A stretch of 58,622 bases of DNA, taken from positions 1 to 58,622 of the forward strand of contig NZ_FMBA01000013.1 of NCBI RefSeq assembly GCF_900094935.1, in the 5' to 3' direction. Origin of the DNA: Gilliamella intestini. GTDB taxonomy: Bacteria; Pseudomonadota; Gammaproteobacteria; Enterobacterales; Orbaceae. The notes under the pieces were generated by a model. The model made no database searches. It saw nothing but the letters and a program-made list of their open reading frames with translations, and had not been told where the DNA came from. The position numbers and the translations under genes are program-made. Positions 1-58,622 of the stretch are shown one piece after another (the stretch's first letter is position 1; each line of letters opens with the position of its first letter).

Positions 1-330
1 AATCTAGAAGATATTGAACACACCAAGACCAAAGCCTACAGCCCACAAACTAACGGTATTTGTGAGCGATTCCATAAGACGATGAAAACAGAATGTTATG
101 ATATTTTATTTCGACGTAAGATTTACACACAATTGAGTGAAATACAAAACGATATTGAGCAATGGCTTGAGTTTTACAATCGAGAAAGAGCGCATTCAGG
201 AAAATATTGTTATGGGAAGACACCATGGCAAACATGGAATGATGCAAAGGGGTTGGTTAAGGAAAAGCAATTGGAGAATTTATTTTGCTCATCGGACACG
301 CATTTTGTTAAAATGAAGGCCGATGAGTAA
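1..330 (+). CDS. IS481-family transposase, C-terminal part (5' truncated by window)
   Basis: The frame is open from the first base and ends at a stop at 328-330, giving the last ~109 residues of a DDE transposase. The catalytic Glu region (SPQTNGICERFHKTMK) is followed by WLEFYNRERAHSG and YGKTPWQTW, the layout of the IS481 group of IS3-like rve transposases. The enzyme cuts and joins the ends of its element. The N-terminal helix-turn-helix and the two catalytic Asp residues lie outside the window. An inverted-repeat-like end follows 34 bases after the stop. The family call is firm; whether the element is intact cannot be judged. Confidence 0.88.
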   Translation, partial: NLEDIEHTKTKAYSPQTNGICERFHKTMKTECYDILFRRKIYTQLSEIQNDIEQWLEFYNRERAHSGKYCYGKTPWQTWNDAKGLVKEKQLENLFCSSDTHFVKMKADE

Positions 331-364
331 TATGTGTCTGTCAGATTAAGTTTGAGCTACTACA
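1..364 (+). mobile_element. Right end of an IS481-like insertion sequence
   Basis: The transposase stop at 330 is followed by a short tail ending in GTTTGAGCTACTACA at about 364. Read inward on the minus strand the end starts TGTAGTAGCTCAAAC, consistent with IS481 elements, which usually have TGT...ACA ends. The next bases, from 365, are the reading frame of an Rhs toxin cassette, which the IS interrupts. The other IS end and any target duplication lie outside the window. Confidence 0.7.
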
Positions 365-630
365 ACTTCAATAACATTTATCGGCGTATATTTAGACGCA
401 TCAAATACTCTTACTTCAGACACAGTCCTTTGTGAAAAGTTAATATCATTGGGATTTACAAATATGGAGGACAACCCGAACACATCAACCATCGTATTCG
501 AATCATGCACATACGCATAAAAATTCGGGTTGTTTCTTTCAAGTTTTATGGGGTCTTGGCTAATATATAAGCCGGTTTCAGGGTTATAATATCGAAACCG
601 ATTATAATAAAGTCCTTCTTGTTCTTTATC
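365..630 (-). pseudogene. Orphan Rhs cassette F, toxin tip truncated by the IS
   Basis: The minus-strand frame is open from 630 and reads Rhs core ([39 protein letters not shown]) into a tip starting SSIFVNPNDINFSQRTVSEV. It reaches the IS end at 365 and stops inside the IS at 346-348. The NDINFSQRTVS start is found in longer Rhs and contact-dependent toxins, so only ~40 residues of the toxin remain and the gene should be dead. There is no start codon, and an in-frame stop lies at 631-633. No immunity gene for it is visible, as expected if it lay on the lost side of the IS. Confidence 0.72.
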
Positions 631-669
631 TTATATTCAAAACCAATCTTAATGGTTAACTGGTTTATT

Positions 670-1011
670 TTATTTTTCCTCTAACCTCTCCCAAAAAAGG
701 TCTAGTAAATCACCATTTATAATTTTACCATTAGAACGTAATTCAAATAAACCTTCTTGGTTAGCAAAAGATGAAATATTATCTAATTTTGAAAAAATAC
801 TACTAACAGTATTAACTGTTATCAAGTTAATAAGAGATTTAAGCTCTTCTTTTTGAGAGTTATTTAAACTATCATATAACTTTTTAATTTTTAACCAGTC
901 AATGTCTTTAATTTCTTTATTATTAAGAGATTTAAGGGTATCTATATAATATGAAGATTTACCTTTTATAACTTCATTAATAATATTATCTACAAATTTT
1001 ATATCATTCAT
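670..1011 (-). CDS. Candidate immunity protein for Rhs tip E (113 aa)
   Basis: A small lysine- and asparagine-rich, probably all-helical, soluble protein that begins 2 bases after the stop of Rhs cassette E. Its family is not recognised. The call rests on position: in polymorphic toxin loci the gene directly after the toxin tip normally encodes the cognate inhibitor. Very AT-rich compared with the Rhs core upstream, as usual for horizontally exchanged immunity genes. The expected role is to bind and neutralise the DSHH/GHT nuclease-like domain of the preceding protein in the cytoplasm. No signal peptide or membrane segment is seen. Confidence 0.62.
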   Translation of the reverse strand: MNDIKFVDNIINEVIKGKSSYYIDTLKSLNNKEIKDIDWLKIKKLYDSLNNSQKEELKSLINLITVNTVSSIFSKLDNISSFANQEGLFELRSNGKIINGDLLDLFWERLEEK

Positions 1012-1013
1012 AT

Positions 1014-1868
1014 TTATTTACATTTTATTTCAGGTTTTTTAAACGCTTCAGGATACATTTTCTTGTTAAGCTCTATAAGTTCTTTTAGCTTTGAATTTGG
1101 AATATCTGGATATACTCTTTTAAGTTCCCTAATGTCTCTAGCTAATAAATCTCTTGCTGAATTAATTCCTTTAATATTTCTAGATACTATTCCAACAACC
1201 CCTTTCTCTGTATGCCCTATTGAAGGGACAAGAATAGCAGGCGCTTTCATTGGATCATATCCAGGAATAAATTTTTTCATTATTGCTTTTTGTCCTACAT
1301 GATGCGAATCCAATCCCATTCCTTGATTAATTTTAATTAAATCTTCATGTATTCCTACTTGAAAAGGTTTACCAGATCCTGCTTGAGCCATCAACCCAAA
1401 CGGGTCAACTTCCGAATTAGAGTCAAACGTATACGCATAAAAATTCGGGTTGTTACCTGCTAGCCCGATAGGGTCTTGGCTTATATAAGTTCCTGTATTA
1501 CTGTCGTAATACCTGAAACGATTATAATAAAGCCCCGTTTCTACATCCTCATACTGCCCTAATTGCCTGAACGGAATAAACGGCTGATTGTTAAAGGTAT
1601 CTTCCCGTATTCTGCCATAGATGTCAAACTCCACCTGCCAAACCAGTTCCCCTTTGTCATCATAGGCCTGAGCGGGGCGGCCCAAATAGTCCGATACAAT
1701 CGAGTAGGACTTACCTTCGCAGAGCTTAGCGGTGGGTACTAAACTTCCTTCCTCATAAACCCAAGTAGTCAGGTTTTCGACCGGTTCGGGTCGGTCCAAC
1801 ATAAGCATTCCCAGCTCGTCAGTAATAACCTTAGGACGCCGTGCACACTGATAATGCCATTCATGCAA
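1014..1868 (-). CDS. Orphan Rhs core fragment with DSHH/GHT nuclease-like toxin tip (cassette E)
   Basis: About 160 residues of Rhs core ([58 protein letters not shown]) end at VDPFGL, the conserved autoproteolysis/tip junction. The ~125-residue tip contains DSHHVGQKA, IGHT and ARDIRELKRVYPDIPN, a combination known from Rhs and other polymorphic toxins and probably an HNH-like nuclease. The first codon given is TTG; the core frame stays open upstream to 1994 without a good start, so this is a silent cassette rather than a normal gene. The core is nearly identical to that of cassette A (6600-7072). The tip ends in KCK, and an immunity candidate follows at 1011. Confidence 0.8.
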   Translation of the reverse strand: MHEWHYQCARRPKVITDELGMLMLDRPEPVENLTTWVYEEGSLVPTAKLCEGKSYSIVSDYLGRPAQAYDDKGELVWQVEFDIYGRIREDTFNNQPFIPFRQLGQYEDVETGLYYNRFRYYDSNTGTYISQDPIGLAGNNPNFYAYTFDSNSEVDPFGLMAQAGSGKPFQVGIHEDLIKINQGMGLDSHHVGQKAIMKKFIPGYDPMKAPAILVPSIGHTEKGVVGIVSRNIKGINSARDLLARDIRELKRVYPDIPNSKLKELIELNKKMYPEAFKKPEIKCK

Positions 1869-2024
1869 TAAAACATTACCATCCCAAAGATAGCGATAAA
1901 TCTTGGTGTGGACAATTTTCGCTGTTCTTCTTCCTAATGCGTCGTATTCGAAGCGGATCCATTCCCCTTGTGGATTGCAAAAATTTTTCCTTTTTTATTT
2001 TGCTTTTGGAACGGAACGTAATTT

Positions 2025-2053
2025 AAAAACCGCTTCGAAGAAAGCGGTTTTTG
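2025..2053 (-). terminator. Rho-independent terminator after the LRR-like immunity gene
   Basis: AAAAACCGCTT and AAAGCGGTTTTT form a GC-centred stem around CGAAG/A with U-rich flanks, just past the stop at 2057. It separates the GIY-YIG/LRR pair from cassette E. Confidence 0.75.
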
Positions 2054-2056
2054 ATT

Positions 2057-2926
2057 TTATAATTTATTATTAAAAGTGGTCAAATCTTGTATTGTAATAT
2101 CATATCCTTTTTTTACAGGAATAAATAAATAATTTAATTGAGGTATTTTCATTATCTCTTTTATTTTACCGTCTTTGACACTTGTTGTACCTATAATTCT
2201 AATCTCTTTTATATTAGTTAATCGTTGTAAAAAACTTAATGTGGGTAATTCTCCACAATTTTCAATTATCAACTTTTCTATTTTTTTTAAACTTCCTATT
2301 TTTTCCCAGTCTTTTATGTTTTTACAATTTTGTAATGCAACAGAAATAAGAGAATTGTTATCTTCTAACCATTTTATAGATTCCATTTTTAGATTATAAC
2401 CTATACCAATATGTTCTAATTGTGGCATGTTTTTGATTGCATTAAACTCTTCAACTTTACTTTTTATCAACCCAATTCTTTTAGCTTTTTCAAATTTTTG
2501 AAAATCTTTTGAAGAAGTACTCGTATAGTTATCAATGAAAATATATTCTAAATTTTTACAATCAAAAACTGATTTACAACTTTTTTTATCATAGTTTAAG
2601 TAAACACACCATAACGATTCTAAAGAAGAAAAAGGGATTTCGCTGTCTGTCTTTCCTAAAAAATTCAAGTATTCTAATTTTTTAAAATCAGATAGATCTG
2701 TAAGTCTTCCATAACAATATGAATTGAGGTTTAAACCTCTCAATTCTTTAAAATTAGAAATCATTTTTATATCGTGTATTTTTTTATTCCTATCATCTGT
2801 TGTAATTACAATTCCATCTATACTATTATTTCTTATATAATTTATATCAAATTTTTGTTCTGTATTTACTTGTATAAATGTATAACTTCTACCGAAGTAG
2901 TTCTTATTAAAAATATGTTCTTCCAT
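2057..2926 (-). CDS. Leucine-rich-repeat-like candidate immunity protein for Rhs tip D (289 aa)
   Basis: From about residue 60 to 275 the protein consists of repeats of roughly 20-24 residues, each with a short beta-strand pattern: LRGLNLNSY, LEYLNFLG, LWCVYLNYD, LEYIFIDN, LEHIGIGYN, LISVALQNC, IEKLIIENC, IKEIRIIG, LNYLFIPV. This predicts a curved LRR-type solenoid. There is no signal peptide. It starts 9 bases after the stop of the GIY-YIG cassette and ends at a strong terminator, so the pair forms one unit. By position it should protect against the GIY-YIG nuclease. A solenoid is much larger than the usual 100-150-residue inhibitor. The function is inferred from position only. Confidence 0.65.
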   Translation of the reverse strand: MEEHIFNKNYFGRSYTFIQVNTEQKFDINYIRNNSIDGIVITTDDRNKKIHDIKMISNFKELRGLNLNSYCYGRLTDLSDFKKLEYLNFLGKTDSEIPFSSLESLWCVYLNYDKKSCKSVFDCKNLEYIFIDNYTSTSSKDFQKFEKAKRIGLIKSKVEEFNAIKNMPQLEHIGIGYNLKMESIKWLEDNNSLISVALQNCKNIKDWEKIGSLKKIEKLIIENCGELPTLSFLQRLTNIKEIRIIGTTSVKDGKIKEIMKIPQLNYLFIPVKKGYDITIQDLTTFNNKL

Positions 2927-2935
2927 AATTCATTA

Positions 2936-3304
2936 TTATTTGCAACCGGGACTATTTATTTTATTTGCAAGATTTTCTCCTGCATCTTCAAATCGCTTCA
3001 TTATATTTGCTTCGGCTTTAAAGAAATCTGTTTCTACTCCATGTGGAAGGACTACAACATTCAATGTACTAAGTTTTGCAGGATCTAATTTACCTGTTCC
3101 TAAATGGGTTCGCAGTCTACTATATAAATTGTTAGCTTTGCCGACATACCATTTTTCAACACCGTCTCGAACATCAATTGTTCTGAACATATATACTCCT
3201 CCATTCTTTGCATTACTACCTAATAATTCTTTAAGAAAGGCTCTATCTATGGGATTAGTAGGAGCAAGACCAAACGGATCTACCCAAGCATTACTATCAT
3301 GCAC
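2936..3304 (-). CDS. Orphan Rhs cassette D with GIY-YIG nuclease tip
   Basis: After the Rhs junction (HDSNAWVDPFGL) the tip reads GGVYMF, then KWYVGKANNLYSRLRTH, a textbook GIY-YIG core with the catalytic Arg. KAEANIM holds the expected metal-binding Glu, and ANKINSPG the late Asn. It should cut DNA or RNA in the cytoplasm of a target cell. The start given is a GTG inside the core; the core frame continues open to about 3454 (QLGQYEDVETG, NRFRYYNPETG) with no better start and a stop just before it. This is therefore a tip cassette without its own N terminus. The C terminus is GCK. The LRR-like gene follows directly. Confidence 0.82.
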   Translation of the reverse strand: MHDSNAWVDPFGLAPTNPIDRAFLKELLGSNAKNGGVYMFRTIDVRDGVEKWYVGKANNLYSRLRTHLGTGKLDPAKLSTLNVVVLPHGVETDFFKAEANIMKRFEDAGENLANKINSPGCK

Positions 3305-3460
3305 ATACGCATAAAAATTCGGGTTATTACCTGCTAGCCCTATCGGATCTTGGCTAATATATAAGCCGGTTTCAGGATTATAATAACGGAACCGATTATA
3401 ATAAAGCCCCGTTTCTACATCCTCATACTGCCCCAGTTGCCTGAACTTATATTAATAATA

Positions 3461-3484
3461 ACAAGCCAACTTTTAAAGTTGGCT
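3461..3484 (-). terminator. Hairpin overlapping the end of immunity gene C
   Basis: AAGCCAACTTT and AAAGTTGGCTT form an 11-bp perfect stem with almost no loop. It includes the last codons and stop of the gene at 3473. The U tract is weak, so termination is likely but not certain. Confidence 0.5.
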
Positions 3485-3838
3485 TTGATTTTGTTTTTCT
3501 CTAAACTCTTTTAATTTCTTCTCAATAAATGCAAAGTCATTAATGGCTTTATCCTTATCTTTTGCTTTGTCATATTTTTCTCTCCATTTTCTAATTCCAA
3601 ATATATAAAATTTCAATCCCTCTTCTGTCAAATCTCCAACCGTTATTTGAGAATCATCATTTGCTTTTTCCCCTTTTCTTAAAATCTCCTTCGTAATAAA
3701 TCCATTGTCTTGTAGAAAGTGTACGTAGTTTTCAAAAAAACGATATTGTCTTTCTTTGTATTCTTGAGTTATAGGCTGTGGAGCCAATTGAGATTGAGTT
3801 ATCCAACTTAATTTTTCTATTATACGATTTTTGTCCAT
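3473..3838 (-). CDS. Candidate immunity protein for Rhs tip C (121 aa)
   Basis: A soluble, charged, largely helical protein (KLSWITQSQL; HFLQDNGFITKEIL; DLTEEGLKFYIFGIRKW; lysine-rich C-terminal helix). It begins 13 bases after the stop of cassette C, whose tip is restriction-endonuclease-like. The LxDNGFITKE...DLTEEGLKF pattern suggests a compact fold with a helix-turn-helix-like middle; the family is not recognised. Role as inhibitor of tip C is inferred from order and spacing. The gene ends in a hairpin. Confidence 0.62.
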   Translation of the reverse strand: MDKNRIIEKLSWITQSQLAPQPITQEYKERQYRFFENYVHFLQDNGFITKEILRKGEKANDDSQITVGDLTEEGLKFYIFGIRKWREKYDKAKDKDKAINDFAFIEKKLKEFREKQNQSQL

Positions 3839-3851
3839 AATTTCCTTGAAC

Positions 3852-4412
3852 TTAATGACATTTAACTTTTCCTGTTTCTAAATCAACATCTATTCTTTTG
3901 GTTTCAACTTCTGAGATATCATACATTTTACCTTTTCTTCCTGGTTCTTTTACATGGGTTCCCCCATTAGCTCTAATTTCTGCTTCTTTTAACATTTGTG
4001 TTGTTTTATCTGCTGTTGGGCTTGTAACTTCAAAAATTCCTTTTACTTTGCCGTCTTCAACTACAATAAAATCCAGTCTTCTTCTTGAATTATTTATATC
4101 TCTAACACTTTTTCCATTGGCATCTCTTATATATCTTTCTGATAAAATAGTTGCATTGGGATATTTATTTTGTAAATATTTCTTAGCTATTGCCTCTCTT
4201 GCATTTCCTGATGCTTTATTAGCTATAACATCCAACCCAGACGGATCAACCCAAGTATTGCTATCATGCACATACGCATAAAAATTCGGGTTATTACCTG
4301 CTAGCCCGATAGGGTCTTGGCTTATATAAGTTCCTGTATTACTGTCGTAAAATCGAAACCGATTATAATAAAGCCCCGTTTCTACATCCTCAGAATTTGG
4401 AGATAGAATCAA
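3852..4412 (-). CDS. Orphan Rhs cassette C with restriction-endonuclease-like toxin tip
   Basis: Rhs core from [20 protein letters not shown] to VDPSGL, followed by a ~125-residue tip. The tip has [24 protein letters not shown] and [13 protein letters not shown], matching the D...(D/E)xT/K arrangement of PD-(D/E)xK nucleases used as polymorphic toxin tips: Asp in RRLDF and Glu in FEVTS would bind metal. The first codon listed is TTG in unrelated sequence before the core, so independent expression is doubtful. The junction is DPSGL rather than DPFGL. The C terminus is KCH. Upstream, 4413-4484 holds no recognisable gene. Confidence 0.78.
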
Positions 4413-4484
4413 CCGTCAACTTTACTTAGCAAATACACAAAATTTAGAACGTCGTTGGGGCGCCGAATCAAATTACTAATGTAT

Positions 4485-5162
4485 CTAATTTTCTAAAATA
4501 ATTTCTCCAATTTCAAAACCAATAATATTATTTTCTTTTAATGCATAAATTAGTTCTTCTGAAAAAAACATACCTTTTCCTTGTATATTAATAATATCAT
4601 AATGATATTTATTAAGTAGAAATAGATTCAATGCTACTAGATTAAAATTTATCTCATTATAATCTTGATAACTTTTAAACTTAACTTTTTCATTTCTTTG
4701 TGTGTCATAAAAAATGGATTTCTCTAAATCTATTTCGGTATCAGGAATCATCGGGAAACCTATCAAATAAAATTTATCATTTTCCCACCCTTCAATATCT
4801 ATATTAATTTTATTTAACAATAATGGGATCCTATACGTTTTAATTATATCGTAAGCCTTTTCCGAAATTATATAATTTAATCCTAACTCATAAGGCAAAT
4901 AGCTTATAAAATCTGTTCTTTTTATTTTTTTTCGCGTTGGATAATATTTTATTGAAGATATTTGTTCCTCATTAATAGATTTGAAAGTTTTTAAAAAAAC
5001 TCTATCTCTATTATTTAAATTCTCATCAATATATTTGTTAAATTTATTTTTTTCCTCTTTAGAGATGAAAGATTTATTTTCTTTTAATTCTAATTGTGCT
5101 CCACCGTTATTAATTCTAGTAATTACTGGATCATAAGAAACATCTAATTTTTTATATCTCAT
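4485..5162 (-). CDS. Candidate immunity protein for Rhs tip B, Imm43/Imm11-like (about 225 aa)
   Basis: The frame is open back to 5204 and overlaps the end of cassette B by 29 bases, but the likely start is the ATG at 5162 (MRYKKLDVSYD), just after the toxin stop. Features include NYIISEKAYDIIKTYRIP, IDIEGWENDKFYLIGFP and a C-terminal strand/helix region. ISEKA...and a later DF-type pairing resemble the Imm43/DUF1629 (Imm11) proteins that accompany HNH-type toxins; this is recall, not a computed match. Soluble, with no signal peptide. By position it neutralises the HHIIP nuclease upstream. Confidence 0.6.
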   Translation of the reverse strand: MRYKKLDVSYDPVITRINNGGAQLELKENKSFISKEEKNKFNKYIDENLNNRDRVFLKTFKSINEEQISSIKYYPTRKKIKRTDFISYLPYELGLNYIISEKAYDIIKTYRIPLLLNKINIDIEGWENDKFYLIGFPMIPDTEIDLEKSIFYDTQRNEKVKFKSYQDYNEINFNLVALNLFLLNKYHYDIINIQGKGMFFSEELIYALKENNIIGFEIGEIILEN

Positions 5163-5175
5163 TTTTTTCTCTATA

Positions 5176-5619
5176 TTATTTGCACCCACCTTTAAAAAAA
5201 TCATTTAATTTTTTCCCGCTTATTTTAGCTTTTTTTATTTTATCTATCAGATGATCCTGTAGTTTTTTGATATTTTGTAAGTCTAACTTTCCAGTATCTA
5301 CTAATTGTTGTACCTTTTTTCTAACATAATCACTATATGCGGGATGATTTCCATGAAATGGTTTTGGTAAGTCAATTAAGTTACTAACATCCACTGCTTT
5401 TTTAGATACATTTTGTATATAACCACTAACATTTTTGAAATTTTTTCTAAACTCCTTAAATATCTGATTGGGTATAATATGATGTAAATCCAACCCAAAC
5501 GGATCCACCCAAACATTGCTATCATGCACATACGCATAAAAATTCGGGTTATTACCTGCCAGTTTTATGGGGTCTTGGCTAATGTATGAACCATAGTACC
5601 TGAAACGATTGCTATACAA
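5176..5619 (-). CDS. Orphan Rhs cassette B with HNH/AHH-type nuclease tip
   Basis: A short piece of Rhs core ([29 protein letters not shown]) with a small internal deletion relative to its siblings leads to VDPFGL and then [25 protein letters not shown] provides the second half of an HNH active site. This is the arrangement of the AHH/LHH branch of HNH/EndoVII nucleases common as Rhs tips. The first codon is TTG within the core; the frame runs upstream a few more codons to a stop. The tip ends GGCK and overlaps the extended reading frame of the next gene. Expected to act as a DNase. Confidence 0.8.
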
Positions 5620-5726
5620 GACTGTTTCGGTATCTTCAAGCTTTCTCTATACTACTTACTTATTTAGAATAACCAAATAAATTTAATGAATAAAGACAAC
5701 TTTTTAAGGTTGGATCTGGGGTTTAA

Positions 5727-6188
5727 TTATTCTAATTTTGGTAGCTTATATCCTTCTTCTATTAACGTCTTATTTTTATATTTAACAACTTCCCATAAAT
5801 TGGGACATTTTCTGCCGAAATTAAAACATATCCATCCAGAATTTTTTTCTAATGCATCTTTATTTATTTTTATATATTTATAATAATCAGAAAATTCAAC
5901 AAAGTCTAATTGATTGTATTTAAAAGCGCTTATATAATATAATATTAACCAGCACCATTCACTACTTTTAGCTATTTCTAAAAATTGCTCATTAATTATA
6001 TGGCTATTAAAACTAGGATTACTTTCTAAATATTTTTTTATTAAAAAAGAAGCCGTTATAGTATCTGTAGGCATATAGGCTTCATTCAATCTAATTTCAT
6101 ATCCGTTTTGACCTGTCAAATAATCAAATATTTCATTTTTCTGAACGGCTTTAGCAAATAATTCATTAACGTCTTTTCTCATAAACAT
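5727..6188 (-). CDS. Candidate immunity protein for Rhs tip A (153 aa)
   Basis: Starts 2 bases after the stop of cassette A (an ATG 6 bases further in, at 6182, is equally possible). The protein is acidic to neutral and aromatic-rich (WCWLILYYISAFKYN, FSDYYKYIKINK, GWICFNFGRKCPNLW), probably helical with no signal peptide; the aromatic stretch is too short and polar to be a clear membrane span. The family is not recognised. Assigned as inhibitor of the tip A domain from position only. AT-rich like the other immunity genes here. Confidence 0.6.
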   Translation of the reverse strand: MFMRKDVNELFAKAVQKNEIFDYLTGQNGYEIRLNEAYMPTDTITASFLIKKYLESNPSFNSHIINEQFLEIAKSSEWCWLILYYISAFKYNQLDFVEFSDYYKYIKINKDALEKNSGWICFNFGRKCPNLWEVVKYKNKTLIEEGYKLPKLE

Positions 6189-6190
6189 TT

Positions 6191-7072
6191 TTATAATATT
6201 TTTGTAATTATTACTTGACTTATTGGCACTTGATCTATCACTGCTTCTGCTATTCCTCCAGAGGTTGTACCTCCTGGTATAAATAATTCATTAGCTCCTG
6301 ATAAATCAGAAGTTGGTAATCTTAAATTATGTTCTAATGGTTTAGGTATATCTATTTTATACAATCCTCCTTTACCTTGCCATCCACCAGAAGGGATACC
6401 TAATCCTTTTTCAATAACTGAAATATCACCATTTGCCTTTTTCAATAAATCATTTATTTGATTCGTTGGAGCAACAAATTGTCCATCAGGACGACCAACC
6501 TTAGCCTGTCCTTTAACAAAATCATTGTAGGCATTTCCAGTCATTAAAAAAGATGCTCCAGATTTAAAATCCTTATGTACTTTACCACAATTTTCCAACC
6601 CGAACACATCAACCATCGTATTCGAATCATGCACATACGCATAAAAATTCGGGTTATTACCTGCTAGTCCTATCGGATCTTGGCTAATATATAAGCCGGT
6701 TTCAGGATTATAATATCGAAACCGATTATAATAAAGCCCCGTTTCAACATCCTCATACTGCCCTAATTGCCTGAACGGAATAAACGGCTGATTGTTAAAA
6801 GTATCTTCCCGTATTCTGCCATAGATGTCAAATTCCACCTGCCAAACCAGTTCCCCTTTGTCATCATAGGCCTGAGCGGGGCGGCCCAAATAGTCCGATA
6901 CAATCGAGTAGGACTTGCCTTCGCATAGCTTTGCGGTGGGTACTAAACTTCCTTCTTCATAAACCCAAGTGGTTAGGTTTTCGACCGGTTCGGGTCGGTC
7001 CAACATAAGCATTCCCAGCTCGTCAGTAATAACCTTAGGACGCCGTGCACGCTGATAATGCCATTCATGCAA
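6191..7072 (-). CDS. Orphan Rhs core with unassigned GRPDGQF/IPGGTTSGG toxin tip (cassette A)
   Basis: The 5'-most cassette of the array. Its ~155-residue Rhs core is nearly identical to cassette E and ends VDVFGL, lacking the usual Pro of DPxGL. The ~140-residue tip has VGRPDGQFVAP, IEKGLGIPSGGWQGKGGLYKIDIP, NLRLPTSDLSGANELFIPGG and TTSGGIAEAV. I have seen this pattern at the end of other large Rhs and hemagglutinin-type toxins, but I cannot assign an activity; an ADP-ribosyltransferase-like fold is one possibility. The first codon is TTG. The core frame continues open to about 7145, where homology ends at an in-frame stop. Confidence 0.75.
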   Translation of the reverse strand: MHEWHYQRARRPKVITDELGMLMLDRPEPVENLTTWVYEEGSLVPTAKLCEGKSYSIVSDYLGRPAQAYDDKGELVWQVEFDIYGRIREDTFNNQPFIPFRQLGQYEDVETGLYYNRFRYYNPETGLYISQDPIGLAGNNPNFYAYVHDSNTMVDVFGLENCGKVHKDFKSGASFLMTGNAYNDFVKGQAKVGRPDGQFVAPTNQINDLLKKANGDISVIEKGLGIPSGGWQGKGGLYKIDIPKPLEHNLRLPTSDLSGANELFIPGGTTSGGIAEAVIDQVPISQVIITKIL

Positions 7073-7145
7073 TAAAACATTACCATCCCAAAGATAGCGA
7101 TAAATCTTTGTATGAACAATTTTCGCTGTTTTTGTTCCTGCTAGA

Positions 7146-7370
7146 AAACATCAAGTTTTTACATTTCATATGCTTAAAATAATTCACTCAAAATACATAA
7201 CTTGAGATTTATCAGGGGTATGAATTTAATTAATTGATTTTTATTTGTTTTCTACATAAACGTAGTACACTCCTGAAACTTTTTGACAAAAATTATTTTA
7301 TAAATAAAATAAAAATGCCGTTAGTTTGAGCTAACGGCATTCTATTAAGTATATAAATGACTTTTTATTA
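7146..7370. other. Intergenic region between Rhs array and lpd
   Basis: AT-rich sequence with no gene. Around 7260-7295 it holds a partial match to the dispersed element described at 29046 and 35428 (AAACG...CTCCTGAA...TTTTT.ACAA). The lpd terminator is at 7314-7341. Confidence 0.6.
7314..7341 (-). terminator. Terminator of the aceE-aceF-lpd operon
   Basis: AATGCCGTTAG and CTAACGGCATT form a perfect 11-bp stem with a 6-base loop. On the minus strand it is followed by TTTTTATTTT, 30 bases past the lpd stop. Confidence 0.9.
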
Positions 7371-8795
7371 TTATTTCTTCTTCGCTTTAGCATTTGGTAA
7401 ATCAGTGACAGAGCCTTCATAAATTTCAGAGGCTAAGCCAATTGATTCATGCAATGTTGGGTGAGCATGAATTGTTAATGCGATATCTTCGGCATCACAA
7501 CCCATTTCGACAGCTAAGGTGATTTCACCAAGTAATTCACCACCATTTGCGCCAACAATCGCACCACCTAATAGGCGATTATCTTCTTTATTGAAGATCA
7601 GTTTTGTCATCCCCTCAGAGCAATCAGAAGCGATAGCTCGTCCTGAAGCTGCCCATGGGAAGATTGATACTTCATAATCAATACCTTTTTCTTTCGCTTC
7701 TTTTTCAGTTAAGCCAACCCAAGCAACTTCTGGTTCAGTATAGGCGATAGAAGGAATGGTTTTTGGATCAAAGAAGTGTTTTTTACCTGCAATCACTTCT
7801 GCTGCCACATGGCCTTCGTGTACGCCTTTGTGCGCAAGCATTGGTTGACCAACAATATCTCCAATTGCATAGATATGCGGAACATTGGTACGCATCTGTT
7901 TATCTACTTCGATAAATCCACGGTCAGTAACATTAACGCCTGCTTTTTCCGCACTAATTAATTTACCATTTGGTGTACGACCAATAGCCACTAATACCGC
8001 ATCATAAGTATGAGTTTCGGTGCTACCGTCTTTCTTTTCCATGGTGACATAAATTGCATCATGTTTTGCTTCAACGGTAGTAACTTTAGTTTCCAATCGT
8101 AAAGTGAATTTCTTTTGGATCTGTTTAGTAAAGACTTTAATTACATCTTTATCAGCAGCCGGAATCACTTGATCAAACATTTCAACTACATCGACTTCTG
8201 AACCAAGTGCATGGTATACAGTCCCCATTTCAAGACCTATAATTCCACCACCCATTAATAATAATTTTTTAGGAATGGTGGTTAAGGCTAAGGCATCTGT
8301 AGAATCCCAAATACGAGGATCATCATGTGGAATAAAAGGCAACTTGATTGGACGAGAACCCGCTGCAATAATTGCGTTATCAAAGGTGATCTTAGTAATT
8401 CCTTTTGATGAAGTCACCTCCATTGTATGACTACCGGTAAACTGTGCTTCACCTTGAATAACATTAACTTTGCGCATTTTGGCCATACTAGCTAGTCCAT
8501 TAGTCAGTTGACTAATAACTTTTTCTTTCCAACCACGCACTTTGTCTAATTCAAGTCTAGGTGTACCAAAATGGATACCATGTTCGGTTAATGATTTTGC
8601 TTCATCCATTACTTTAGCAACATGAAGTAATGCTTTTGATGGAATACAGCCTACATTTAAACAAACACCACCAAGTGTTGAATAACGTTCAACAAGGGTA
8701 ACTTCTAGTCCAAGGTCGGCTGCACGGAACGCAGCAGAATAACCCGCTGGTCCTGCTCCTAAAACCACAACTTGTGTTTTAACATCTTGACTCAT
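7371..8795 (-). CDS. lpd: Dihydrolipoyl dehydrogenase (E3)
   Basis: Flavoprotein disulfide reductase that reoxidises dihydrolipoyl groups of the pyruvate (and other 2-oxo acid) dehydrogenase complexes, passing electrons through FAD to NAD+. Visible: N-terminal FAD-binding VVLGAGPAGYSAAFRAADLG; redox-active disulfide in GGVCLNVGCIPSK; NAD-binding GGGIIGLEMGTVYHALG; FAD motif YAIGDIVGQPMLAHK; C-terminal active-site HAHPTLHE. At 474 residues it matches E. coli Lpd. Last gene of the operon, 16 bases after aceF, with a strong terminator beyond. The C terminus ends in a lysine-rich tail. Confidence 0.97.
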   Translation of the reverse strand: MSQDVKTQVVVLGAGPAGYSAAFRAADLGLEVTLVERYSTLGGVCLNVGCIPSKALLHVAKVMDEAKSLTEHGIHFGTPRLELDKVRGWKEKVISQLTNGLASMAKMRKVNVIQGEAQFTGSHTMEVTSSKGITKITFDNAIIAAGSRPIKLPFIPHDDPRIWDSTDALALTTIPKKLLLMGGGIIGLEMGTVYHALGSEVDVVEMFDQVIPAADKDVIKVFTKQIQKKFTLRLETKVTTVEAKHDAIYVTMEKKDGSTETHTYDAVLVAIGRTPNGKLISAEKAGVNVTDRGFIEVDKQMRTNVPHIYAIGDIVGQPMLAHKGVHEGHVAAEVIAGKKHFFDPKTIPSIAYTEPEVAWVGLTEKEAKEKGIDYEVSIFPWAASGRAIASDCSEGMTKLIFNKEDNRLLGGAIVGANGGELLGEITLAVEMGCDAEDIALTIHAHPTLHESIGLASEIYEGSVTDLPNAKAKKK

Positions 8796-8811
8796 AATTT
8801 GATCTCCTTAA

Positions 8812-10419
8812 TTACATCACTAAACGACGTAAGTCGGATAAGACGTTAACAATATGGCTTAAGAAGCGTGCCCCATCAGCACCATCAATAACTCGGTGAT
8901 CGAATGATAATGATAAAGGCAACATTAAGCGTGGTGTAAACTCTTTGCCATTCCAAACTGGTTTCATGCTAGAGCGAGATACACCTAAAATACCAACTTC
9001 TGGCGCATTAACAATTGGTGTAAACGAGGTTGTACCAATGCCGCCAAGGCTAGAAATAGTGAAACATCCACCTTGCATATCGCTACCTGTCAATTTACCT
9101 TCACGTGCCTTTTTAGAAATTGCCGCAAGCTCACGAGAAAGTTCAACAATACCTTTTTTATCAACATCTTTAAATACTGGCACAACAAGACCATTTGGTG
9201 TATCGACAGCAACGCCAATATTAATGTATTTTTTGATAATTAAGGTTTGGGCATCTTCAGATAATGAGCTATTAAAGCGTGGATACGCTGTTAATGCACT
9301 GGCTACCGCTTTCATGATAAACACAAGTGGCGTGATCTTAAGATCAAGTTTTTTCTTATCTGCTTCTGCATTTTGTTGCTTACGGAATGCTTCTAAATCA
9401 GTAATATCCGTTTCATCAAATTCTGTCACATGAGGGATCATTACCCAGTTACGGTGTAAATTGGCTCCTGAGACTTTTTGAATTTTAGTTAATGGTAAGC
9501 TTTCAATTTCACCAAATTTACTAAAATCAACTTTCGGCCATGGTAATAAACCTGGCAATGCGCCACCTGCCGCACCACTTTCAACTTGCTTAACTGCATT
9601 TTTAACGTAAGTTTGAATGTCTTCACGTAAAATACGGTTTTTAGGGCCTGTAGCAGTAACTTTTGCTAGATTTACGCCAAATTCACGCGCTAAACGGCGT
9701 ACTGAAGGTGTTGCGTGTGCATAAGCATCATTTTCAACAAATTCATTGCTCGATGATACTGGCGCTGATTTTGCGACAGCAGGTGCTGGTGTAGGTGCAG
9801 TTGCTGCTTTTTCAGCAATAGGTGCTGAAGCTGCTGGCACTGTTTGGGTAGCTGGCGCTGCACTAGATGTGGTTTCAAATTCCATGATTTTGGAACCTGT
9901 TTTCACTTTATCACCTACTTTTATCGTGATGCTTTTAACTGTACCTGCAATAGTTGCTGGTACTTCCATTGACGCTTTATCACCTTCAACGGTAATTAAT
10001 GAATCATCAACAGATATAGTATCACCTACTTTTACCAAAATTTCCGTTACTTCGACTTCATCACCACCAATATCTGGAACTTTTACATCTACAATTTGGC
10101 TAGTTGCAGTTGGCGTTACTTCAACTTTTGGTGCTTCTTGTGCTGTAGCTGGAGCTGGAGCTGGAGCTGGAGCAGCAGTTTCGCCACCTTGCCCATCAAA
10201 GACCATAATGTCAACGCCTGTTTTGACTTTATCGCCAATTTTTACAGAAATAGATTTAACAATACCAGCCTGTGGTGCAGGGATTTCCATTGATGCTTTA
10301 TCACCTTCAACTGTCATAATTGACTGATCAGCTTCAACTTTATCGCCTATTTTAACCAGAATTTCGGTTACTTCTACTTCGTCACCACCGATATCAGGTA
10401 ATTTGATTTGAATACTCAT
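8812..10419 (-). CDS. aceF: Pyruvate dehydrogenase E2, dihydrolipoyl acetyltransferase
   Basis: Core subunit that carries acetyl groups from E1 to CoA on lipoyl arms. Domains: lipoyl 1 (residues ~2-75, lipoyl Lys41 in VEGDKASME), an Ala-Pro linker encoded by a short GGAGCT-type repeat, lipoyl 2 (~108-180, Lys148), a second Ala-Pro linker, the E1/E3-binding domain ([14 protein letters not shown], ~235-270) and the catalytic domain ending with active-site [12 protein letters not shown]. Two lipoyl domains rather than the three of E. coli explain the length of 535. Lies 12 bases after aceE. It needs the lipoate made and attached by the divergent lipB-lipA products. Confidence 0.96.
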
Positions 10420-10431
10420 TATAATAACCTC

Positions 10432-13098
10432 TTATGCAATTCGTGGATTAAGTTTATCGGCATTGATTTCGAATTTTTTGATCGCATCTTCAACAACGCT
10501 AACTTCAATATCGCCACGTTTAGCAAGTTCACCCAATGCTGCAACCACAACATAAGATGCATCGACTTCAAAATGATGACGTAAATTTTCACGGCTATCA
10601 CTGCGACCAAAGCCGTCTGTGCCAAGCACTCGATAACTTTCAGCAGGTACAAATCCGCGAATTTGCTCAGCAAAAATTTTCATATAATCAGTTGAAACCA
10701 CCGCTGGGTTGTTATTCATAATTTGTGCAACATAAGGCACTTTAGGTGTTTCACTTGGATGTAACATATTGTATCGTTCACAATCTTGCCCATCACGAGC
10801 CAGTTCAGTAAAGGATGTTACACTATAAACTTCAGAGCTAATACCATAGTTTTTCGCTAAAATATCAGCCGCTTCACGCACATGGCGCAAAATTGAACCA
10901 GAACCTAATAACTGTACTGTTGGTTTGCCTTTTTGACCTTCAACGGTATCTAGTTTATAAATACCACGTCGAATACCTTCTTCTGCACCTTCTGGCATTG
11001 CAGGTTGTGCATAGTTTTCGTTAAGTGTTGTAATGTAGTAATAAACATTTTCTTGTTCGCCATACATACGACGTAAACCATCTTGCATAATAACCGCAAC
11101 TTCATAAGCATAAGCCGGATCGTATGAGATACAATTAGGCATAGTTAATGATTGAATATGGCTATGACCATCTTGATGTTGTAAACCTTCACCATTTAGT
11201 GTGGTACGACCAGAAGTCCCGCCAATCATAAATCCACGTGCTTGCTGATCACCTGCTGCCCACATTAAATCGCCAATGCGTTGGAAACCAAACATAGAAT
11301 AGTAAATATAGAATGGAATCATTGGGAAATCATTGGTACTATAGGAGGTTGCAGCCGCTAACCATGAAGCGGTTGCACCACATTCATTAATTCCTTCTTG
11401 GAGAATTTGACCTTTTTCATCTTCACGGTAATAAGCAACTTGTTCTTTATCTTGCGGTGTATATTGTTGACCGTGTGGGTTATAAATCCCAATTTGACGG
11501 AACAAACCTTCCATACCAAAAGTACGAGCTTCATCAGCCAAAATTGGCACTAATCGTGGTGCTAATTCTTTATCCTTCAGCATAATGTTAAGTGCTCGGA
11601 CAAACGCAATTGTGGTTGATATTTCTTTTGATTGAGCTTCAAGTAATGAAGAGAATTCACTTAGTGCTGGAATAGAAACAGTACCAGAGAACTTAGTTAA
11701 TCGCGATGGAACATAACCATGTAATGCATTACGACGTTCATGGATATACTTGTATTCTGGAGTATGTTCTTCAAATTTAATGTATGGTAATTTTTCAAGT
11801 GCTTCATCTGTTACTGGAATATTGAAGAAATCACGAACATGACGCACGCCATCCATATTCATTTTTTTCACTTGGTGTGCAATGTTTTTCGCTTCAGCAG
11901 CTTCACCCATACCATAACCTTTAATGGTGTGAGCTAAAATAACGGTTGGGCGATCTTTAGTTTCTTTTGCTCGTTGGAATGCAGCAAACATTTTAGCAGG
12001 ATCTTGACCACCACGGTTTAATCTAAAGATTTCTTCATCAGACATATCTTTAACTAATTCAGCGGTTTCTGGATATTTACCAAAGAAATGCTCACGCACA
12101 TAAGCGCCGTCTTTAGATTTTAAGGTTTGATAATCGCCATCTAGCGTTTCATTCATCAGGCGAATTAATTTACCAGATTTATCTTTTTGTAATAATTTAT
12201 CCCAGCGATCACCCCAAAGAACTTTAATGACATTCCAGCCGGCACCACCAAATACACCTTCTAATTCATTTATGATTTTACCATTACCCGTTACTGGACC
12301 ATCTAATCGTTGTAAATTACAGTTGATAACAAAAACTAAATTATCAAGTTTTTCACGTGTTGCAACGGTGATTGCCCCTTTTGATTCTGGTTCATCCATC
12401 TCACCGTCACCTAAGAAAGCATAGACAGTTTGTTCAGAAGTATCTTTCAACCCACGATTTTCTAAATATTTTAAAAAACGTGCTTGGTAAATTGCACTAA
12501 TAGGACCAAGTCCCATTGATACTGTTGGGAATTGCCAGAATTCTGGAAGTAATTTAGGATGAGGATATGATGGTAAACCTTTACCATGAACTTCTTGACG
12601 AAAATTATCTAACTGCTCTTCGGTTAAACGTCCTTCAATAAAGGCTCGAGAGTAAATACCAGGTGAGATATGTCCTTGGAAGTAAATTAAATCACCGCCA
12701 TCTTTTTCATTACGAGCACGGAAAAAGTGGTTAAAACAGACTTCATAAAAAGTAGCTGCAGATTGGAACGATGCCATATGACCACCAAGCTCTAAATCTT
12801 TCTTTGAAGCTCGTAACACCATCATAATTGCATTCCAACGGACAATTGAACGAATACGTCTTTCTATTTCCCAATCGCCAGGATATGTAGGTTGTTCTTC
12901 TACTGGAATTGTATTGACATAATTACTTGTTGAAGATCCAAACAGTACTGGAACACCCCCATCTCTCGCCTTATTAACTATTTGTTCAATAATATATTGT
13001 GCACGTTCGATTCCTTCTTCTCGAATAATAGACTCAACACTTTTGAGCCAATCTTGTGTTTCAATGGGATCGACATCATTCATTTGCATGTCCGACAT
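10432..13098 (-). CDS. aceE: Pyruvate dehydrogenase E1, homodimeric type
   Basis: Thiamine-diphosphate enzyme that decarboxylates pyruvate and acetylates the lipoyl domains of AceF. The start is set at 13098 (MSDMQMNDVDPIETQDW), preceded by AGAGG; an in-frame start at 13131 adds residues unlike any family member. The resulting 888 residues match E. coli AceE (887). Visible: GDGEMDEPESKGA and FVINCNLQRLDGPV (ThDP/Mg binding), HTIKGYGMG, ADEARTFGMEGLFRQIGIY. First gene of aceE-aceF-lpd. No pdhR-like regulator is upstream, unlike E. coli; instead lipB is divergent. Confidence 0.97.
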   Translation of the reverse strand: MSDMQMNDVDPIETQDWLKSVESIIREEGIERAQYIIEQIVNKARDGGVPVLFGSSTSNYVNTIPVEEQPTYPGDWEIERRIRSIVRWNAIMMVLRASKKDLELGGHMASFQSAATFYEVCFNHFFRARNEKDGGDLIYFQGHISPGIYSRAFIEGRLTEEQLDNFRQEVHGKGLPSYPHPKLLPEFWQFPTVSMGLGPISAIYQARFLKYLENRGLKDTSEQTVYAFLGDGEMDEPESKGAITVATREKLDNLVFVINCNLQRLDGPVTGNGKIINELEGVFGGAGWNVIKVLWGDRWDKLLQKDKSGKLIRLMNETLDGDYQTLKSKDGAYVREHFFGKYPETAELVKDMSDEEIFRLNRGGQDPAKMFAAFQRAKETKDRPTVILAHTIKGYGMGEAAEAKNIAHQVKKMNMDGVRHVRDFFNIPVTDEALEKLPYIKFEEHTPEYKYIHERRNALHGYVPSRLTKFSGTVSIPALSEFSSLLEAQSKEISTTIAFVRALNIMLKDKELAPRLVPILADEARTFGMEGLFRQIGIYNPHGQQYTPQDKEQVAYYREDEKGQILQEGINECGATASWLAAATSYSTNDFPMIPFYIYYSMFGFQRIGDLMWAAGDQQARGFMIGGTSGRTTLNGEGLQHQDGHSHIQSLTMPNCISYDPAYAYEVAVIMQDGLRRMYGEQENVYYYITTLNENYAQPAMPEGAEEGIRRGIYKLDTVEGQKGKPTVQLLGSGSILRHVREAADILAKNYGISSEVYSVTSFTELARDGQDCERYNMLHPSETPKVPYVAQIMNNNPAVVSTDYMKIFAEQIRGFVPAESYRVLGTDGFGRSDSRENLRHHFEVDASYVVVAALGELAKRGDIEVSVVEDAIKKFEINADKLNPRIA

Positions 13099-13473
13099 AT
13101 AAAAACCTCTTTTTTGTTTAGAAAAATGCATTATTTGCTATTCTTAATTACATTAAAAAACGTAACAAAAAAAGCTTAAACTCTGCATTACGGAGCTTCA
13201 TTAATATCAGTCTGCCATTTAAATAAAAAAAGTAAAGCAAACTGCCAGTTCGAAAAGAATGTTAATTCCTATCAAATTAATCAACTATTTCAATATTAGT
13301 AATAAAACTAATATTATTTATATGATAAATAAGTAAATTTTACCTAATGATAAATATAAATGTTATTCCTAATAGCTATTCTAATAATAACTACAGGTTG
13401 TCAATTTATTATAAAATCTGTTATATACTCGTAAAAATTGCGATAATACTACTTGAAGATAACAGAAAAAACT
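13099..13473. other. Divergent control region of aceE and lipB
   Basis: About 375 AT-rich bases between the two starts, holding promoters for both directions. No PdhR-type operator (AATTGGTnnnACCAATT) is seen. The lipB promoter is listed separately. Short AT-rich inverted repeats around 13295-13325 (TTAGT...ACTAATATT) may be regulatory. Confidence 0.55.
13398..13426 (+). promoter_or_regulatory. Probable sigma-70 promoter of lipB-lipA
   Basis: TTGTCA at 13398-13403, a 17-base spacer, then TTATAT at 13421-13426 (TATACT two bases on overlaps it). It lies ~48 bases upstream of the chosen lipB start. Inferred from consensus only. Confidence 0.55.
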
Positions 13474-14094
13474 ATGATCATTAATAATGTCATAATCAAA
13501 GACTTAAAAATTAAACCATATGTGTATACCTATCAAGCTATGCATAACTTTACAAAACAACGTAATGAGCATTCTCTTGATGAAATCTGGTTAGTCGAAC
13601 ATGAACCCGTATTTACCCAAGGTAAAGTTGGTAAAGCAGAACATTTATTAAATCAGACAAATATCCCTGTTATTCAGACCGATCGCGGTGGTCAAATTAC
13701 TTACCATGCTCCAGGCCAACAAATCATGTATATTTTATTTGATTTAAAAAGACTTAAGATAGGTATCCGAGATGTAGTTAATTATTTAGAAAACAGTGTC
13801 ATTCAAACATTGCTCCATTATGGTATTATAGCTCATGCAAAGTCTGATGCACCGGGAGTATATATTAACGAAAAGAAAATTTGTTCACTTGGTTTGCATA
13901 TCAGTCGTGGATGCACTTTACATGGACTTGCATTCAATATCGATATGGATCTTTCCCCTTTCAATAACATTAACCCTTGTGGCTACGCCGGATTACAAAT
14001 GACGCAACTAAAAGAATATGTCTATCAAATTAATCATAAAGAGATAAAACAACTATTAACTAATAATTTTATTAAGCAGTTACCTCAAAGATAA
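13474..14094 (+). CDS. lipB: Octanoyl-[acyl-carrier protein]:protein N-octanoyltransferase
   Basis: Transfers octanoyl from ACP onto the lipoyl-domain lysine, the first step of de novo lipoylation. Visible: [45 protein letters not shown] (catalytic Lys region) and [11 protein letters not shown] (catalytic Cys). An in-frame TTG at 13453 would add 7 residues; the ATG at 13474 ([11 protein letters not shown]) matches the family start better. Lies 10 bases before lipA, so the two form an operon, and divergent from aceE, whose E2 product is their substrate. Confidence 0.95.
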
Positions 14095-14104
14095 GATACC
14101 AATT

Positions 14105-15064
14105 ATGCAAAATAATGAAACAATAATCAGAAGTTCGAAATATCGTGATGCTGACAAGACACGCTTAATTCCAACTGTAACATTAGAAGATGTAGCACCA
14201 CTAAAAAAACCTGAATGGATGAGAATTAAATTATCTGCTCACTCTGATAATATTGCGCATATTAAAAGTACCATGCGCAAACATGGATTACATTCAGTCT
14301 GTGAAGAAGCTTCTTGCCCTAATTTAGCTGAATGTTTTAATCATGGCACAGCTACTTTTATGATTTTGGGCGACATTTGTACCCGCCGTTGCCCGTTTTG
14401 TGATGTAGCTCATGGCAGACCATTGCCACCAGATAGTAAAGAACCCACTAAGCTTGCGCAAATCATTCAAGAAATGAAATTACGCTATGTTGTTATTACC
14501 TCAGTTGATAGGGATGATTTAAAAGATGGTGGAGCTAGCCATTTTGCTAATTGTACTCGAGAAATCAGAGCATTAAACCCAAATATAAAGGTTGAAACAT
14601 TAACACCGGATTTTCGTGGTTGTATTGATGAAGCAATTGATGTCTTAAGTGATAACCCACCTGATGTATTTAATCATAATTTAGAAAATATACCTCGCTT
14701 ATATAAGAAAATCCGCCCTGGCGCTAACTATGAAGGATCACTTAAATTACTGGCAGCATTTAAAGAACGATATCCTGAAATTCCTACAAAATCTGGGTTA
14801 ATGGTAGGACTTGGCGAAACAAATCAGGAATTAATTCAAGTGTTAAAAGATTTACGTAGTCATGGTGTTACTATGTTGACGCTTGGTCAATATTTACAAC
14901 CAAGTAAATATCATTTACCCGTTGAACGTTATGTTTCACCACAAGAATTTGAAGAATTAAAGCAAACGGCATTAAATATGGGATTCACTCATGCAGCTTG
15001 TGGGCCATTTGTACGTTCATCTTATCATGCTGATTTACAAGCAATGGGCAAAGAGGTGAAGTAA
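14105..15064 (+). CDS. lipA: Lipoyl synthase
   Basis: Radical SAM enzyme that inserts two sulfurs into the octanoyl chain on lipoyl domains. Visible: the auxiliary [4Fe-4S] cysteine motif [12 protein letters not shown] and the radical-SAM motif [10 protein letters not shown] (CxxxCxxC), followed by [13 protein letters not shown] and SGLMVGLGE; the C-terminal serine of the family is in [10 protein letters not shown]. Length 319 matches E. coli LipA (321). Second gene of the lipB-lipA operon. It completes a local module in which pdh and its cofactor genes share one control region. Confidence 0.97.
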
Positions 15065-15097
15065 TCTTCACCTTTATTATTCTATTCAAAAGTTAAA

Positions 15098-16870
15098 TCA
15101 ATTATCCACAACCATAAAACGGCGATTTTCAGTGACAATTTGCAAAAAGATTGGTAAGCTAATTTTTTCTCCTTTTTGCAATTTACCATTAATATCATAA
15201 ATTTTAGAACGACCAAAAGCATCTAAAACAACCGTTTTATCATCATAAAGTGCAGCTATAGTATTTTCATCACCAGCGACTAGCCATTGTCTAGGCTTTC
15301 GTGTAAATAAGTTTTTACCTTGACTGTATTGTTGAGGTGGCGTAGTAACATAAAATGCGTCTTGCATTAATGTAAGCATAATATCAGTTTGCGAAGTTGC
15401 TTCTGTTATTTCGGCACTTCCTTTATTTGGCCATGATATAATCAATGGTACTTTTAATGATTCTCTCTTAAAATTGCTACTTGTATTGCGTGATGCTACT
15501 TTTTTCACCTCGTCAATTTTAATATCATTCGAACCAGTAATAACAATAATCGTATCATCATAGGCATTAGATAATCTTAAATATGCAATTAATGATTCGA
15601 TATATTGATCTAACTTTTTAGCTTCAGATTGAAGATCAGATATCGTGTTTTTTTTATTTTTGCTTCCCAATGAATACTGGATTATAGAAAACAAAGGTGC
15701 ATGATTAGCAAGACTATTTTGTTCTTCATGCCAAGCCCTCCAGTTTTCTGTTATTTGTTTATTAGATTGTTTTTTAGGTTGTGGTATTGAAAAATTAGAT
15801 AACAAAGCTGAACGATATAAAGGTTCAGCAAAACCATTTTCCGAAAATAGACCTAAGTTGTAGTGTTGTTTTGTAACGACATCAAGCAATACGGACGGTT
15901 TATGTCCAACAAGAATACTATTATAATAATTAGGATCTAACCCATAAAACAATGAAAAGTCATTTAAATAGGACTGATTACTTGCACCATAATGATTAGT
16001 AAAGAAAATATTATCTTGAGAAAACTCATTTAACCACGGCATATGTTTAGTTAATAAATTTGTATTCCACCCTTCAATAACAATCATTAACACATTATTT
16101 TTTATTGGCTTCTGATCATAAACAATACTTCCCAACGGATATTCAATTGCCATCGCAAAAGGATTTCCTTCTTGAGCAATACGATCACGATAACCATTTT
16201 CTTTAATAAAGCCATAACGCTCAAGAAAATGACGAGCAGTTAAAGGGTAAGAAAGAGGAAGACTTGAACGCTGCATAGTAATTGGTCGATAAAAATTAGC
16301 ATCAGCCCAGATATGAATCAAATGTGAGGCAACGAAACAAAGAATAAAAAGAATTACTACAGGCTTTGCATAGCGCTTACGTTTACTTAAGCTACGTAAT
16401 TTTTTCCAGCTCCATACCGAAAATAAAATTTCGATCAACAAAATAAACGGAATAGCAATAAATACCGTACTTAAATAAGTGACTTTTTGCGATGAAAATA
16501 ATTGCCAAATAGACAAATTAAGATGCATTCTAAAATGCGAAAAAACTTCAATATCAATAATTAATAATGAAAGACCTACTGTTGCAAAAACCGTTGCTAT
16601 AATCCTTTGCCATCGAGATGAATGAATTAAAAAACTTAACGGAAAAAGAAGAACCAAATAAGCAATAAAGGTCAAATAGCTGAAATGTCCGATTGCACTG
16701 GTAATTGCATAAAATCGACCCATAAAAGTACGAGGCCAATCTGCAATGAATAAATATTGACTACCTAGTAAAATTACAACAAAAATATTAAACAACGTAA
16801 ACCAATGTCCCCAACTCACAATTTGTGAGGCACGATAGTCTTTGAAGTAAGTATTTTTGATTTTGAGCAT
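15098..16870 (-). CDS. yejM: Inner-membrane sulfatase-like regulator of LPS synthesis (YejM/LapC/PbgA family)
   Basis: The N-terminal ~190 residues hold five hydrophobic membrane segments (e.g. FTLFNIFVVILLGSQYLF, IPFILLIEILFSVW). A periplasmic sulfatase/alkaline-phosphatase-like domain follows (IEGWNTNLLTKHMPWL, ITGSNDIKID). Opening residues YRASQIVSWGHWF are typical of YejM. At 590 residues it matches the E. coli protein (586), which senses lipid A and controls LpxC turnover through LapB. Convergent with lipA, 33 bases between stops. The sulfatase catalytic Ser/Cys appears to be absent, as in the family. Confidence 0.9.
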   Translation of the reverse strand: MLKIKNTYFKDYRASQIVSWGHWFTLFNIFVVILLGSQYLFIADWPRTFMGRFYAITSAIGHFSYLTFIAYLVLLFPLSFLIHSSRWQRIIATVFATVGLSLLIIDIEVFSHFRMHLNLSIWQLFSSQKVTYLSTVFIAIPFILLIEILFSVWSWKKLRSLSKRKRYAKPVVILFILCFVASHLIHIWADANFYRPITMQRSSLPLSYPLTARHFLERYGFIKENGYRDRIAQEGNPFAMAIEYPLGSIVYDQKPIKNNVLMIVIEGWNTNLLTKHMPWLNEFSQDNIFFTNHYGASNQSYLNDFSLFYGLDPNYYNSILVGHKPSVLLDVVTKQHYNLGLFSENGFAEPLYRSALLSNFSIPQPKKQSNKQITENWRAWHEEQNSLANHAPLFSIIQYSLGSKNKKNTISDLQSEAKKLDQYIESLIAYLRLSNAYDDTIIVITGSNDIKIDEVKKVASRNTSSNFKRESLKVPLIISWPNKGSAEITEATSQTDIMLTLMQDAFYVTTPPQQYSQGKNLFTRKPRQWLVAGDENTIAALYDDKTVVLDAFGRSKIYDINGKLQKGEKISLPIFLQIVTENRRFMVVDN

Positions 16871-17059
16871 ATTAAGTCGTTGCTAATGGTGATTATTAAG
16901 ATAAATAAACAATAAATTATGTTTTAGTTTACCTGATTTTAAAAAATCTTTCTGTAAATTTTTTATTTTCTACCATAAAGATCTTGGTAATCTGTTGGCG
17001 ATACATCGGATACTTGTTATAATTTCAAAATGAAATAAGTTAACAAAAAGATAAAAACT

Positions 17060-18832
17060 TTGGCAATTACACAACTCAAAGCAAAACAGATCCAGCCTGA
17101 TTTATCCTATATTTCTGAACTTAGAAACAAAACTAATAATTCAATATCATTAGCTTCAGAAAAATCAGAACATTTACTCATGTGGCAACCACGTTTGGCC
17201 TCTGCTTTAGCACTGTTATGCCCTCCCCAAAGAGTATGCTATAGCCCACGCTTTATGTTGCTTAAAGCTCCTGAAAGTGAGCTTTTTTTTGATTTACTAA
17301 GACAAGCCATTAAATCTGATTTATCTTCACCTTCATTAGGCTATAGTTATTTTTTTAGCGAAAGTAAAATTACACTGACCAATGCAAAGAGCAAACAAGA
17401 TAATTTTGCAGCCCAAGACAATTGTTTATTTGCATCATCTGTTGATAGTGAAAAACTATTGGGTTGTGTTAGACAACCTGAAAATAGTCCTATAAAATTA
17501 CAAGCTGGACTTGTTCATCGTGCTAATGGTGGCATTTTAATTTTAGGTCTTCGCTCACTACTTAGCCAACCATTGTTATGGTCTAAACTAAAACAAATGG
17601 TAATAAAGCAAGAGTTTGAATGGGTTTCAGCTGATGAATCTCATCCTTTACCTTTGTCCATTCCTCCTATGCCACTTGATTTACGAATCATTTTAGTTGG
17701 GGATAGATTAAGTTTAGCAGAATTACAAGATCTTGAACCTGAATTTTATTCAACTTCTATTTATACTGAATTTGAAAATGAATTACCAGTCAAATCACCC
17801 GAGCAAATAGAACACTGGATTAATTACTTAAAATTTATCGCTAATAAACAACAATTACCTAATATTGACACCTTAGCTTTTGCAAAAATTTACAAAGAAG
17901 CTACTCGCTATACTGGTGATCAACATTACCTCCCTCTTTCAGTAGATTGGATTAATTCGCTATTAGTTAATGCTACACACTTTATGCAAAATAGTCTAAT
18001 CGATGAATCAGCCATCACTTCTGCTATAAAGCAAAAATCATGGCATGAAGATTATTTGAAAGAAAGGCTACTCGATGAAATCTTTAGTCATCAAATAATG
18101 ATTAATACTAAAGATCAAGTTGTTGGACAAATAAACGGCTTATCGGTCATTGAATATCCTGGGTATCCAAAAGTAATTGGGGAACCAACACGGTTAAGTT
18201 GCCTTCTTCATTTTGGCGATGGCGAACTGATTGATATTGAAAGAAAAACAGAATTAGCAGGTAACATTCATTCAAAAGGAATGATGATCATGCAAGCCTT
18301 TATCATGTCTGAGTTTGCGTTTAATCACCAATTACCTTTTTCGACTTCTTTGGTTTTTGAGCAATCTTATAGTGAAATTGATGGTGACAGTGCTTCACTT
18401 GCCGGACTTTGTGCAATCATTAGCGCTTTATCTCAACAACCAATTGATCAACAATTAGCTGTTACTGGTTCAGTGGATCAGTTTGGACATGTTCAATCAA
18501 TTGGTGGCGTAAACGAAAAAATTGAAGGATTTTTTACTGTTTGTAAGCATCAAGGGTTAACAGGTCAACAAGGAGTAATCATTCCAGCTACTAATCAACG
18601 TCATTTAAGTTTAAGTGATGAAATGATTGAAGCAATCGAACAAGAAAAGTTTTCAGTATGGACAGTTGAACATATTGCTGATGCACTTTATTTACTGACA
18701 GGCATTCCTTACAAAGATAAAAGCGGTATTAATCTTTACCAATTAATTCATGCTCGTATGCAATCATTATTATTACAAGATAAAAAACAAGATAGTTGGC
18801 TAAGTAAGTGGCAAAAATATTGCAAAAAGTAA
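17060..18832 (+). CDS. ycbZ: Lon-family ATP-dependent protease-like protein YcbZ
   Basis: 590 residues beginning at a TTG (MAITQLKAKQIQP). Visible: GGILILGLRSLL and LRIILVGDRLSLAEL in the degenerate AAA+-like part, then a Lon-type proteolytic domain with the catalytic serine in EIDGDSASLAGL and the lysine region GGVNEKIEGFF. Nearly the same length and neighbourhood as E. coli YcbZ (LonH), which also precedes fabA. The natural substrate is not established. It sits 115 bases upstream of fabA; a start other than the TTG is hard to support, as no ATG lies near the N-terminal homology. Confidence 0.92.
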   Translation: MAITQLKAKQIQPDLSYISELRNKTNNSISLASEKSEHLLMWQPRLASALALLCPPQRVCYSPRFMLLKAPESELFFDLLRQAIKSDLSSPSLGYSYFFSESKITLTNAKSKQDNFAAQDNCLFASSVDSEKLLGCVRQPENSPIKLQAGLVHRANGGILILGLRSLLSQPLLWSKLKQMVIKQEFEWVSADESHPLPLSIPPMPLDLRIILVGDRLSLAELQDLEPEFYSTSIYTEFENELPVKSPEQIEHWINYLKFIANKQQLPNIDTLAFAKIYKEATRYTGDQHYLPLSVDWINSLLVNATHFMQNSLIDESAITSAIKQKSWHEDYLKERLLDEIFSHQIMINTKDQVVGQINGLSVIEYPGYPKVIGEPTRLSCLLHFGDGELIDIERKTELAGNIHSKGMMIMQAFIMSEFAFNHQLPFSTSLVFEQSYSEIDGDSASLAGLCAIISALSQQPIDQQLAVTGSVDQFGHVQSIGGVNEKIEGFFTVCKHQGLTGQQGVIIPATNQRHLSLSDEMIEAIEQEKFSVWTVEHIADALYLLTGIPYKDKSGINLYQLIHARMQSLLLQDKKQDSWLSKWQKYCKK

Positions 18833-18947
18833 CAATAACCAATAAACTCTAAACCCAAATTTTATTAAAAATAAAAATAGAAAAATAGCTAGGTAACTTT
18901 CAATTTTTAAAGCATGTTTTAATTTATATTAAATAAAAGGTTTTTTT

Positions 18948-19469
18948 ATGACATTTGAACGTAAATCATCATACGATAAAGCAGATTTAATTAAATCAGG
19001 AAATAATGAACTATTTGGTCACGATGGACCACCATTACCGTCTGATTCAATGTTAATGATGGATCGTATTATTGAGATGAATGAAAACGGCGGTAATTTT
19101 GGCAAAGGTTTTGTAGAGGCAGAACTCGATATTAATCCTGATTTATGGTTTTTTAAATGTCATTTTAAAAACGATCCGGTTATGCCTGGCTGTTTAGGAC
19201 TTGATGCTATGTGGCAATTGGTGGGATTTTATTTAGGTTGGATTGGCGGCAAAGGTAAAGGTCGTGCTTTAGGTGTTGGTGAGGTAAAATTTACTGGCCA
19301 AGTACTACCAACTAATAAAAAAGTAACCTATAAAATCCATTTCAAACGTGTTATTAATCGCAAATTAATTATGGGTATCGGTGATGGTGAAGTTTTTGTT
19401 GATGGTAAGCTTATTTATCAAGCATCTGATTTAAAAGTAGGTCTATTCCAAGATACCAACGCTTTTTAA
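18948..19469 (+). CDS. fabA: 3-hydroxydecanoyl-[ACP] dehydratase/isomerase
   Basis: Makes and isomerises trans-2-decenoyl-ACP, the branch point to unsaturated fatty acids. Visible: [12 protein letters not shown], catalytic His72 in [13 protein letters not shown], catalytic Asp86 in GLDAMWQL, and [15 protein letters not shown], as in the E. coli enzyme (172 residues). A run AAAGG precedes the ATG. The order ycbZ-fabA is conserved with enterobacteria. Together with yejM, lpxK and kdsB it makes this window rich in envelope lipid genes. Confidence 0.97.
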
Positions 19470-19605
19470 TTTAAAGCTACTCATTCTGTCAGCCTTATTA
19501 AATACAAATAAGGTTGACATCATCTCTTTTTTATTAAATCCATATTTAGTTATAGCATGAATAATCATGTATAATGCTACAAATTTTTATACTTTTTTAT
19601 TTATA

Positions 19606-20088
19606 ATGAATCGTTTAAAACCTTTATTGATTTGTATTATTTTATTTTTTTTATCAAACACACTAGTTTATGCTGATTTCAATGGTAAAGTTGTAAAAGT
19701 AATTGATGGCGATACAGTTGATATCTTAACTATCAAAAAACAAAAAATCCGTGTTCGTCTACTTGATATCGATGCACCAGAAAGTAAGCAAGCTTATGGT
19801 AATGCATCACGAAAATATTTGGCTTCACTCATTGCAGCTAAAAATGTTTTTGTTAAAGAAAGTAAAAAAGATATCTATGAGCGAAGTTTAGGTACTATTT
19901 TTTTAAATGAAGTGAATATCAATGAAAAAATGGTTGAAAATGGTTATGCTTGGGCATACCGTTATAAAGGAGTTGCCAATAATAAGTTAATGGTAAAGCT
20001 AGAAACAATAGCTAAACAAAACAAAAAAGGGCTATGGAAAGATAAACATCCAATAGCCCCATGGAATTATCGCCATAATAAACGATAA
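19606..20088 (+). CDS. Secreted thermonuclease-family (SNase) nuclease
   Basis: The start is placed at 19606 (MNRLKPLLICIILFFLS), giving an N-terminal signal peptide ending near VYA-D; the longer frame from 19567 would bury it. The mature part is an SNase OB-fold: DGDTVDI, RVRLLDIDAPESKQAYG (catalytic Arg and Glu), YERSLGTIF (second Arg), NGYAWAYRY and KKGLWKDKHPIAPWNYR. Expected to be a Ca2+-dependent phosphodiesterase acting in the periplasm or outside. A decayed second copy lies at 20520-20825, each followed by a DUF5339-like gene on the other strand. Confidence 0.9.
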   Translation: MNRLKPLLICIILFFLSNTLVYADFNGKVVKVIDGDTVDILTIKKQKIRVRLLDIDAPESKQAYGNASRKYLASLIAAKNVFVKESKKDIYERSLGTIFLNEVNINEKMVENGYAWAYRYKGVANNKLMVKLETIAKQNKKGLWKDKHPIAPWNYRHNKR

Positions 20089-20105
20089 ATTATACTCAAA
20101 AAATC

Positions 20106-20387
20106 TTATTTTTTAGGTAAACTTGCTTCAACTTGTTTAAGTAACTCGATACCTTGTTTACAAGCTGCTTCTTGAGCATCTGCAGGCATTGACGAAACTT
20201 GTTGTTTACCTGTTTCTAAGTTTTGTTTCATCATATCTGATTGTTGTTTAGTTAGAGAGTCTTCAGGAATAGCTTTAACTAAACTATCAACTTTATCAAA
20301 ATAGTTTTTACATGATTCAGATAAATCCGCTGCCATAGAAATAGTAGAAAAACCTAATAGCGCAACAGATAATAATAACTTTTTCAT
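20106..20387 (-). CDS. Small periplasmic protein, DUF5339-like (paralogue 1)
   Basis: 93 residues: a clear signal peptide (MKKLLLSVALLGFSTISMAA) and a ~73-residue helical mature part with two cysteines (ESCKNYFDKVDSLV; AACKQGIELLKQV), likely disulfide-linked. The pattern DLSxSCKxYFxKxD...CKxGIELLxQ is that of the DUF5339 family seen in Pasteurellaceae and Orbales; its function is unknown. Convergent with the SNase gene. A second paralogue is at 20843-21121, in the same relation to the decayed SNase copy. Confidence 0.8.
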   Translation of the reverse strand: MKKLLLSVALLGFSTISMAADLSESCKNYFDKVDSLVKAIPEDSLTKQQSDMMKQNLETGKQQVSSMPADAQEAACKQGIELLKQVEASLPKK

Positions 20388-20519
20388 TTTCTTCCCTTAT
20401 ATCATAAATTTATTAGAAATATCATTAAAAATGATAATTAATGCTAGAAATAGCCGAGATATGATAAAGAATTTTATACGGAAAGTCTATATACAAAATT
20501 GATAATGATCACTTAACAC
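20388..20519. other. Spacer between DUF5339 gene and nuclease relic
   Basis: AT-rich; holds the promoter side of the paralogue-1 gene and nothing else recognisable. Confidence 0.4.
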
Positions 20520-20825
20520 ATTCATTCATTCATTTATTTTATTTGTATTATTTTTTTATCAAATAACGTTATTTTATGTTGATTTAAGTGGCTAGCTTGT
20601 TAAAGAAGAAAATAAAAAATATCTATAAAAAACCTTTAGGTGCTATTTTCTTTTTTAAATAAATTCAATATCAATGAAAAATGGTCGAAAATGATTAAGC
20701 TTGCTTGGACCTATCGTAACACAATTAAAATAAAATAAGGGTAAATTAAAAGAAAGCGCCAAAAGGAGCTATGGAAAGATAAGCATCCAATATACCTTGT
20801 TATTTTCGTTACAATCTTTAATAAA
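20520..20825 (+). pseudogene. Decayed second copy of the thermonuclease gene
   Basis: The sequence follows the functional gene at 19606-20088 in pieces: the signal-peptide part (TTGTATTATTTTTTTATCAAA), then after a ~110-base deletion GTTAAAGAAG, AAATATCTAT, TTTAGGTGCTATTTTC, AATATCAATGAAAAATGGTC, GCTTGG and the end GGAGCTATGGAAAGATAAGC. Several frameshifts and stops break the frame. The copy keeps its position upstream of a DUF5339 gene, so nuclease and DUF5339 genes were duplicated together. Confidence 0.82.
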
Positions 20826-20842
20826 TTTAGTGTAAAAATTTA

Positions 20843-21121
20843 TTATTTTTTAAACAATAAATGCTCCATTTGTGTATATAGTTCAATTCCCTTTTTACAT
20901 GAAAATTCTTGCTTTTCAATTAACATCAGGGAAAATTGCTTTTTTTGTAATTCTATTTGTTGCTTCAACCTGTCTATTTGCTGTTTGCTTGCTTCATTTT
21001 CGGGAACAAGCTTAACTAAATTATCAAGTTTATTAAAATAAGTTTTGCAGCTTTGAGATAAATCAGCCATAGCAGTAGAACAAAGCCCTAAAAGCACAAT
21101 AAATAACAGTAATTTTTTCAT
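20843..21121 (-). CDS. Small periplasmic protein, DUF5339-like (paralogue 2)
   Basis: 92 residues with a signal peptide (MKKLLLFIVLLGLCSTAMA) and the same two-cysteine helical mature domain as paralogue 1 (SQSCKTYFNKLDNLVKLVPE; SCKKGIELYTQME), about half identical to it. The frame is intact even though the neighbouring nuclease copy has decayed, which suggests it is still under selection. Function unknown. It ends close to the 3' end of the relic. Confidence 0.78.
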   Translation of the reverse strand: MKKLLLFIVLLGLCSTAMADLSQSCKTYFNKLDNLVKLVPENEASKQQIDRLKQQIELQKKQFSLMLIEKQEFSCKKGIELYTQMEHLLFKK

Positions 21122-21298
21122 CGTATTTCCTTACATTTATGTATATTTAATAATAATTTACTAAAAATAAAAAATTGTACACTTAAAATAACCAGAATAT
21201 AACACTGAAAGACTTTAGCTGAAGTGCTATAGAATAAATCACTCTATGAGTAAATATTTTGCTCATAAAGTGATAAACAAAAAGATAAAGAATAGTTT

Positions 21299-21508
21299 TT
21301 AGATAATTGCAACATCTGCAGCTGCAGGACCACGAGGGCTGTCTTGAACAGAAAATTCTACCTGTTGTCCTTCACCTAACGTTTTGAAACCATCGCCTGA
21401 AATTGCAGAAAAGTGTACAAATACATCTTTGCTACCATCTGCAGGAGAAATAAAACCAAAACCTTTACTTTCGTTGAACCATTTAACTTGACCAGTTTTC
21501 TTAGACAT
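21299..21508 (-). CDS. Cold-shock-domain RNA chaperone (CspC/CspE type)
   Basis: 69 residues forming one cold-shock OB-fold: [18 protein letters not shown] carries RNP1 (KGFGFI) and [10 protein letters not shown] carries RNP2 (VFVHF). The end [10 protein letters not shown] is typical of CspC/CspE, which melt RNA secondary structure and antiterminate. Which E. coli paralogue it corresponds to cannot be decided from one copy. A 5' region of about 150 bases without genes precedes it, as is common for csp genes with long regulatory leaders. Confidence 0.93.
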
Positions 21509-21810
21509 AATAATCTTCCTATAAATAAATTAATCTCAGCCACTAAAGGCTATATTCAAAACATAAAACCTAGGTTACTTAATTAACACGAAGAAGAAGA
21601 TACTGAAGAAAACTAATCTTTAAGACAAAGTAAACTACAAACTACACATATCTAAATGTTATAAAATAAATCCGCATGTCGTATGCTTGTTACTATTTAC
21701 TCATAATTAGTTTACTAATGCAAGCAATCTTTTCAAAAAATTACTTATTATATTAGTAAAAATAATTCATAACGCTAATTTAAAAATATAACGTTATGAA
21801 TTTTATGGTA
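21509..21810. other. csp leader region and proC terminator
   Basis: No gene. On the minus strand this is the upstream region and probable 5' leader of the csp gene. A stem-loop at 21764-21802 serves proC. Confidence 0.55.
21764..21802 (-). terminator. Stem-loop downstream of proC
   Basis: AATTCATAACG and CGTTATGAATT form a perfect 11-bp stem with a 17-base AT-rich loop, overlapping the region just after the proC stop at 21811. No strong U tract follows. Confidence 0.5.
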
Positions 21811-22620
21811 TTAATCTTTTGCCATTATTTGAGATTTTTTTATCGTTGCTTCCACTGCATCAATAACAGCCGATCTAAATCCTTTGGCTTCCAGTATTTG
21901 CACACCTTCAATGGTTGTACCTGCAGGTGAGCAAACCATATCTTTTAACTCACCAGGATGTTTACCTGTTTCTAATAATAGTTTTGCCGATCCCAAAACT
22001 GCTTGGGCAGCAAACTTGTAAGCTTGTTTTCTTGATAATCCGCCTTTAACCGCACCATCAGCTAATGCTTCAATAAACATAAACACAAAAGCGGGGGAAG
22101 ATCCACTTGCGCCAATAACTGCGTCAATTAAATCTTCAGAAACAACTTCTGTTTCACCGATGCAATTTAATAATTGTTGAACGACAGACAATTCTTCATT
22201 GGTAACTTCAGTATTTGGAGTGATTGAACACATAGCAGCATTAACAAGCGCTGGTGTATTTGGCATAACACGAACAATTTTTTGTTCATAACCAACACAT
22301 TTTGCAATTGTTTTAATAGTAACGCCCGCAGCAATTGAAATAACGATAGTGTTCTTTTTTAATTCTTTTTGAATATCACTAAGTACATCAACAATCACAT
22401 TGGGTTTAACGGCAACAAATACAATATCCGACTCACGAGCAACCTCTCTTGCAGAATCAAGATTATTGATAGCATAATTTTGATTAAGCATTTGGCCTTT
22501 ATCAGGATGGGGGTCATAAACATACATTTGTGTTCCTGATACAATATTGCTTGCTAAAATACCTTGCAGTATCGCATTACCCATATTGCCTAAGCCAATA
22601 AAACCAATTCGTTGATCCAT
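21811..22620 (-). CDS. proC: Pyrroline-5-carboxylate reductase
   Basis: Last step of proline synthesis: NAD(P)H-dependent reduction of 1-pyrroline-5-carboxylate. Visible: N-terminal Rossmann IGFIGLGNMGNAILQGIL, VFVAVKPNVI, VRVMPNTPALV and the C-terminal signature PGELKDMVCSPAGTTIEGV. Length 269 matches E. coli ProC. AGAGGG precedes the ATG. Neighbouring yggR, yggS and yggT keep the common gammaproteobacterial cluster, in which the PLP protein YggS is often beside proC. Confidence 0.96.
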   Translation of the reverse strand: MDQRIGFIGLGNMGNAILQGILASNIVSGTQMYVYDPHPDKGQMLNQNYAINNLDSAREVARESDIVFVAVKPNVIVDVLSDIQKELKKNTIVISIAAGVTIKTIAKCVGYEQKIVRVMPNTPALVNAAMCSITPNTEVTNEELSVVQQLLNCIGETEVVSEDLIDAVIGASGSSPAFVFMFIEALADGAVKGGLSRKQAYKFAAQAVLGSAKLLLETGKHPGELKDMVCSPAGTTIEGVQILEAKGFRSAVIDAVEATIKKSQIMAKD

Positions 22621-22735
22621 TTATTACCCTCTTTTGCAAAAGACTATTGAGAAGATTATAAATGATTTTAAATATAAATCTCAAAATTTTGTATCAAAAA
22701 ATTCAACATCAAGTTTTATAAAAGAGTAAATGATG

Positions 22736-23677
22736 TTAACTTTTTGGCATCACTTGCATTCCATATTGTTGCCCTGTCTGCATAAGTGAAAAAATCTGCT
22801 TAATTTTACCTTCATTAATCAAATTGCTGACAGCTGATGTATTGATAAGGATTTCAAATAACGCTTTACGACCATTCTCCGTAGGTACTAACTGTTGACT
22901 GATAATTGCTCTTAAATTATTTGATAATTGCATGCGAATAAAATTACGCGAACTTTCATCAAATACATCAATAATACGATTAATACTTTGAACAGCAGAA
23001 CACGTATGCAGCGTAGCAAAAACTAAGTGCCCTGTTTCTGCTATTGTCAACGCCGTTTGAATAGCTTTTTTATTGCGTAATTCCCCAAGCAAGATTATGT
23101 CAGGATCTTGTCTTAAAAGACTATCAAGTGCATGGTCAAAATTTGTAAGTTCCCTTTGTTGAATTAACGACCGTTGATTGTGATAAATAAATTCAATAGG
23201 ATCTTCTAAAGTAATAATATGCTTAGATTGAGTGAAATTAATATGTTCGATTAATGATGCAAGCGTTGTTGATTTACCACTGCCAGTGGCGCCTGTCACT
23301 AAAATAATACCACTTTCGTGCATTATTAGCTTTTTGAAAACCTCAGGCGCACCGATTTCAGCTAGATCAGGAATATGGTTTTTAATAATTCGAAACACCG
23401 CCGAAATACCGCGCTGTTGATAAAAGATATTGACTCTAAAACGACCTATTTCAGGGGATTGGTAAGCTAAATCAATTTGTTTATTTTGCTGTAATTGTGT
23501 TTTTTGTGATTGATTAAGTAACGTTAATAGCTCAGTTTCTAACTTTAAATGTGATAGCTTTTCATTAGATAAACACTGTAATTGTCCATTAATGCGAATG
23601 CGTGCAACTTCACCACTTGAAAGGTGCAAATCGGACGCTTTTTGCGTTACACTAAGCGACAACATTGAATTTAACAT
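22736..23677 (-). CDS. yggR: PilT/YggR-family ATPase, short C terminus
   Basis: PilT-type secretion ATPase: ASDLHLSSGEVARIRINGQ (PilT N-terminal domain), Walker A GATGSGKSTTL, the Asp box TLEDPIEF, Walker B DPDIILLGELR and the His box GHLVFATLHT. In pilus systems such ATPases drive retraction, but this one sits beside yggS as in E. coli, away from pil genes. It stops at MQVMPKS, roughly 15-25 residues short of typical relatives, just after an A-rich stretch where a frameshift is conceivable. Role here uncertain. Confidence 0.88.
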   Translation of the reverse strand: MLNSMLSLSVTQKASDLHLSSGEVARIRINGQLQCLSNEKLSHLKLETELLTLLNQSQKTQLQQNKQIDLAYQSPEIGRFRVNIFYQQRGISAVFRIIKNHIPDLAEIGAPEVFKKLIMHESGIILVTGATGSGKSTTLASLIEHINFTQSKHIITLEDPIEFIYHNQRSLIQQRELTNFDHALDSLLRQDPDIILLGELRNKKAIQTALTIAETGHLVFATLHTCSAVQSINRIIDVFDESSRNFIRMQLSNNLRAIISQQLVPTENGRKALFEILINTSAVSNLINEGKIKQIFSLMQTGQQYGMQVMPKS

Positions 23678-23714
23678 TACATTTGACCTATTAGTTTATT
23701 AATTGGGAATTAAC

Positions 23715-24416
23715 ATGAATACAGTACGTGACAATTTACTTACTATAAAAAGCACCATTCAAAAAATAACCGAAAAATGCGAAAGAGATCCCAATACAAT
23801 TGAACTTATTGCGGTCAGTAAAACAAAACCTGTGACCTTAATCAAACAAGCGATAGATGCAGGCCAACGTTCTTTTGGTGAAAACTATGTTCAAGAAGGT
23901 GTTGAAAAGATCCTCCACTTTAAACAAACACAGCCCAATACACCATTAACGTGGCATTTTATTGGACCATTACAATCAAATAAAAGCAAATTGGTTGCCG
24001 AACACTTTGATTGGATGCATACCATTAATCGATTTAAAATTGCTCAACGTTTAAATGATCAGCGCCCTATATCAATGGCTAAATTAAATGTATTAATTCA
24101 GGTCAATATTAGCCACGAAGCAAGTAAATCAGGAATTTTACCTGAGCAAGTTGCTGATTTAGCTAAGCAAATAATTGCACTACCCAATTTAAAATTACGC
24201 GGTTTAATGGCTATTCCTGAAATTGAAAATGATTTTGACAAACAATTACATGTCTTTACCAAAATGCAGGAACTGTTACATTATTTACAAGCCGATTACC
24301 CATTTATGGACACATTATCTATGGGCATGAGTAACGACATGCAAGCAGCCATTATTGCAGGCAGCACAATGGTTCGCATCGGCACGGCAATTTTTGGAGC
24401 AAGGCAGTATTTGTGA
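23715..24416 (+). CDS. yggS: PLP homeostasis protein, YggS/PROSC family
   Basis: The start is at the ATG 23715 after GGGAAT; an upstream in-frame TTG at 23703 is less likely. A single-domain fold-III PLP-binding protein: IELIAVSKTKPV contains the PLP lysine; then FGENYVQEG, WHFIGPLQSNK, LRGLMAIPEI, LSMGMSNDMQAAI and GSTMVRIGTAIFG. It binds PLP without known catalysis and influences vitamin B6 and amino-acid homeostasis. Divergent from yggR and 36 bases before yggT, with which it probably forms an operon. Confidence 0.95.
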   Translation: MNTVRDNLLTIKSTIQKITEKCERDPNTIELIAVSKTKPVTLIKQAIDAGQRSFGENYVQEGVEKILHFKQTQPNTPLTWHFIGPLQSNKSKLVAEHFDWMHTINRFKIAQRLNDQRPISMAKLNVLIQVNISHEASKSGILPEQVADLAKQIIALPNLKLRGLMAIPEIENDFDKQLHVFTKMQELLHYLQADYPFMDTLSMGMSNDMQAAIIAGSTMVRIGTAIFGARQYL

Positions 24417-24452
24417 TATATTGCCTAGATAATTTATTTTAAGGAGTCTTAA

Positions 24453-25010
24453 ATGGCATCGCTTTATTTTTTAGGAAAAACCCTTTTAACGGCATGCTTA
24501 TATGCTTTAATTTTGCGTATATGGATGCAACGTGTACGGGTCAATTTCTATAATCCATTTACCCAATTTATTGTCCGAATAACCCAACCAATTATTGCAC
24601 CACTGCGCAAAGTTATTCCCTCTATTAAACAGATAGATACGGCGACATGGGCTATTTTATACTTTTTTGCTTTTATAAAAATTACCTTTATTGGCTATTA
24701 TGGAATCATCAATAATTTAAGCTGGCCTGTTGAATATCTTTTATATGCCGTTGCAGCCATCGCTCACGCATTTGGACATCTATTATTTTGGTTATTACTA
24801 TTTAGAGCAATTTTAAGTTGGGTAAGCCGAGGACAGTCGAATGCCGATGAGTTGCTCGCCCAACTAACAGAACCATTTATAGCACCAATTCGACGCATCG
24901 TACCGCCTATTGGTATGATCGATATTTCATTTATGATTTTTGTATTTATTTTGATGTTTTTAAATATGTTTGCTATTGATATTGTAGGATATTTATGGCT
25001 TGTACTTTAA
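24453..25010 (+). CDS. yggT: YggT-family inner-membrane protein
   Basis: 185 residues with two YggT repeats, each with hydrophobic spans and a conserved loop: NPFTQFIVRITQPIIAPLRKVIPS, and later ADELLAQLTEPFIAPIRRIVPPIG. About four to five membrane segments. The family is linked to osmotic shock tolerance and, in plastids, thylakoid organisation; the molecular role is unknown. AAGGAG precedes the ATG. Follows yggS as in E. coli and ends in a hairpin region. Confidence 0.93.
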   Translation: MASLYFLGKTLLTACLYALILRIWMQRVRVNFYNPFTQFIVRITQPIIAPLRKVIPSIKQIDTATWAILYFFAFIKITFIGYYGIINNLSWPVEYLLYAVAAIAHAFGHLLFWLLLFRAILSWVSRGQSNADELLAQLTEPFIAPIRRIVPPIGMIDISFMIFVFILMFLNMFAIDIVGYLWLVL

Positions 25011-25022
25011 ATTCAACATAAG

Positions 25023-25081
25023 AGGAAGCAATAGCTTCCTTAGATTGTTAACAAAAAGCCGCTTTTTAGCGACCTTTTTTG
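25023..25081 (+). terminator. Tandem hairpins after yggT
   Basis: AGGAAGC-AATA-GCTTCCT (25023-25040) is followed by a second small CGCT/AGCG stem with a CTTTTTT tail at about 25074-25081. Together they are a plausible terminator for yggS-yggT. Confidence 0.65.
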
Positions 25082-25290
25082 TTCTAATCAAAATCAGTAA
25101 ATAACGAGAAATTTTGCCAATACTGAAAATTATCCAATAAAAAGGGTATTATTACCAATAAAAAAGTCAGAAAATATATTTATATTATTGAATTTTCTAT
25201 TTTTATTTTAAAAAATCACATCATCGACATGTTAGTTTACATCAAATGATATCAAGGATTGGAACAATATGAGGGCACTATAGCCCTTTT

Positions 25291-25713
25291 TTAGAGAATA
25301 TGATCTTCCCAACAAATTACATCTTTCTCATAAACAATCCTATTTTTAACCGATATTTTCAGTTTATGCATAAGCTTCTTATTGCCCGTAATAAGTGGAT
25401 GCCAATGAGGCAATTGCCCTGTTTCAGAAAAATAACGATAGGTACAGGTTAAAGGTAACCATTTAATGGTAAGGAGGTTATCACGAGTCAGCTTGATACA
25501 ATCTGGTTCGTAATCGAAGCGGTTATAATAGTGTTTACATTGGCAAGTATTAGAATCAAGCAAATTGCAAGCGACATTAGTGTATAAGATTTCGTCTGTA
25601 TCTTCGTCCATCAATTTATTTAAGCAACACTGGCCACAACCATCACAAAGTTGTTCCCATTCGTCGTCACTCATCTGTTCTAATGTTTTGTTCTCCCAAA
25701 ATGGTTCAATCAT
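25291..25713 (-). CDS. ycgN: YcgN-family cysteine-cluster protein
   Basis: 140 residues with eight cysteines in zinc/iron-chelating spacing: [27 protein letters not shown] and [28 protein letters not shown] and the opening [16 protein letters not shown] are typical of YcgN (UPF0260). Function unknown; a metal cluster is likely. Its start overlaps the end of ycgL by four bases (ATGA type), so the two are translationally coupled, as in enterobacteria. Confidence 0.93.
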
Positions 25714-25958
25714 ACTTTAAAATCATCATCCTTTAACATTTGTAAGAAAAATCCATCCGTTTTGATTTTTTCTTCAATTTCATCCGAAGTACCCACAGCA
25801 AAACGTCGTTTACCATCAAGAAGTACTTTCATCACAAATACCGGCGAACCAAAAATAGACATTATTTTTTCAGGAATGGCTGAAAAATCATTTTCATTTT
25901 CCATATATAAATAACAATTTTCTTTTTTTGTACTTCGGTAAATATAACACCACATCAT
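25710..25958 (-). CDS. ycgL: YcgL-domain protein
   Basis: 82 residues starting [20 protein letters not shown] (the second Met is also possible), then [11 protein letters not shown] and [11 protein letters not shown], the conserved face of the YcgL fold. Short compared with E. coli YcgL (~97-108), lacking its variable tail. Function unknown. Overlaps ycgN by four bases. Confidence 0.9.
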
Positions 25959-25983
25959 AGAATAAAACCTTTACTCATTAATA

Positions 25984-26946
25984 CTATTTATTAAGACAAT
26001 TTTGTAAATAAACACCTGCACCAAACAAGCCTGGATCTTCATGTGTTATTACATAAACAGGAATTTTTTTGACTAAATAGGACATACGACCTTTATGTTC
26101 AAAAGCATCTCTAAATGGAGATGTTTTAAAAAATTCAATAAAACGAGGTACAATCCCACCAGCAATATAAACACCGCCTTGCGTATTAAGTGTTAATGCT
26201 AAATTACCACCAAAACGCCCCATAAAAGTACAAAAATAGGTTAACGTTTGTAAGCAAAGTGGACAACTTTTTGATAACGCTTTTTTGACAATAATGTCGG
26301 GAGTAATTTCTTCTACTGCTTGATTGTTAATATGCTGTAAGGCTTGATAAATATTAACAATCCCATTACCGGATAAAAACCGTTCTGTAGAAACACGCCC
26401 AAATTTTTTACGTAGTTCGACTAAAATACAATCTTCATCATCACTTGTCATTGGCAGTTCGGTATGTCCCCCCTCTCCAGGTAACGTAACCCAATATTCA
26501 TTGACTTTAATCAAATGTGACACACCAAGCCCTGTTCCTGCACCATAAATCGCAATGGGGTAATTTAAATCAGGTTCGTCACCACCAATTTTTACAAGAT
26601 CTTGTTTTGGTAACTTAGCAATTGACATTGATACTGCTGTAAAATCATTAATCACTTCAAGCTTAGTCAGATTTAACTCTTTAACAAGCTCTGAACGTGA
26701 AAATGTCAAATTATTATTTGTCATTTTTATTACATCACTATCATCAATCGGGCAGGCAATAGCAATACATGCCATTTTAATAATTACCGATTGGGTCGCT
26801 AGATAGTTTTTAATTAATGTTAATAACACATCATCTTTTGCAATAAGCACTTTAGTAATTGCAGATAATTCATTGGTTACTAAGTTATAAAGTGCAAATC
26901 TGGCATTGGTTCCACCAATATCGGTGACTAGTGCATATTGATTCAT
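25984..26946 (-). CDS. glk: Glucokinase
   Basis: Phosphorylates free glucose with ATP to glucose 6-phosphate. Visible: phosphate-1 loop LVTDIGGTNARFALY, INDFTAVSMSIA with catalytic Asp, YGAGTGLGVSHLI, LPGEGGHTELP and GGVYIAGGIVPR. Length 320 matches E. coli Glk (321). It would recover the glucose released by the intracellular 6-phospho-alpha-glucosidase encoded at 37434-38762. Lies 25 bases upstream of ycgL, so the three may be co-transcribed. Confidence 0.96.
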   Translation of the reverse strand: MNQYALVTDIGGTNARFALYNLVTNELSAITKVLIAKDDVLLTLIKNYLATQSVIIKMACIAIACPIDDSDVIKMTNNNLTFSRSELVKELNLTKLEVINDFTAVSMSIAKLPKQDLVKIGGDEPDLNYPIAIYGAGTGLGVSHLIKVNEYWVTLPGEGGHTELPMTSDDEDCILVELRKKFGRVSTERFLSGNGIVNIYQALQHINNQAVEEITPDIIVKKALSKSCPLCLQTLTYFCTFMGRFGGNLALTLNTQGGVYIAGGIVPRFIEFFKTSPFRDAFEHKGRMSYLVKKIPVYVITHEDPGLFGAGVYLQNCLNK

Positions 26947-27137
26947 GTTATTTCCTTTATGATAAATTATTTTTTATTCAAATAACAAGCATTAACTATC
27001 AATAGAAGAAAGTATAATTGCTAATATCATTAAATAGTGACATAAAACTTACTCAATTACTCCAAATAACAACGACAAAGACCATTTTCGCTAAGCCGTA
27101 GTATTAGCGGATAGACTATAAAATAAAGTAAATAAAT

Positions 27138-28079
27138 TTATAGCCACTTCTTAAGTTTAAAATAAATATAAGGCGCAACACCTGCTAGTAACATCAATAG
27201 TAATGAAAATGGGTAACCATATTCCCATTTTAATTCGGGCATAAATTCAAAGTTCATACCATAAGCTGATGCCACCACTGTTGGTGGTAAAAACACAACC
27301 GAAACCACCGAGAAAATTTTAATAATTCGGCTTTGTTCTATGTTAATAAAACTGGTTGCTGCTTGCATTAAAAAGTTCACTTTTTGAAATAATGATTCAT
27401 TATGTGGCACAAGCGATTCAATATCTCGGATCACTTCACGAGCTTGTTCTAGCTGATCCACTGGCATTTTAGCACGGCGAACTAAATAATTGACCGCGCG
27501 TTGGCTATCCATTAAACAAAGCCTTACTTTCCAAGCGGTATCTTCAAGTTCAGCTAATGAGGTAATAGCTTCATCATAATGTTCTTGCGCTGAGCGATCC
27601 ATAATAATTAAGCTCAACTCTTCAAGTTCACTATAAATATTTTCAATTTGATCGGCTAATTGCTCAACTTTTACTTCGAATAAATCAAGCAGTACTTCAT
27701 AAGGGTTACCATCACCCATAGTTTGATAACGTGAACGCATTCGATATAAACGAAATGCCGGTAAATCGCGTTCGCGCAATGTAAATAAACGGCCATTATG
27801 TACAGTGAAAGCGACCGTTGAATTGCCCGCACGATCTTCTGCATCTTCGTAAAAAAAGAAGGAATGGACATGTAGACCTTCATTATCTTCAAAAAAACGC
27901 GCTGATGCTTCGATATCATCTAGCTCAATACTGGTTGCTAAGTTTTGTCCTAAATGTGTTAAAACAAAATCGCGATCGGCTTCTTCTGGTTCAATTAAAT
28001 CAATCCAGGTCGCATTATTTATATCGCCTTCATTAATTTTTACCAATTGTTTGTTTTTTAATCCAAACGCATTAATCAT
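27138..28079 (-). CDS. corA: Magnesium/cobalt transporter CorA
   Basis: Large cytoplasmic alpha/beta and helical part, then two C-terminal membrane helices ([38 protein letters not shown]) joined by the signature loop [11 protein letters not shown]. Length 313 (E. coli 316). Pentameric Mg2+ channel of the inner membrane. AGGAGG precedes the ATG. The lysine-rich extreme C terminus is typical. Confidence 0.97.
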
Positions 28080-28296
28080 AAGGCCTCCTATTGAGGGAAT
28101 TTTTTAGAACATTACATTAACAAATGTTTGGCATTATACTCGTTATAGCAACAAATTCCTATGTTAAAACTAATCTTTCTGTATTTTTATAAAAAGAGAT
28201 CAAAATTCCATAATTGAATTAAATTCGCTGATATTACTGCAGTCTCATGTTACAATACGCAGCTTAAATACTTAGTGTAATTTTTAGGAGTCAATC

Positions 28297-28812
28297 ATGG
28301 CCAGTCGAGGAATAAATAAAGTCATTTTAGTTGGTAACTTAGGTCAAGATCCCGAAGTTCGTTACATGCCTAATGGTAACGCCGTTGCCAATATTAGTAT
28401 TGCAACATCAGAAATATGGAAGGATAAACAAACAAATGAAAACCGTGAACGAACTGAATGGCATCGCGTTGTTATATTTGGTAAATTAGCTGAAATTGCC
28501 GGCGAATACTTAAAAAAAGGTTCACAAGTTTATCTAGAAGGACAATTACAAACTCGAAAATGGCAGGATCAGTCTGGGCAAGATCGTTACACAACAGAAG
28601 TTGTAATTAATCCTATTGGTGGTACTTTACAAATTTTAGGATCACGCAATGGTGGTGAAAACATGGTAGACAGTTCACAAAATTGGGGACAAAGTGCCAA
28701 TAACACTTCATCAGCACCAATGGCGCAATCTCGTCCTACAACAAATGCACCGGCACAACCTACAGCGACACCAGAACCACCTATGGATTTTGATGACGAT
28801 ATTCCGTTCTAA
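28297..28812 (+). CDS. ssb: Single-stranded DNA-binding protein
   Basis: N-terminal OB-fold ([51 protein letters not shown]), then a Gln/Pro/Thr-rich linker and the acidic tip MDFDDDIPF that docks replication and repair proteins. Length 171. AGGAG precedes the ATG. Transcribed alone, with a hairpin after it. Confidence 0.97.
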
Positions 28813-28873
28813 AACACTCCTAATGTGTAGAAAAACAAAGAGATGTTTACTCGTTATTATTAAAGTAATCCTC

Positions 28874-28915
28874 TAAACCCATAAGGCTTTTTCCCAAAAT
28901 CGCTTTATGGGTTTA
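28874..28915 (+). terminator. Stem-loop after ssb
   Basis: TAAACCCATAA pairs perfectly with TTATGGGTTTA across a 20-base loop containing a U run. Likely ssb termination or mRNA 3' stabiliser. Confidence 0.55.
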
Positions 28916-29045
28916 ACTGTATTATACAAATGAATAAATCGCTCAAGCATTTGTTGTCTATCTTTTGAATCGTTAAATATTTGCTGATTATTATGCTTCA
29001 TCTCAATTAAAAATACATATCACCATTTTTAGATTTTTAATATCT

Positions 29046-29104
29046 AAACGGTATAGAATCCTGAATATTTTTTACAGTAATTACTCAAATTACTGTAAAA
29101 AATA
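29046..29104. repeat. Dispersed palindromic element, copy 1
   Basis: Starts AAACGGTATAGA.TCCTGAATA and continues into a perfect 17-bp inverted repeat: arms 29066-29082 and 29088-29104 (ACAGTAATT inside, loop ACTCA). The left part recurs at 35428-35459. The palindromic core recurs, inverted, at 57690-57717. Confidence 0.7.
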
Positions 29105-29333
29105 CAGGGGAATTCCTGAAATTTATCAACTCAATATTTGCAAATATTTTTTAATGTAATATCCACACTTTCTTATTTTTTCAAAATTTAAAACACTGTA
29201 AATAATTTTAATAAACTTTTTCTAGATTAATAATAAAATTGGAAGCTAGATCGAAAAGTTCAAACACAATTCTTTTTTTACGATATCAACTGATAATCTG
29301 ATTATTTATATAAAATAAATATGACAGGATCTA

Positions 29334-31643
29334 ATGCGACAATTTTATTCTCTTGATTTATTAGCTATCATGTTTTCATTGGGTTGCTTACCACTACTAT
29401 TTTTACCACATCTATTATCTGACCTTCAGTGGTATTTTATTGCCTTTATTCTGCTTGTTTTGGTGTTGGTTGTTCCGGTTAAATTTCGCTTTAATTTATC
29501 TATTATTGTTGTATTTAGCTTAAGTTTTTTATGGTCTGTTACTTATTCTAAGCAATATTTAACCAATATTTCACCTTATATTGATAAAACATTAGTTGTT
29601 AAAGCAAAAGTTATAAATATCAATACCCGTCAAAAAACAACTACAATAACACCTTATTATTTGTCATTTTCTATTTTCTCTATTTCAGATGTTACCCTTT
29701 CTAATGATATTCCAATTTCGGTTTATTGGGATAACCCAGCAACGCCAAAATTAGGGCAAACTTGGCAATTAACATTAAAAACAAAAGTTATGCATGGCTA
29801 TCTCAATGAAGGGGGATTTGACAGCCAGCGATTTTCAATAGCAAACCGAAGTTTATTATCAGCAAAGTTAGTTGATGCAAAATTATTAGACGACAAATCT
29901 AATTTAAGACAATTTATTGTTGATTTGGCACTTCCTTACATCGATTTATTTGATTATCAAGATATATTGCTTGCTCTTGCTTTTGGTGATCGTTCTCAGT
30001 TAGATGAATCTCATCGTATGGTGATGATGCAAACAGGGGTTGCACATTTAATGGCAATCTCGGGTATGCATATTTTAGTCGTTTTTGCTCTTAGTTGTTT
30101 TTTTGTTAAGATTGTTCTGTTTTTTATTCCAAAGCGTTTTATCTATTTTTTTGTACCAATTATAATAGGGTGGTTATGCGCATTTTTTTATGCATGGTTA
30201 ACAGGTTTTAATCCGCCTACTTTGCGAGCAATGGTTGCTTTGTCAATTTGGATCTATTTTCGTTATAAAAAATATAAAATAAGTTCATGGCAAAAAATCA
30301 ATCGGATCATTGCGTTGTTATTATTATTTGATCCATTGATGATTTTGTCTGAAAGTTTTTGGTTGTCTTGTTATGCAGTAATAACTTTAATTTTTTTGCA
30401 TGATTGGATGCCGCTTTCCAAAGCAGTAAGGCATAAAAAACGTTGGTATATAATTAGGATATTGTATTTGCAGTGTGGGTTAACCTTATTGTTGCTTCCA
30501 ATTCAGTTTTTTATTTTTCAAGGTGTTAGTGGGGTTTCGATTTTAACAAATTTAATTGCAATTCCTGTTATTTCATTAGTTACATTTCCTACCATTTTAT
30601 TGGCGTTAATATTTAGTATTTTTGATTGTTTTTCTATAGCCTTATGGTTTTGGCTAATTGCTGATAAATCTCTAGAATGGCTATTTTTGAGTTTAAATTG
30701 GCTTAATCAATTATGGATTAACATCCCTTCAGATTTTTATTTATTAGGTCTTTTAGGTTGGTTAACTGTAGTGATAATCCGTACAGGAGTTTGGCAACGC
30801 TTTAGCATTACTTTGCTAGTAATTTTGACGATACTGGTTACACCTTTTTTTAAACAGCAACACTATCGTTGGCGGTTAGATATGCTAGATGTTGGTCATG
30901 GGTTGGCAATTGTTATCCATGATGGTAAGTCTGCAATTTTGTATGATACAGGGGCTAAGTGGGAAAAAAGTTCCGCTATGGAAAGGGTTATTATTCCTTT
31001 TCTGCAATGGCATAATTTGAATGTACAAGGTATTATTATTAGTCATCAACATAATGATCATGTTGGCGGTTTGAAATTACTTCAACTTATTTATCCTAAA
31101 GCATGGTTAATGAGTTCGTCTTCTGATTTCAATAATGATTATCAATGCTTAGCGGGTAATCGTATTATTTGGAATGATTTGACGTTTAATGTACTGTGGC
31201 CTAATCAACTGGTGAGCGATGCTCAAAACAAGGATTCCTGTGTGGTGCAAGTTACCGATGGAAATTTTTCTGTATTGCTAACTGGAGATCTAGAACGTAA
31301 TCAGGAATATCAGTTAGTTACTAAATATCGAAATCAGCTAACATCCACTATTTTACAAATCCCCCATCATGGTAGTAGTACATCATCAAGTTATACATTT
31401 TTAAATCATGTTAAACCAATAAATTCTTTGGTGTCTACATCTCGTTATAATCCTTGGAAACTCCCCTCCAATAAGGTAATGGCAAAGTATAAAGATTTAC
31501 AATTAGACTATTATGTTACTGCTAGAACAGGTCAAATAAGTCTGTTTTTTGATAAACAAACATGGAAACTAAAAACCATGCGAGGTGAAATTAAACCTAG
31601 ATGGTATCATGATTGGTTTGGTAGTTTACCAAATTATGAGTAA
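29334..31643 (+). CDS. comEC: ComEC/Rec2 DNA-uptake channel protein
   Basis: 769 residues: N-terminal membrane helices and soluble OB-like part (to ~200), the Competence domain with many helices (GVAHLMAISGMHILVVFAL, WLTGFNPPTLRAMVALSIW), then a C-terminal metallo-beta-lactamase-like domain from ~510 (MLDVGHGLAIVIHDG, ISHQHNDHVGGL, IPHHGSSTSSS). It carries single-stranded DNA across the inner membrane; the E. coli homologue is YcaI. Here it precedes lpxK; the msbA gene usually between them is absent. Confidence 0.94.
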   Translation: MRQFYSLDLLAIMFSLGCLPLLFLPHLLSDLQWYFIAFILLVLVLVVPVKFRFNLSIIVVFSLSFLWSVTYSKQYLTNISPYIDKTLVVKAKVININTRQKTTTITPYYLSFSIFSISDVTLSNDIPISVYWDNPATPKLGQTWQLTLKTKVMHGYLNEGGFDSQRFSIANRSLLSAKLVDAKLLDDKSNLRQFIVDLALPYIDLFDYQDILLALAFGDRSQLDESHRMVMMQTGVAHLMAISGMHILVVFALSCFFVKIVLFFIPKRFIYFFVPIIIGWLCAFFYAWLTGFNPPTLRAMVALSIWIYFRYKKYKISSWQKINRIIALLLLFDPLMILSESFWLSCYAVITLIFLHDWMPLSKAVRHKKRWYIIRILYLQCGLTLLLLPIQFFIFQGVSGVSILTNLIAIPVISLVTFPTILLALIFSIFDCFSIALWFWLIADKSLEWLFLSLNWLNQLWINIPSDFYLLGLLGWLTVVIIRTGVWQRFSITLLVILTILVTPFFKQQHYRWRLDMLDVGHGLAIVIHDGKSAILYDTGAKWEKSSAMERVIIPFLQWHNLNVQGIIISHQHNDHVGGLKLLQLIYPKAWLMSSSSDFNNDYQCLAGNRIIWNDLTFNVLWPNQLVSDAQNKDSCVVQVTDGNFSVLLTGDLERNQEYQLVTKYRNQLTSTILQIPHHGSSTSSSYTFLNHVKPINSLVSTSRYNPWKLPSNKVMAKYKDLQLDYYVTARTGQISLFFDKQTWKLKTMRGEIKPRWYHDWFGSLPNYE

Positions 31644-31734
31644 AATAGGCTATCGTTTGCTATAGGCGACTATAATAATTGTTATATTGAGATATAAACA
31701 ATTTTACTAAATGTAATTGAGTGATGTTAAAGTT

Positions 31735-32742
31735 ATGATTGAAAAACTGTGGTATGGTAAAAATCGTTTATTTTGGTTATTCATACCATTTTCCTTATTA
31801 TATGGTTTAATTGCTATTTTCCGTCGCTTTTTATATCAAGTTGGTATTTTAAAATCTTGGCGATCTCCTGTACCAATTATTGTTATTGGCAACTTATCTG
31901 TTGGCGGTAACGGTAAAACACCACTAGTTATTAGTTTAATTGAATCGTTAAAACAGAAAGGATTACAAGTTGGAGTTGTTTCACGAGGATATGGAGGCAA
32001 AGCTGATAGCTATCCGCTTATTTTAGATAATACGACCACAACTGAACAAGCTGGTGATGAACCTGTACTTATTTATCAACGCACTAGTGTACCTATTGCT
32101 GTCTCACCTTGTCGCTCAGAGGCTGTTCAAGCGTTATTAAAGCAGTACCAATTAGATGTTATTTTGACTGATGATGGTTTACAACATTATGCTTTAGTGC
32201 GTGATATTGAAGTGGTGGTGATTGATGGAAAGCGCTTATTTGGTAATGGATGGTGGATGCCTGCAGGGCCAATGCGAGAGCGTGAAAGCCGATTAAAATT
32301 GGTTGATTTGATCATTATAAATGGTGACAGTGTAAATAACCTAGCTCAAAAGTACCCTAATAAAGCCTACACCATGCAATTAGCACCACGATACGCGGTA
32401 AATTTGCTTACTCAAGAAAAAAAATCATTATCTTCATTACAAAATATTTGTGCTATTGCAGGTATTAGCCATCCTAACCGCTTTTTTGATATGTTGATTA
32501 AAATGCAAACGAATGTGATTAAAACCATTCCTTTTGCCGATCATCAAAAATTTACGTTGTCATTATTAAATAATATTGCAAATTGTGATCAAATTCTTTT
32601 AATGACTGAAAAAGATGCAGTTAAATGCAGACAGTTTGCTCAACCAAATTGGTGGTATCTGCCAATTGATGCGGTAATACCCGTGCAAGCAATTGAGCAG
32701 ATCTGTTCCTTATTAGATAAGATAAATTCCCAAAGAGAATAA
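31735..32742 (+). CDS. lpxK: Tetraacyldisaccharide 4'-kinase
   Basis: Phosphorylates the 4' position of the lipid A precursor at the inner membrane. The start is the ATG at 31735 (MIEKLWYGKNRLFWL), matching E. coli LpxK; an upstream in-frame TTG at 31717 is less likely. Visible: N-terminal hydrophobic anchor, Walker A VGGNGKTPLV, SRGYGGKADSYPLIL, AGDEPVLIYQRT, LTDDGLQHYAL and GNGWWMPAGPMRE. 3' end 3 bases before ycaR. The distance to comEC is only 91 bases, leaving no room for msbA. Confidence 0.96.
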   Translation: MIEKLWYGKNRLFWLFIPFSLLYGLIAIFRRFLYQVGILKSWRSPVPIIVIGNLSVGGNGKTPLVISLIESLKQKGLQVGVVSRGYGGKADSYPLILDNTTTTEQAGDEPVLIYQRTSVPIAVSPCRSEAVQALLKQYQLDVILTDDGLQHYALVRDIEVVVIDGKRLFGNGWWMPAGPMRERESRLKLVDLIIINGDSVNNLAQKYPNKAYTMQLAPRYAVNLLTQEKKSLSSLQNICAIAGISHPNRFFDMLIKMQTNVIKTIPFADHQKFTLSLLNNIANCDQILLMTEKDAVKCRQFAQPNWWYLPIDAVIPVQAIEQICSLLDKINSQRE

Positions 32743-32745
32743 AAT

Positions 32746-32931
32746 ATGAAAGAAACCCTTTTGAGCGCACTTGCTTGTCCAAAATGCCATGGGCAACTAC
32801 AGTATGATGCCAATAATCAACAGCTAATTTGTTTAGCGGATAATTTAGTTTATACCATAAAAGATAATATTCCTGTTTTGCTTGAATGCGAAGCACAGCC
32901 ACTTAATAAACCATTATCTACTCAAGAATAA
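32746..32931 (+). CDS. ycaR: YcaR/UPF0434 (Trm112-like) small protein
   Basis: 61 residues with one zinc-ribbon half: LLSALACPKCHGQL, then DNLVYTIKDNIPVLLE. Members of this Trm112p-like family pair with other proteins. Its position between lpxK and kdsB is conserved in gammaproteobacteria and supports the call. Confidence 0.94.
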   Translation: MKETLLSALACPKCHGQLQYDANNQQLICLADNLVYTIKDNIPVLLECEAQPLNKPLSTQE

Positions 32932-32949
32932 AAAGATAGGATATTAGTT

Positions 32950-33714
32950 ATGAATTTTTCGGTTATTATTCCTGCTAGATATGGTTCAAGCCGTTTACCT
33001 GCTAAGCCGCTAGCGGACATTCATGGAAAACCTATGATTGTGCGTGTAATGCAGCAAGCACAAAAATCCTTAGCCAATCGAGTGATCATTGCAACCGATC
33101 ATCAACAAGTTTTTGATGTAGTCAAAACGCATGGTGGAGAAGTCATTCTAACAAGTGATAAGCATAATTCAGGCACTGAAAGGTTAGCAGAGGTCATTAA
33201 TGCCTATCAATTTGCTGATGATGAAATTATTGTGAATGTACAGGGCGATGAACCCTTAATTCCGCCTGTTATTATTAACCAAGTGGCAGAAAATTTAGTG
33301 CAATATAAAACAGGAATGGCAACGTTAGCAGTACCAATTGATTCTGTTGAAGAAGCATTTAATACTGGTGCAGTTAAAGTTGTGACAGATAAAGATGGTT
33401 ATGCGCTTTATTTTTCTCGTGCAACCATTCCTTGGGAACGCGATCGTTTTGCGAAATCAGCTGAACAGTTAAAACCATCGAGTATCGGTGATTTTTATCT
33501 CCGTCATATTGGTATTTATGCTTACCGTGCTGGCTTTATTCGTCAATACATTAAATGGGCGCCATCAACGCTTGAACAAATTGAGATGTTAGAGCAATTA
33601 AGAGTACTTTGGTACGGTGAAAAAATTCATGTCGCTGTGGCAAAACAACCTCCTGCAATTGGTGTCGATACTTTAGAAGATTTAGAAAAAGTAAGAGCGT
33701 TATTTAAGGAGTAA
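32950..33714 (+). CDS. kdsB: 3-deoxy-manno-octulosonate cytidylyltransferase
   Basis: Activates Kdo with CTP for LPS inner-core assembly. Visible: [16 protein letters not shown] (nucleotide loop), [49 protein letters not shown] and [13 protein letters not shown]. Length 254 (E. coli 248). With lpxK it forms a lipid A/Kdo operon. Confidence 0.97.
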
Positions 33715-33717
33715 GCA

Positions 33718-34410
33718 ATGGCAAACTTTACTGGGTTTACGCAAGAAGGACTTAATTTTTTACAAGATGCTTGGATTAATAATAGCAAACTGTGGTTTGA
33801 AGAACATCGTGCTATTTATGATAACGATTTAGTTAAACCGTTTAGGCTTTTGGTTGAACAATTAACACCAGAAATGCTTAAAATTGATGAATGGTTTGAA
33901 ACTCGCCCCGCTATTGGTAAAACGATTTCACGAATACATCGAGATACTCGTTTTTCAAATGATAAATCACTTTATCGTAGCCGATTATGGTTGACATTTA
34001 AACGACCCAATAAAGATTGGAAAGAAGCCCCCGCTTACTTTTTTGAAATTAGTCCAAGTAGTTATCAATATGGACTTGGCTATTATTGTTCATCAAAACA
34101 AACGATGGATATTTTTCGAGATGAGATTCTTAACGATACTAACAAGTTTTTAACCATGACACGTTGTGTCAAAAAACCATTTGAACTTGTTGGGGAAAGT
34201 TATAAACGTCCTTTAATCAAAGAGCAAGATGCCAAAATTGCAACATGGTATAACCGAAAAAATCTCGCAGTTATGGTAACAAGTAATCATATTGAAAACG
34301 TGTTAGATAGTGACTTACCCCAAAAATTAATTAAAGGATTTAAACAGCTAGTTCCACTCTACGATTATTTAATGCGAGTGGAAATGATTAAAAATATACC
34401 AATGCTTTAG
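33718..34410 (+). CDS. DUF2461 (TIGR02453) family protein
   Basis: 230 residues: FTGFTQEGLNFLQDAWINNSKLWFEEHR at the start, then IGKTISRIHRDTRFSNDKSLYRSRLWLTF and YFFEISPSSYQYGLGYY. This is the DUF2461/TIGR02453 pattern, a soluble protein of unknown function. It begins 3 bases after the kdsB stop and is probably co-transcribed, though it has no known link to LPS synthesis. Confidence 0.88.
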   Translation: MANFTGFTQEGLNFLQDAWINNSKLWFEEHRAIYDNDLVKPFRLLVEQLTPEMLKIDEWFETRPAIGKTISRIHRDTRFSNDKSLYRSRLWLTFKRPNKDWKEAPAYFFEISPSSYQYGLGYYCSSKQTMDIFRDEILNDTNKFLTMTRCVKKPFELVGESYKRPLIKEQDAKIATWYNRKNLAVMVTSNHIENVLDSDLPQKLIKGFKQLVPLYDYLMRVEMIKNIPML

Positions 34411-34434
34411 CTTTATTGAGTTTATCTTTTTATA

Positions 34435-35118
34435 TTAGATATTAGGGAAATTTAATATAATTTCTTTCACACCATTAATTATAAATTGTGTTCCAACACA
34501 AACTAATAAAAAGCCCATAATTCTTGAAGTGGCCTCAATGCCACTTTTTCCCATAAAGCGCATTATACTGCCAGCACTGCGCATACAAAACCAAAGGATA
34601 ATACACAATAATAAAGGTACTAATATTGAAGCGGCGTAAACAACCCAAGTAGAAACGTCATAGCCCCCACTTTTTATTGTTGAAGACATACTAATTATCA
34701 TTGCAATCGTTCCAGGCCCTGCTGTACTTGGCATAGCTAGTGGCACAAAAGCGATATTATTTGAGGTTTCTTTCTTTTTAGCATCGGCTTCAAGGATTTT
34801 ATGTGATGGTTGTTGTGGAAATAACATTCTAAAGCCAATAATACCAACAATCATACCACCTGCAATGCGTAATCCGGGGATTGATATGCCAAATGTACTC
34901 ATTACTAACTGTCCGCAATAAAACGACACGACCATAATTATAAACACATAAATACAGGTCAATTTTGATTGGTAATTGCGTTCTTCATTGGTCATATCAC
35001 CCGATAAACCCAATAAAAGTACCACAGTAGTTAAAGGATTAGTTAATGGAATAAATAGAATTAAACCAAAGCCGACAGTTTGTATCAGTTCCAACATAGC
35101 TTTTTTTAGATCTAACAA
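34435..35118 (-). CDS. MarC-family inner-membrane protein
   Basis: 227 residues with six hydrophobic segments and conserved [34 protein letters not shown] and [18 protein letters not shown]. MarC/YchE/YhgN proteins are membrane proteins of uncertain transport function. Convergent with the DUF2461 gene. The subgroup (ychE, yhgN or marC) is not decided. Confidence 0.88.
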
Positions 35119-35427
35119 AAATTGTAGCTAAGTATAATTGAAATAAATAAAAAATGATATATTGAGCGTAAGTTAACAGCCAATATTGGGTAATAAATAA
35201 GCGTTACAATCAATTACTAATATTAAAAATAAGGTATAGAAAAATACCGTACTGTTAAAACTACATCATTAAAATAATTTTCGAAGACCCTATAAATAAA
35301 TTCATAATGTATTTTTCCTCGAAATTACTAAAACTTTTGCTTTCTACTTTTTTTAATCTTCAAATATTTACTAATCAACCACATCGCAATTACACGTAAA
35401 AACCAATTTTTATTTTTTAAAATAATT

Positions 35428-35576
35428 AAACGGTATAGACTCCTGAATATTTTTTACAAGAAAACAAATGTGGGTGGCTATTTTTTTATGATATAAACGT
35501 CATATCTCTTTTCTGTGATATCACTTTATTTTTATGGATATTTATTATCGTAATTGCTCAAATGACTATAAACAAT
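35428..35576. repeat. Dispersed element, copy 2 (longer, degenerate)
   Basis: AAACGGTATAGACTCCTGAA and TATTTTTTACA match copy 1 at 29046 with one change. About 90 bases later GTAATTGCTCAAATGACTATAAA corresponds to the palindromic core of copy 1 with several changes, so this copy carries an internal insertion or copy 1 a deletion. Confidence 0.6.
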
Positions 35577-35629
35577 GTCGAGAATTTCTACATATTAGTC
35601 AAAAAATAAATTTCATTTTTTAATAAGTT

Positions 35630-35683
35630 ACGTGTTTAATCGAAATAACAAATAATCTCTATTTTAGAATCAATTAAACACGT
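35630..35683 (-). terminator. Inverted repeat downstream of PTS gene
   Basis: ACGTGTTTAAT (35630-35640) and ATTAAACACGT (35673-35683) are a perfect 11-bp inverted repeat around a 32-base AT loop, 49 bases past the PTS stop. It could be a terminator or a 3' stabiliser; no clear U tract. Confidence 0.4.
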
Positions 35684-35731
35684 CAATTAATGGTTTATGG
35701 TTTACTTATTAATAACAATTACCCACATTAT

Positions 35732-37309
35732 TTATTTCAATCGTGTACTCATTTCTTCTCTAACTTGAGGTACAGTTAAGCCAACAATAATTTGTAATGA
35801 TTGTCCCTTGTATACAACATTTATTGCCCCATAACTTTGAAAATAAGCCACTTCCTGAACTAATTCTGGATTACTGACTTCAATACGTAAACGAGTTGCA
35901 CAGTTAGTTAATTGTCTAATATTTTCTTTACCACCTAATCCTTCAATAAAGGCAATTGCTTGTTGAATTATCAAATCGTTAGTTTCAAATTCAGTATCAG
36001 ATTGATTTGTCAATTTATTCTTTTTACTATTTTTGTAATCTGATTTAGTAAATAGTTTAATATTAGTATCTGAACGGCCAGGAGTCATAAGATTGAATTT
36101 AAGGATTAAGAATTTAAACACAAAAAAGTAAATTGCTGTAAAAGTTAAACCAATAGTAACTTGGATAACGTACGCCATCCAATGATTTGCCCCCAGAGGT
36201 AACCAGTTTTGGAAGATAAAATCTATAATACCTGAGTAAAAATTTCCTGATACACCAAGCATATACATAATTGCAGCCATTGACGCAGCTAAAAAAGCAT
36301 GAACAACAAATAACATAGGTGCAATAAAAAGGAATGTAAATTCAATAGGCTCTGTTATCCCTGTTAACACAGCTGTAACTGTTGCACCAATTAATAGGCC
36401 CAATACCATTTTTTTATTTTCTGGTTTTGCTGTTGCATAAATAGCCATTGAAATACCTGAGCAACCAAACACCTTCCCCATACCAATAAGCATAAAACCA
36501 CCTTGAGGAAATAATTCAGTTAATGATTTTGTGCTGTTAGCAAATTCAGAAATATGAGAAATCCAATAATTGACTGTACCGCCATCGGTGACAATTGGAC
36601 CAAAATAGATTGGACCATAAACAAAATGATGTAATCCTGTAGGAATTAAAATGCGCTCTAAAAAAGTAAATAGCCATACACCAAATGCACCAGAATTTAA
36701 AATGAAAATTTGCAGGCTTTGAATACCATTTTGGATAGGAGGCCAAACCAATACCGTCAATACAGCTAGTACCAACATTAAAGGAAAACAGATAATAACG
36801 ATTAATGGTGTCCCTGTAAATACATTTGCCCATTCAGGTAAACGTAAATCAAAATAACGGTTATGAATCCAAACAGTAAAAGCTGCTGTCATAATTGAAC
36901 CAACAATTGAAGTATCTAATGTTAATACACCACTAATTTCAATTAATCCTGTTTGCCCTACTTGATAGTTTATACCTAACTGTTCACTCCAAATATCAAG
37001 TATTCCTGCTATAAAATAGTTAAATGTTAAATAAGAGATAAAAGCGGCTAATACAGCACGACCAGATGCCTTTTTTGCTAATGCAATTGGTAAACCTAAA
37101 GCAAACAGCATTGGCATATTTTGAAATAAAACTAGGGATGCTTTTTGAAATATACTGACAATTTTAACATAAGTCGATCCTTCTACAGCAAAAGGAAACA
37201 AATGTGGATTAAGTAAAACGACAGTCAATCCCAATAAAATGCCTGCACAAGGAAAGAGTAATACAGGAACAAACATTGCTGCTCCAAAGCGTTGAATTGT
37301 ATTTCTCAT
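35732..37309 (-). CDS. PTS alpha-glucoside transporter, EIICB (GlvC/MalX-like)
   Basis: 525 residues in IIC-IIB order. The N-terminal ~400 residues are the glucose-family IIC membrane domain (FGAAMFVPVLLFPCAGILLG; GGFMLIGMGKVFGCSG; TGITEPIEFTFLFIAPMLF). The C-terminal ~80 residues are IIB with the phosphorylated Cys in LTNCATRLRIEV. No IIA domain is present, so it must use a shared EIIA-Glc. Imports and phosphorylates alpha-glucosides such as maltose or isomers; substrate identity is inferred from its partner, the GH4 enzyme 124 bases upstream. Confidence 0.92.
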   Translation of the reverse strand: MRNTIQRFGAAMFVPVLLFPCAGILLGLTVVLLNPHLFPFAVEGSTYVKIVSIFQKASLVLFQNMPMLFALGLPIALAKKASGRAVLAAFISYLTFNYFIAGILDIWSEQLGINYQVGQTGLIEISGVLTLDTSIVGSIMTAAFTVWIHNRYFDLRLPEWANVFTGTPLIVIICFPLMLVLAVLTVLVWPPIQNGIQSLQIFILNSGAFGVWLFTFLERILIPTGLHHFVYGPIYFGPIVTDGGTVNYWISHISEFANSTKSLTELFPQGGFMLIGMGKVFGCSGISMAIYATAKPENKKMVLGLLIGATVTAVLTGITEPIEFTFLFIAPMLFVVHAFLAASMAAIMYMLGVSGNFYSGIIDFIFQNWLPLGANHWMAYVIQVTIGLTFTAIYFFVFKFLILKFNLMTPGRSDTNIKLFTKSDYKNSKKNKLTNQSDTEFETNDLIIQQAIAFIEGLGGKENIRQLTNCATRLRIEVSNPELVQEVAYFQSYGAINVVYKGQSLQIIVGLTVPQVREEMSTRLK

Positions 37310-37433
37310 AACATTAACCTTTTATTAATATAATGATTTTGTTATTTTTAAAATAGTTCTGTACATGTTTGTGAATAACGCTAAGCGTTTGCATTTACTC
37401 AAACGCTAGCATTATTCGTGTTAAACAAAATAA

Positions 37434-38762
37434 TTATTTAAAAAACTGAGGTAAATAGTCTTTATTTTCGTTTAAGATTTCTTCAACAATTACTTTTGCT
37501 TTAGGAACGTTAACAACGGTTCTATTTAACGTTAAGGCATTGATTAATTTTTGTTTAGAACCTTCATACCAAGCATCAACAACTAACTTTTCATAACCTA
37601 ATTGGATTTCTATCATCGCTTTTTGGAAAGTCGGAATCTTACCAATAGCAAACGCTTTAGGACCATCAGAAGTTAGCATACATGGCACTTCAACCATTGC
37701 ATCATCTTGTATATTACTAATAATGCCTTTGTTTGGAACAATCACAAGATAGATATCGCCTTTGTTATAAGCTAATGACGCAGCAACACGAATCATATAA
37801 CGACCATGAATATCATCATGAAGCTGTTCACCAGCAATAGAATTTTTTTCAATAATACGTTTACACATTTCAAATACTTGTTTTTCACGTCCATTGATAA
37901 CTTGACGCGCACGCGTATTATTAATATCTTCTTTACTCACCATTTTTTCTGGATATAAATAGTATTGTAAATAAGTATTTGGCAAGAATTCTGGGTTATC
38001 TCGTAACATTGTTTCCATGTTTTTAAACGTTGCTTGCCAAGAAGGATCATTAGCAATAATTGAGTCAACCGCTTTAATACCCTCTTTTAAAATAATATCT
38101 TTAATACGTTGAGTTAAATCTTCACCTTGTTTATTTTTAATTTTAGTAAACCAACCATAATGATTTAAACCAAAGTATTCCGGTACAAAATCCCAAATTT
38201 CACAGCCAAGTAATTTTGCGTAGCTCACCATGATTGCCGCAGGCATATCACAAATATTTAAAATTCGATTATCATTAGGAAATTCTCGATTTAAGGCATC
38301 TGCAACAATCGCCGCTGGGTTAGTATAGTTTAAGATCCAAGCATCTTTTTTATATGAACGAATTTCACGAACAAGATCGATCATATCCCCAATGGAACGC
38401 AAACCGTAAGCCATTCCACCTGCGCCACATGTTTCTTGACCTACACATTGATGAGATAGGGGGATTTGTTCATCACGTTCACGCATTTTTAAACCACCCG
38501 TACGGATTTGCATAAAAAAGAAATCAGAGTTTTCAAAAGCAATTTTTCTATCTGTTGTATAGATGAACTCTTCAATTTCAGGATAAAGTTCTTTAAACAT
38601 AATTTCAGTTGCTTTGGCATTTAGCTCCTGACGGGCTGCATCAATATCATAAAAAACAACGCGTTTTAACGGAAAATTTTGTTTTTCTGTAACAAGACTT
38701 CTCATAATACCTAATGTATAAGTACTACCTGCACCTACAACGGTTAAATTAATCTTTTTCAT
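37434..38762 (-). CDS. 6-phospho-alpha-glucosidase, glycoside hydrolase family 4
   Basis: Starts at the ATG 38762 (MKKINLTVVGAGSTYTLGI) after GAGGAAA; an upstream frame to 38801 adds a poor N terminus. Visible: Rossmann NAD site GAGSTYTLG, VGQETCGAGGMAYGLRSI (metal-ligand Cys), LNYTNPAAIVADAL, NICDMPAAIM and FGLNHYGWFTKI, close to GlvA/AglB/MalH. GH4 enzymes use NAD+ and Mn2+ in an oxidation-elimination mechanism. It splits the imported phosphodisaccharide into glucose 6-phosphate and a free sugar. First gene of the operon with the PTS. Confidence 0.92.
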   Translation of the reverse strand: MKKINLTVVGAGSTYTLGIMRSLVTEKQNFPLKRVVFYDIDAARQELNAKATEIMFKELYPEIEEFIYTTDRKIAFENSDFFFMQIRTGGLKMRERDEQIPLSHQCVGQETCGAGGMAYGLRSIGDMIDLVREIRSYKKDAWILNYTNPAAIVADALNREFPNDNRILNICDMPAAIMVSYAKLLGCEIWDFVPEYFGLNHYGWFTKIKNKQGEDLTQRIKDIILKEGIKAVDSIIANDPSWQATFKNMETMLRDNPEFLPNTYLQYYLYPEKMVSKEDINNTRARQVINGREKQVFEMCKRIIEKNSIAGEQLHDDIHGRYMIRVAASLAYNKGDIYLVIVPNKGIISNIQDDAMVEVPCMLTSDGPKAFAIGKIPTFQKAMIEIQLGYEKLVVDAWYEGSKQKLINALTLNRTVVNVPKAKVIVEEILNENKDYLPQFFK

Positions 38763-38819
38763 AACCAATTTCCTCAACTCTATTTGTGAATAAAAAAACA
38801 CATTTATATGTTATCAATA

Positions 38820-38848
38820 AGTATTAAATTAAATAATACTTATTTAAT
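38820..38848. promoter_or_regulatory. Overlapping palindromes, candidate GntR operator
   Basis: AGTATTA...TAATACT (38820-38840) and ATTAAATA-ATACT-TATTTAAT (38828-38848) overlap between the GH4 gene and the divergent GntR gene, just upstream of the GH4 start. They are suitable for a dimeric repressor; assignment to the adjacent regulator is inference. Confidence 0.5.
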
Positions 38849-38853
38849 ACTAA

Positions 38854-38869
38854 TGTGAAAAAGATCACA
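38854..38869. promoter_or_regulatory. CRP-cAMP binding site
   Basis: TGTGA-AAAAGA-TCACA, a perfect match to the CRP half-sites with 6-base spacing, ~92 bases upstream of the GH4 start. Indicates catabolite control of the alpha-glucoside operon and possibly of the divergent regulator. Confidence 0.75.
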
Positions 38870-39011
38870 AAATTTTTATCGGTATCAGAAAATAGACATA
38901 TAAATGATACTTAACAATAATAGTTAGGCTCAAAGAATAATATTTTTCATTTGATGATATTTTGACTATTGAATGTTAAGATAATACAAATTTCATATGT
39001 AGGATATGATT

Positions 39012-39728
39012 ATGAGTAAGCCACTTTATCGACAAATAGCTGAAACTATTGAGAAAAAAATTCGTTCTGGCGAATTAGATGTTGAAGATGTATTACCTAC
39101 AGAACAAGCTTTACAAGAAATATATAATGTTAGTCGCGTCACTGTTCGTAAAGCACTTGAACTACTTGAAAAACAAGGGTTATTAGTGCGTATAAAAGGA
39201 AGTGGTACCTATGTTAAATGTAATTCGGCTAAGCACGATGCCTTTCAATTAAAAGGATTCGAAGAAAACATTACCTCACAAGGAAGAGTTGCTAGTACAA
39301 AAGTAATACATTTTCAGTTAGAACAAGCACAACCCGTTATTGCAAAGCATCTAAAAATTGAAGTTGGCACATTGATATACTCAATAATACGTATTAGAAC
39401 AATAGACGATGAACCTGAAATTTTAGAGCAAAGTTATATGCCTCTTTCACTATTTCCTGATCTCAGTGTTAAAGTAATGCAAACATCGAAGTATCACTAT
39501 ATTGAAAAACAAAAAGGCTATCAAATATCGCTAAGTAGGCAAGACTTAAAGCCAGTTTTGGCAACTAGCATTGTTGCTAAACATTTAAATATCGAAACAA
39601 ATTATCCTATATTATGCCTACGTTCAACTAGTGAATTAGTTAATGGCGAAGTATTTGAATATAGTATTCAATATTTAAGGGGATTCCAATATAGGTTTGA
39701 ATATATTGCACGCAGAGGATTAGAATAA
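39012..39728 (+). CDS. GntR/HutC-family regulator of the alpha-glucoside operon
   Basis: N-terminal winged helix (YRQIAETIEKKIRSGELDVEDVLPTEQALQEIYNVSRVTVRKALELL: split here by domain as LPTEQALQEIYNVSRVTV core) and a C-terminal UTRA ligand domain (EPEILEQSYMPLSLFPDL; YPILCLRSTSELVNGEVFEYS). The start is taken at 39012 because AGGAT at 39001-39005 is correctly spaced for it; the ATG at 39006 is nearly on top of that site. Divergent from the GH4-PTS operon across a region with palindromes and a CRP site, so it probably represses the operon until a phosphorylated sugar binds. Confidence 0.88.
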   Translation: MSKPLYRQIAETIEKKIRSGELDVEDVLPTEQALQEIYNVSRVTVRKALELLEKQGLLVRIKGSGTYVKCNSAKHDAFQLKGFEENITSQGRVASTKVIHFQLEQAQPVIAKHLKIEVGTLIYSIIRIRTIDDEPEILEQSYMPLSLFPDLSVKVMQTSKYHYIEKQKGYQISLSRQDLKPVLATSIVAKHLNIETNYPILCLRSTSELVNGEVFEYSIQYLRGFQYRFEYIARRGLE

Positions 39729-39930
39729 ATATCAATTGTAAAAATTACTCACATTCTTTACGTATACAAACATATACAAAAGCTAACACACTATTATAAA
39801 GAAAAATAACTGTAATAACGGTTATGGTTTTATGGTTAGCTAAACATTTTTGCTCGGCCACCAAGCCATTTATAACCTGTTAAAGAAAGATCGATCGAGG
39901 TTTTTGCTCACTATAAACTATTTAAAATAA

Positions 39931-39958
39931 AAAGCCATTGATTTGACTCAATGGCTTT
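39931..39958 (-). terminator. Terminator of ihfB
   Basis: AAAGCCATTG and CAATGGCTTT form a 10-bp stem with an 8-base loop; on the minus strand a U-rich tail follows. It lies 23 bases past the ihfB stop. Confidence 0.85.
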
Positions 39959-39980
39959 TTGCTAAATATAGAATTTTAAG

Positions 39981-40271
39981 CTATGCATTTACTGCATTAT
40001 TTACTCTTTCACGTAATTCTTTACCTGGTTTGAAATGCGGGATATATTTATGTTTAACTTCAACATTACCACCTGTTCTAGGATTTCTAGCTTTACGTGG
40101 AGCACGATAGTTTAAACTAAAACTACCAAAGCCTCGAATTTCTACACGATCGTTACTTTCCATAGCTAAAGCGATCTGTTCGATGATATCTCTAACTGAA
40201 TCATCAACTAATTGAACAGGAAGATGTGTTCGCCAGTTAACAATTCGTTCTACTAAATCTGATCTATTCAT
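39981..40271 (-). CDS. ihfB: Integration host factor beta subunit
   Basis: 96 residues from ATG 40271, which has AGGAG five bases upstream (an in-frame GTG at 40277 is inside that spacing). Visible: [31 protein letters not shown] with the DNA-bending beta arm, and [13 protein letters not shown]. With IHF-alpha (encoded elsewhere) it bends DNA at replication, transcription and recombination sites, and in type I CRISPR adaptation at the leader. Follows rpsA as in enterobacteria. Confidence 0.95.
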
Positions 40272-40329
40272 GATCACTCCTAATTTATTTATGCGGTATG
40301 TAACTTGTTCATTTTATACCACAAAAGAA

Positions 40330-40349
40330 AAAGAGGGCAAGCCCTCTTT
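40330..40349 (-). terminator. Terminator/attenuator between rpsA and ihfB
   Basis: AAAGAGGGC and GCCCTCTTT form a 9-bp stem with a 2-base loop, followed on the minus strand by TTTTTCTTTT, 20 bases after the rpsA stop. Probably leaves ihfB partly on its own promoter. Confidence 0.85.
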
Positions 40350-40369
40350 ACTCTTTACATAAATATTTT

Positions 40370-42052
40370 TTACTCAGTTTTTGATGCTGCTTTGAATGCT
40401 TCAGCCATTGCATTAGTAAATGATGCATCGTCTTGAGTTGCAGTATTATTTACAGCAGCAAGAGCTTCTTTTTCGTCAGCTTCATCTTTTGCACGTACTG
40501 ATAATGAAATTGCGCGAGTTTTACGATCAATATTCACAATCTTAGCTTCAACTTCATCACCAACTTTTAATGCTGTTGTCGCATCTTCAATACGCTCACG
40601 AGCAATATCTTGAGCTTTTAAGTAGCCTTCAATACCTTCAGCGATTTCGATAGTTGCACCTTTAGCATCAACAGCTGTTACAGTACCTTTAACAATATTA
40701 CCTTTTTTGTAGTTAGATGCAAAACTACTAAATGGATCATCTTCTAGTTGTTTAACACCCAAAGAGATACGTTCACGTTCTGCATCAACTTGTAACACAA
40801 CCGCTTCAATATCATCACCTTTCTTATAAGCTTTAACTGCTTCTTCGCCAGGCATATTCCAAGAAATGTCTGAAAGGTGAACTAAACCATCAATACCGCC
40901 ATCTAAACCAATAAAGATACCGAAATCAGTGATTGATTTGATCTTACCGCTAACTTTATCACCTTTATTGTGTGATTCAGCAAATTGTAACCATGGGTTT
41001 GGTTTACATTGTTTAAGACCAAGAGAAATACGACGACGTTCTTCATCAATTTCAAGAACAATAACTTCAACTTCATCACCTAAGCTAACTACTTTAGATG
41101 GGTGGATGTTTTTGTTTGTCCAATCCATTTCAGAAACGTGAACTAAACCTTCAACGCCAGTTTCGATTTCAACAAAACAACCGTAATCAGTTAAGTTAGT
41201 TACTTTACCTGTTACTTTAGTACCTTCTGGGTAACGTTTAGCAATTGAAACCCATGGATCTTCGCCTAATTGTTTTAAGCCAAGAGAAACACGTGAGCGG
41301 TCTTTGTCAAACTTAAGTACTTTAACAAGTAATTCTTGCCCCACTTCAACCACTTCACTTGGATGTTTAACACGTTTCCAAGCCATATCTGTGATATGAA
41401 GTAAACCATCAACCCCACCAAGATCAACGAATGCACCGTAATCTGTAAGATTTTTAATAATACCTTTAACTTCTGAACCTTCTTGTAGATTTTCAAGAAG
41501 TTGTTCTCTTTCTGCACTATTTTCAGATTCAATAACTGCACGACGTGAAACAACAACGTTGTTACGTTTTTGATCTAATTTAATTACTTTTAATTCGATT
41601 TCTCTGTTTTCGATATGAGAAGTATCGCGTAATGGACGAACATCAACAAGCGAGCCAGGTAGGAACGCACGAACGCCATTAAGATCAACCGTAAAGCCAC
41701 CTTTAACTTTACCATTGATAACACCTAAAACTGTTGCAGCATCTTCAACTGCTTTTTCTAGTATTATCCATGCTTCATGACGTTTAGCTTTTTCGCGAGA
41801 TAAAATTGTTTCGCCAAAGCCATCTTCAATTGAGTCAAGCACAACATCAACAATATCGCCAACTTGAACTTCTAGTTCACCTTGGGCATTTTTAAACTGC
41901 TCTACTGGAATTGCGGATTCAGATTTTAAACCAGCATCAACTAAAACAACATCTTTGTCGATTGCAACGACAGTACCACGGATCATATTACCAGAACGAG
42001 TGTCTAGTTGATTAATAGACTCTTCAAAGAGTTGAGCAAAAGATTCAGTCAT
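40370..42052 (-). CDS. rpsA: 30S ribosomal protein S1
   Basis: 560 residues with six S1 OB-fold repeats. The first two are the ribosome-binding pair ([31 protein letters not shown]). The next four carry [23 protein letters not shown] and similar blocks. Binds mRNA on the small subunit and helps start translation. Length matches E. coli S1 (557). Downstream of cmk and upstream of ihfB, a conserved order. Confidence 0.98.
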
Positions 42053-42163
42053 ATTTATATACTTAAGTTAATTTTAACGTCCACATTACATCCTGTCTTG
42101 TGGGGTTGTTTATAATACTCCATACATCCTTATAATGGAGCTAGGTTAATGCTATAATTTAAG

Positions 42164-42844
42164 TTACAACGCAAGTTTTTCGTTTATATACTTAATAGAT
42201 TGATTAAAAACATCTTGAATAGACAATGATGTGGTATCAATTATTAGAGCATCAATTGCAGGTTTAAGTGGCGCAACGGCGCGGTTACGATCGCGTTCAT
42301 CACGCTCAGTTATCTCCTGCAAAATTTCGGCGAATTTAACATGTTTTTGCCTATGTTGCAACTGTTTCATTCGTCTTTCGGCTCGTGATTGTGCACTTGC
42401 ATCAAGAAAAATTTTAACAGGCGCATCGCTAAACACCACACTCCCCATGTCTCGACCATCTGCAATAAGCCCTGGTGCTTGTCTAAAATCACGTTGTCGC
42501 TGTAATAATGCAGATCTAACTTTATTGAGTGCGGCCACTTTTGAAGCTGCGCCACCTGTTTCTTCAGTGCGGATACGTTTTGTTACATCAACACCACTTA
42601 ACAAGACCTTGACTTCAATATCATTACTATCAAAAGTCAAAGGTAAGTTTAACGCTAAATTAGTTAACTGGTTTTCATCATCCAATGCAATATTTTTTTC
42701 AAGAGCGGATAATGCAAGCACACGATAGATAGCACCTGAATCTAAAAGATGCCATTTTAAATAATTGGCTAATGCTTGACATAACGTGCCCTTGCCAACA
42801 CCACTTGGCCCATCAATAGCAACAACGGGAACTATTTTATTCAT
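42164..42844 (-). CDS. cmk: Cytidylate kinase
   Basis: Phosphorylates CMP and dCMP. Visible: P-loop [54 protein letters not shown] and [17 protein letters not shown]. Length 226 (E. coli 227). One base separates it from the aroA stop, so the two are co-transcribed; rpsA follows after a 111-base gap with its own likely promoter. Confidence 0.97.
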
Positions 42845-42845
42845 T

Positions 42846-44126
42846 TTATTGTTCGCTTAATTTTTTAAATTGTTCAAAATAATCAGGAAAAGTTTTCATT
42901 GTGCATTTAGGATCTAATATTGTCACAGGTGTATCTGAAAGCGCCACTAATGAAAAACACATAGCAATACGATGATCATTATAAGTTTCGATTTCAGCAT
43001 GGATTAATTTATTGGGCGGCACAATAGTAATATAATCTTGACCTTCATCAACTTTTGCACCAACTTTTCTTAATTCAGTTGCCATCGCATATAAGCGATC
43101 AGTTTCTTTCACTCGCCAATTATAAATATTACGGATCGTAGTAGGGCCTTTAGCAAACAATGCCGTTGTAGCAATAGTCATTGCCGCATCGGGAATATGG
43201 TTCATATCCATATCAATACCATTTAATTCACCATGTGAACATTCAATATAATCATCAGCCCAAGTGATTTTAGCGCCCATTTTTTCAAGCACATGAGCAA
43301 ATTGCGTATCGCCTTGCAAACTTTTTTTACCAATTCCTGTAACACGAACAGTGCCGCCTTTAATTGCTGCAGCCGCTAAAAAATAAGATGCAGATGAAGC
43401 ATCACCCTCAACCAAATAATCGCCTGGCGATTGATAATCTTGGTTTGCTTTGATAACAAATGATTGATAGTTATTGTTAACTACAGTAACGCCAAACATT
43501 GCCATCATTTTGACTGTAATATCAATATAAGGTTTAGAAACAAGATCACCAATAATAGTAATTTCTGTATCTTGTTTTGCTAATGGTGCAGCCATTAATA
43601 GTGCGGTTAAAAATTGGCTAGAGACCGAACCATCAACTTGGATTTTACCACCAATAAAACCACCATGAAGGTGTAATGGTGGGTATCCTTCATTTTCGAG
43701 ATAATCAATTTTAGCACCACCTTGACGTAGCGCATCAACTAAATGACCAATTGGGCGCTCTTTCATGCGTGGTTCGCCAGTTAACACAATATTATTATGA
43801 CCAAGACATAAAGCTGCAGTCAGAGGGCGCATTGCTGTACCAGCATTACCTAAAAAAAGCTCTAATGCATGGCCAGATTGCAGCATCCCACCTACGCCTT
43901 GAATATCACAAATAGTCCGATCGTGTGATAGCTGATACTTCACTCCTAACGCTGCAAGCGCATCAAGCATATAACGCACATCATCACTATCAAGTAAATT
44001 CGTTAACCGTGTATTACCTTTACTCAATGCTGATAGTAATAAAGCACGATTAGAAACACTCTTTGAACCAGGCAAATTGATAGTACCATTAATTCTTTTT
44101 ATCGGTTGTAATGTTAAGGATAACAT
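42846..44126 (-). CDS. aroA: 5-enolpyruvylshikimate-3-phosphate synthase
   Basis: Sixth step of the shikimate pathway. Visible: [36 protein letters not shown] ([11 protein letters not shown] signature), [50 protein letters not shown] and [15 protein letters not shown]. Length 426 (E. coli 427). The motif order is that of class I enzymes. First of aroA-cmk. serC, usually just upstream in enterobacteria, is replaced here by an XRE regulator. Confidence 0.98.
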
Positions 44127-44155
44127 AATGTCTCTCGTTAAGATTTCATAAATAT

Positions 44156-45028
44156 TTAAAATTTATCTAATGTTGCTTTTAGCAAATCAATAGCATGATG
44201 ATCTTTAGCACTATTTTGCCATAACTTATCAAAAAGATGACGATAACGTTTAATAGCATCTTGCGATGAAGTAATAGAAGCAATACCTGTTGTCACATTC
44301 GGCAATTCACCTAAGCGAAATGGACTCATTGCCAACGAAATTGGGTTATCATTTTGGTAAAAAATTTGGAATGTAATTGATGGAATAGCTTCTTGCGTAA
44401 TAGCAATAGTTGAAGCAAAAGATTGCTGTTCTATTAGATCAATTAAATGATAAATTTCGTTGCGAGCAAGTAGCATCCTTTCAGACTTTTTACCGGGCGA
44501 AATAGTCAAATTACCCACTAAGCCAATATGCAAAAACCGTTCAATATTACGCAAGCTAATTAAATTAATCACTTTAGGAACAGATTGATAAAACTGCTTT
44601 TTGCGATCTTTTAAAATCGCCAAAATTACTGAATATCTTTGAGATTCAATCGACTCATTTGACTCATTTAACATCATCGCTAAATGAGACAAATAATCAG
44701 AAGAAGTTAATAAAAAAGAAAAAGGATCGAAATGAGAATAGATATGAGTTGATTGCTGTTCTAATTGACGCATACGTTCAAAAAAACCTTCACCACTCGA
44801 ATAGTATTCAGTATCAATGCCGAGTAAACTCGCAAAAGAAGTACCGAGTAAAGATGCCAGTCGTTCTAGGGTTTCTATTTTAACAATTTCACCTTTTTCT
44901 AACCGATAGACTGCTGCTCTTGAAATTTTAAGACTATCAGCAACATCTTCAGCCTTCAGTGAAGCGGCAATCCTATACGCACGTAAACGTTGACCTATAG
45001 CACAATAATCAATCGATCCAGTAATCAT
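44156..45028 (-). CDS. XRE-family regulator with unknown C-terminal domain
   Basis: 290 residues. N terminus (8-65) is a Cro/CI-type helix-turn-helix ([52 protein letters not shown]). The rest, ~200 residues, is a probably helical effector or dimerisation domain with [20 protein letters not shown] and [19 protein letters not shown] do not recognise it. 29 bases upstream of aroA in the same direction, so it could be in the aroA-cmk transcript and might regulate it. The target is unknown. Confidence 0.8.
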
Positions 45029-45142
45029 AATATACTCAAACTATTGGGATTTTGGCAGTGTATCACAAGGTGATAGCAATGCCAATTTTTGGCAAAATGT
45101 TTCAGGTGTAGCCTATATTTTCATCAACAACTTAAATAACAC

Positions 45143-48031
45143 CTATTTTAATAACTCATTTTGCAATGCCGATACATTTTCAAATTCAGTAAACTCAGAA
45201 ATTGCCTCTGGTTGTTTAGCATTATCTTCACGCTTACCAAGAACTTGCGATGCAAATACAAAACCTTTTTTATCCATAACTGAACGGTTATAAAAATCAA
45301 CTAAATCTTGCTTAGTGATTTTTTTCAATTGTTCAATTTTTTTGTGCCGTGAATCAAACATAAAACGCGAATTCCGATAGTCAGCCATATAACGACTAAA
45401 CTCTTCATCCAATGTTTGCGGAGGCATTTTCAATTCATCAAGTACCGCTTTTTTATATTGCTCAATATCTTCTTTAGATAATGCTTTAAGCTTACTTAAT
45501 ATAACAGGATAAAATTCTTGGTAACGCTTAAATAAATAAACTGGATCGTATTGGTTGCTTTGAATGATAAAACTCATTCCAACTGAATCTCCAACTGTAA
45601 CAGGGCCAGCAAATACAGCGTAGCCGAGTTGTTCATTGGTGCGTAACTGATCATAAAACCAAGGTGAAATAATTTTCGACAATGTATAACTTAGCATACT
45701 ACTAGCAATTCGATCATAACCTGTTGGAATATAGCTCATCATCAAAGCATTATCAGTACTTTTCGCATATTGAGCCATTTTGGCCTCCAATGATTTTTTA
45801 ATCTGAATATTATCAACAGGAGTAAATTCAACATCACGCACTAGTGTTTTTTGAATGGAATGATAAAGATCTAAAGAATCCTCGTTAGACAAATTACCCA
45901 AGCTAAGCATATAAGGTACTGAGTGGGTTAATAAATTATCGCGATAAGTTAACACGTCATTAATAGTCATTGTTGCTGTGATTTGACGTCTTTCATCCCG
46001 TTCAAAATACGGTAAATCTGACAATTCATTAACAGGATTAACCGCCAACCAATAACTTTTAGCATGCTCAGATTTATCCAATTCCTGCAAATACCAAGAT
46101 TTAGCTAACACTAAGCTTTGCTCATCAATCGTCACATTGCGATAACTATTAAGAATTGCTGTTACCATTTTAGGTAGATGCTGACTAAAGCCACTAGCAG
46201 AAATCATCAGGCCATTATCATTATTTGTTGATAACGAAATACCCGCAACGCCTGCCTGAAATCGTAATTGTTCTAAATTACGACTTGCAATGTAATCAAG
46301 TAAATTAAAAGCGACCTCTGCTTTAGCATCACTAAAAGCCTGGTTATTCCGTAACGAAACCACAATCGCCGCTTTAGGTTCAGTTTTGAAATATTGACTA
46401 ACAAAATGAAGATGATTACCCCGTTTACTAAACCCAGCTGGTTGAGCTTGAGCACGGTTTTGCTTCACAATTGAAAAATTGTCAGGAATATAAGGATTTA
46501 ATTCAGGTAAACTAAATGTGAAATTTTTACCTAAAGCCAACCAATTCGCTTTTTGCTCACTAGTAATATTATCAATTTTGTAAGGTGCATCAACAAAATA
46601 AGCCGTCTTATTAGTCGTTTGATTTGGCGAAATCACCCAAATTCTAGCATTATTGGCTGTCAAACTTTTTAAACGTGAAGCGATCGCAGTTTTATCAAAA
46701 TTAGTGGCAATAAAATCAGAATTTAATATATTTTGAACGGGATATAACAGCATCTGATCAGATAGCCATTCCACATAAGACATATCACGCTCAACATCCT
46801 GATACTTAAATTCTAACGCTAAAACTTTCTTAAGTTCTTCATAATAAGCATCAGAAATTCCTTGCTTTTGAATTAACTGTAAATAATTAAAAATAGCGCC
46901 AATAACTTTATCTTTTTGAGCAAGTCCATCGTCGGTTAAACTTACATTAATACTAAATATACCACTATTACCATAACGAATAGGATTGATAGACGAACTA
47001 ATTGCTTCAATCAAACCTTGCTTTTGTAACTGATCAGATAACGTATTATGGCTACTGTTACTGATTAAATAACTGATATACTCATCAGTTTTATCGGCAA
47101 ATTTAGCCAGATTATTTTCAATCGGAAACTGTAAAAACAATAGTTTTTTGGGTTGTGCAGGTACCATAGAAATTTGTTTATTTAGCACATTTGGCGTTAT
47201 AGCAGGCTTATCAACTATTGGGATATTAATATTTTTATTAGGAATTTTACCAAAATTATTTTCAGCTAATTTTGCCAATTTATTGATCGATTGATTGCTA
47301 TACATCACTCCAACCATTATATTGGCTGAATAATAATCTTTATGAAAATTCACTAAAGCATCTTGCAATTTACTATTTTCTTTATCACTTAATGTTTCTA
47401 AATTACCGCCTGAAAATTGCGATGCAGGATGGTTTTGATTAATTGTTTCAGAATCAACTTGCCCAATACGAAAACCATCATTTGATCTGGCCATTGTCAA
47501 TTCAGCATTAACTGCATTACGTTCTTTATCGGCAAATTTAGGATCCAAATTGGGATCGCTAATAGCATCGGCTAAATAATCTAGCGCTTTATTAAAAGCA
47601 CTATTTTCAACTTCAAAATAAAAAGCCGTTCTATGTGCCGCAGTGCTAGCATTATAACTACCGGCATGACGGCTTAAAAACTGAGAAAAGCTAGCAGGTT
47701 CGGGATATTTTTTTGATCCCATTAACACCATATGTTCAGTATAATGCGCCAATCCTTGCTGATCTTTGGGATCTTGCAGAGAACCAACAGGCAGCGCTAA
47801 TGATGCCAGTGATTTTACGGCTTTAGGATCTGAAACAAGTAACACTCGCATTTTATTTGCTAGCTCAATCACTTCATATTGACGCTTATCGCGTTCACTT
47901 TGTTGCACTTTTTCTATCAAAACTGGCTTTGTAAGCTTATTTTCGATGGCAAAAGATGGAGAAGTAGCAAGCAGTAACCCAATAATCCCACTAAAAATAA
48001 AATTAACCAATTTTTTGTTTTTATAAACCAT
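45143..48031 (-). CDS. ptrA: Protease III (pitrilysin), periplasmic M16 metalloprotease
   Basis: 962 residues, equal to E. coli pitrilysin. Signal peptide (FSGIIGLLLATSPSFA). The inverted zinc motif HxxEH is at 96-100 (HYTEH), with the downstream ligand Glu in ERNAVNAELTM. Four M16 half-domains follow; the C-terminal half includes EQLGYAVFAGPV, typical of insulysin/pitrilysin. Degrades small peptides in the periplasm. Monocistronic here, without the recBCD genes that surround it in E. coli. Confidence 0.95.
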   Translation of the reverse strand: MVYKNKKLVNFIFSGIIGLLLATSPSFAIENKLTKPVLIEKVQQSERDKRQYEVIELANKMRVLLVSDPKAVKSLASLALPVGSLQDPKDQQGLAHYTEHMVLMGSKKYPEPASFSQFLSRHAGSYNASTAAHRTAFYFEVENSAFNKALDYLADAISDPNLDPKFADKERNAVNAELTMARSNDGFRIGQVDSETINQNHPASQFSGGNLETLSDKENSKLQDALVNFHKDYYSANIMVGVMYSNQSINKLAKLAENNFGKIPNKNINIPIVDKPAITPNVLNKQISMVPAQPKKLLFLQFPIENNLAKFADKTDEYISYLISNSSHNTLSDQLQKQGLIEAISSSINPIRYGNSGIFSINVSLTDDGLAQKDKVIGAIFNYLQLIQKQGISDAYYEELKKVLALEFKYQDVERDMSYVEWLSDQMLLYPVQNILNSDFIATNFDKTAIASRLKSLTANNARIWVISPNQTTNKTAYFVDAPYKIDNITSEQKANWLALGKNFTFSLPELNPYIPDNFSIVKQNRAQAQPAGFSKRGNHLHFVSQYFKTEPKAAIVVSLRNNQAFSDAKAEVAFNLLDYIASRNLEQLRFQAGVAGISLSTNNDNGLMISASGFSQHLPKMVTAILNSYRNVTIDEQSLVLAKSWYLQELDKSEHAKSYWLAVNPVNELSDLPYFERDERRQITATMTINDVLTYRDNLLTHSVPYMLSLGNLSNEDSLDLYHSIQKTLVRDVEFTPVDNIQIKKSLEAKMAQYAKSTDNALMMSYIPTGYDRIASSMLSYTLSKIISPWFYDQLRTNEQLGYAVFAGPVTVGDSVGMSFIIQSNQYDPVYLFKRYQEFYPVILSKLKALSKEDIEQYKKAVLDELKMPPQTLDEEFSRYMADYRNSRFMFDSRHKKIEQLKKITKQDLVDFYNRSVMDKKGFVFASQVLGKREDNAKQPEAISEFTEFENVSALQNELLK

Positions 48032-48145
48032 AATATCTGCTCGCTCAACTCAGTTTTAAAAATAATACAAAAGTAATTTTACCAAAATACGAATGTATCT
48101 TTACGAATATATCTTAATAAAGTCCGTAATTAAAAAATAAAAAAT

Positions 48146-49738
48146 TTAATGCTCTCGAGTTTTTCTAAATTCAACATCAGGATACCGTTCTTGCGTCAAA
48201 TTTAAATTAACCATGCTTGGCGCAATATAAGAAAGGTTATCACCACCATCTAATGCCAAATTCTGTTCGCATTTGCGTTTAAATTCTTCCAGTTTTTTCA
48301 CATCTGAGCACTCAGCCCAACGCGCTGTTGTCACATTAACTGGCTCATAAATGGCTTCAACGTTATACTCTGATTTTAATCGAGCAACCACCACATCAAA
48401 CTGTAAAACCCCTACAGCACCCACAATTAAGTCATTATTGGTTAATGGGCGGAAAACTTGTACTGCTCCCTCTTCTGAAAGCTGAACTAGCCCTTTTAAA
48501 AGTTGCTTTTGTTTAAGCGGATCTTTAAGGCGGATTCGACGGAATAATTCTGGTGCAAAGTTAGGAATGCCTGTAAATTTTAGATCTTCGCCTTGTGTAA
48601 AGGTATCGCCTATTTGAATCGTGCCATGATTATGTAAACCAATAATATCACCGGCATAAGCTTCTTCAACATGTTCACGATCACCGGCCATAAACGTTAA
48701 AGCATCAGAGATATTAATATCTTTGGCAATACGCACATGGCGTAACTTCATGCCTTTTTCATACTTACCCGAGACAATACGCATAAACGCAACGCGGTCA
48801 CGATGTTTTGGATCCATATTGGCTTGAATTTTAAAAACAAAACCACTGAACTTTTCTTCTGATGATTCGACTTCGCGCTTATCAGTTTGACGAGGTTGAG
48901 GAGTTGGTGCCCAAGCTGTTAAACCATCAAGCATATGATCCACGCCAAAATTACCCAATGCCGTACCAAAAAAGACCGGTGTTAAATCACCTGACAAGAA
49001 AGCATCTAAATCAAATTCGTTTGATGCGCCTTGCACTAATTCAAGTTCTTCACGCAGTTGCTGTGCTAAATCATCACCGATCGCTAAATCCAAATCAGGG
49101 TTAGTTAACCCTTTAATAATTCGCACTTCTTGTATTGTATGACCTTGCCCTGATTGATAAAGATAAGTTTCGTCTTTAGCTAAATGGTAAACACCTTTAA
49201 ATAACTTGCCACAACCAATTGGCCAAGTAATAGGCGCGCACATTATATTGAGTTCATTTTCGACTTCATCAAGCAATTCCATTGGATCACGAATATCACG
49301 GTCTAACTTATTCATAAAGGTTAAAATTGGGGTATTGCGTAATCGCGTAACTTCCATTAATTTGCGTGTACGATCTTCAACACCTTTTGCAGCATCAATG
49401 ACCATTAAACAACTATCAACCGCCGTTAGCGTACGATAAGTATCTTCAGAAAAGTCCTCATGCCCTGGAGTATCTAATAAATTAACTAAACAGTCATTAT
49501 AAGGAAACTGCATCACAGAGGTAGTAATTGAAATACCACGCTGCTTTTCCATCTCCATCCAGTCAGATTTTGCATGCTGAGCATTAGCGCCGCGACCTTT
49601 AACTGTACCTGCTGTTTGAATTGCATGACCAAATAACAATACCTTTTCAGTAATGGTTGTTTTACCCGCATCGGGGTGAGAAATAATTGCAAAAGTGCGA
49701 CGTGCATTAACTTCGTCTAAATAAGCTTGTTCTGTCAT
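48146..49738 (-). CDS. prfC: Peptide chain release factor 3
   Basis: GTPase that recycles RF1/RF2 from the ribosome. Visible: G1 [27 protein letters not shown]3 [19 protein letters not shown]4 [12 protein letters not shown], then domain II/III blocks ([43 protein letters not shown]). Length 530 (E. coli 529). Divergent from ilvY. Confidence 0.97.
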
Positions 49739-49942
49739 AAAACTGTTTTAACCTACACAAAAATAATTACCTATTCTAGCAGGTATCTGCCTGTTTTGCC
49801 ATTAACCTTAATACGCAACGTAATTTGCCTTATTTATTTATCTATGCATAATATCTTCCCTAATAAGCAATGCAACATTTACTGCTTCTTGTCAAAAAGT
49901 TTCAGGAAAAGTATGCGTTTAAGTATAAAATTGGAATCTGCT

Positions 49943-50845
49943 ATGAATATTCGTGATTTAAAACTGTACTTACATTTATGCGAAACTTGTCACTTTGGTA
50001 TAACTGCAAATGCTATGCATGTTAGTCCATCAACTTTATCAAGACAGATCCAACGACTTGAAGAACATTTTGGTCATCCGCTATTTATTCGCGACAATAG
50101 GCAAGTACAAATTACTTCGGAAGGCGAAAAAGTTAAACGTTTTGCTAAGCAAGTAATAAATATGCACCAACAACTAAAACATGATTTAGATCAATCTAAC
50201 CAACACATTGTCGGGGAACTTACTCTATTTTGTTCAGTCACCGCTGCATATAGCCATCTACCTGAAATACTTGATCGCTTTAGGATCCACTATCCACTGG
50301 TTGAAATCAAACTATCAACGGGTGATGCTGCTGACGCCGTAAAAAAAATACAAGCAAATGAAGCCGATTTAGCTATAGCAGGCAAACCAAAACAGCTTCC
50401 CACTGGTATTGAGTTTTTAAAATTTGGTGAAATTGAAATGGTTTTGCTAATACCTAAACTTAATAGCACATTTAGCGACAAATTACATCAAAAACAGCCA
50501 GACTGGCACAATATTCCCTTTATATTGCCTGAACATGGTCCTAGTCGCCACCGTATTGATTTATGGTTTAAGCAAAGAAAAATTTCCAATCCCAAAATTT
50601 ATGCTACAGTCGCAGGACACGAAGCCATTGTATCGATGGTAGCTTTAGGCTGTGGGGTCGCCTTATTACCTAAAGTCGTAATGGACAATAGCCCTGAACG
50701 AATAAGAGAGCGCATAACCGAATGGTCAACAAATTTAATGGAACCGTTTGATGTTGGTATTTGTGTACAAAAAAGGCGATTGTCTGAAAAAATCATTGCT
50801 GCCTTTTGGGCAATTTGCAATCTCAATTTACCTAATAACGCATAA
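49943..50845 (+). CDS. ilvY: LysR-type regulator IlvY
   Basis: 300 residues from ATG 49943 (MNIRDLKLYLHLCETCHFG), the family start; the frame is open back to 49727 but that part is non-homologous. HTH: AMHVSPSTLSRQIQRLEEHFG. Effector domain: LFCSVTAAYSHLPEILDRF, IKLSTGDAADAV, IYATVAGHEAIVSMVALGCGVALLPKVV, all close to E. coli IlvY, which activates the adjacent divergent ilvC on binding acetohydroxy acids. Here ilvC is not adjacent; prfC is divergent. Confidence 0.9.
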   Translation: MNIRDLKLYLHLCETCHFGITANAMHVSPSTLSRQIQRLEEHFGHPLFIRDNRQVQITSEGEKVKRFAKQVINMHQQLKHDLDQSNQHIVGELTLFCSVTAAYSHLPEILDRFRIHYPLVEIKLSTGDAADAVKKIQANEADLAIAGKPKQLPTGIEFLKFGEIEMVLLIPKLNSTFSDKLHQKQPDWHNIPFILPEHGPSRHRIDLWFKQRKISNPKIYATVAGHEAIVSMVALGCGVALLPKVVMDNSPERIRERITEWSTNLMEPFDVGICVQKRRLSEKIIAAFWAICNLNLPNNA

Positions 50846-50952
50846 CAAAAATATAGTGTATAATCACACCTCAAAAAATTAAAGCTATATAACGTGTTAA
50901 CTAGCATATACCTAATTTTTTATTAAAATTTTATGTAACAGAATAACATTAC

Positions 50953-53139
50953 ATGGTATTGAAAATGAAAAAAATAAAATTAAAAACTTTTGTCTCATTG
51001 ATATTTTTTGCCGCTGTTATTATGCCATTAACGGCACAGCCCAATACCACAAAATCAATCACATCTAACATAAACACTGATAGCGACCCAAAAAATACAG
51101 AGGCCGATAACAAAACCACAAATACAGCCACGGCTACAACAACCAATGTTGAAACTAACAGCAGTACGCCATCCCAAATTAATGACACAATAAAAAAGCC
51201 AAAATGGCTAGTCCGCAATACATTGGCTTATTATGATGGCGATAGTGATGATCTTGTTACAGCAGGGCTTGGGTTTACCCCATTATCAACCACCATTATC
51301 ACGCCAGAAGTTGAAATTCCAGCTAAACCAAACTTTCAAGAACGCCGACAAGCCAAACTAAATCGTTATATTGACATCAAAGTTGGTGAAGGCTCACTAT
51401 TTGGTTTTAGAAAGCAAGAACTAACCCCTTTATTTGATGGTAAAATTGCAGGTACCGAAATATCAGCCGTACAAAGACAAGACGGTGTTGGTATGTTGCT
51501 ACAAATTCCGCTTGATTTTAACAAAAATAAACCTTGCATTGTTGCGGTTCCTGCTAGTGATTCGGATGGAATATTTAATACCAAAGATATACAGATTCGT
51601 GGATTATGGGGGCTCCGTCACAACTGTGCAGTAGTTTATAACGACAAAGGACTAGGTAACGGCATTTATGATATTGAGCGCAAACTTGGGTTCACCGTTT
51701 TGGGAGAAGTACAAAGCGGTAACATATTATTCTCTCCTTCGATTGATAATAACGAAAAATATATAAAAGAATATCCCCATCGCTATGCTGTAAAACAACT
51801 ACACTCACAACTCAATGCCGAAGCTCGCTGGGGGGAACATGTATTAAAATCCATAGAATTTGCCTTTTATGAACTTAATAGTATGTTTTCCTCTAATGAA
51901 CAAGCTATATTCAACAAAGACAACACCCTTGTTTTAGTGTATGGAGCAAGCGATGGCGGTGGAGCAGCATTAAAAGCTGGAGAATTAGATGATCAAAATA
52001 TCATTGACGGCATTGTTGCAGTTAATCCACAAATACAACCGAATCTTGACCAAGCTCCGGTTACACTAACAATTGGCAACAACTTACAAAATCTAGAATC
52101 CAAATCCATTGCAAATTACAGTGCTTATGGTGCGTTATATATACCATGTGCCATACCAGCCATAACAGCTTATAAAGACGATTCTTATGTACCTTATGCG
52201 GATTATTTCATTTATTCGCAAGAACGCTGTAATGCACTAAAAAAAGCAAATTTACTTACCAAAGGTACTCCTGAAGAAGCGCTAGAAAAACTACATCAAA
52301 ATGGTTGGACACCAGAAATGGACATCCAGCTACCCTATTTTTACTATACTGAATCCATCGGTCTGCCTTATCAATATATTAGTGCTTATGGCAAATATAG
52401 TGTCACCGAAAATATGTGTGATTTTTCGGTAGCAAGTACCCAGCAAAACCCAATTAATAACACGGGTAAAGTTGCGCCATTAGAGGAAATATCCTTTGAA
52501 CAAATATGGGGTATGGCAAATGGTCATTTACCGCTTTGGAATGGCCTTAATGCAACGGTTTTAGATTTAGTTGAAAACAAAGACCTAAACACCCCAAGAC
52601 GTGAATTTTATTCTAGCTCGCAAACAAAAAACACTGTTGACTATGGCACCAAAGGTTCGATCTGTGTTTATGAAAAATCACAAGAACCACGTGTTAAGGA
52701 AGGTATAAAACAAGTAATGGCATCGGGTAATTTGCATGGCATAAAAACCTTGATTGTCCATGGCCGAAACAATGTTAAACAATTACCAAACTATACATCG
52801 CGCGCTTATGTCGCATTAAACAGCTTGGTAGAAGGTAAACAATCACAACTGCGATACATTGAAATAGAAAATGCTAGCTACTTAGATGGCAGAGCCCCAT
52901 TTGACAACACATTACTACCCATTGATTATTATGGAGAAGATGCCATCGAGTGGTTATGGGCTAACTTAACCAACAACGCTACGCTACCAGTAAGCCAAGT
53001 TGTATATACCAAAACTCGTGGAGGTAAAAGTGGTTATGCGCCACAAATAACCAACAATAACTTAAAACCGATAGCCCAAACGCCAAATAGCAACAGCATT
53101 ATCCAAAAAGAGGATGGCAAACTGATATTGCCAAATTAA
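50953..53139 (+). CDS. 3-hydroxybutyrate oligomer hydrolase-like secreted protein, altered active site
   Basis: 728 residues. A signal peptide (KTFVSLIFFAAVIMPLTAQ) is followed by a Thr/Asn-rich linker (~30-80). The main part starts NTLAYYDGDSDDLVTAGLG, the hallmark of the D-3-hydroxybutyrate oligomer hydrolase family, with the nucleophile region GASDGGGAAL (Ser333). Near the C terminus VHGRNN (606) and IENASYLDG (643) stand where, as I recall, relatives have HGRxD and NAQHFD; the expected Asp and His of the triad thus look replaced by Asn and Tyr. Either a different chemistry or an inactive binding protein is possible. Monocistronic; no PHB genes nearby. Confidence 0.78.
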   Translation: MVLKMKKIKLKTFVSLIFFAAVIMPLTAQPNTTKSITSNINTDSDPKNTEADNKTTNTATATTTNVETNSSTPSQINDTIKKPKWLVRNTLAYYDGDSDDLVTAGLGFTPLSTTIITPEVEIPAKPNFQERRQAKLNRYIDIKVGEGSLFGFRKQELTPLFDGKIAGTEISAVQRQDGVGMLLQIPLDFNKNKPCIVAVPASDSDGIFNTKDIQIRGLWGLRHNCAVVYNDKGLGNGIYDIERKLGFTVLGEVQSGNILFSPSIDNNEKYIKEYPHRYAVKQLHSQLNAEARWGEHVLKSIEFAFYELNSMFSSNEQAIFNKDNTLVLVYGASDGGGAALKAGELDDQNIIDGIVAVNPQIQPNLDQAPVTLTIGNNLQNLESKSIANYSAYGALYIPCAIPAITAYKDDSYVPYADYFIYSQERCNALKKANLLTKGTPEEALEKLHQNGWTPEMDIQLPYFYYTESIGLPYQYISAYGKYSVTENMCDFSVASTQQNPINNTGKVAPLEEISFEQIWGMANGHLPLWNGLNATVLDLVENKDLNTPRREFYSSSQTKNTVDYGTKGSICVYEKSQEPRVKEGIKQVMASGNLHGIKTLIVHGRNNVKQLPNYTSRAYVALNSLVEGKQSQLRYIEIENASYLDGRAPFDNTLLPIDYYGEDAIEWLWANLTNNATLPVSQVVYTKTRGGKSGYAPQITNNNLKPIAQTPNSNSIIQKEDGKLILPN

Positions 53140-53204
53140 TAGCAAATATCCAAAACGCTACCGGTTTAAGACAGCAGCTTGAACCGGTAATACCAAAACC
53201 TAGC

Positions 53205-53786
53205 TTAGCTAGTGCTATCTTTTACTATTAAACAGATTTTTGGATATAACAAAAAAAATAACGACTCTAATTGAGCATAATGCTGCTTAACATCAATAAT
53301 TGTTTCTTTTAACAAATATAATTTTGGTCGCCTATTTGCCATACCTCCTAATACATCACCAACAAAATCAATAGAAGCATAATTTACAAGCCACTCCCCT
53401 TGCCACATTGCATTCATAAAATGCTGATAATCGACAGGATAAACTGTAATATAAGGTTGGATAAATGCTTTGGTTGTTTGATTAAATTCAACCACACTTT
53501 TCAATAGTCCATATTTAGCCCAATGTTTTGACAAAAAGTGATCCCACACAATATCTAATGTAATCGATGCAACACGCTGATGCGATTTTCTAAACAGCAA
53601 CTTGGCTTTCTTAACTTCAAGCAGGCTATCGGTCAATCTATCAATTTTACGATGTAGCATAATGCCATCGGCAACATTAGAGTTATAAATTAAATAAGGA
53701 TCACCTTTAACAAAATCAGCAACGGTATTACCAATTAACGAACTACGTGCTAACGTAGCCAAATGCAAATGAGCAAGAATGTTCAT
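53205..53786 (-). CDS. acpH: ACP phosphodiesterase (AcpH, DUF479)
   Basis: Start at ATG 53786 (MNILAHLHLATLARSSLIGN); the frame runs four codons further upstream. Visible: NTVADFVKGDP, ADGIMLHRKIDRLTD, ITLDIVWDHFLSKHW and the C-terminal WLVNYASIDFVGDVLGGMANR, as in E. coli AcpH (193 residues). Removes the 4'-phosphopantetheine arm from ACP in a metal-dependent reaction (HD-like His/Asp residues visible). Lies 12 bases after the SIP gene, probably one operon. Confidence 0.92.
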   Translation of the reverse strand: MNILAHLHLATLARSSLIGNTVADFVKGDPYLIYNSNVADGIMLHRKIDRLTDSLLEVKKAKLLFRKSHQRVASITLDIVWDHFLSKHWAKYGLLKSVVEFNQTTKAFIQPYITVYPVDYQHFMNAMWQGEWLVNYASIDFVGDVLGGMANRRPKLYLLKETIIDVKQHYAQLESLFFLLYPKICLIVKDSTS

Positions 53787-53798
53787 AAAAATAATCAA

Positions 53799-54611
53799 TC
53801 ATTCACGATGTTTAAATTCGCCTTCGGCAAAACCTTCTCGCCAATAACTAGTAATCTGAAAAGCATCAGGCGACAAATGAGTATATTTATTCTTAACTGC
53901 TTGACGAATAGATTGCGCCAACGAACGCTCCATTCCCCCCCAAAACAACAGCTTATCATTCCCTAATAAATCAACACTCATTACCGCATCAACTAATTGG
54001 TCAGGAATATCTGTATTTTTCACAAACCAGTGAACCTCAACATTTTTATTATCTGGCAACGACACCATGTCATTTTTATGATTAACCTCAATAAAAGCAA
54101 ATGCTTTTTGCTTTTTAGGAAGATGTTCAAGCGTATAACAAATAGCAGGTACAGCCGAAATATCCCCCATTAACACCAAAAAATCATCACTAAACTGTAA
54201 CTTACTAGCAATACTAATCAAACCAATTTGATCACCAATTTTAGCCTTTTGCGACCACACTGAAGCCAATCCGGTATCATGAATAGCAAAATCAACAAAA
54301 AATTGACTAGTTACGCTATCAAATTCACGCACACTATAACTACGCACTAGCTGACGTAACTTATCGTCAATAGCAATTTTGTTATTATCATCAAGCTTAG
54401 GAAACGCAATTGTGCCAGTTAAAGGATCAGGAAATAATAATTTTAAATAAGGACAAATCCATAATGGATTAGTATCAAATGATTTATCGCTACTAAACTG
54501 CACACGAATAAAACTAGGTGAAATTTTTTCAACTTTTAATACTGTTAATAATGAATTAACAATGAATTTTTTGTTTAGTTTGATTTTTTGTTTTTTTTCA
54601 TCCATAGCCAT
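53799..54611 (-). CDS. Siderophore-interacting flavoprotein (SIP/ViuB family)
   Basis: About 270 residues. FAD-binding barrel with RSYSVREFDSVTSQFFVDFAIHD, GLASVWSQKAKIGDQIGLI and an NAD(P)H-type C-terminal domain (FLVLMGDISAVPAICYTLEHL; LFWGGMERSLAQSIR), ending SYWREGFAEGEF as SIP proteins do. Reduces ferric siderophore complexes in the cytoplasm to release Fe2+. The start may be the ATG at 54611 or 54602. Upstream of acpH in the same direction; no siderophore transporter genes are nearby. Confidence 0.9.
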   Translation of the reverse strand: MAMDEKKQKIKLNKKFIVNSLLTVLKVEKISPSFIRVQFSSDKSFDTNPLWICPYLKLLFPDPLTGTIAFPKLDDNNKIAIDDKLRQLVRSYSVREFDSVTSQFFVDFAIHDTGLASVWSQKAKIGDQIGLISIASKLQFSDDFLVLMGDISAVPAICYTLEHLPKKQKAFAFIEVNHKNDMVSLPDNKNVEVHWFVKNTDIPDQLVDAVMSVDLLGNDKLLFWGGMERSLAQSIRQAVKNKYTHLSPDAFQITSYWREGFAEGEFKHRE

Positions 54612-54746
54612 CAATTCTTATATTTTTAATACTTGAAAACATCATACAACAAAAAATGTTAGAGTGATGCTATTTTTACAATTGAAAAAACAGATAACTT
54701 GTTCCACCATAAAAATGATGGAACAAAATTCAATGAATAAACAAAA

Positions 54747-55409
54747 TTAAAATGCTAACGATCCAAAAGCTTCACACCAATCTTGATCAAACTTAGCAAT
54801 TGCCGCATCAACAGCAGGATCTGAAATAAAAAGCTCTGCAACATCGACAGGTAAGGTGATAGCCTTACACCCTGCAAGCATACAGTCTAACACTTGGCGT
54901 GGTGTTTTAAAGCTTGCGGCTAACACCATTGATTGTGGGCAATGCAAATTTAACAATTTTTGTAATTCCAGTACTGTATCTTTACTATTTCCACCTTGTG
55001 CATCAATGCGATTAACATAAGGTGCAATATATTTGGCCCCTGCTAATGCAGCTAAAAATCCCTGCCCTGCACCATAAACAGCCGTTCCCAAAGTTGGAAT
55101 TCCTTGCTGGGTTAACTCTTTAATTGCAATCAATCCTTGAGCATTAACAGGAATTTTAGTCACAATCGATGGTACTGCTTTTCTAAGCTGATGTGCTTCT
55201 TTTATCATTTCATCAGCATTACTTGAAAGTACTTGAGCAAATAATAATTTATCTGGACCTAGTACCTCTTGTAATTCATCTAATAGCGAAAAAATAGGCT
55301 TGCTCGATTTTGCTACAATGCTTGGATTAGTGGTAACCCCACTAATAGGTAACACCTTGGCTAAACGTTTAATGGCGACAATATCAGCGGTATCTAAATA
55401 TAATTCCAT
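54747..55409 (-). CDS. fsa: Fructose-6-phosphate aldolase / transaldolase-like
   Basis: 220 residues, length of E. coli FsaA/FsaB. Visible: [30 protein letters not shown], Schiff-base Lys85 in [34 protein letters not shown] and [19 protein letters not shown]. The class I aldolase cleaves fructose 6-phosphate to dihydroxyacetone and glyceraldehyde 3-phosphate. AGGAG precedes the ATG. Divergent from an AraC regulator, a likely controller. No dha or pts neighbour is present to indicate the substrate in vivo. Confidence 0.93.
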
Positions 55410-55697
55410 GGTTAACTCCTAGCTAAAACCAACAAACATTTATTAACGTATACATATAACGCTCTTTGTATTACAAATTTTGCGTTACAGCTATAGTAAA
55501 AAAAACGGATCTAACCGCCTAGAAGACAATTTTGTCATTTACTGGATTTTTGTACGCTAAATAAGAAATTGAGATTTAGATCACACAACGAAAAACTAAC
55601 ATTAATTTATTAAATAAACAAATTTATGCTTATTTTCATCTTTTTCATCTCTGTATATAATCTAAACGATAGTACACACTTGATTTATCATTAATTT
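55410..55697. other. fsa-araC divergent control region
   Basis: A near-consensus CRP site lies at 55570-55585 (TGAGA-TTTAGA-TCACA, one mismatch). A rightward promoter may be TTTTCA at 55633-55638, 17 bases, TATAAT at 55656-55661, ~37 bases before the AraC start. The fsa promoter is on the opposite strand and not clear. Confidence 0.5.
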
Positions 55698-56564
55698 ATG
55701 ACAAAAATCATTAACGAAAAACTAGCCAAACTAGTCAATAACCAAGAGTCAATCAATCATATCTATTTTGCCAATAGTAATGCTTGCCCGCCTTTACTTG
55801 CCTGCCAAGCCAACTTTCCTAGAATTGAAATTATATTAGAAGGAAAGCAACAAATGTTATGGGAGGATAGTAATGGCAAAGTTATTGAAAAAATATTATC
55901 AACTAATGATCTTTTATATATTTCCGCTCAAAGCTGGAACAAACCCATTTGGACAAGCCCTGTTACTTTATTAAACATCTTATTTGATCAACAACAAATT
56001 GGTATAAGCCTATTGCATTGGGATGGCACACAACTAATTCCGCTTGAGCAAATCAACACACCAAGACGTGGTCCACGGGTTGGTACATTTATTATTCAAG
56101 CTCTGACCGAACTTATCTGGCAAAACCAGTCAGATAAACAAAATCAAACTGCTTACTATCTTATTCACAGTTTGCTTAGCAACACACTTGATTTGTTAAA
56201 TACCAATGTCAAAACATCAGCCAAAACTACTTGCCTATATGAAGCCATTTGCCAATATATTGATACTCACTTTCGTGAGGATATTACACGCGACTTTTTA
56301 GCTAATATGTTTTACATTTCACCCAATTACTTATCACATCTATTTCAAAGCGAGGGAAAAATAGGATTAAATGAATATCTAAATCATATTCGCTTAGAAT
56401 ATGCCAAATCGCTATTAAAGGATTATGATCTAAATATAAAAGAAATTGCGCTAGCATCGGGGTTTAAAGATAGTAATTATTTTTGTCGGATTTTTAAAAA
56501 AAAGACAGAACGAACACCAACACTGTATCGTCGACAATATCATAGTAAGTTAATGCGCAAATAG
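55698..56564 (+). CDS. AraC-family transcriptional regulator
   Basis: 288 residues. The N-terminal ~170 residues are a cupin-like sensor (RIEIILEGKQQMLWED, LLYISAQSWNKPIWTSP). The C-terminal ~100 residues have the two AraC helix-turn-helix units (RDFLANMFYISPNYLSHLFQSEG; LNIKEIALASGFKDSNYFCRIFKKKTERTPTLYR split at PNYLSH and SNYFCRIFKK). Divergent from fsa with a CRP-like site between, so probably an activator of fsa in response to a sugar. Ligand unknown. Last chromosomal gene before the CRISPR region. Confidence 0.88.
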   Translation: MTKIINEKLAKLVNNQESINHIYFANSNACPPLLACQANFPRIEIILEGKQQMLWEDSNGKVIEKILSTNDLLYISAQSWNKPIWTSPVTLLNILFDQQQIGISLLHWDGTQLIPLEQINTPRRGPRVGTFIIQALTELIWQNQSDKQNQTAYYLIHSLLSNTLDLLNTNVKTSAKTTCLYEAICQYIDTHFREDITRDFLANMFYISPNYLSHLFQSEGKIGLNEYLNHIRLEYAKSLLKDYDLNIKEIALASGFKDSNYFCRIFKKKTERTPTLYRRQYHSKLMRK

Positions 56565-56723
56565 TTTTTTGCAGTTAACTTCAAACTCTTTTGTTTTTTA
56601 CATTGTGCCAAAATTACACATATTTATCGTCCTTGTTTAGCGTACTCAACTATTGGTGCATTTCAATATAAAAAAATCAAACAGTATAATATTGGTTTTA
56701 TTTTTAATTTAATGATTTTAAAT
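56565..56723. other. Intergenic region before the repeat pair
   Basis: AT-rich, without a gene. No leader-like or terminator structure is convincing. Confidence 0.4.
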
Positions 56724-56751
56724 AAAATTAAGCTGTTATACAGCAGTGAAC
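56724..56751 (-). repeat. Divergent type I-F CRISPR-like repeat (psi-repeat 2)
   Basis: On the minus strand it reads GTTCACTGCTGTATAACAGC then TTAATTTT. Against the general type I-F consensus (GTTCACTGCCGTATAGGCAG then CTTAGAAA) it keeps GTTCACTGC, GTATA and CAGCTTA with one deletion and a few changes in the middle and a changed last third. The stem stays paired as GCTGT-TAT-ACAGC. It is closer to that consensus than to the array's own GTTTACCGCC-type repeat. Found 30 nt from the next unit. Confidence 0.7.
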
Positions 56752-56781
56752 GTTATGCTGTTAAAAATAATAATGCCAGAA

Positions 56782-56809
56782 TATCTAAACCGCCTATGCG
56801 GCGGTAAAC
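56782..56809 (-). repeat. Isolated near-perfect copy of the array repeat (psi-repeat 1)
   Basis: Identical to the ten array repeats at 27 of 28 positions; one T/A change near the end that would form the crRNA 5' handle (TTTAGATA in place of TTTAGAAA on the minus strand). It lies 1,240 bases left of the first array repeat at 58050. With the divergent unit at 56724-56751 it encloses a 30-nt spacer-like segment (56752-56781). Confidence 0.9.
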
Positions 56810-56838
56810 TTAGTACTCAACCACGAATAATTTGATGA

Positions 56839-57162
56839 AAACAAGCCATTTTCTTATTACTTATTTATGCAAACAAAAAATGGGCTATAGAAAAAGTTGA
56901 GCGATTGGAAGCTCAAGAATTTATTATTAATCATTTCGGTCAGGCTAATTATCAATTTCAAATAAACGGTAAGCAATCGGCATTTGCAAAATTAATTGAT
57001 AACAACGGTAATGAAAGGACGATTTGGTCGAAACAGATTAATCGATTTTTAAATGACAATAAAGCAGAAAAAGGAGATAAGATTATAATAAAAGGTGACA
57101 AGTTTATAATGAATAAGAATCAGATTAGCAAGTCTATAAACTTATCACAGATAGAAATTTAA
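56839..57162 (+). pseudogene. Fragment of a plasmid relaxase/primase-associated protein
   Basis: The frame is open from 56839; the part from the TTG at 56905 gives 85 residues, but the reading ahead of it (YANKKWAIEKVERLE) looks coding, so the true start seems lost. FGQANYQFQINGKQSAFAKLIDNNGNERTIWSK and LNDNKAEKGDKIIIKGDKF (given in parts: QFQINGKQSAF, GNERTIWSKQINRFL, KGDKIIIKG) resemble the small beta domain near the C terminus of LPD7/TraI-type plasmid relaxases and primases (...RTLWGVDLERAL...GDxVxL). A remnant of conjugative DNA; recall-based call. Confidence 0.42.
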
Positions 57163-57187
57163 AAGCAGCTTCGCTTATATGATAAAA

Positions 57188-57418
57188 TTAATCCCAGGCG
57201 TGAGGATTTCGTTCCGGTGGTGTTCCTATCATTAATGAGAATGTTGCATCAGCAGCGTTTCTACATGTTAGACTAAAACTATCTAACTCCCCATTTTTAC
57301 ATTTTTTATTGTATTCTTCTCGTAGCTCTTTGTTATTTTTAAAATCTTCTACAGTATATGTCTTCTCATTACATCCGAATAAAAACATAGCAGTAATTAA
57401 TATTAGTATCTTTTTCAT
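57188..57418 (-). CDS. EexN-like entry-exclusion lipoprotein
   Basis: 76 residues: signal ILILITAMFLFGC with lipobox ending at Cys16, then YTVEDFKNNKELREEYNKKC, KNGELDSFSLTCRNAADA. The pattern of a short lipoprotein with V..(F/Y)..N...R......CKN...L.....C.NA is that of plasmid EexN proteins, which block uptake of a related conjugative plasmid. It would be exported to the periplasmic face of a membrane. Intact reading frame, but neighbouring plasmid genes are broken, so it may be a relic. Confidence 0.7.
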   Translation of the reverse strand: MKKILILITAMFLFGCNEKTYTVEDFKNNKELREEYNKKCKNGELDSFSLTCRNAADATFSLMIGTPPERNPHAWD

Positions 57419-57451
57419 ATAAATTCCTTACAATTGTTGGTTAATATTAGA

Positions 57452-57607
57452 TTAAGTTTTATTGTGTTTCATTAAAAAATCATTTACAGCTAACCTAAGT
57501 AAATCAGAAATTGTCTTTAAAGGCAACTTGGCACGTTTATTTTTTATTGCAATATCTTCTAATTCTTCATATTGAATTTCATCAATTTCAAACGAAATTT
57601 TTCTCAT
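57452..57607 (-). CDS. Small ribbon-helix-helix-like protein, plasmid type
   Basis: 51 residues from ATG 57607: RKISFEIDEIQYEELEDIAIKN, then a helix LKTISDLLRLAVNDFLM, which fits a ribbon-helix-helix DNA-binding fold (strand, helix, turn, helix) as in plasmid mobilisation and partition regulators. The frame extends upstream (NKLADELADRPYAGGGKKES) to a stop with no ATG, GTG or TTG, suggesting that the original N terminus has lost its start. Same strand as the EexN-like gene. Too small for a firm family. Confidence 0.5.
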   Translation of the reverse strand: MRKISFEIDEIQYEELEDIAIKNKRAKLPLKTISDLLRLAVNDFLMKHNKT

Positions 57608-57689
57608 GACTTTAGATTTAGATTCTTTTTTACCGCCACCAGCGTAGGGACGATCTGCTAATTCATCAGCCAGTTTATTCGCTTAGTTA

Positions 57690-57717
57690 TTTACAGTAAT
57701 TTGAGAAACTACTGTAA
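57690..57717. repeat. Dispersed palindromic element, copy 3 (inverted)
   Basis: TTTACAGTAATTTGAG then TACTGTAAT: an imperfect palindrome that matches the reverse complement of the core of copy 1 (29066-29104) over about 27 of 34 positions, lying between plasmid-type gene remnants. Confidence 0.5.
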
Positions 57718-57720
57718 TGA

Positions 57721-57990
57721 ATATACATAAAAAACAAAACTAACGCCTTATCACAGACAGAGGTATGTCACCTATATCATAAAGAAAAAATAACTGTCAC
57801 TGAATTGGCTAAACCTTTTATGACTAGTCGTTTGACGACCATTTATAGCGTGCTAAAGAAAGTCCGATTGGACCTGTTTGCGCCTCTAATCTGTAAAGGT
57901 AAACGTTATAAAAGCATTGGTTATGGAATTAAACATCAGGTTAAAGTTAAAAATTCCATTGAAGATAAATTAAGACAACAAGCTAACTAA
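57721..57990 (+). pseudogene. Fragment with resolvase-type helix-turn-helix
   Basis: Open from 57721 without ATG; TTG at 57805 or an upstream non-ATG codon would be needed. The reading TEVCHLYHKEKITVTELAKP, SRLTTIYSVLKK resembles the C-terminal HTH of serine resolvases/invertases (I.VTELAK...S..TIY..L). The end (KSIEDKLRQQAN-like) is charged. The catalytic domain is missing, so it is a remnant if real. Low confidence. Confidence 0.3.
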
Positions 57991-58049
57991 ACACTATAAC
58001 AAAACCTATCTGGCGAAATAATCACTGGATAATATAAGCATAACCAATG

Positions 58050-58617
58050 TTTCTAAACCGCCTATGCGGCGGTAAACATTAAATCACCTTCTTTAAACTC
58101 GGGCTCCATTTTCTAAACCGCCTATGCGGCGGTAAACATTATTCCCGAAAAAAATGCTTATCGGATACATTTCTAAACCGCCTATGCGGCGGTAAACATG
58201 AGAACTGACGGCACAAAGATGGTTGTAGCTTTCTAAACCGCCTATGCGGCGGTAAACTAGTCCCGAAGATGACGCTATACGTGATATTTTTTCTAAACCG
58301 CCTATGCGGCGGTAAACCAACCATTGGTGGACGAATTTTAGAAGCAAATTTTCTAAACCGCCTATGCGGCGGTAAACTTAATACTGATCACAAATGGACT
58401 CAAAGCTGGTTTCTAAACCGCCTATGCGGCGGTAAACCCTATGGTCGTTTAACATACGACGGGGTAGGATTTCTAAACCGCCTATGCGGCGGTAAACGAC
58501 ACCGTTAAAGCCGATGCGGAGCATATCTATTTCTAAACCGCCTATGCGGCGGTAAACAGCAAGAAATTATCGCCCCCCAAGTTTGGATCTTTCTAAACCG
58601 CCTATGCGGCGGTAAAC
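58050..58617 (-). CRISPR. Type I-F CRISPR array, 10 repeats and 9 spacers, truncated by window
   Basis: Ten identical 28-bp repeats start every 60 bases at 58050, 58110, 58170 ... 58590; spacers are all 32 nt. On the minus strand each repeat starts GTTTACCGCCG, has the stem CCGCC...GGCGG and ends TTTAGAAA, matching the I-F repeat form, so transcription is leftward and the leader and cas genes lie right of the window. All repeats are perfect even at the left (trailer) end, and sequence after 58617 continues as another spacer. Several spacers read as open coding sequence, as for phage targets. Repeat identity suggests an active, young array. Confidence 0.96.
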
Positions 58618-58622
58618 ATGTT

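Follow-up and report, generated by a model that had tools for sequence, protein, structure and literature searches.

Two detached type I-F repeat-like units near an araC-family gene in Gilliamella intestini: very probably the trailer end of a CRISPR array parted by a plasmid-like insert

Gilliamella is a bee-gut bacterium, and the DNA analysed here (the window) is a 58,622-nucleotide stretch of G. intestini, corresponding to contig C65 of a genome (G000) assembled in 113 contigs. Near its right end the window carries an AraC-family regulator gene (55698–56564, + strand; Pfam HTH_18, E=6.3e-20, and HTH_AraC, E=3.8e-14), a lone pair of repeat-like units (56724–56809), an insert (56810–58049), and a type I-F CRISPR array (58050–58622, - strand) that has 28-nt repeats and 32-nt spacers and runs from 58050 past the window end. 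All ten array repeats within the window match Rfam CRISPR-DR4 on the - strand with 40.3 bits each, so the array reads right to left, its far end pointing at the AraC gene, whose 3′ end forms the leader-distal border of the array site. Between the lone pair and the lowest-numbered repeat of the main array (58050–58077) there are 1,240 nt.

Allowing 3 mismatches or fewer, G000 contains 13 copies of a 25-nt core of the window repeat, of which 11 are on C65 and two at the start of contig C92, where they are followed by a leader and then by an MFS gene. The repeats, the leader and the neighbouring gene together suggest that the array spans the gap between C65 and C92, and would thus lie between the AraC and MFS genes. 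A full I-F cas operon (cas6f, csy3, csy2, csy1, cas2/3 and cas1) is present on contig C23, and PF09615 matches are found in 21 of the 35 genus genomes, G000 included. Beside cas6f on C23 there is a second I-F array (L135, about 7317–7768) with a different repeat, TTTCTAAACTGCCTATACGGCATTGAAG on the strand shown.

The lone pair consists of two repeat-like units around a 30-nt segment, correctly located and described as such in the first-pass annotation. It has the same orientation as the array, whose leader lies at the other end, on C92, if the contigs join as proposed; read on the - strand, the parts would be the last canonical repeat (56782–56809), a terminal spacer (56752–56781), and a degenerate terminal repeat (56724–56751) at the leader-distal end. 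The first of these shares 27 of its 28 positions with the array repeat, and its sole change was rightly placed in the handle: a T to A substitution at 56783, within the 8-nt handle, which in the crRNA sense turns TTTAGAAA into TTTAGATA. It matches Rfam CRISPR-DR4 on the - strand with 36.9 bits (gathering score 35), and chance origin is excluded; the window holds 11 copies of the array repeat at three or fewer mismatches, and dinucleotide shuffles give 0.00.

The degenerate unit has no CRISPR-DR4 match at E≤1. Its 5′ part retains GTTCACTG and its 3′ handle is decayed, and in gapped alignment it agrees with the textbook I-F repeat at 22 positions and with the local repeat at 15, scores that are reached by 0 of 2000 and 18 of 2000 shuffles, respectively; a chance origin is very unlikely. 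The earlier description of this unit as nearer to the general I-F repeat than to the local one thus holds, but the statement that it keeps the hairpin was too strong, as its fold of -5.1 kcal/mol is equalled by 16 of 200 shuffles (the array repeat has -11.2 kcal/mol). The unit also contains a terminator-like stem on the - strand (56744–56732), and a foldable, terminator-like repeat would also suit a short RNA gene, a point against reading the pair as an array end.

Such a gene had been suggested in view of the layout, psi-repeat, psi-spacer, psi-repeat, which resembles that of Acinetobacter I-F creA; the latter has a guide that agrees in part with a CC-flanked target close by, and sits in the gap between cas3 and csy1 (PMC10097628). 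A CreA/CreR-like gene here would have its own - strand promoter, and its 30-nt guide, paired in part with a site beside a CC PAM, would have the Csy complex repress either a toxin RNA or the cas operon. The full I-F cas operon in G000 and the foldability of the terminal repeat speak for this. We searched for partial matches of 56752–56781 in the window and in an 18-kb cas region, against 200 shuffled guides in each case, and across the genome using a seed pattern with a reversed control. The window has one CC-flanked site with a full seed (7/7), at 10988, which pairs at 15 of 30 positions and is matched in quality in 36 of 200 shuffled guides; the best total in the window, 17/30, is equalled by 197 of 200. 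The best CC-flanked sites of the cas region score 19, 19 and 18 of 30 and lie in cas1, an array, and csy3, a score of 19 being reached by 12 of 200 shuffles, and no full-seed CC-flanked match occurs in these 18 kb, which include about 1.1 kb above cas1; this counts against a CreR-like match of the guide to the cas promoter. Genome-wide, the seed pattern is found at 14 places with at most one mismatch, twice the 7 of the reversed pattern, an excess that would also fit a short RNA gene; nine of the 14 loci gave a CC-flanked site matching six or more of the seven seed positions and five gave none, and among those nine, for which full-length scores were obtained, the fullest match (22/30) falls within an open frame. 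None of these matches is convincing. There is no promoter-like site on the - strand between 56550 and 57200, and the sequence adjoining the pair is not a leader.

The 1,240-bp insert (56810–58049) carries plasmid-like and transposon-derived remnants. It includes a fragment of a MobP1-type relaxase (56905–57162, + strand; NCBIfam NF041450, E=5.9e-9, 35.7 bits, under the 200-bit whole-protein cut-off and covering model positions 236–292 of 321), an EexN-family lipoprotein gene (57188–57418, - strand; NCBIfam NF033894, E=2.1e-16, 59.6 bits, cut-off 33), for which the family name indicates entry exclusion, and a gene for a small ribbon-helix-helix-like protein, perhaps involved in plasmid copy control (57452–57607, - strand), with weak matches to Pfam RHH_3 (E=0.0015) and NCBIfam ORF56 (E=0.0025) that are both below cut-off. 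A further fragment (57805–57990, + strand) has no family match of its own in Pfam or NCBIfam and is related, through the similarity of the surrounding DNA, to the N-terminal region of a transposase gene present in multiple copies; 57686–58013 is 83% identical to G000:C25:6824–7146, where the neighbouring ORFs match HTH_11 and rve_3. The segment 57686–58020, about 330 bp, has many diverged copies across several Gilliamella genomes (the counts being lower bounds), and is akin to an rve-domain transposase gene elsewhere in G000. Neither the DNA of the insert nor its EexN protein has a match in a plasmid collection, which may omit records very near the window's genome.

Parts of the insert recur in other genomes. 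From 56879 to the array it is common to strain Pas-s25 and G. mensalis (84–85% identity), from 57456 on it is common to Choc5-1, and G009 shares part of it. The first approximately 69 nt, from 56810 to about 56878, are without counterpart in these four copies, a point that counts against reading the pair as an array end parted by the insert; this segment could be a spacer remnant together with other DNA.

A repeat at the border of mobile-element DNA is also what would be seen with an RNA anti-CRISPR (Racr), in which a mimic of the repeat, borne on the plasmid-like DNA, blocks the Csy proteins; phages and plasmids carry Racrs as solitary repeats (PMC10651486). The lone pair is not a solitary repeat, and Lep-s35 and App4-10, described below, have the pair as an array end with no insert alongside, so that it is part of the chromosomal site rather than of the element. 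We consider a Racr extremely improbable here.

Using the 3′ end of the AraC gene as an anchor for comparing loci, we examined relatives found through the AraC protein, comprising loci from 20 Gilliamella genomes (L046–L065, L078 being the other part of the AraC gene in Lep-s35), and scanned them for repeat-like units with 9 mismatches allowed. Units lie within 2 kb 3′ of the AraC gene in eight of the 20 (L046, L047, L049, L050, L057, L058, L059 and L078), and in the remaining 12 none are found in that interval, of which about 1.8 and 1.3 kb only were covered at L055 and L063. L051 has an array 5.4 kb from the AraC gene, and elsewhere there are single matches at chance level.

At the Lep-s35 locus the AraC 3′ end is followed by a terminal repeat, a homologous spacer of 28 nt, seven canonical repeats with one per 60 nt, a leader, and the MFS gene. 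The 60-nt periodicity, with 32-nt spacers, holds up to the last canonical repeat, beyond which come the 28-nt terminal spacer and the degenerate repeat, and the site has no insert between pair and array. The Lep-s35 AraC gene seems to be split, with residues 1–204 (L064) and 203–288 (L078) encoded on one strand of one contig with about 35 kb between them, and this looks like the entry of a large element. App4-10 (G021, L049) has a homologous terminal repeat, the homologous spacer, one repeat, a leader, and the MFS gene. The terminal repeat and spacer align across G000, Choc5-1, Lep-s35 and App4-10 as homologues (the App4-10 repeat with gaps).

Other relatives display broken or collapsed forms of the site. 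Choc5-1 retains the terminal repeat with some 24 nt of spacer, next to which comes a gene that starts with a helix-turn-helix (HTH_29), and the insert and array are on a separate contig beginning in an rve-domain transposase end; the HTH_29 gene and the rve-domain end may be the two ends of one mobile element. Pas-s25 and G. mensalis have the AraC gene, insert, array and MFS gene, with the leader seen in G. mensalis, and the lone pair is gone. The interruption of the pair in Choc5-1 and its absence in these two, all three of which keep csy3, argue against a CreA-like function. In G009 the insert is followed by one decayed repeat, a leader and the MFS gene; the pair is not seen, and there is no AraC match there with a query of the AraC 3′ end only. 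The one decayed repeat alone between insert and leader (L104, G009:C124) amounts to an almost fully collapsed array. The more distant G005 (L059) and ESL0177 (L057) have the AraC 3′ end, a degenerate terminal repeat, a 32-nt spacer and a canonical repeat, with no insert and with no MFS neighbour found within the stretch examined, and G018 has two degenerate repeats 32 nt apart.

The terminal repeats share a pattern of decay. Six of the seven at the site, the window's included, were lined up; all six start GTTCA and all six have a changed 3′ handle, and a repeat chosen from each corresponding array, in some cases other than the nearest, starts GTTTA in five of the six, with G018 as the exception. 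The seventh, in App4-10, starts GCTCA. The terminal hairpin of Lep-s35 retains only -0.7 kcal/mol, a loss that also argues against a CreA-like gene. In the literature, the terminal repeat is nearly always 3′-degenerate, being modified in 86% of CRISPR1 and 100% of CRISPR2, 3 and 4 of Escherichia and Salmonella (CRISPR3 and 4 having 28-bp repeats), and conservation is greatest among the leader-distal spacers (PMC2886076; PMC8047081).

The terminal spacer is 30 nt in G000, 28 nt in Lep-s35, 32 nt in App4-10 (31 nt counting a one-base alignment gap in the neighbouring repeat), and 32 nt in both ESL0177 and G005. That it is not 32 nt in G000 or Lep-s35 can be held against identifying the pair as an array end, and the first-pass annotation voiced such doubts over the spacing (30 nt) and over the mixed ancestry of the repeats. 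Because the homologous spacer itself varies in length among genomes, we attribute the spacing to drift in an end of the array that has ceased to be copied, which would account for both features. A search of viral contigs for the source of the spacer gave one exact 20-nt match that extends to 23 of 30 positions, with TG in place of the CC PAM; BLAST against phages at E≤10 gave 306 records, and among the ten listed the first ranked has E=8 and the lowest E is 0.05. A degenerate spacer pattern, which is blind to gapped homologues, occurs in two of the 35 genus genomes, at the G000 site itself and at one place with 3 mismatches in G013.

We conclude that the lone pair is, with very high confidence, the leader-distal (trailer) end of the I-F array between the AraC and MFS genes, cut off by the plasmid-like insert, because its terminal repeat and spacer are homologous in four genomes and the array continues directly into them in Lep-s35. 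The homology, the position, the continuity in a relative and the presence of the insert are established at the level of sequence comparison. This is the simpler view that the first-pass annotation had set beside the regulatory one, and the observation that the annotation had named as refuting the regulatory view, an array continuing into the pair with normal spacers in other strains, has in substance been made: the Lep-s35 array carries on as far as the homologous pair, its spacers being 32 nt long up to the 28-nt terminal one, and App4-10 has a terminal spacer of 32 (or 31) nt. Two further points weigh on the other side. The continuity in Lep-s35 could be secondary, if the insert was excised by recombination between repeats, although this would not alter the identity of the pair, because G005 and ESL0177 likewise end at the AraC gene without an insert; and the C65/C92 join is a reconstruction across a contig gap.

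In the sequence of events we propose, new units join at the leader end, and the last repeat would consequently not serve as a copying template. It would have drifted at its 3′ end and kept its older GTTCACTG start as the copied repeats became GTTTACCG, the older letters presumably being retained because the terminal repeat was not copied. The plasmid-like and transposon-derived 1,240 bp probably came second, parting the array end from the rest, and the pair, cut off from the leader, may now yield little or no crRNA.

A separate regulatory RNA gene is most likely not what the pair represents. The searches gave neither a convincing target beside a PAM nor a promoter-like site on the - strand, and the pair is broken or lost in relatives; the CreA-like proposal is left unsupported and we rate it as highly improbable. 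In a related scenario the terminal unit would have begun as a trailer end but would still be expressed by some Gilliamella (in App4-10 it adjoins the leader and forms an array with a single spacer), and its guide, kept over a long time, would have been turned to a chromosomal or plasmid target that the searches above did not reveal; we give this scenario a very small likelihood.

Degenerate array ends are a known phenomenon, and as the severed end of an array the G000 case is ordinary; the lone pair changes no view of CRISPR biology. It is of use as a comparative example, in which an array end severed by insertion mimics a CreA-type gene and terminal repeats hold older repeat letters, and in screens for mini-CRISPRs or solitary repeats the continuity of the array in relatives is worth checking first.

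Compared with known systems, the pair has in common with Acinetobacter I-F creA (CreTA) the two repeat-like units around one guide-like segment, but it lies outside the cas operon, has no convincing CC-flanked target or - strand promoter-like site, and is continuous with an array in a relative. With Racrs and other solitary repeat units it shares a repeat beside mobile-element DNA, and it differs in having two repeats, a chromosomal array origin, and element-free counterparts in relatives. From type I-F array trailer ends it differs in the 1,240-bp insert that parts the end from the array and in a terminal spacer of 30 rather than 32 nt, but it agrees with them in its leader-distal place, its changed 3′ end, an oldest spacer common to several genomes, and an I-F-like repeat.
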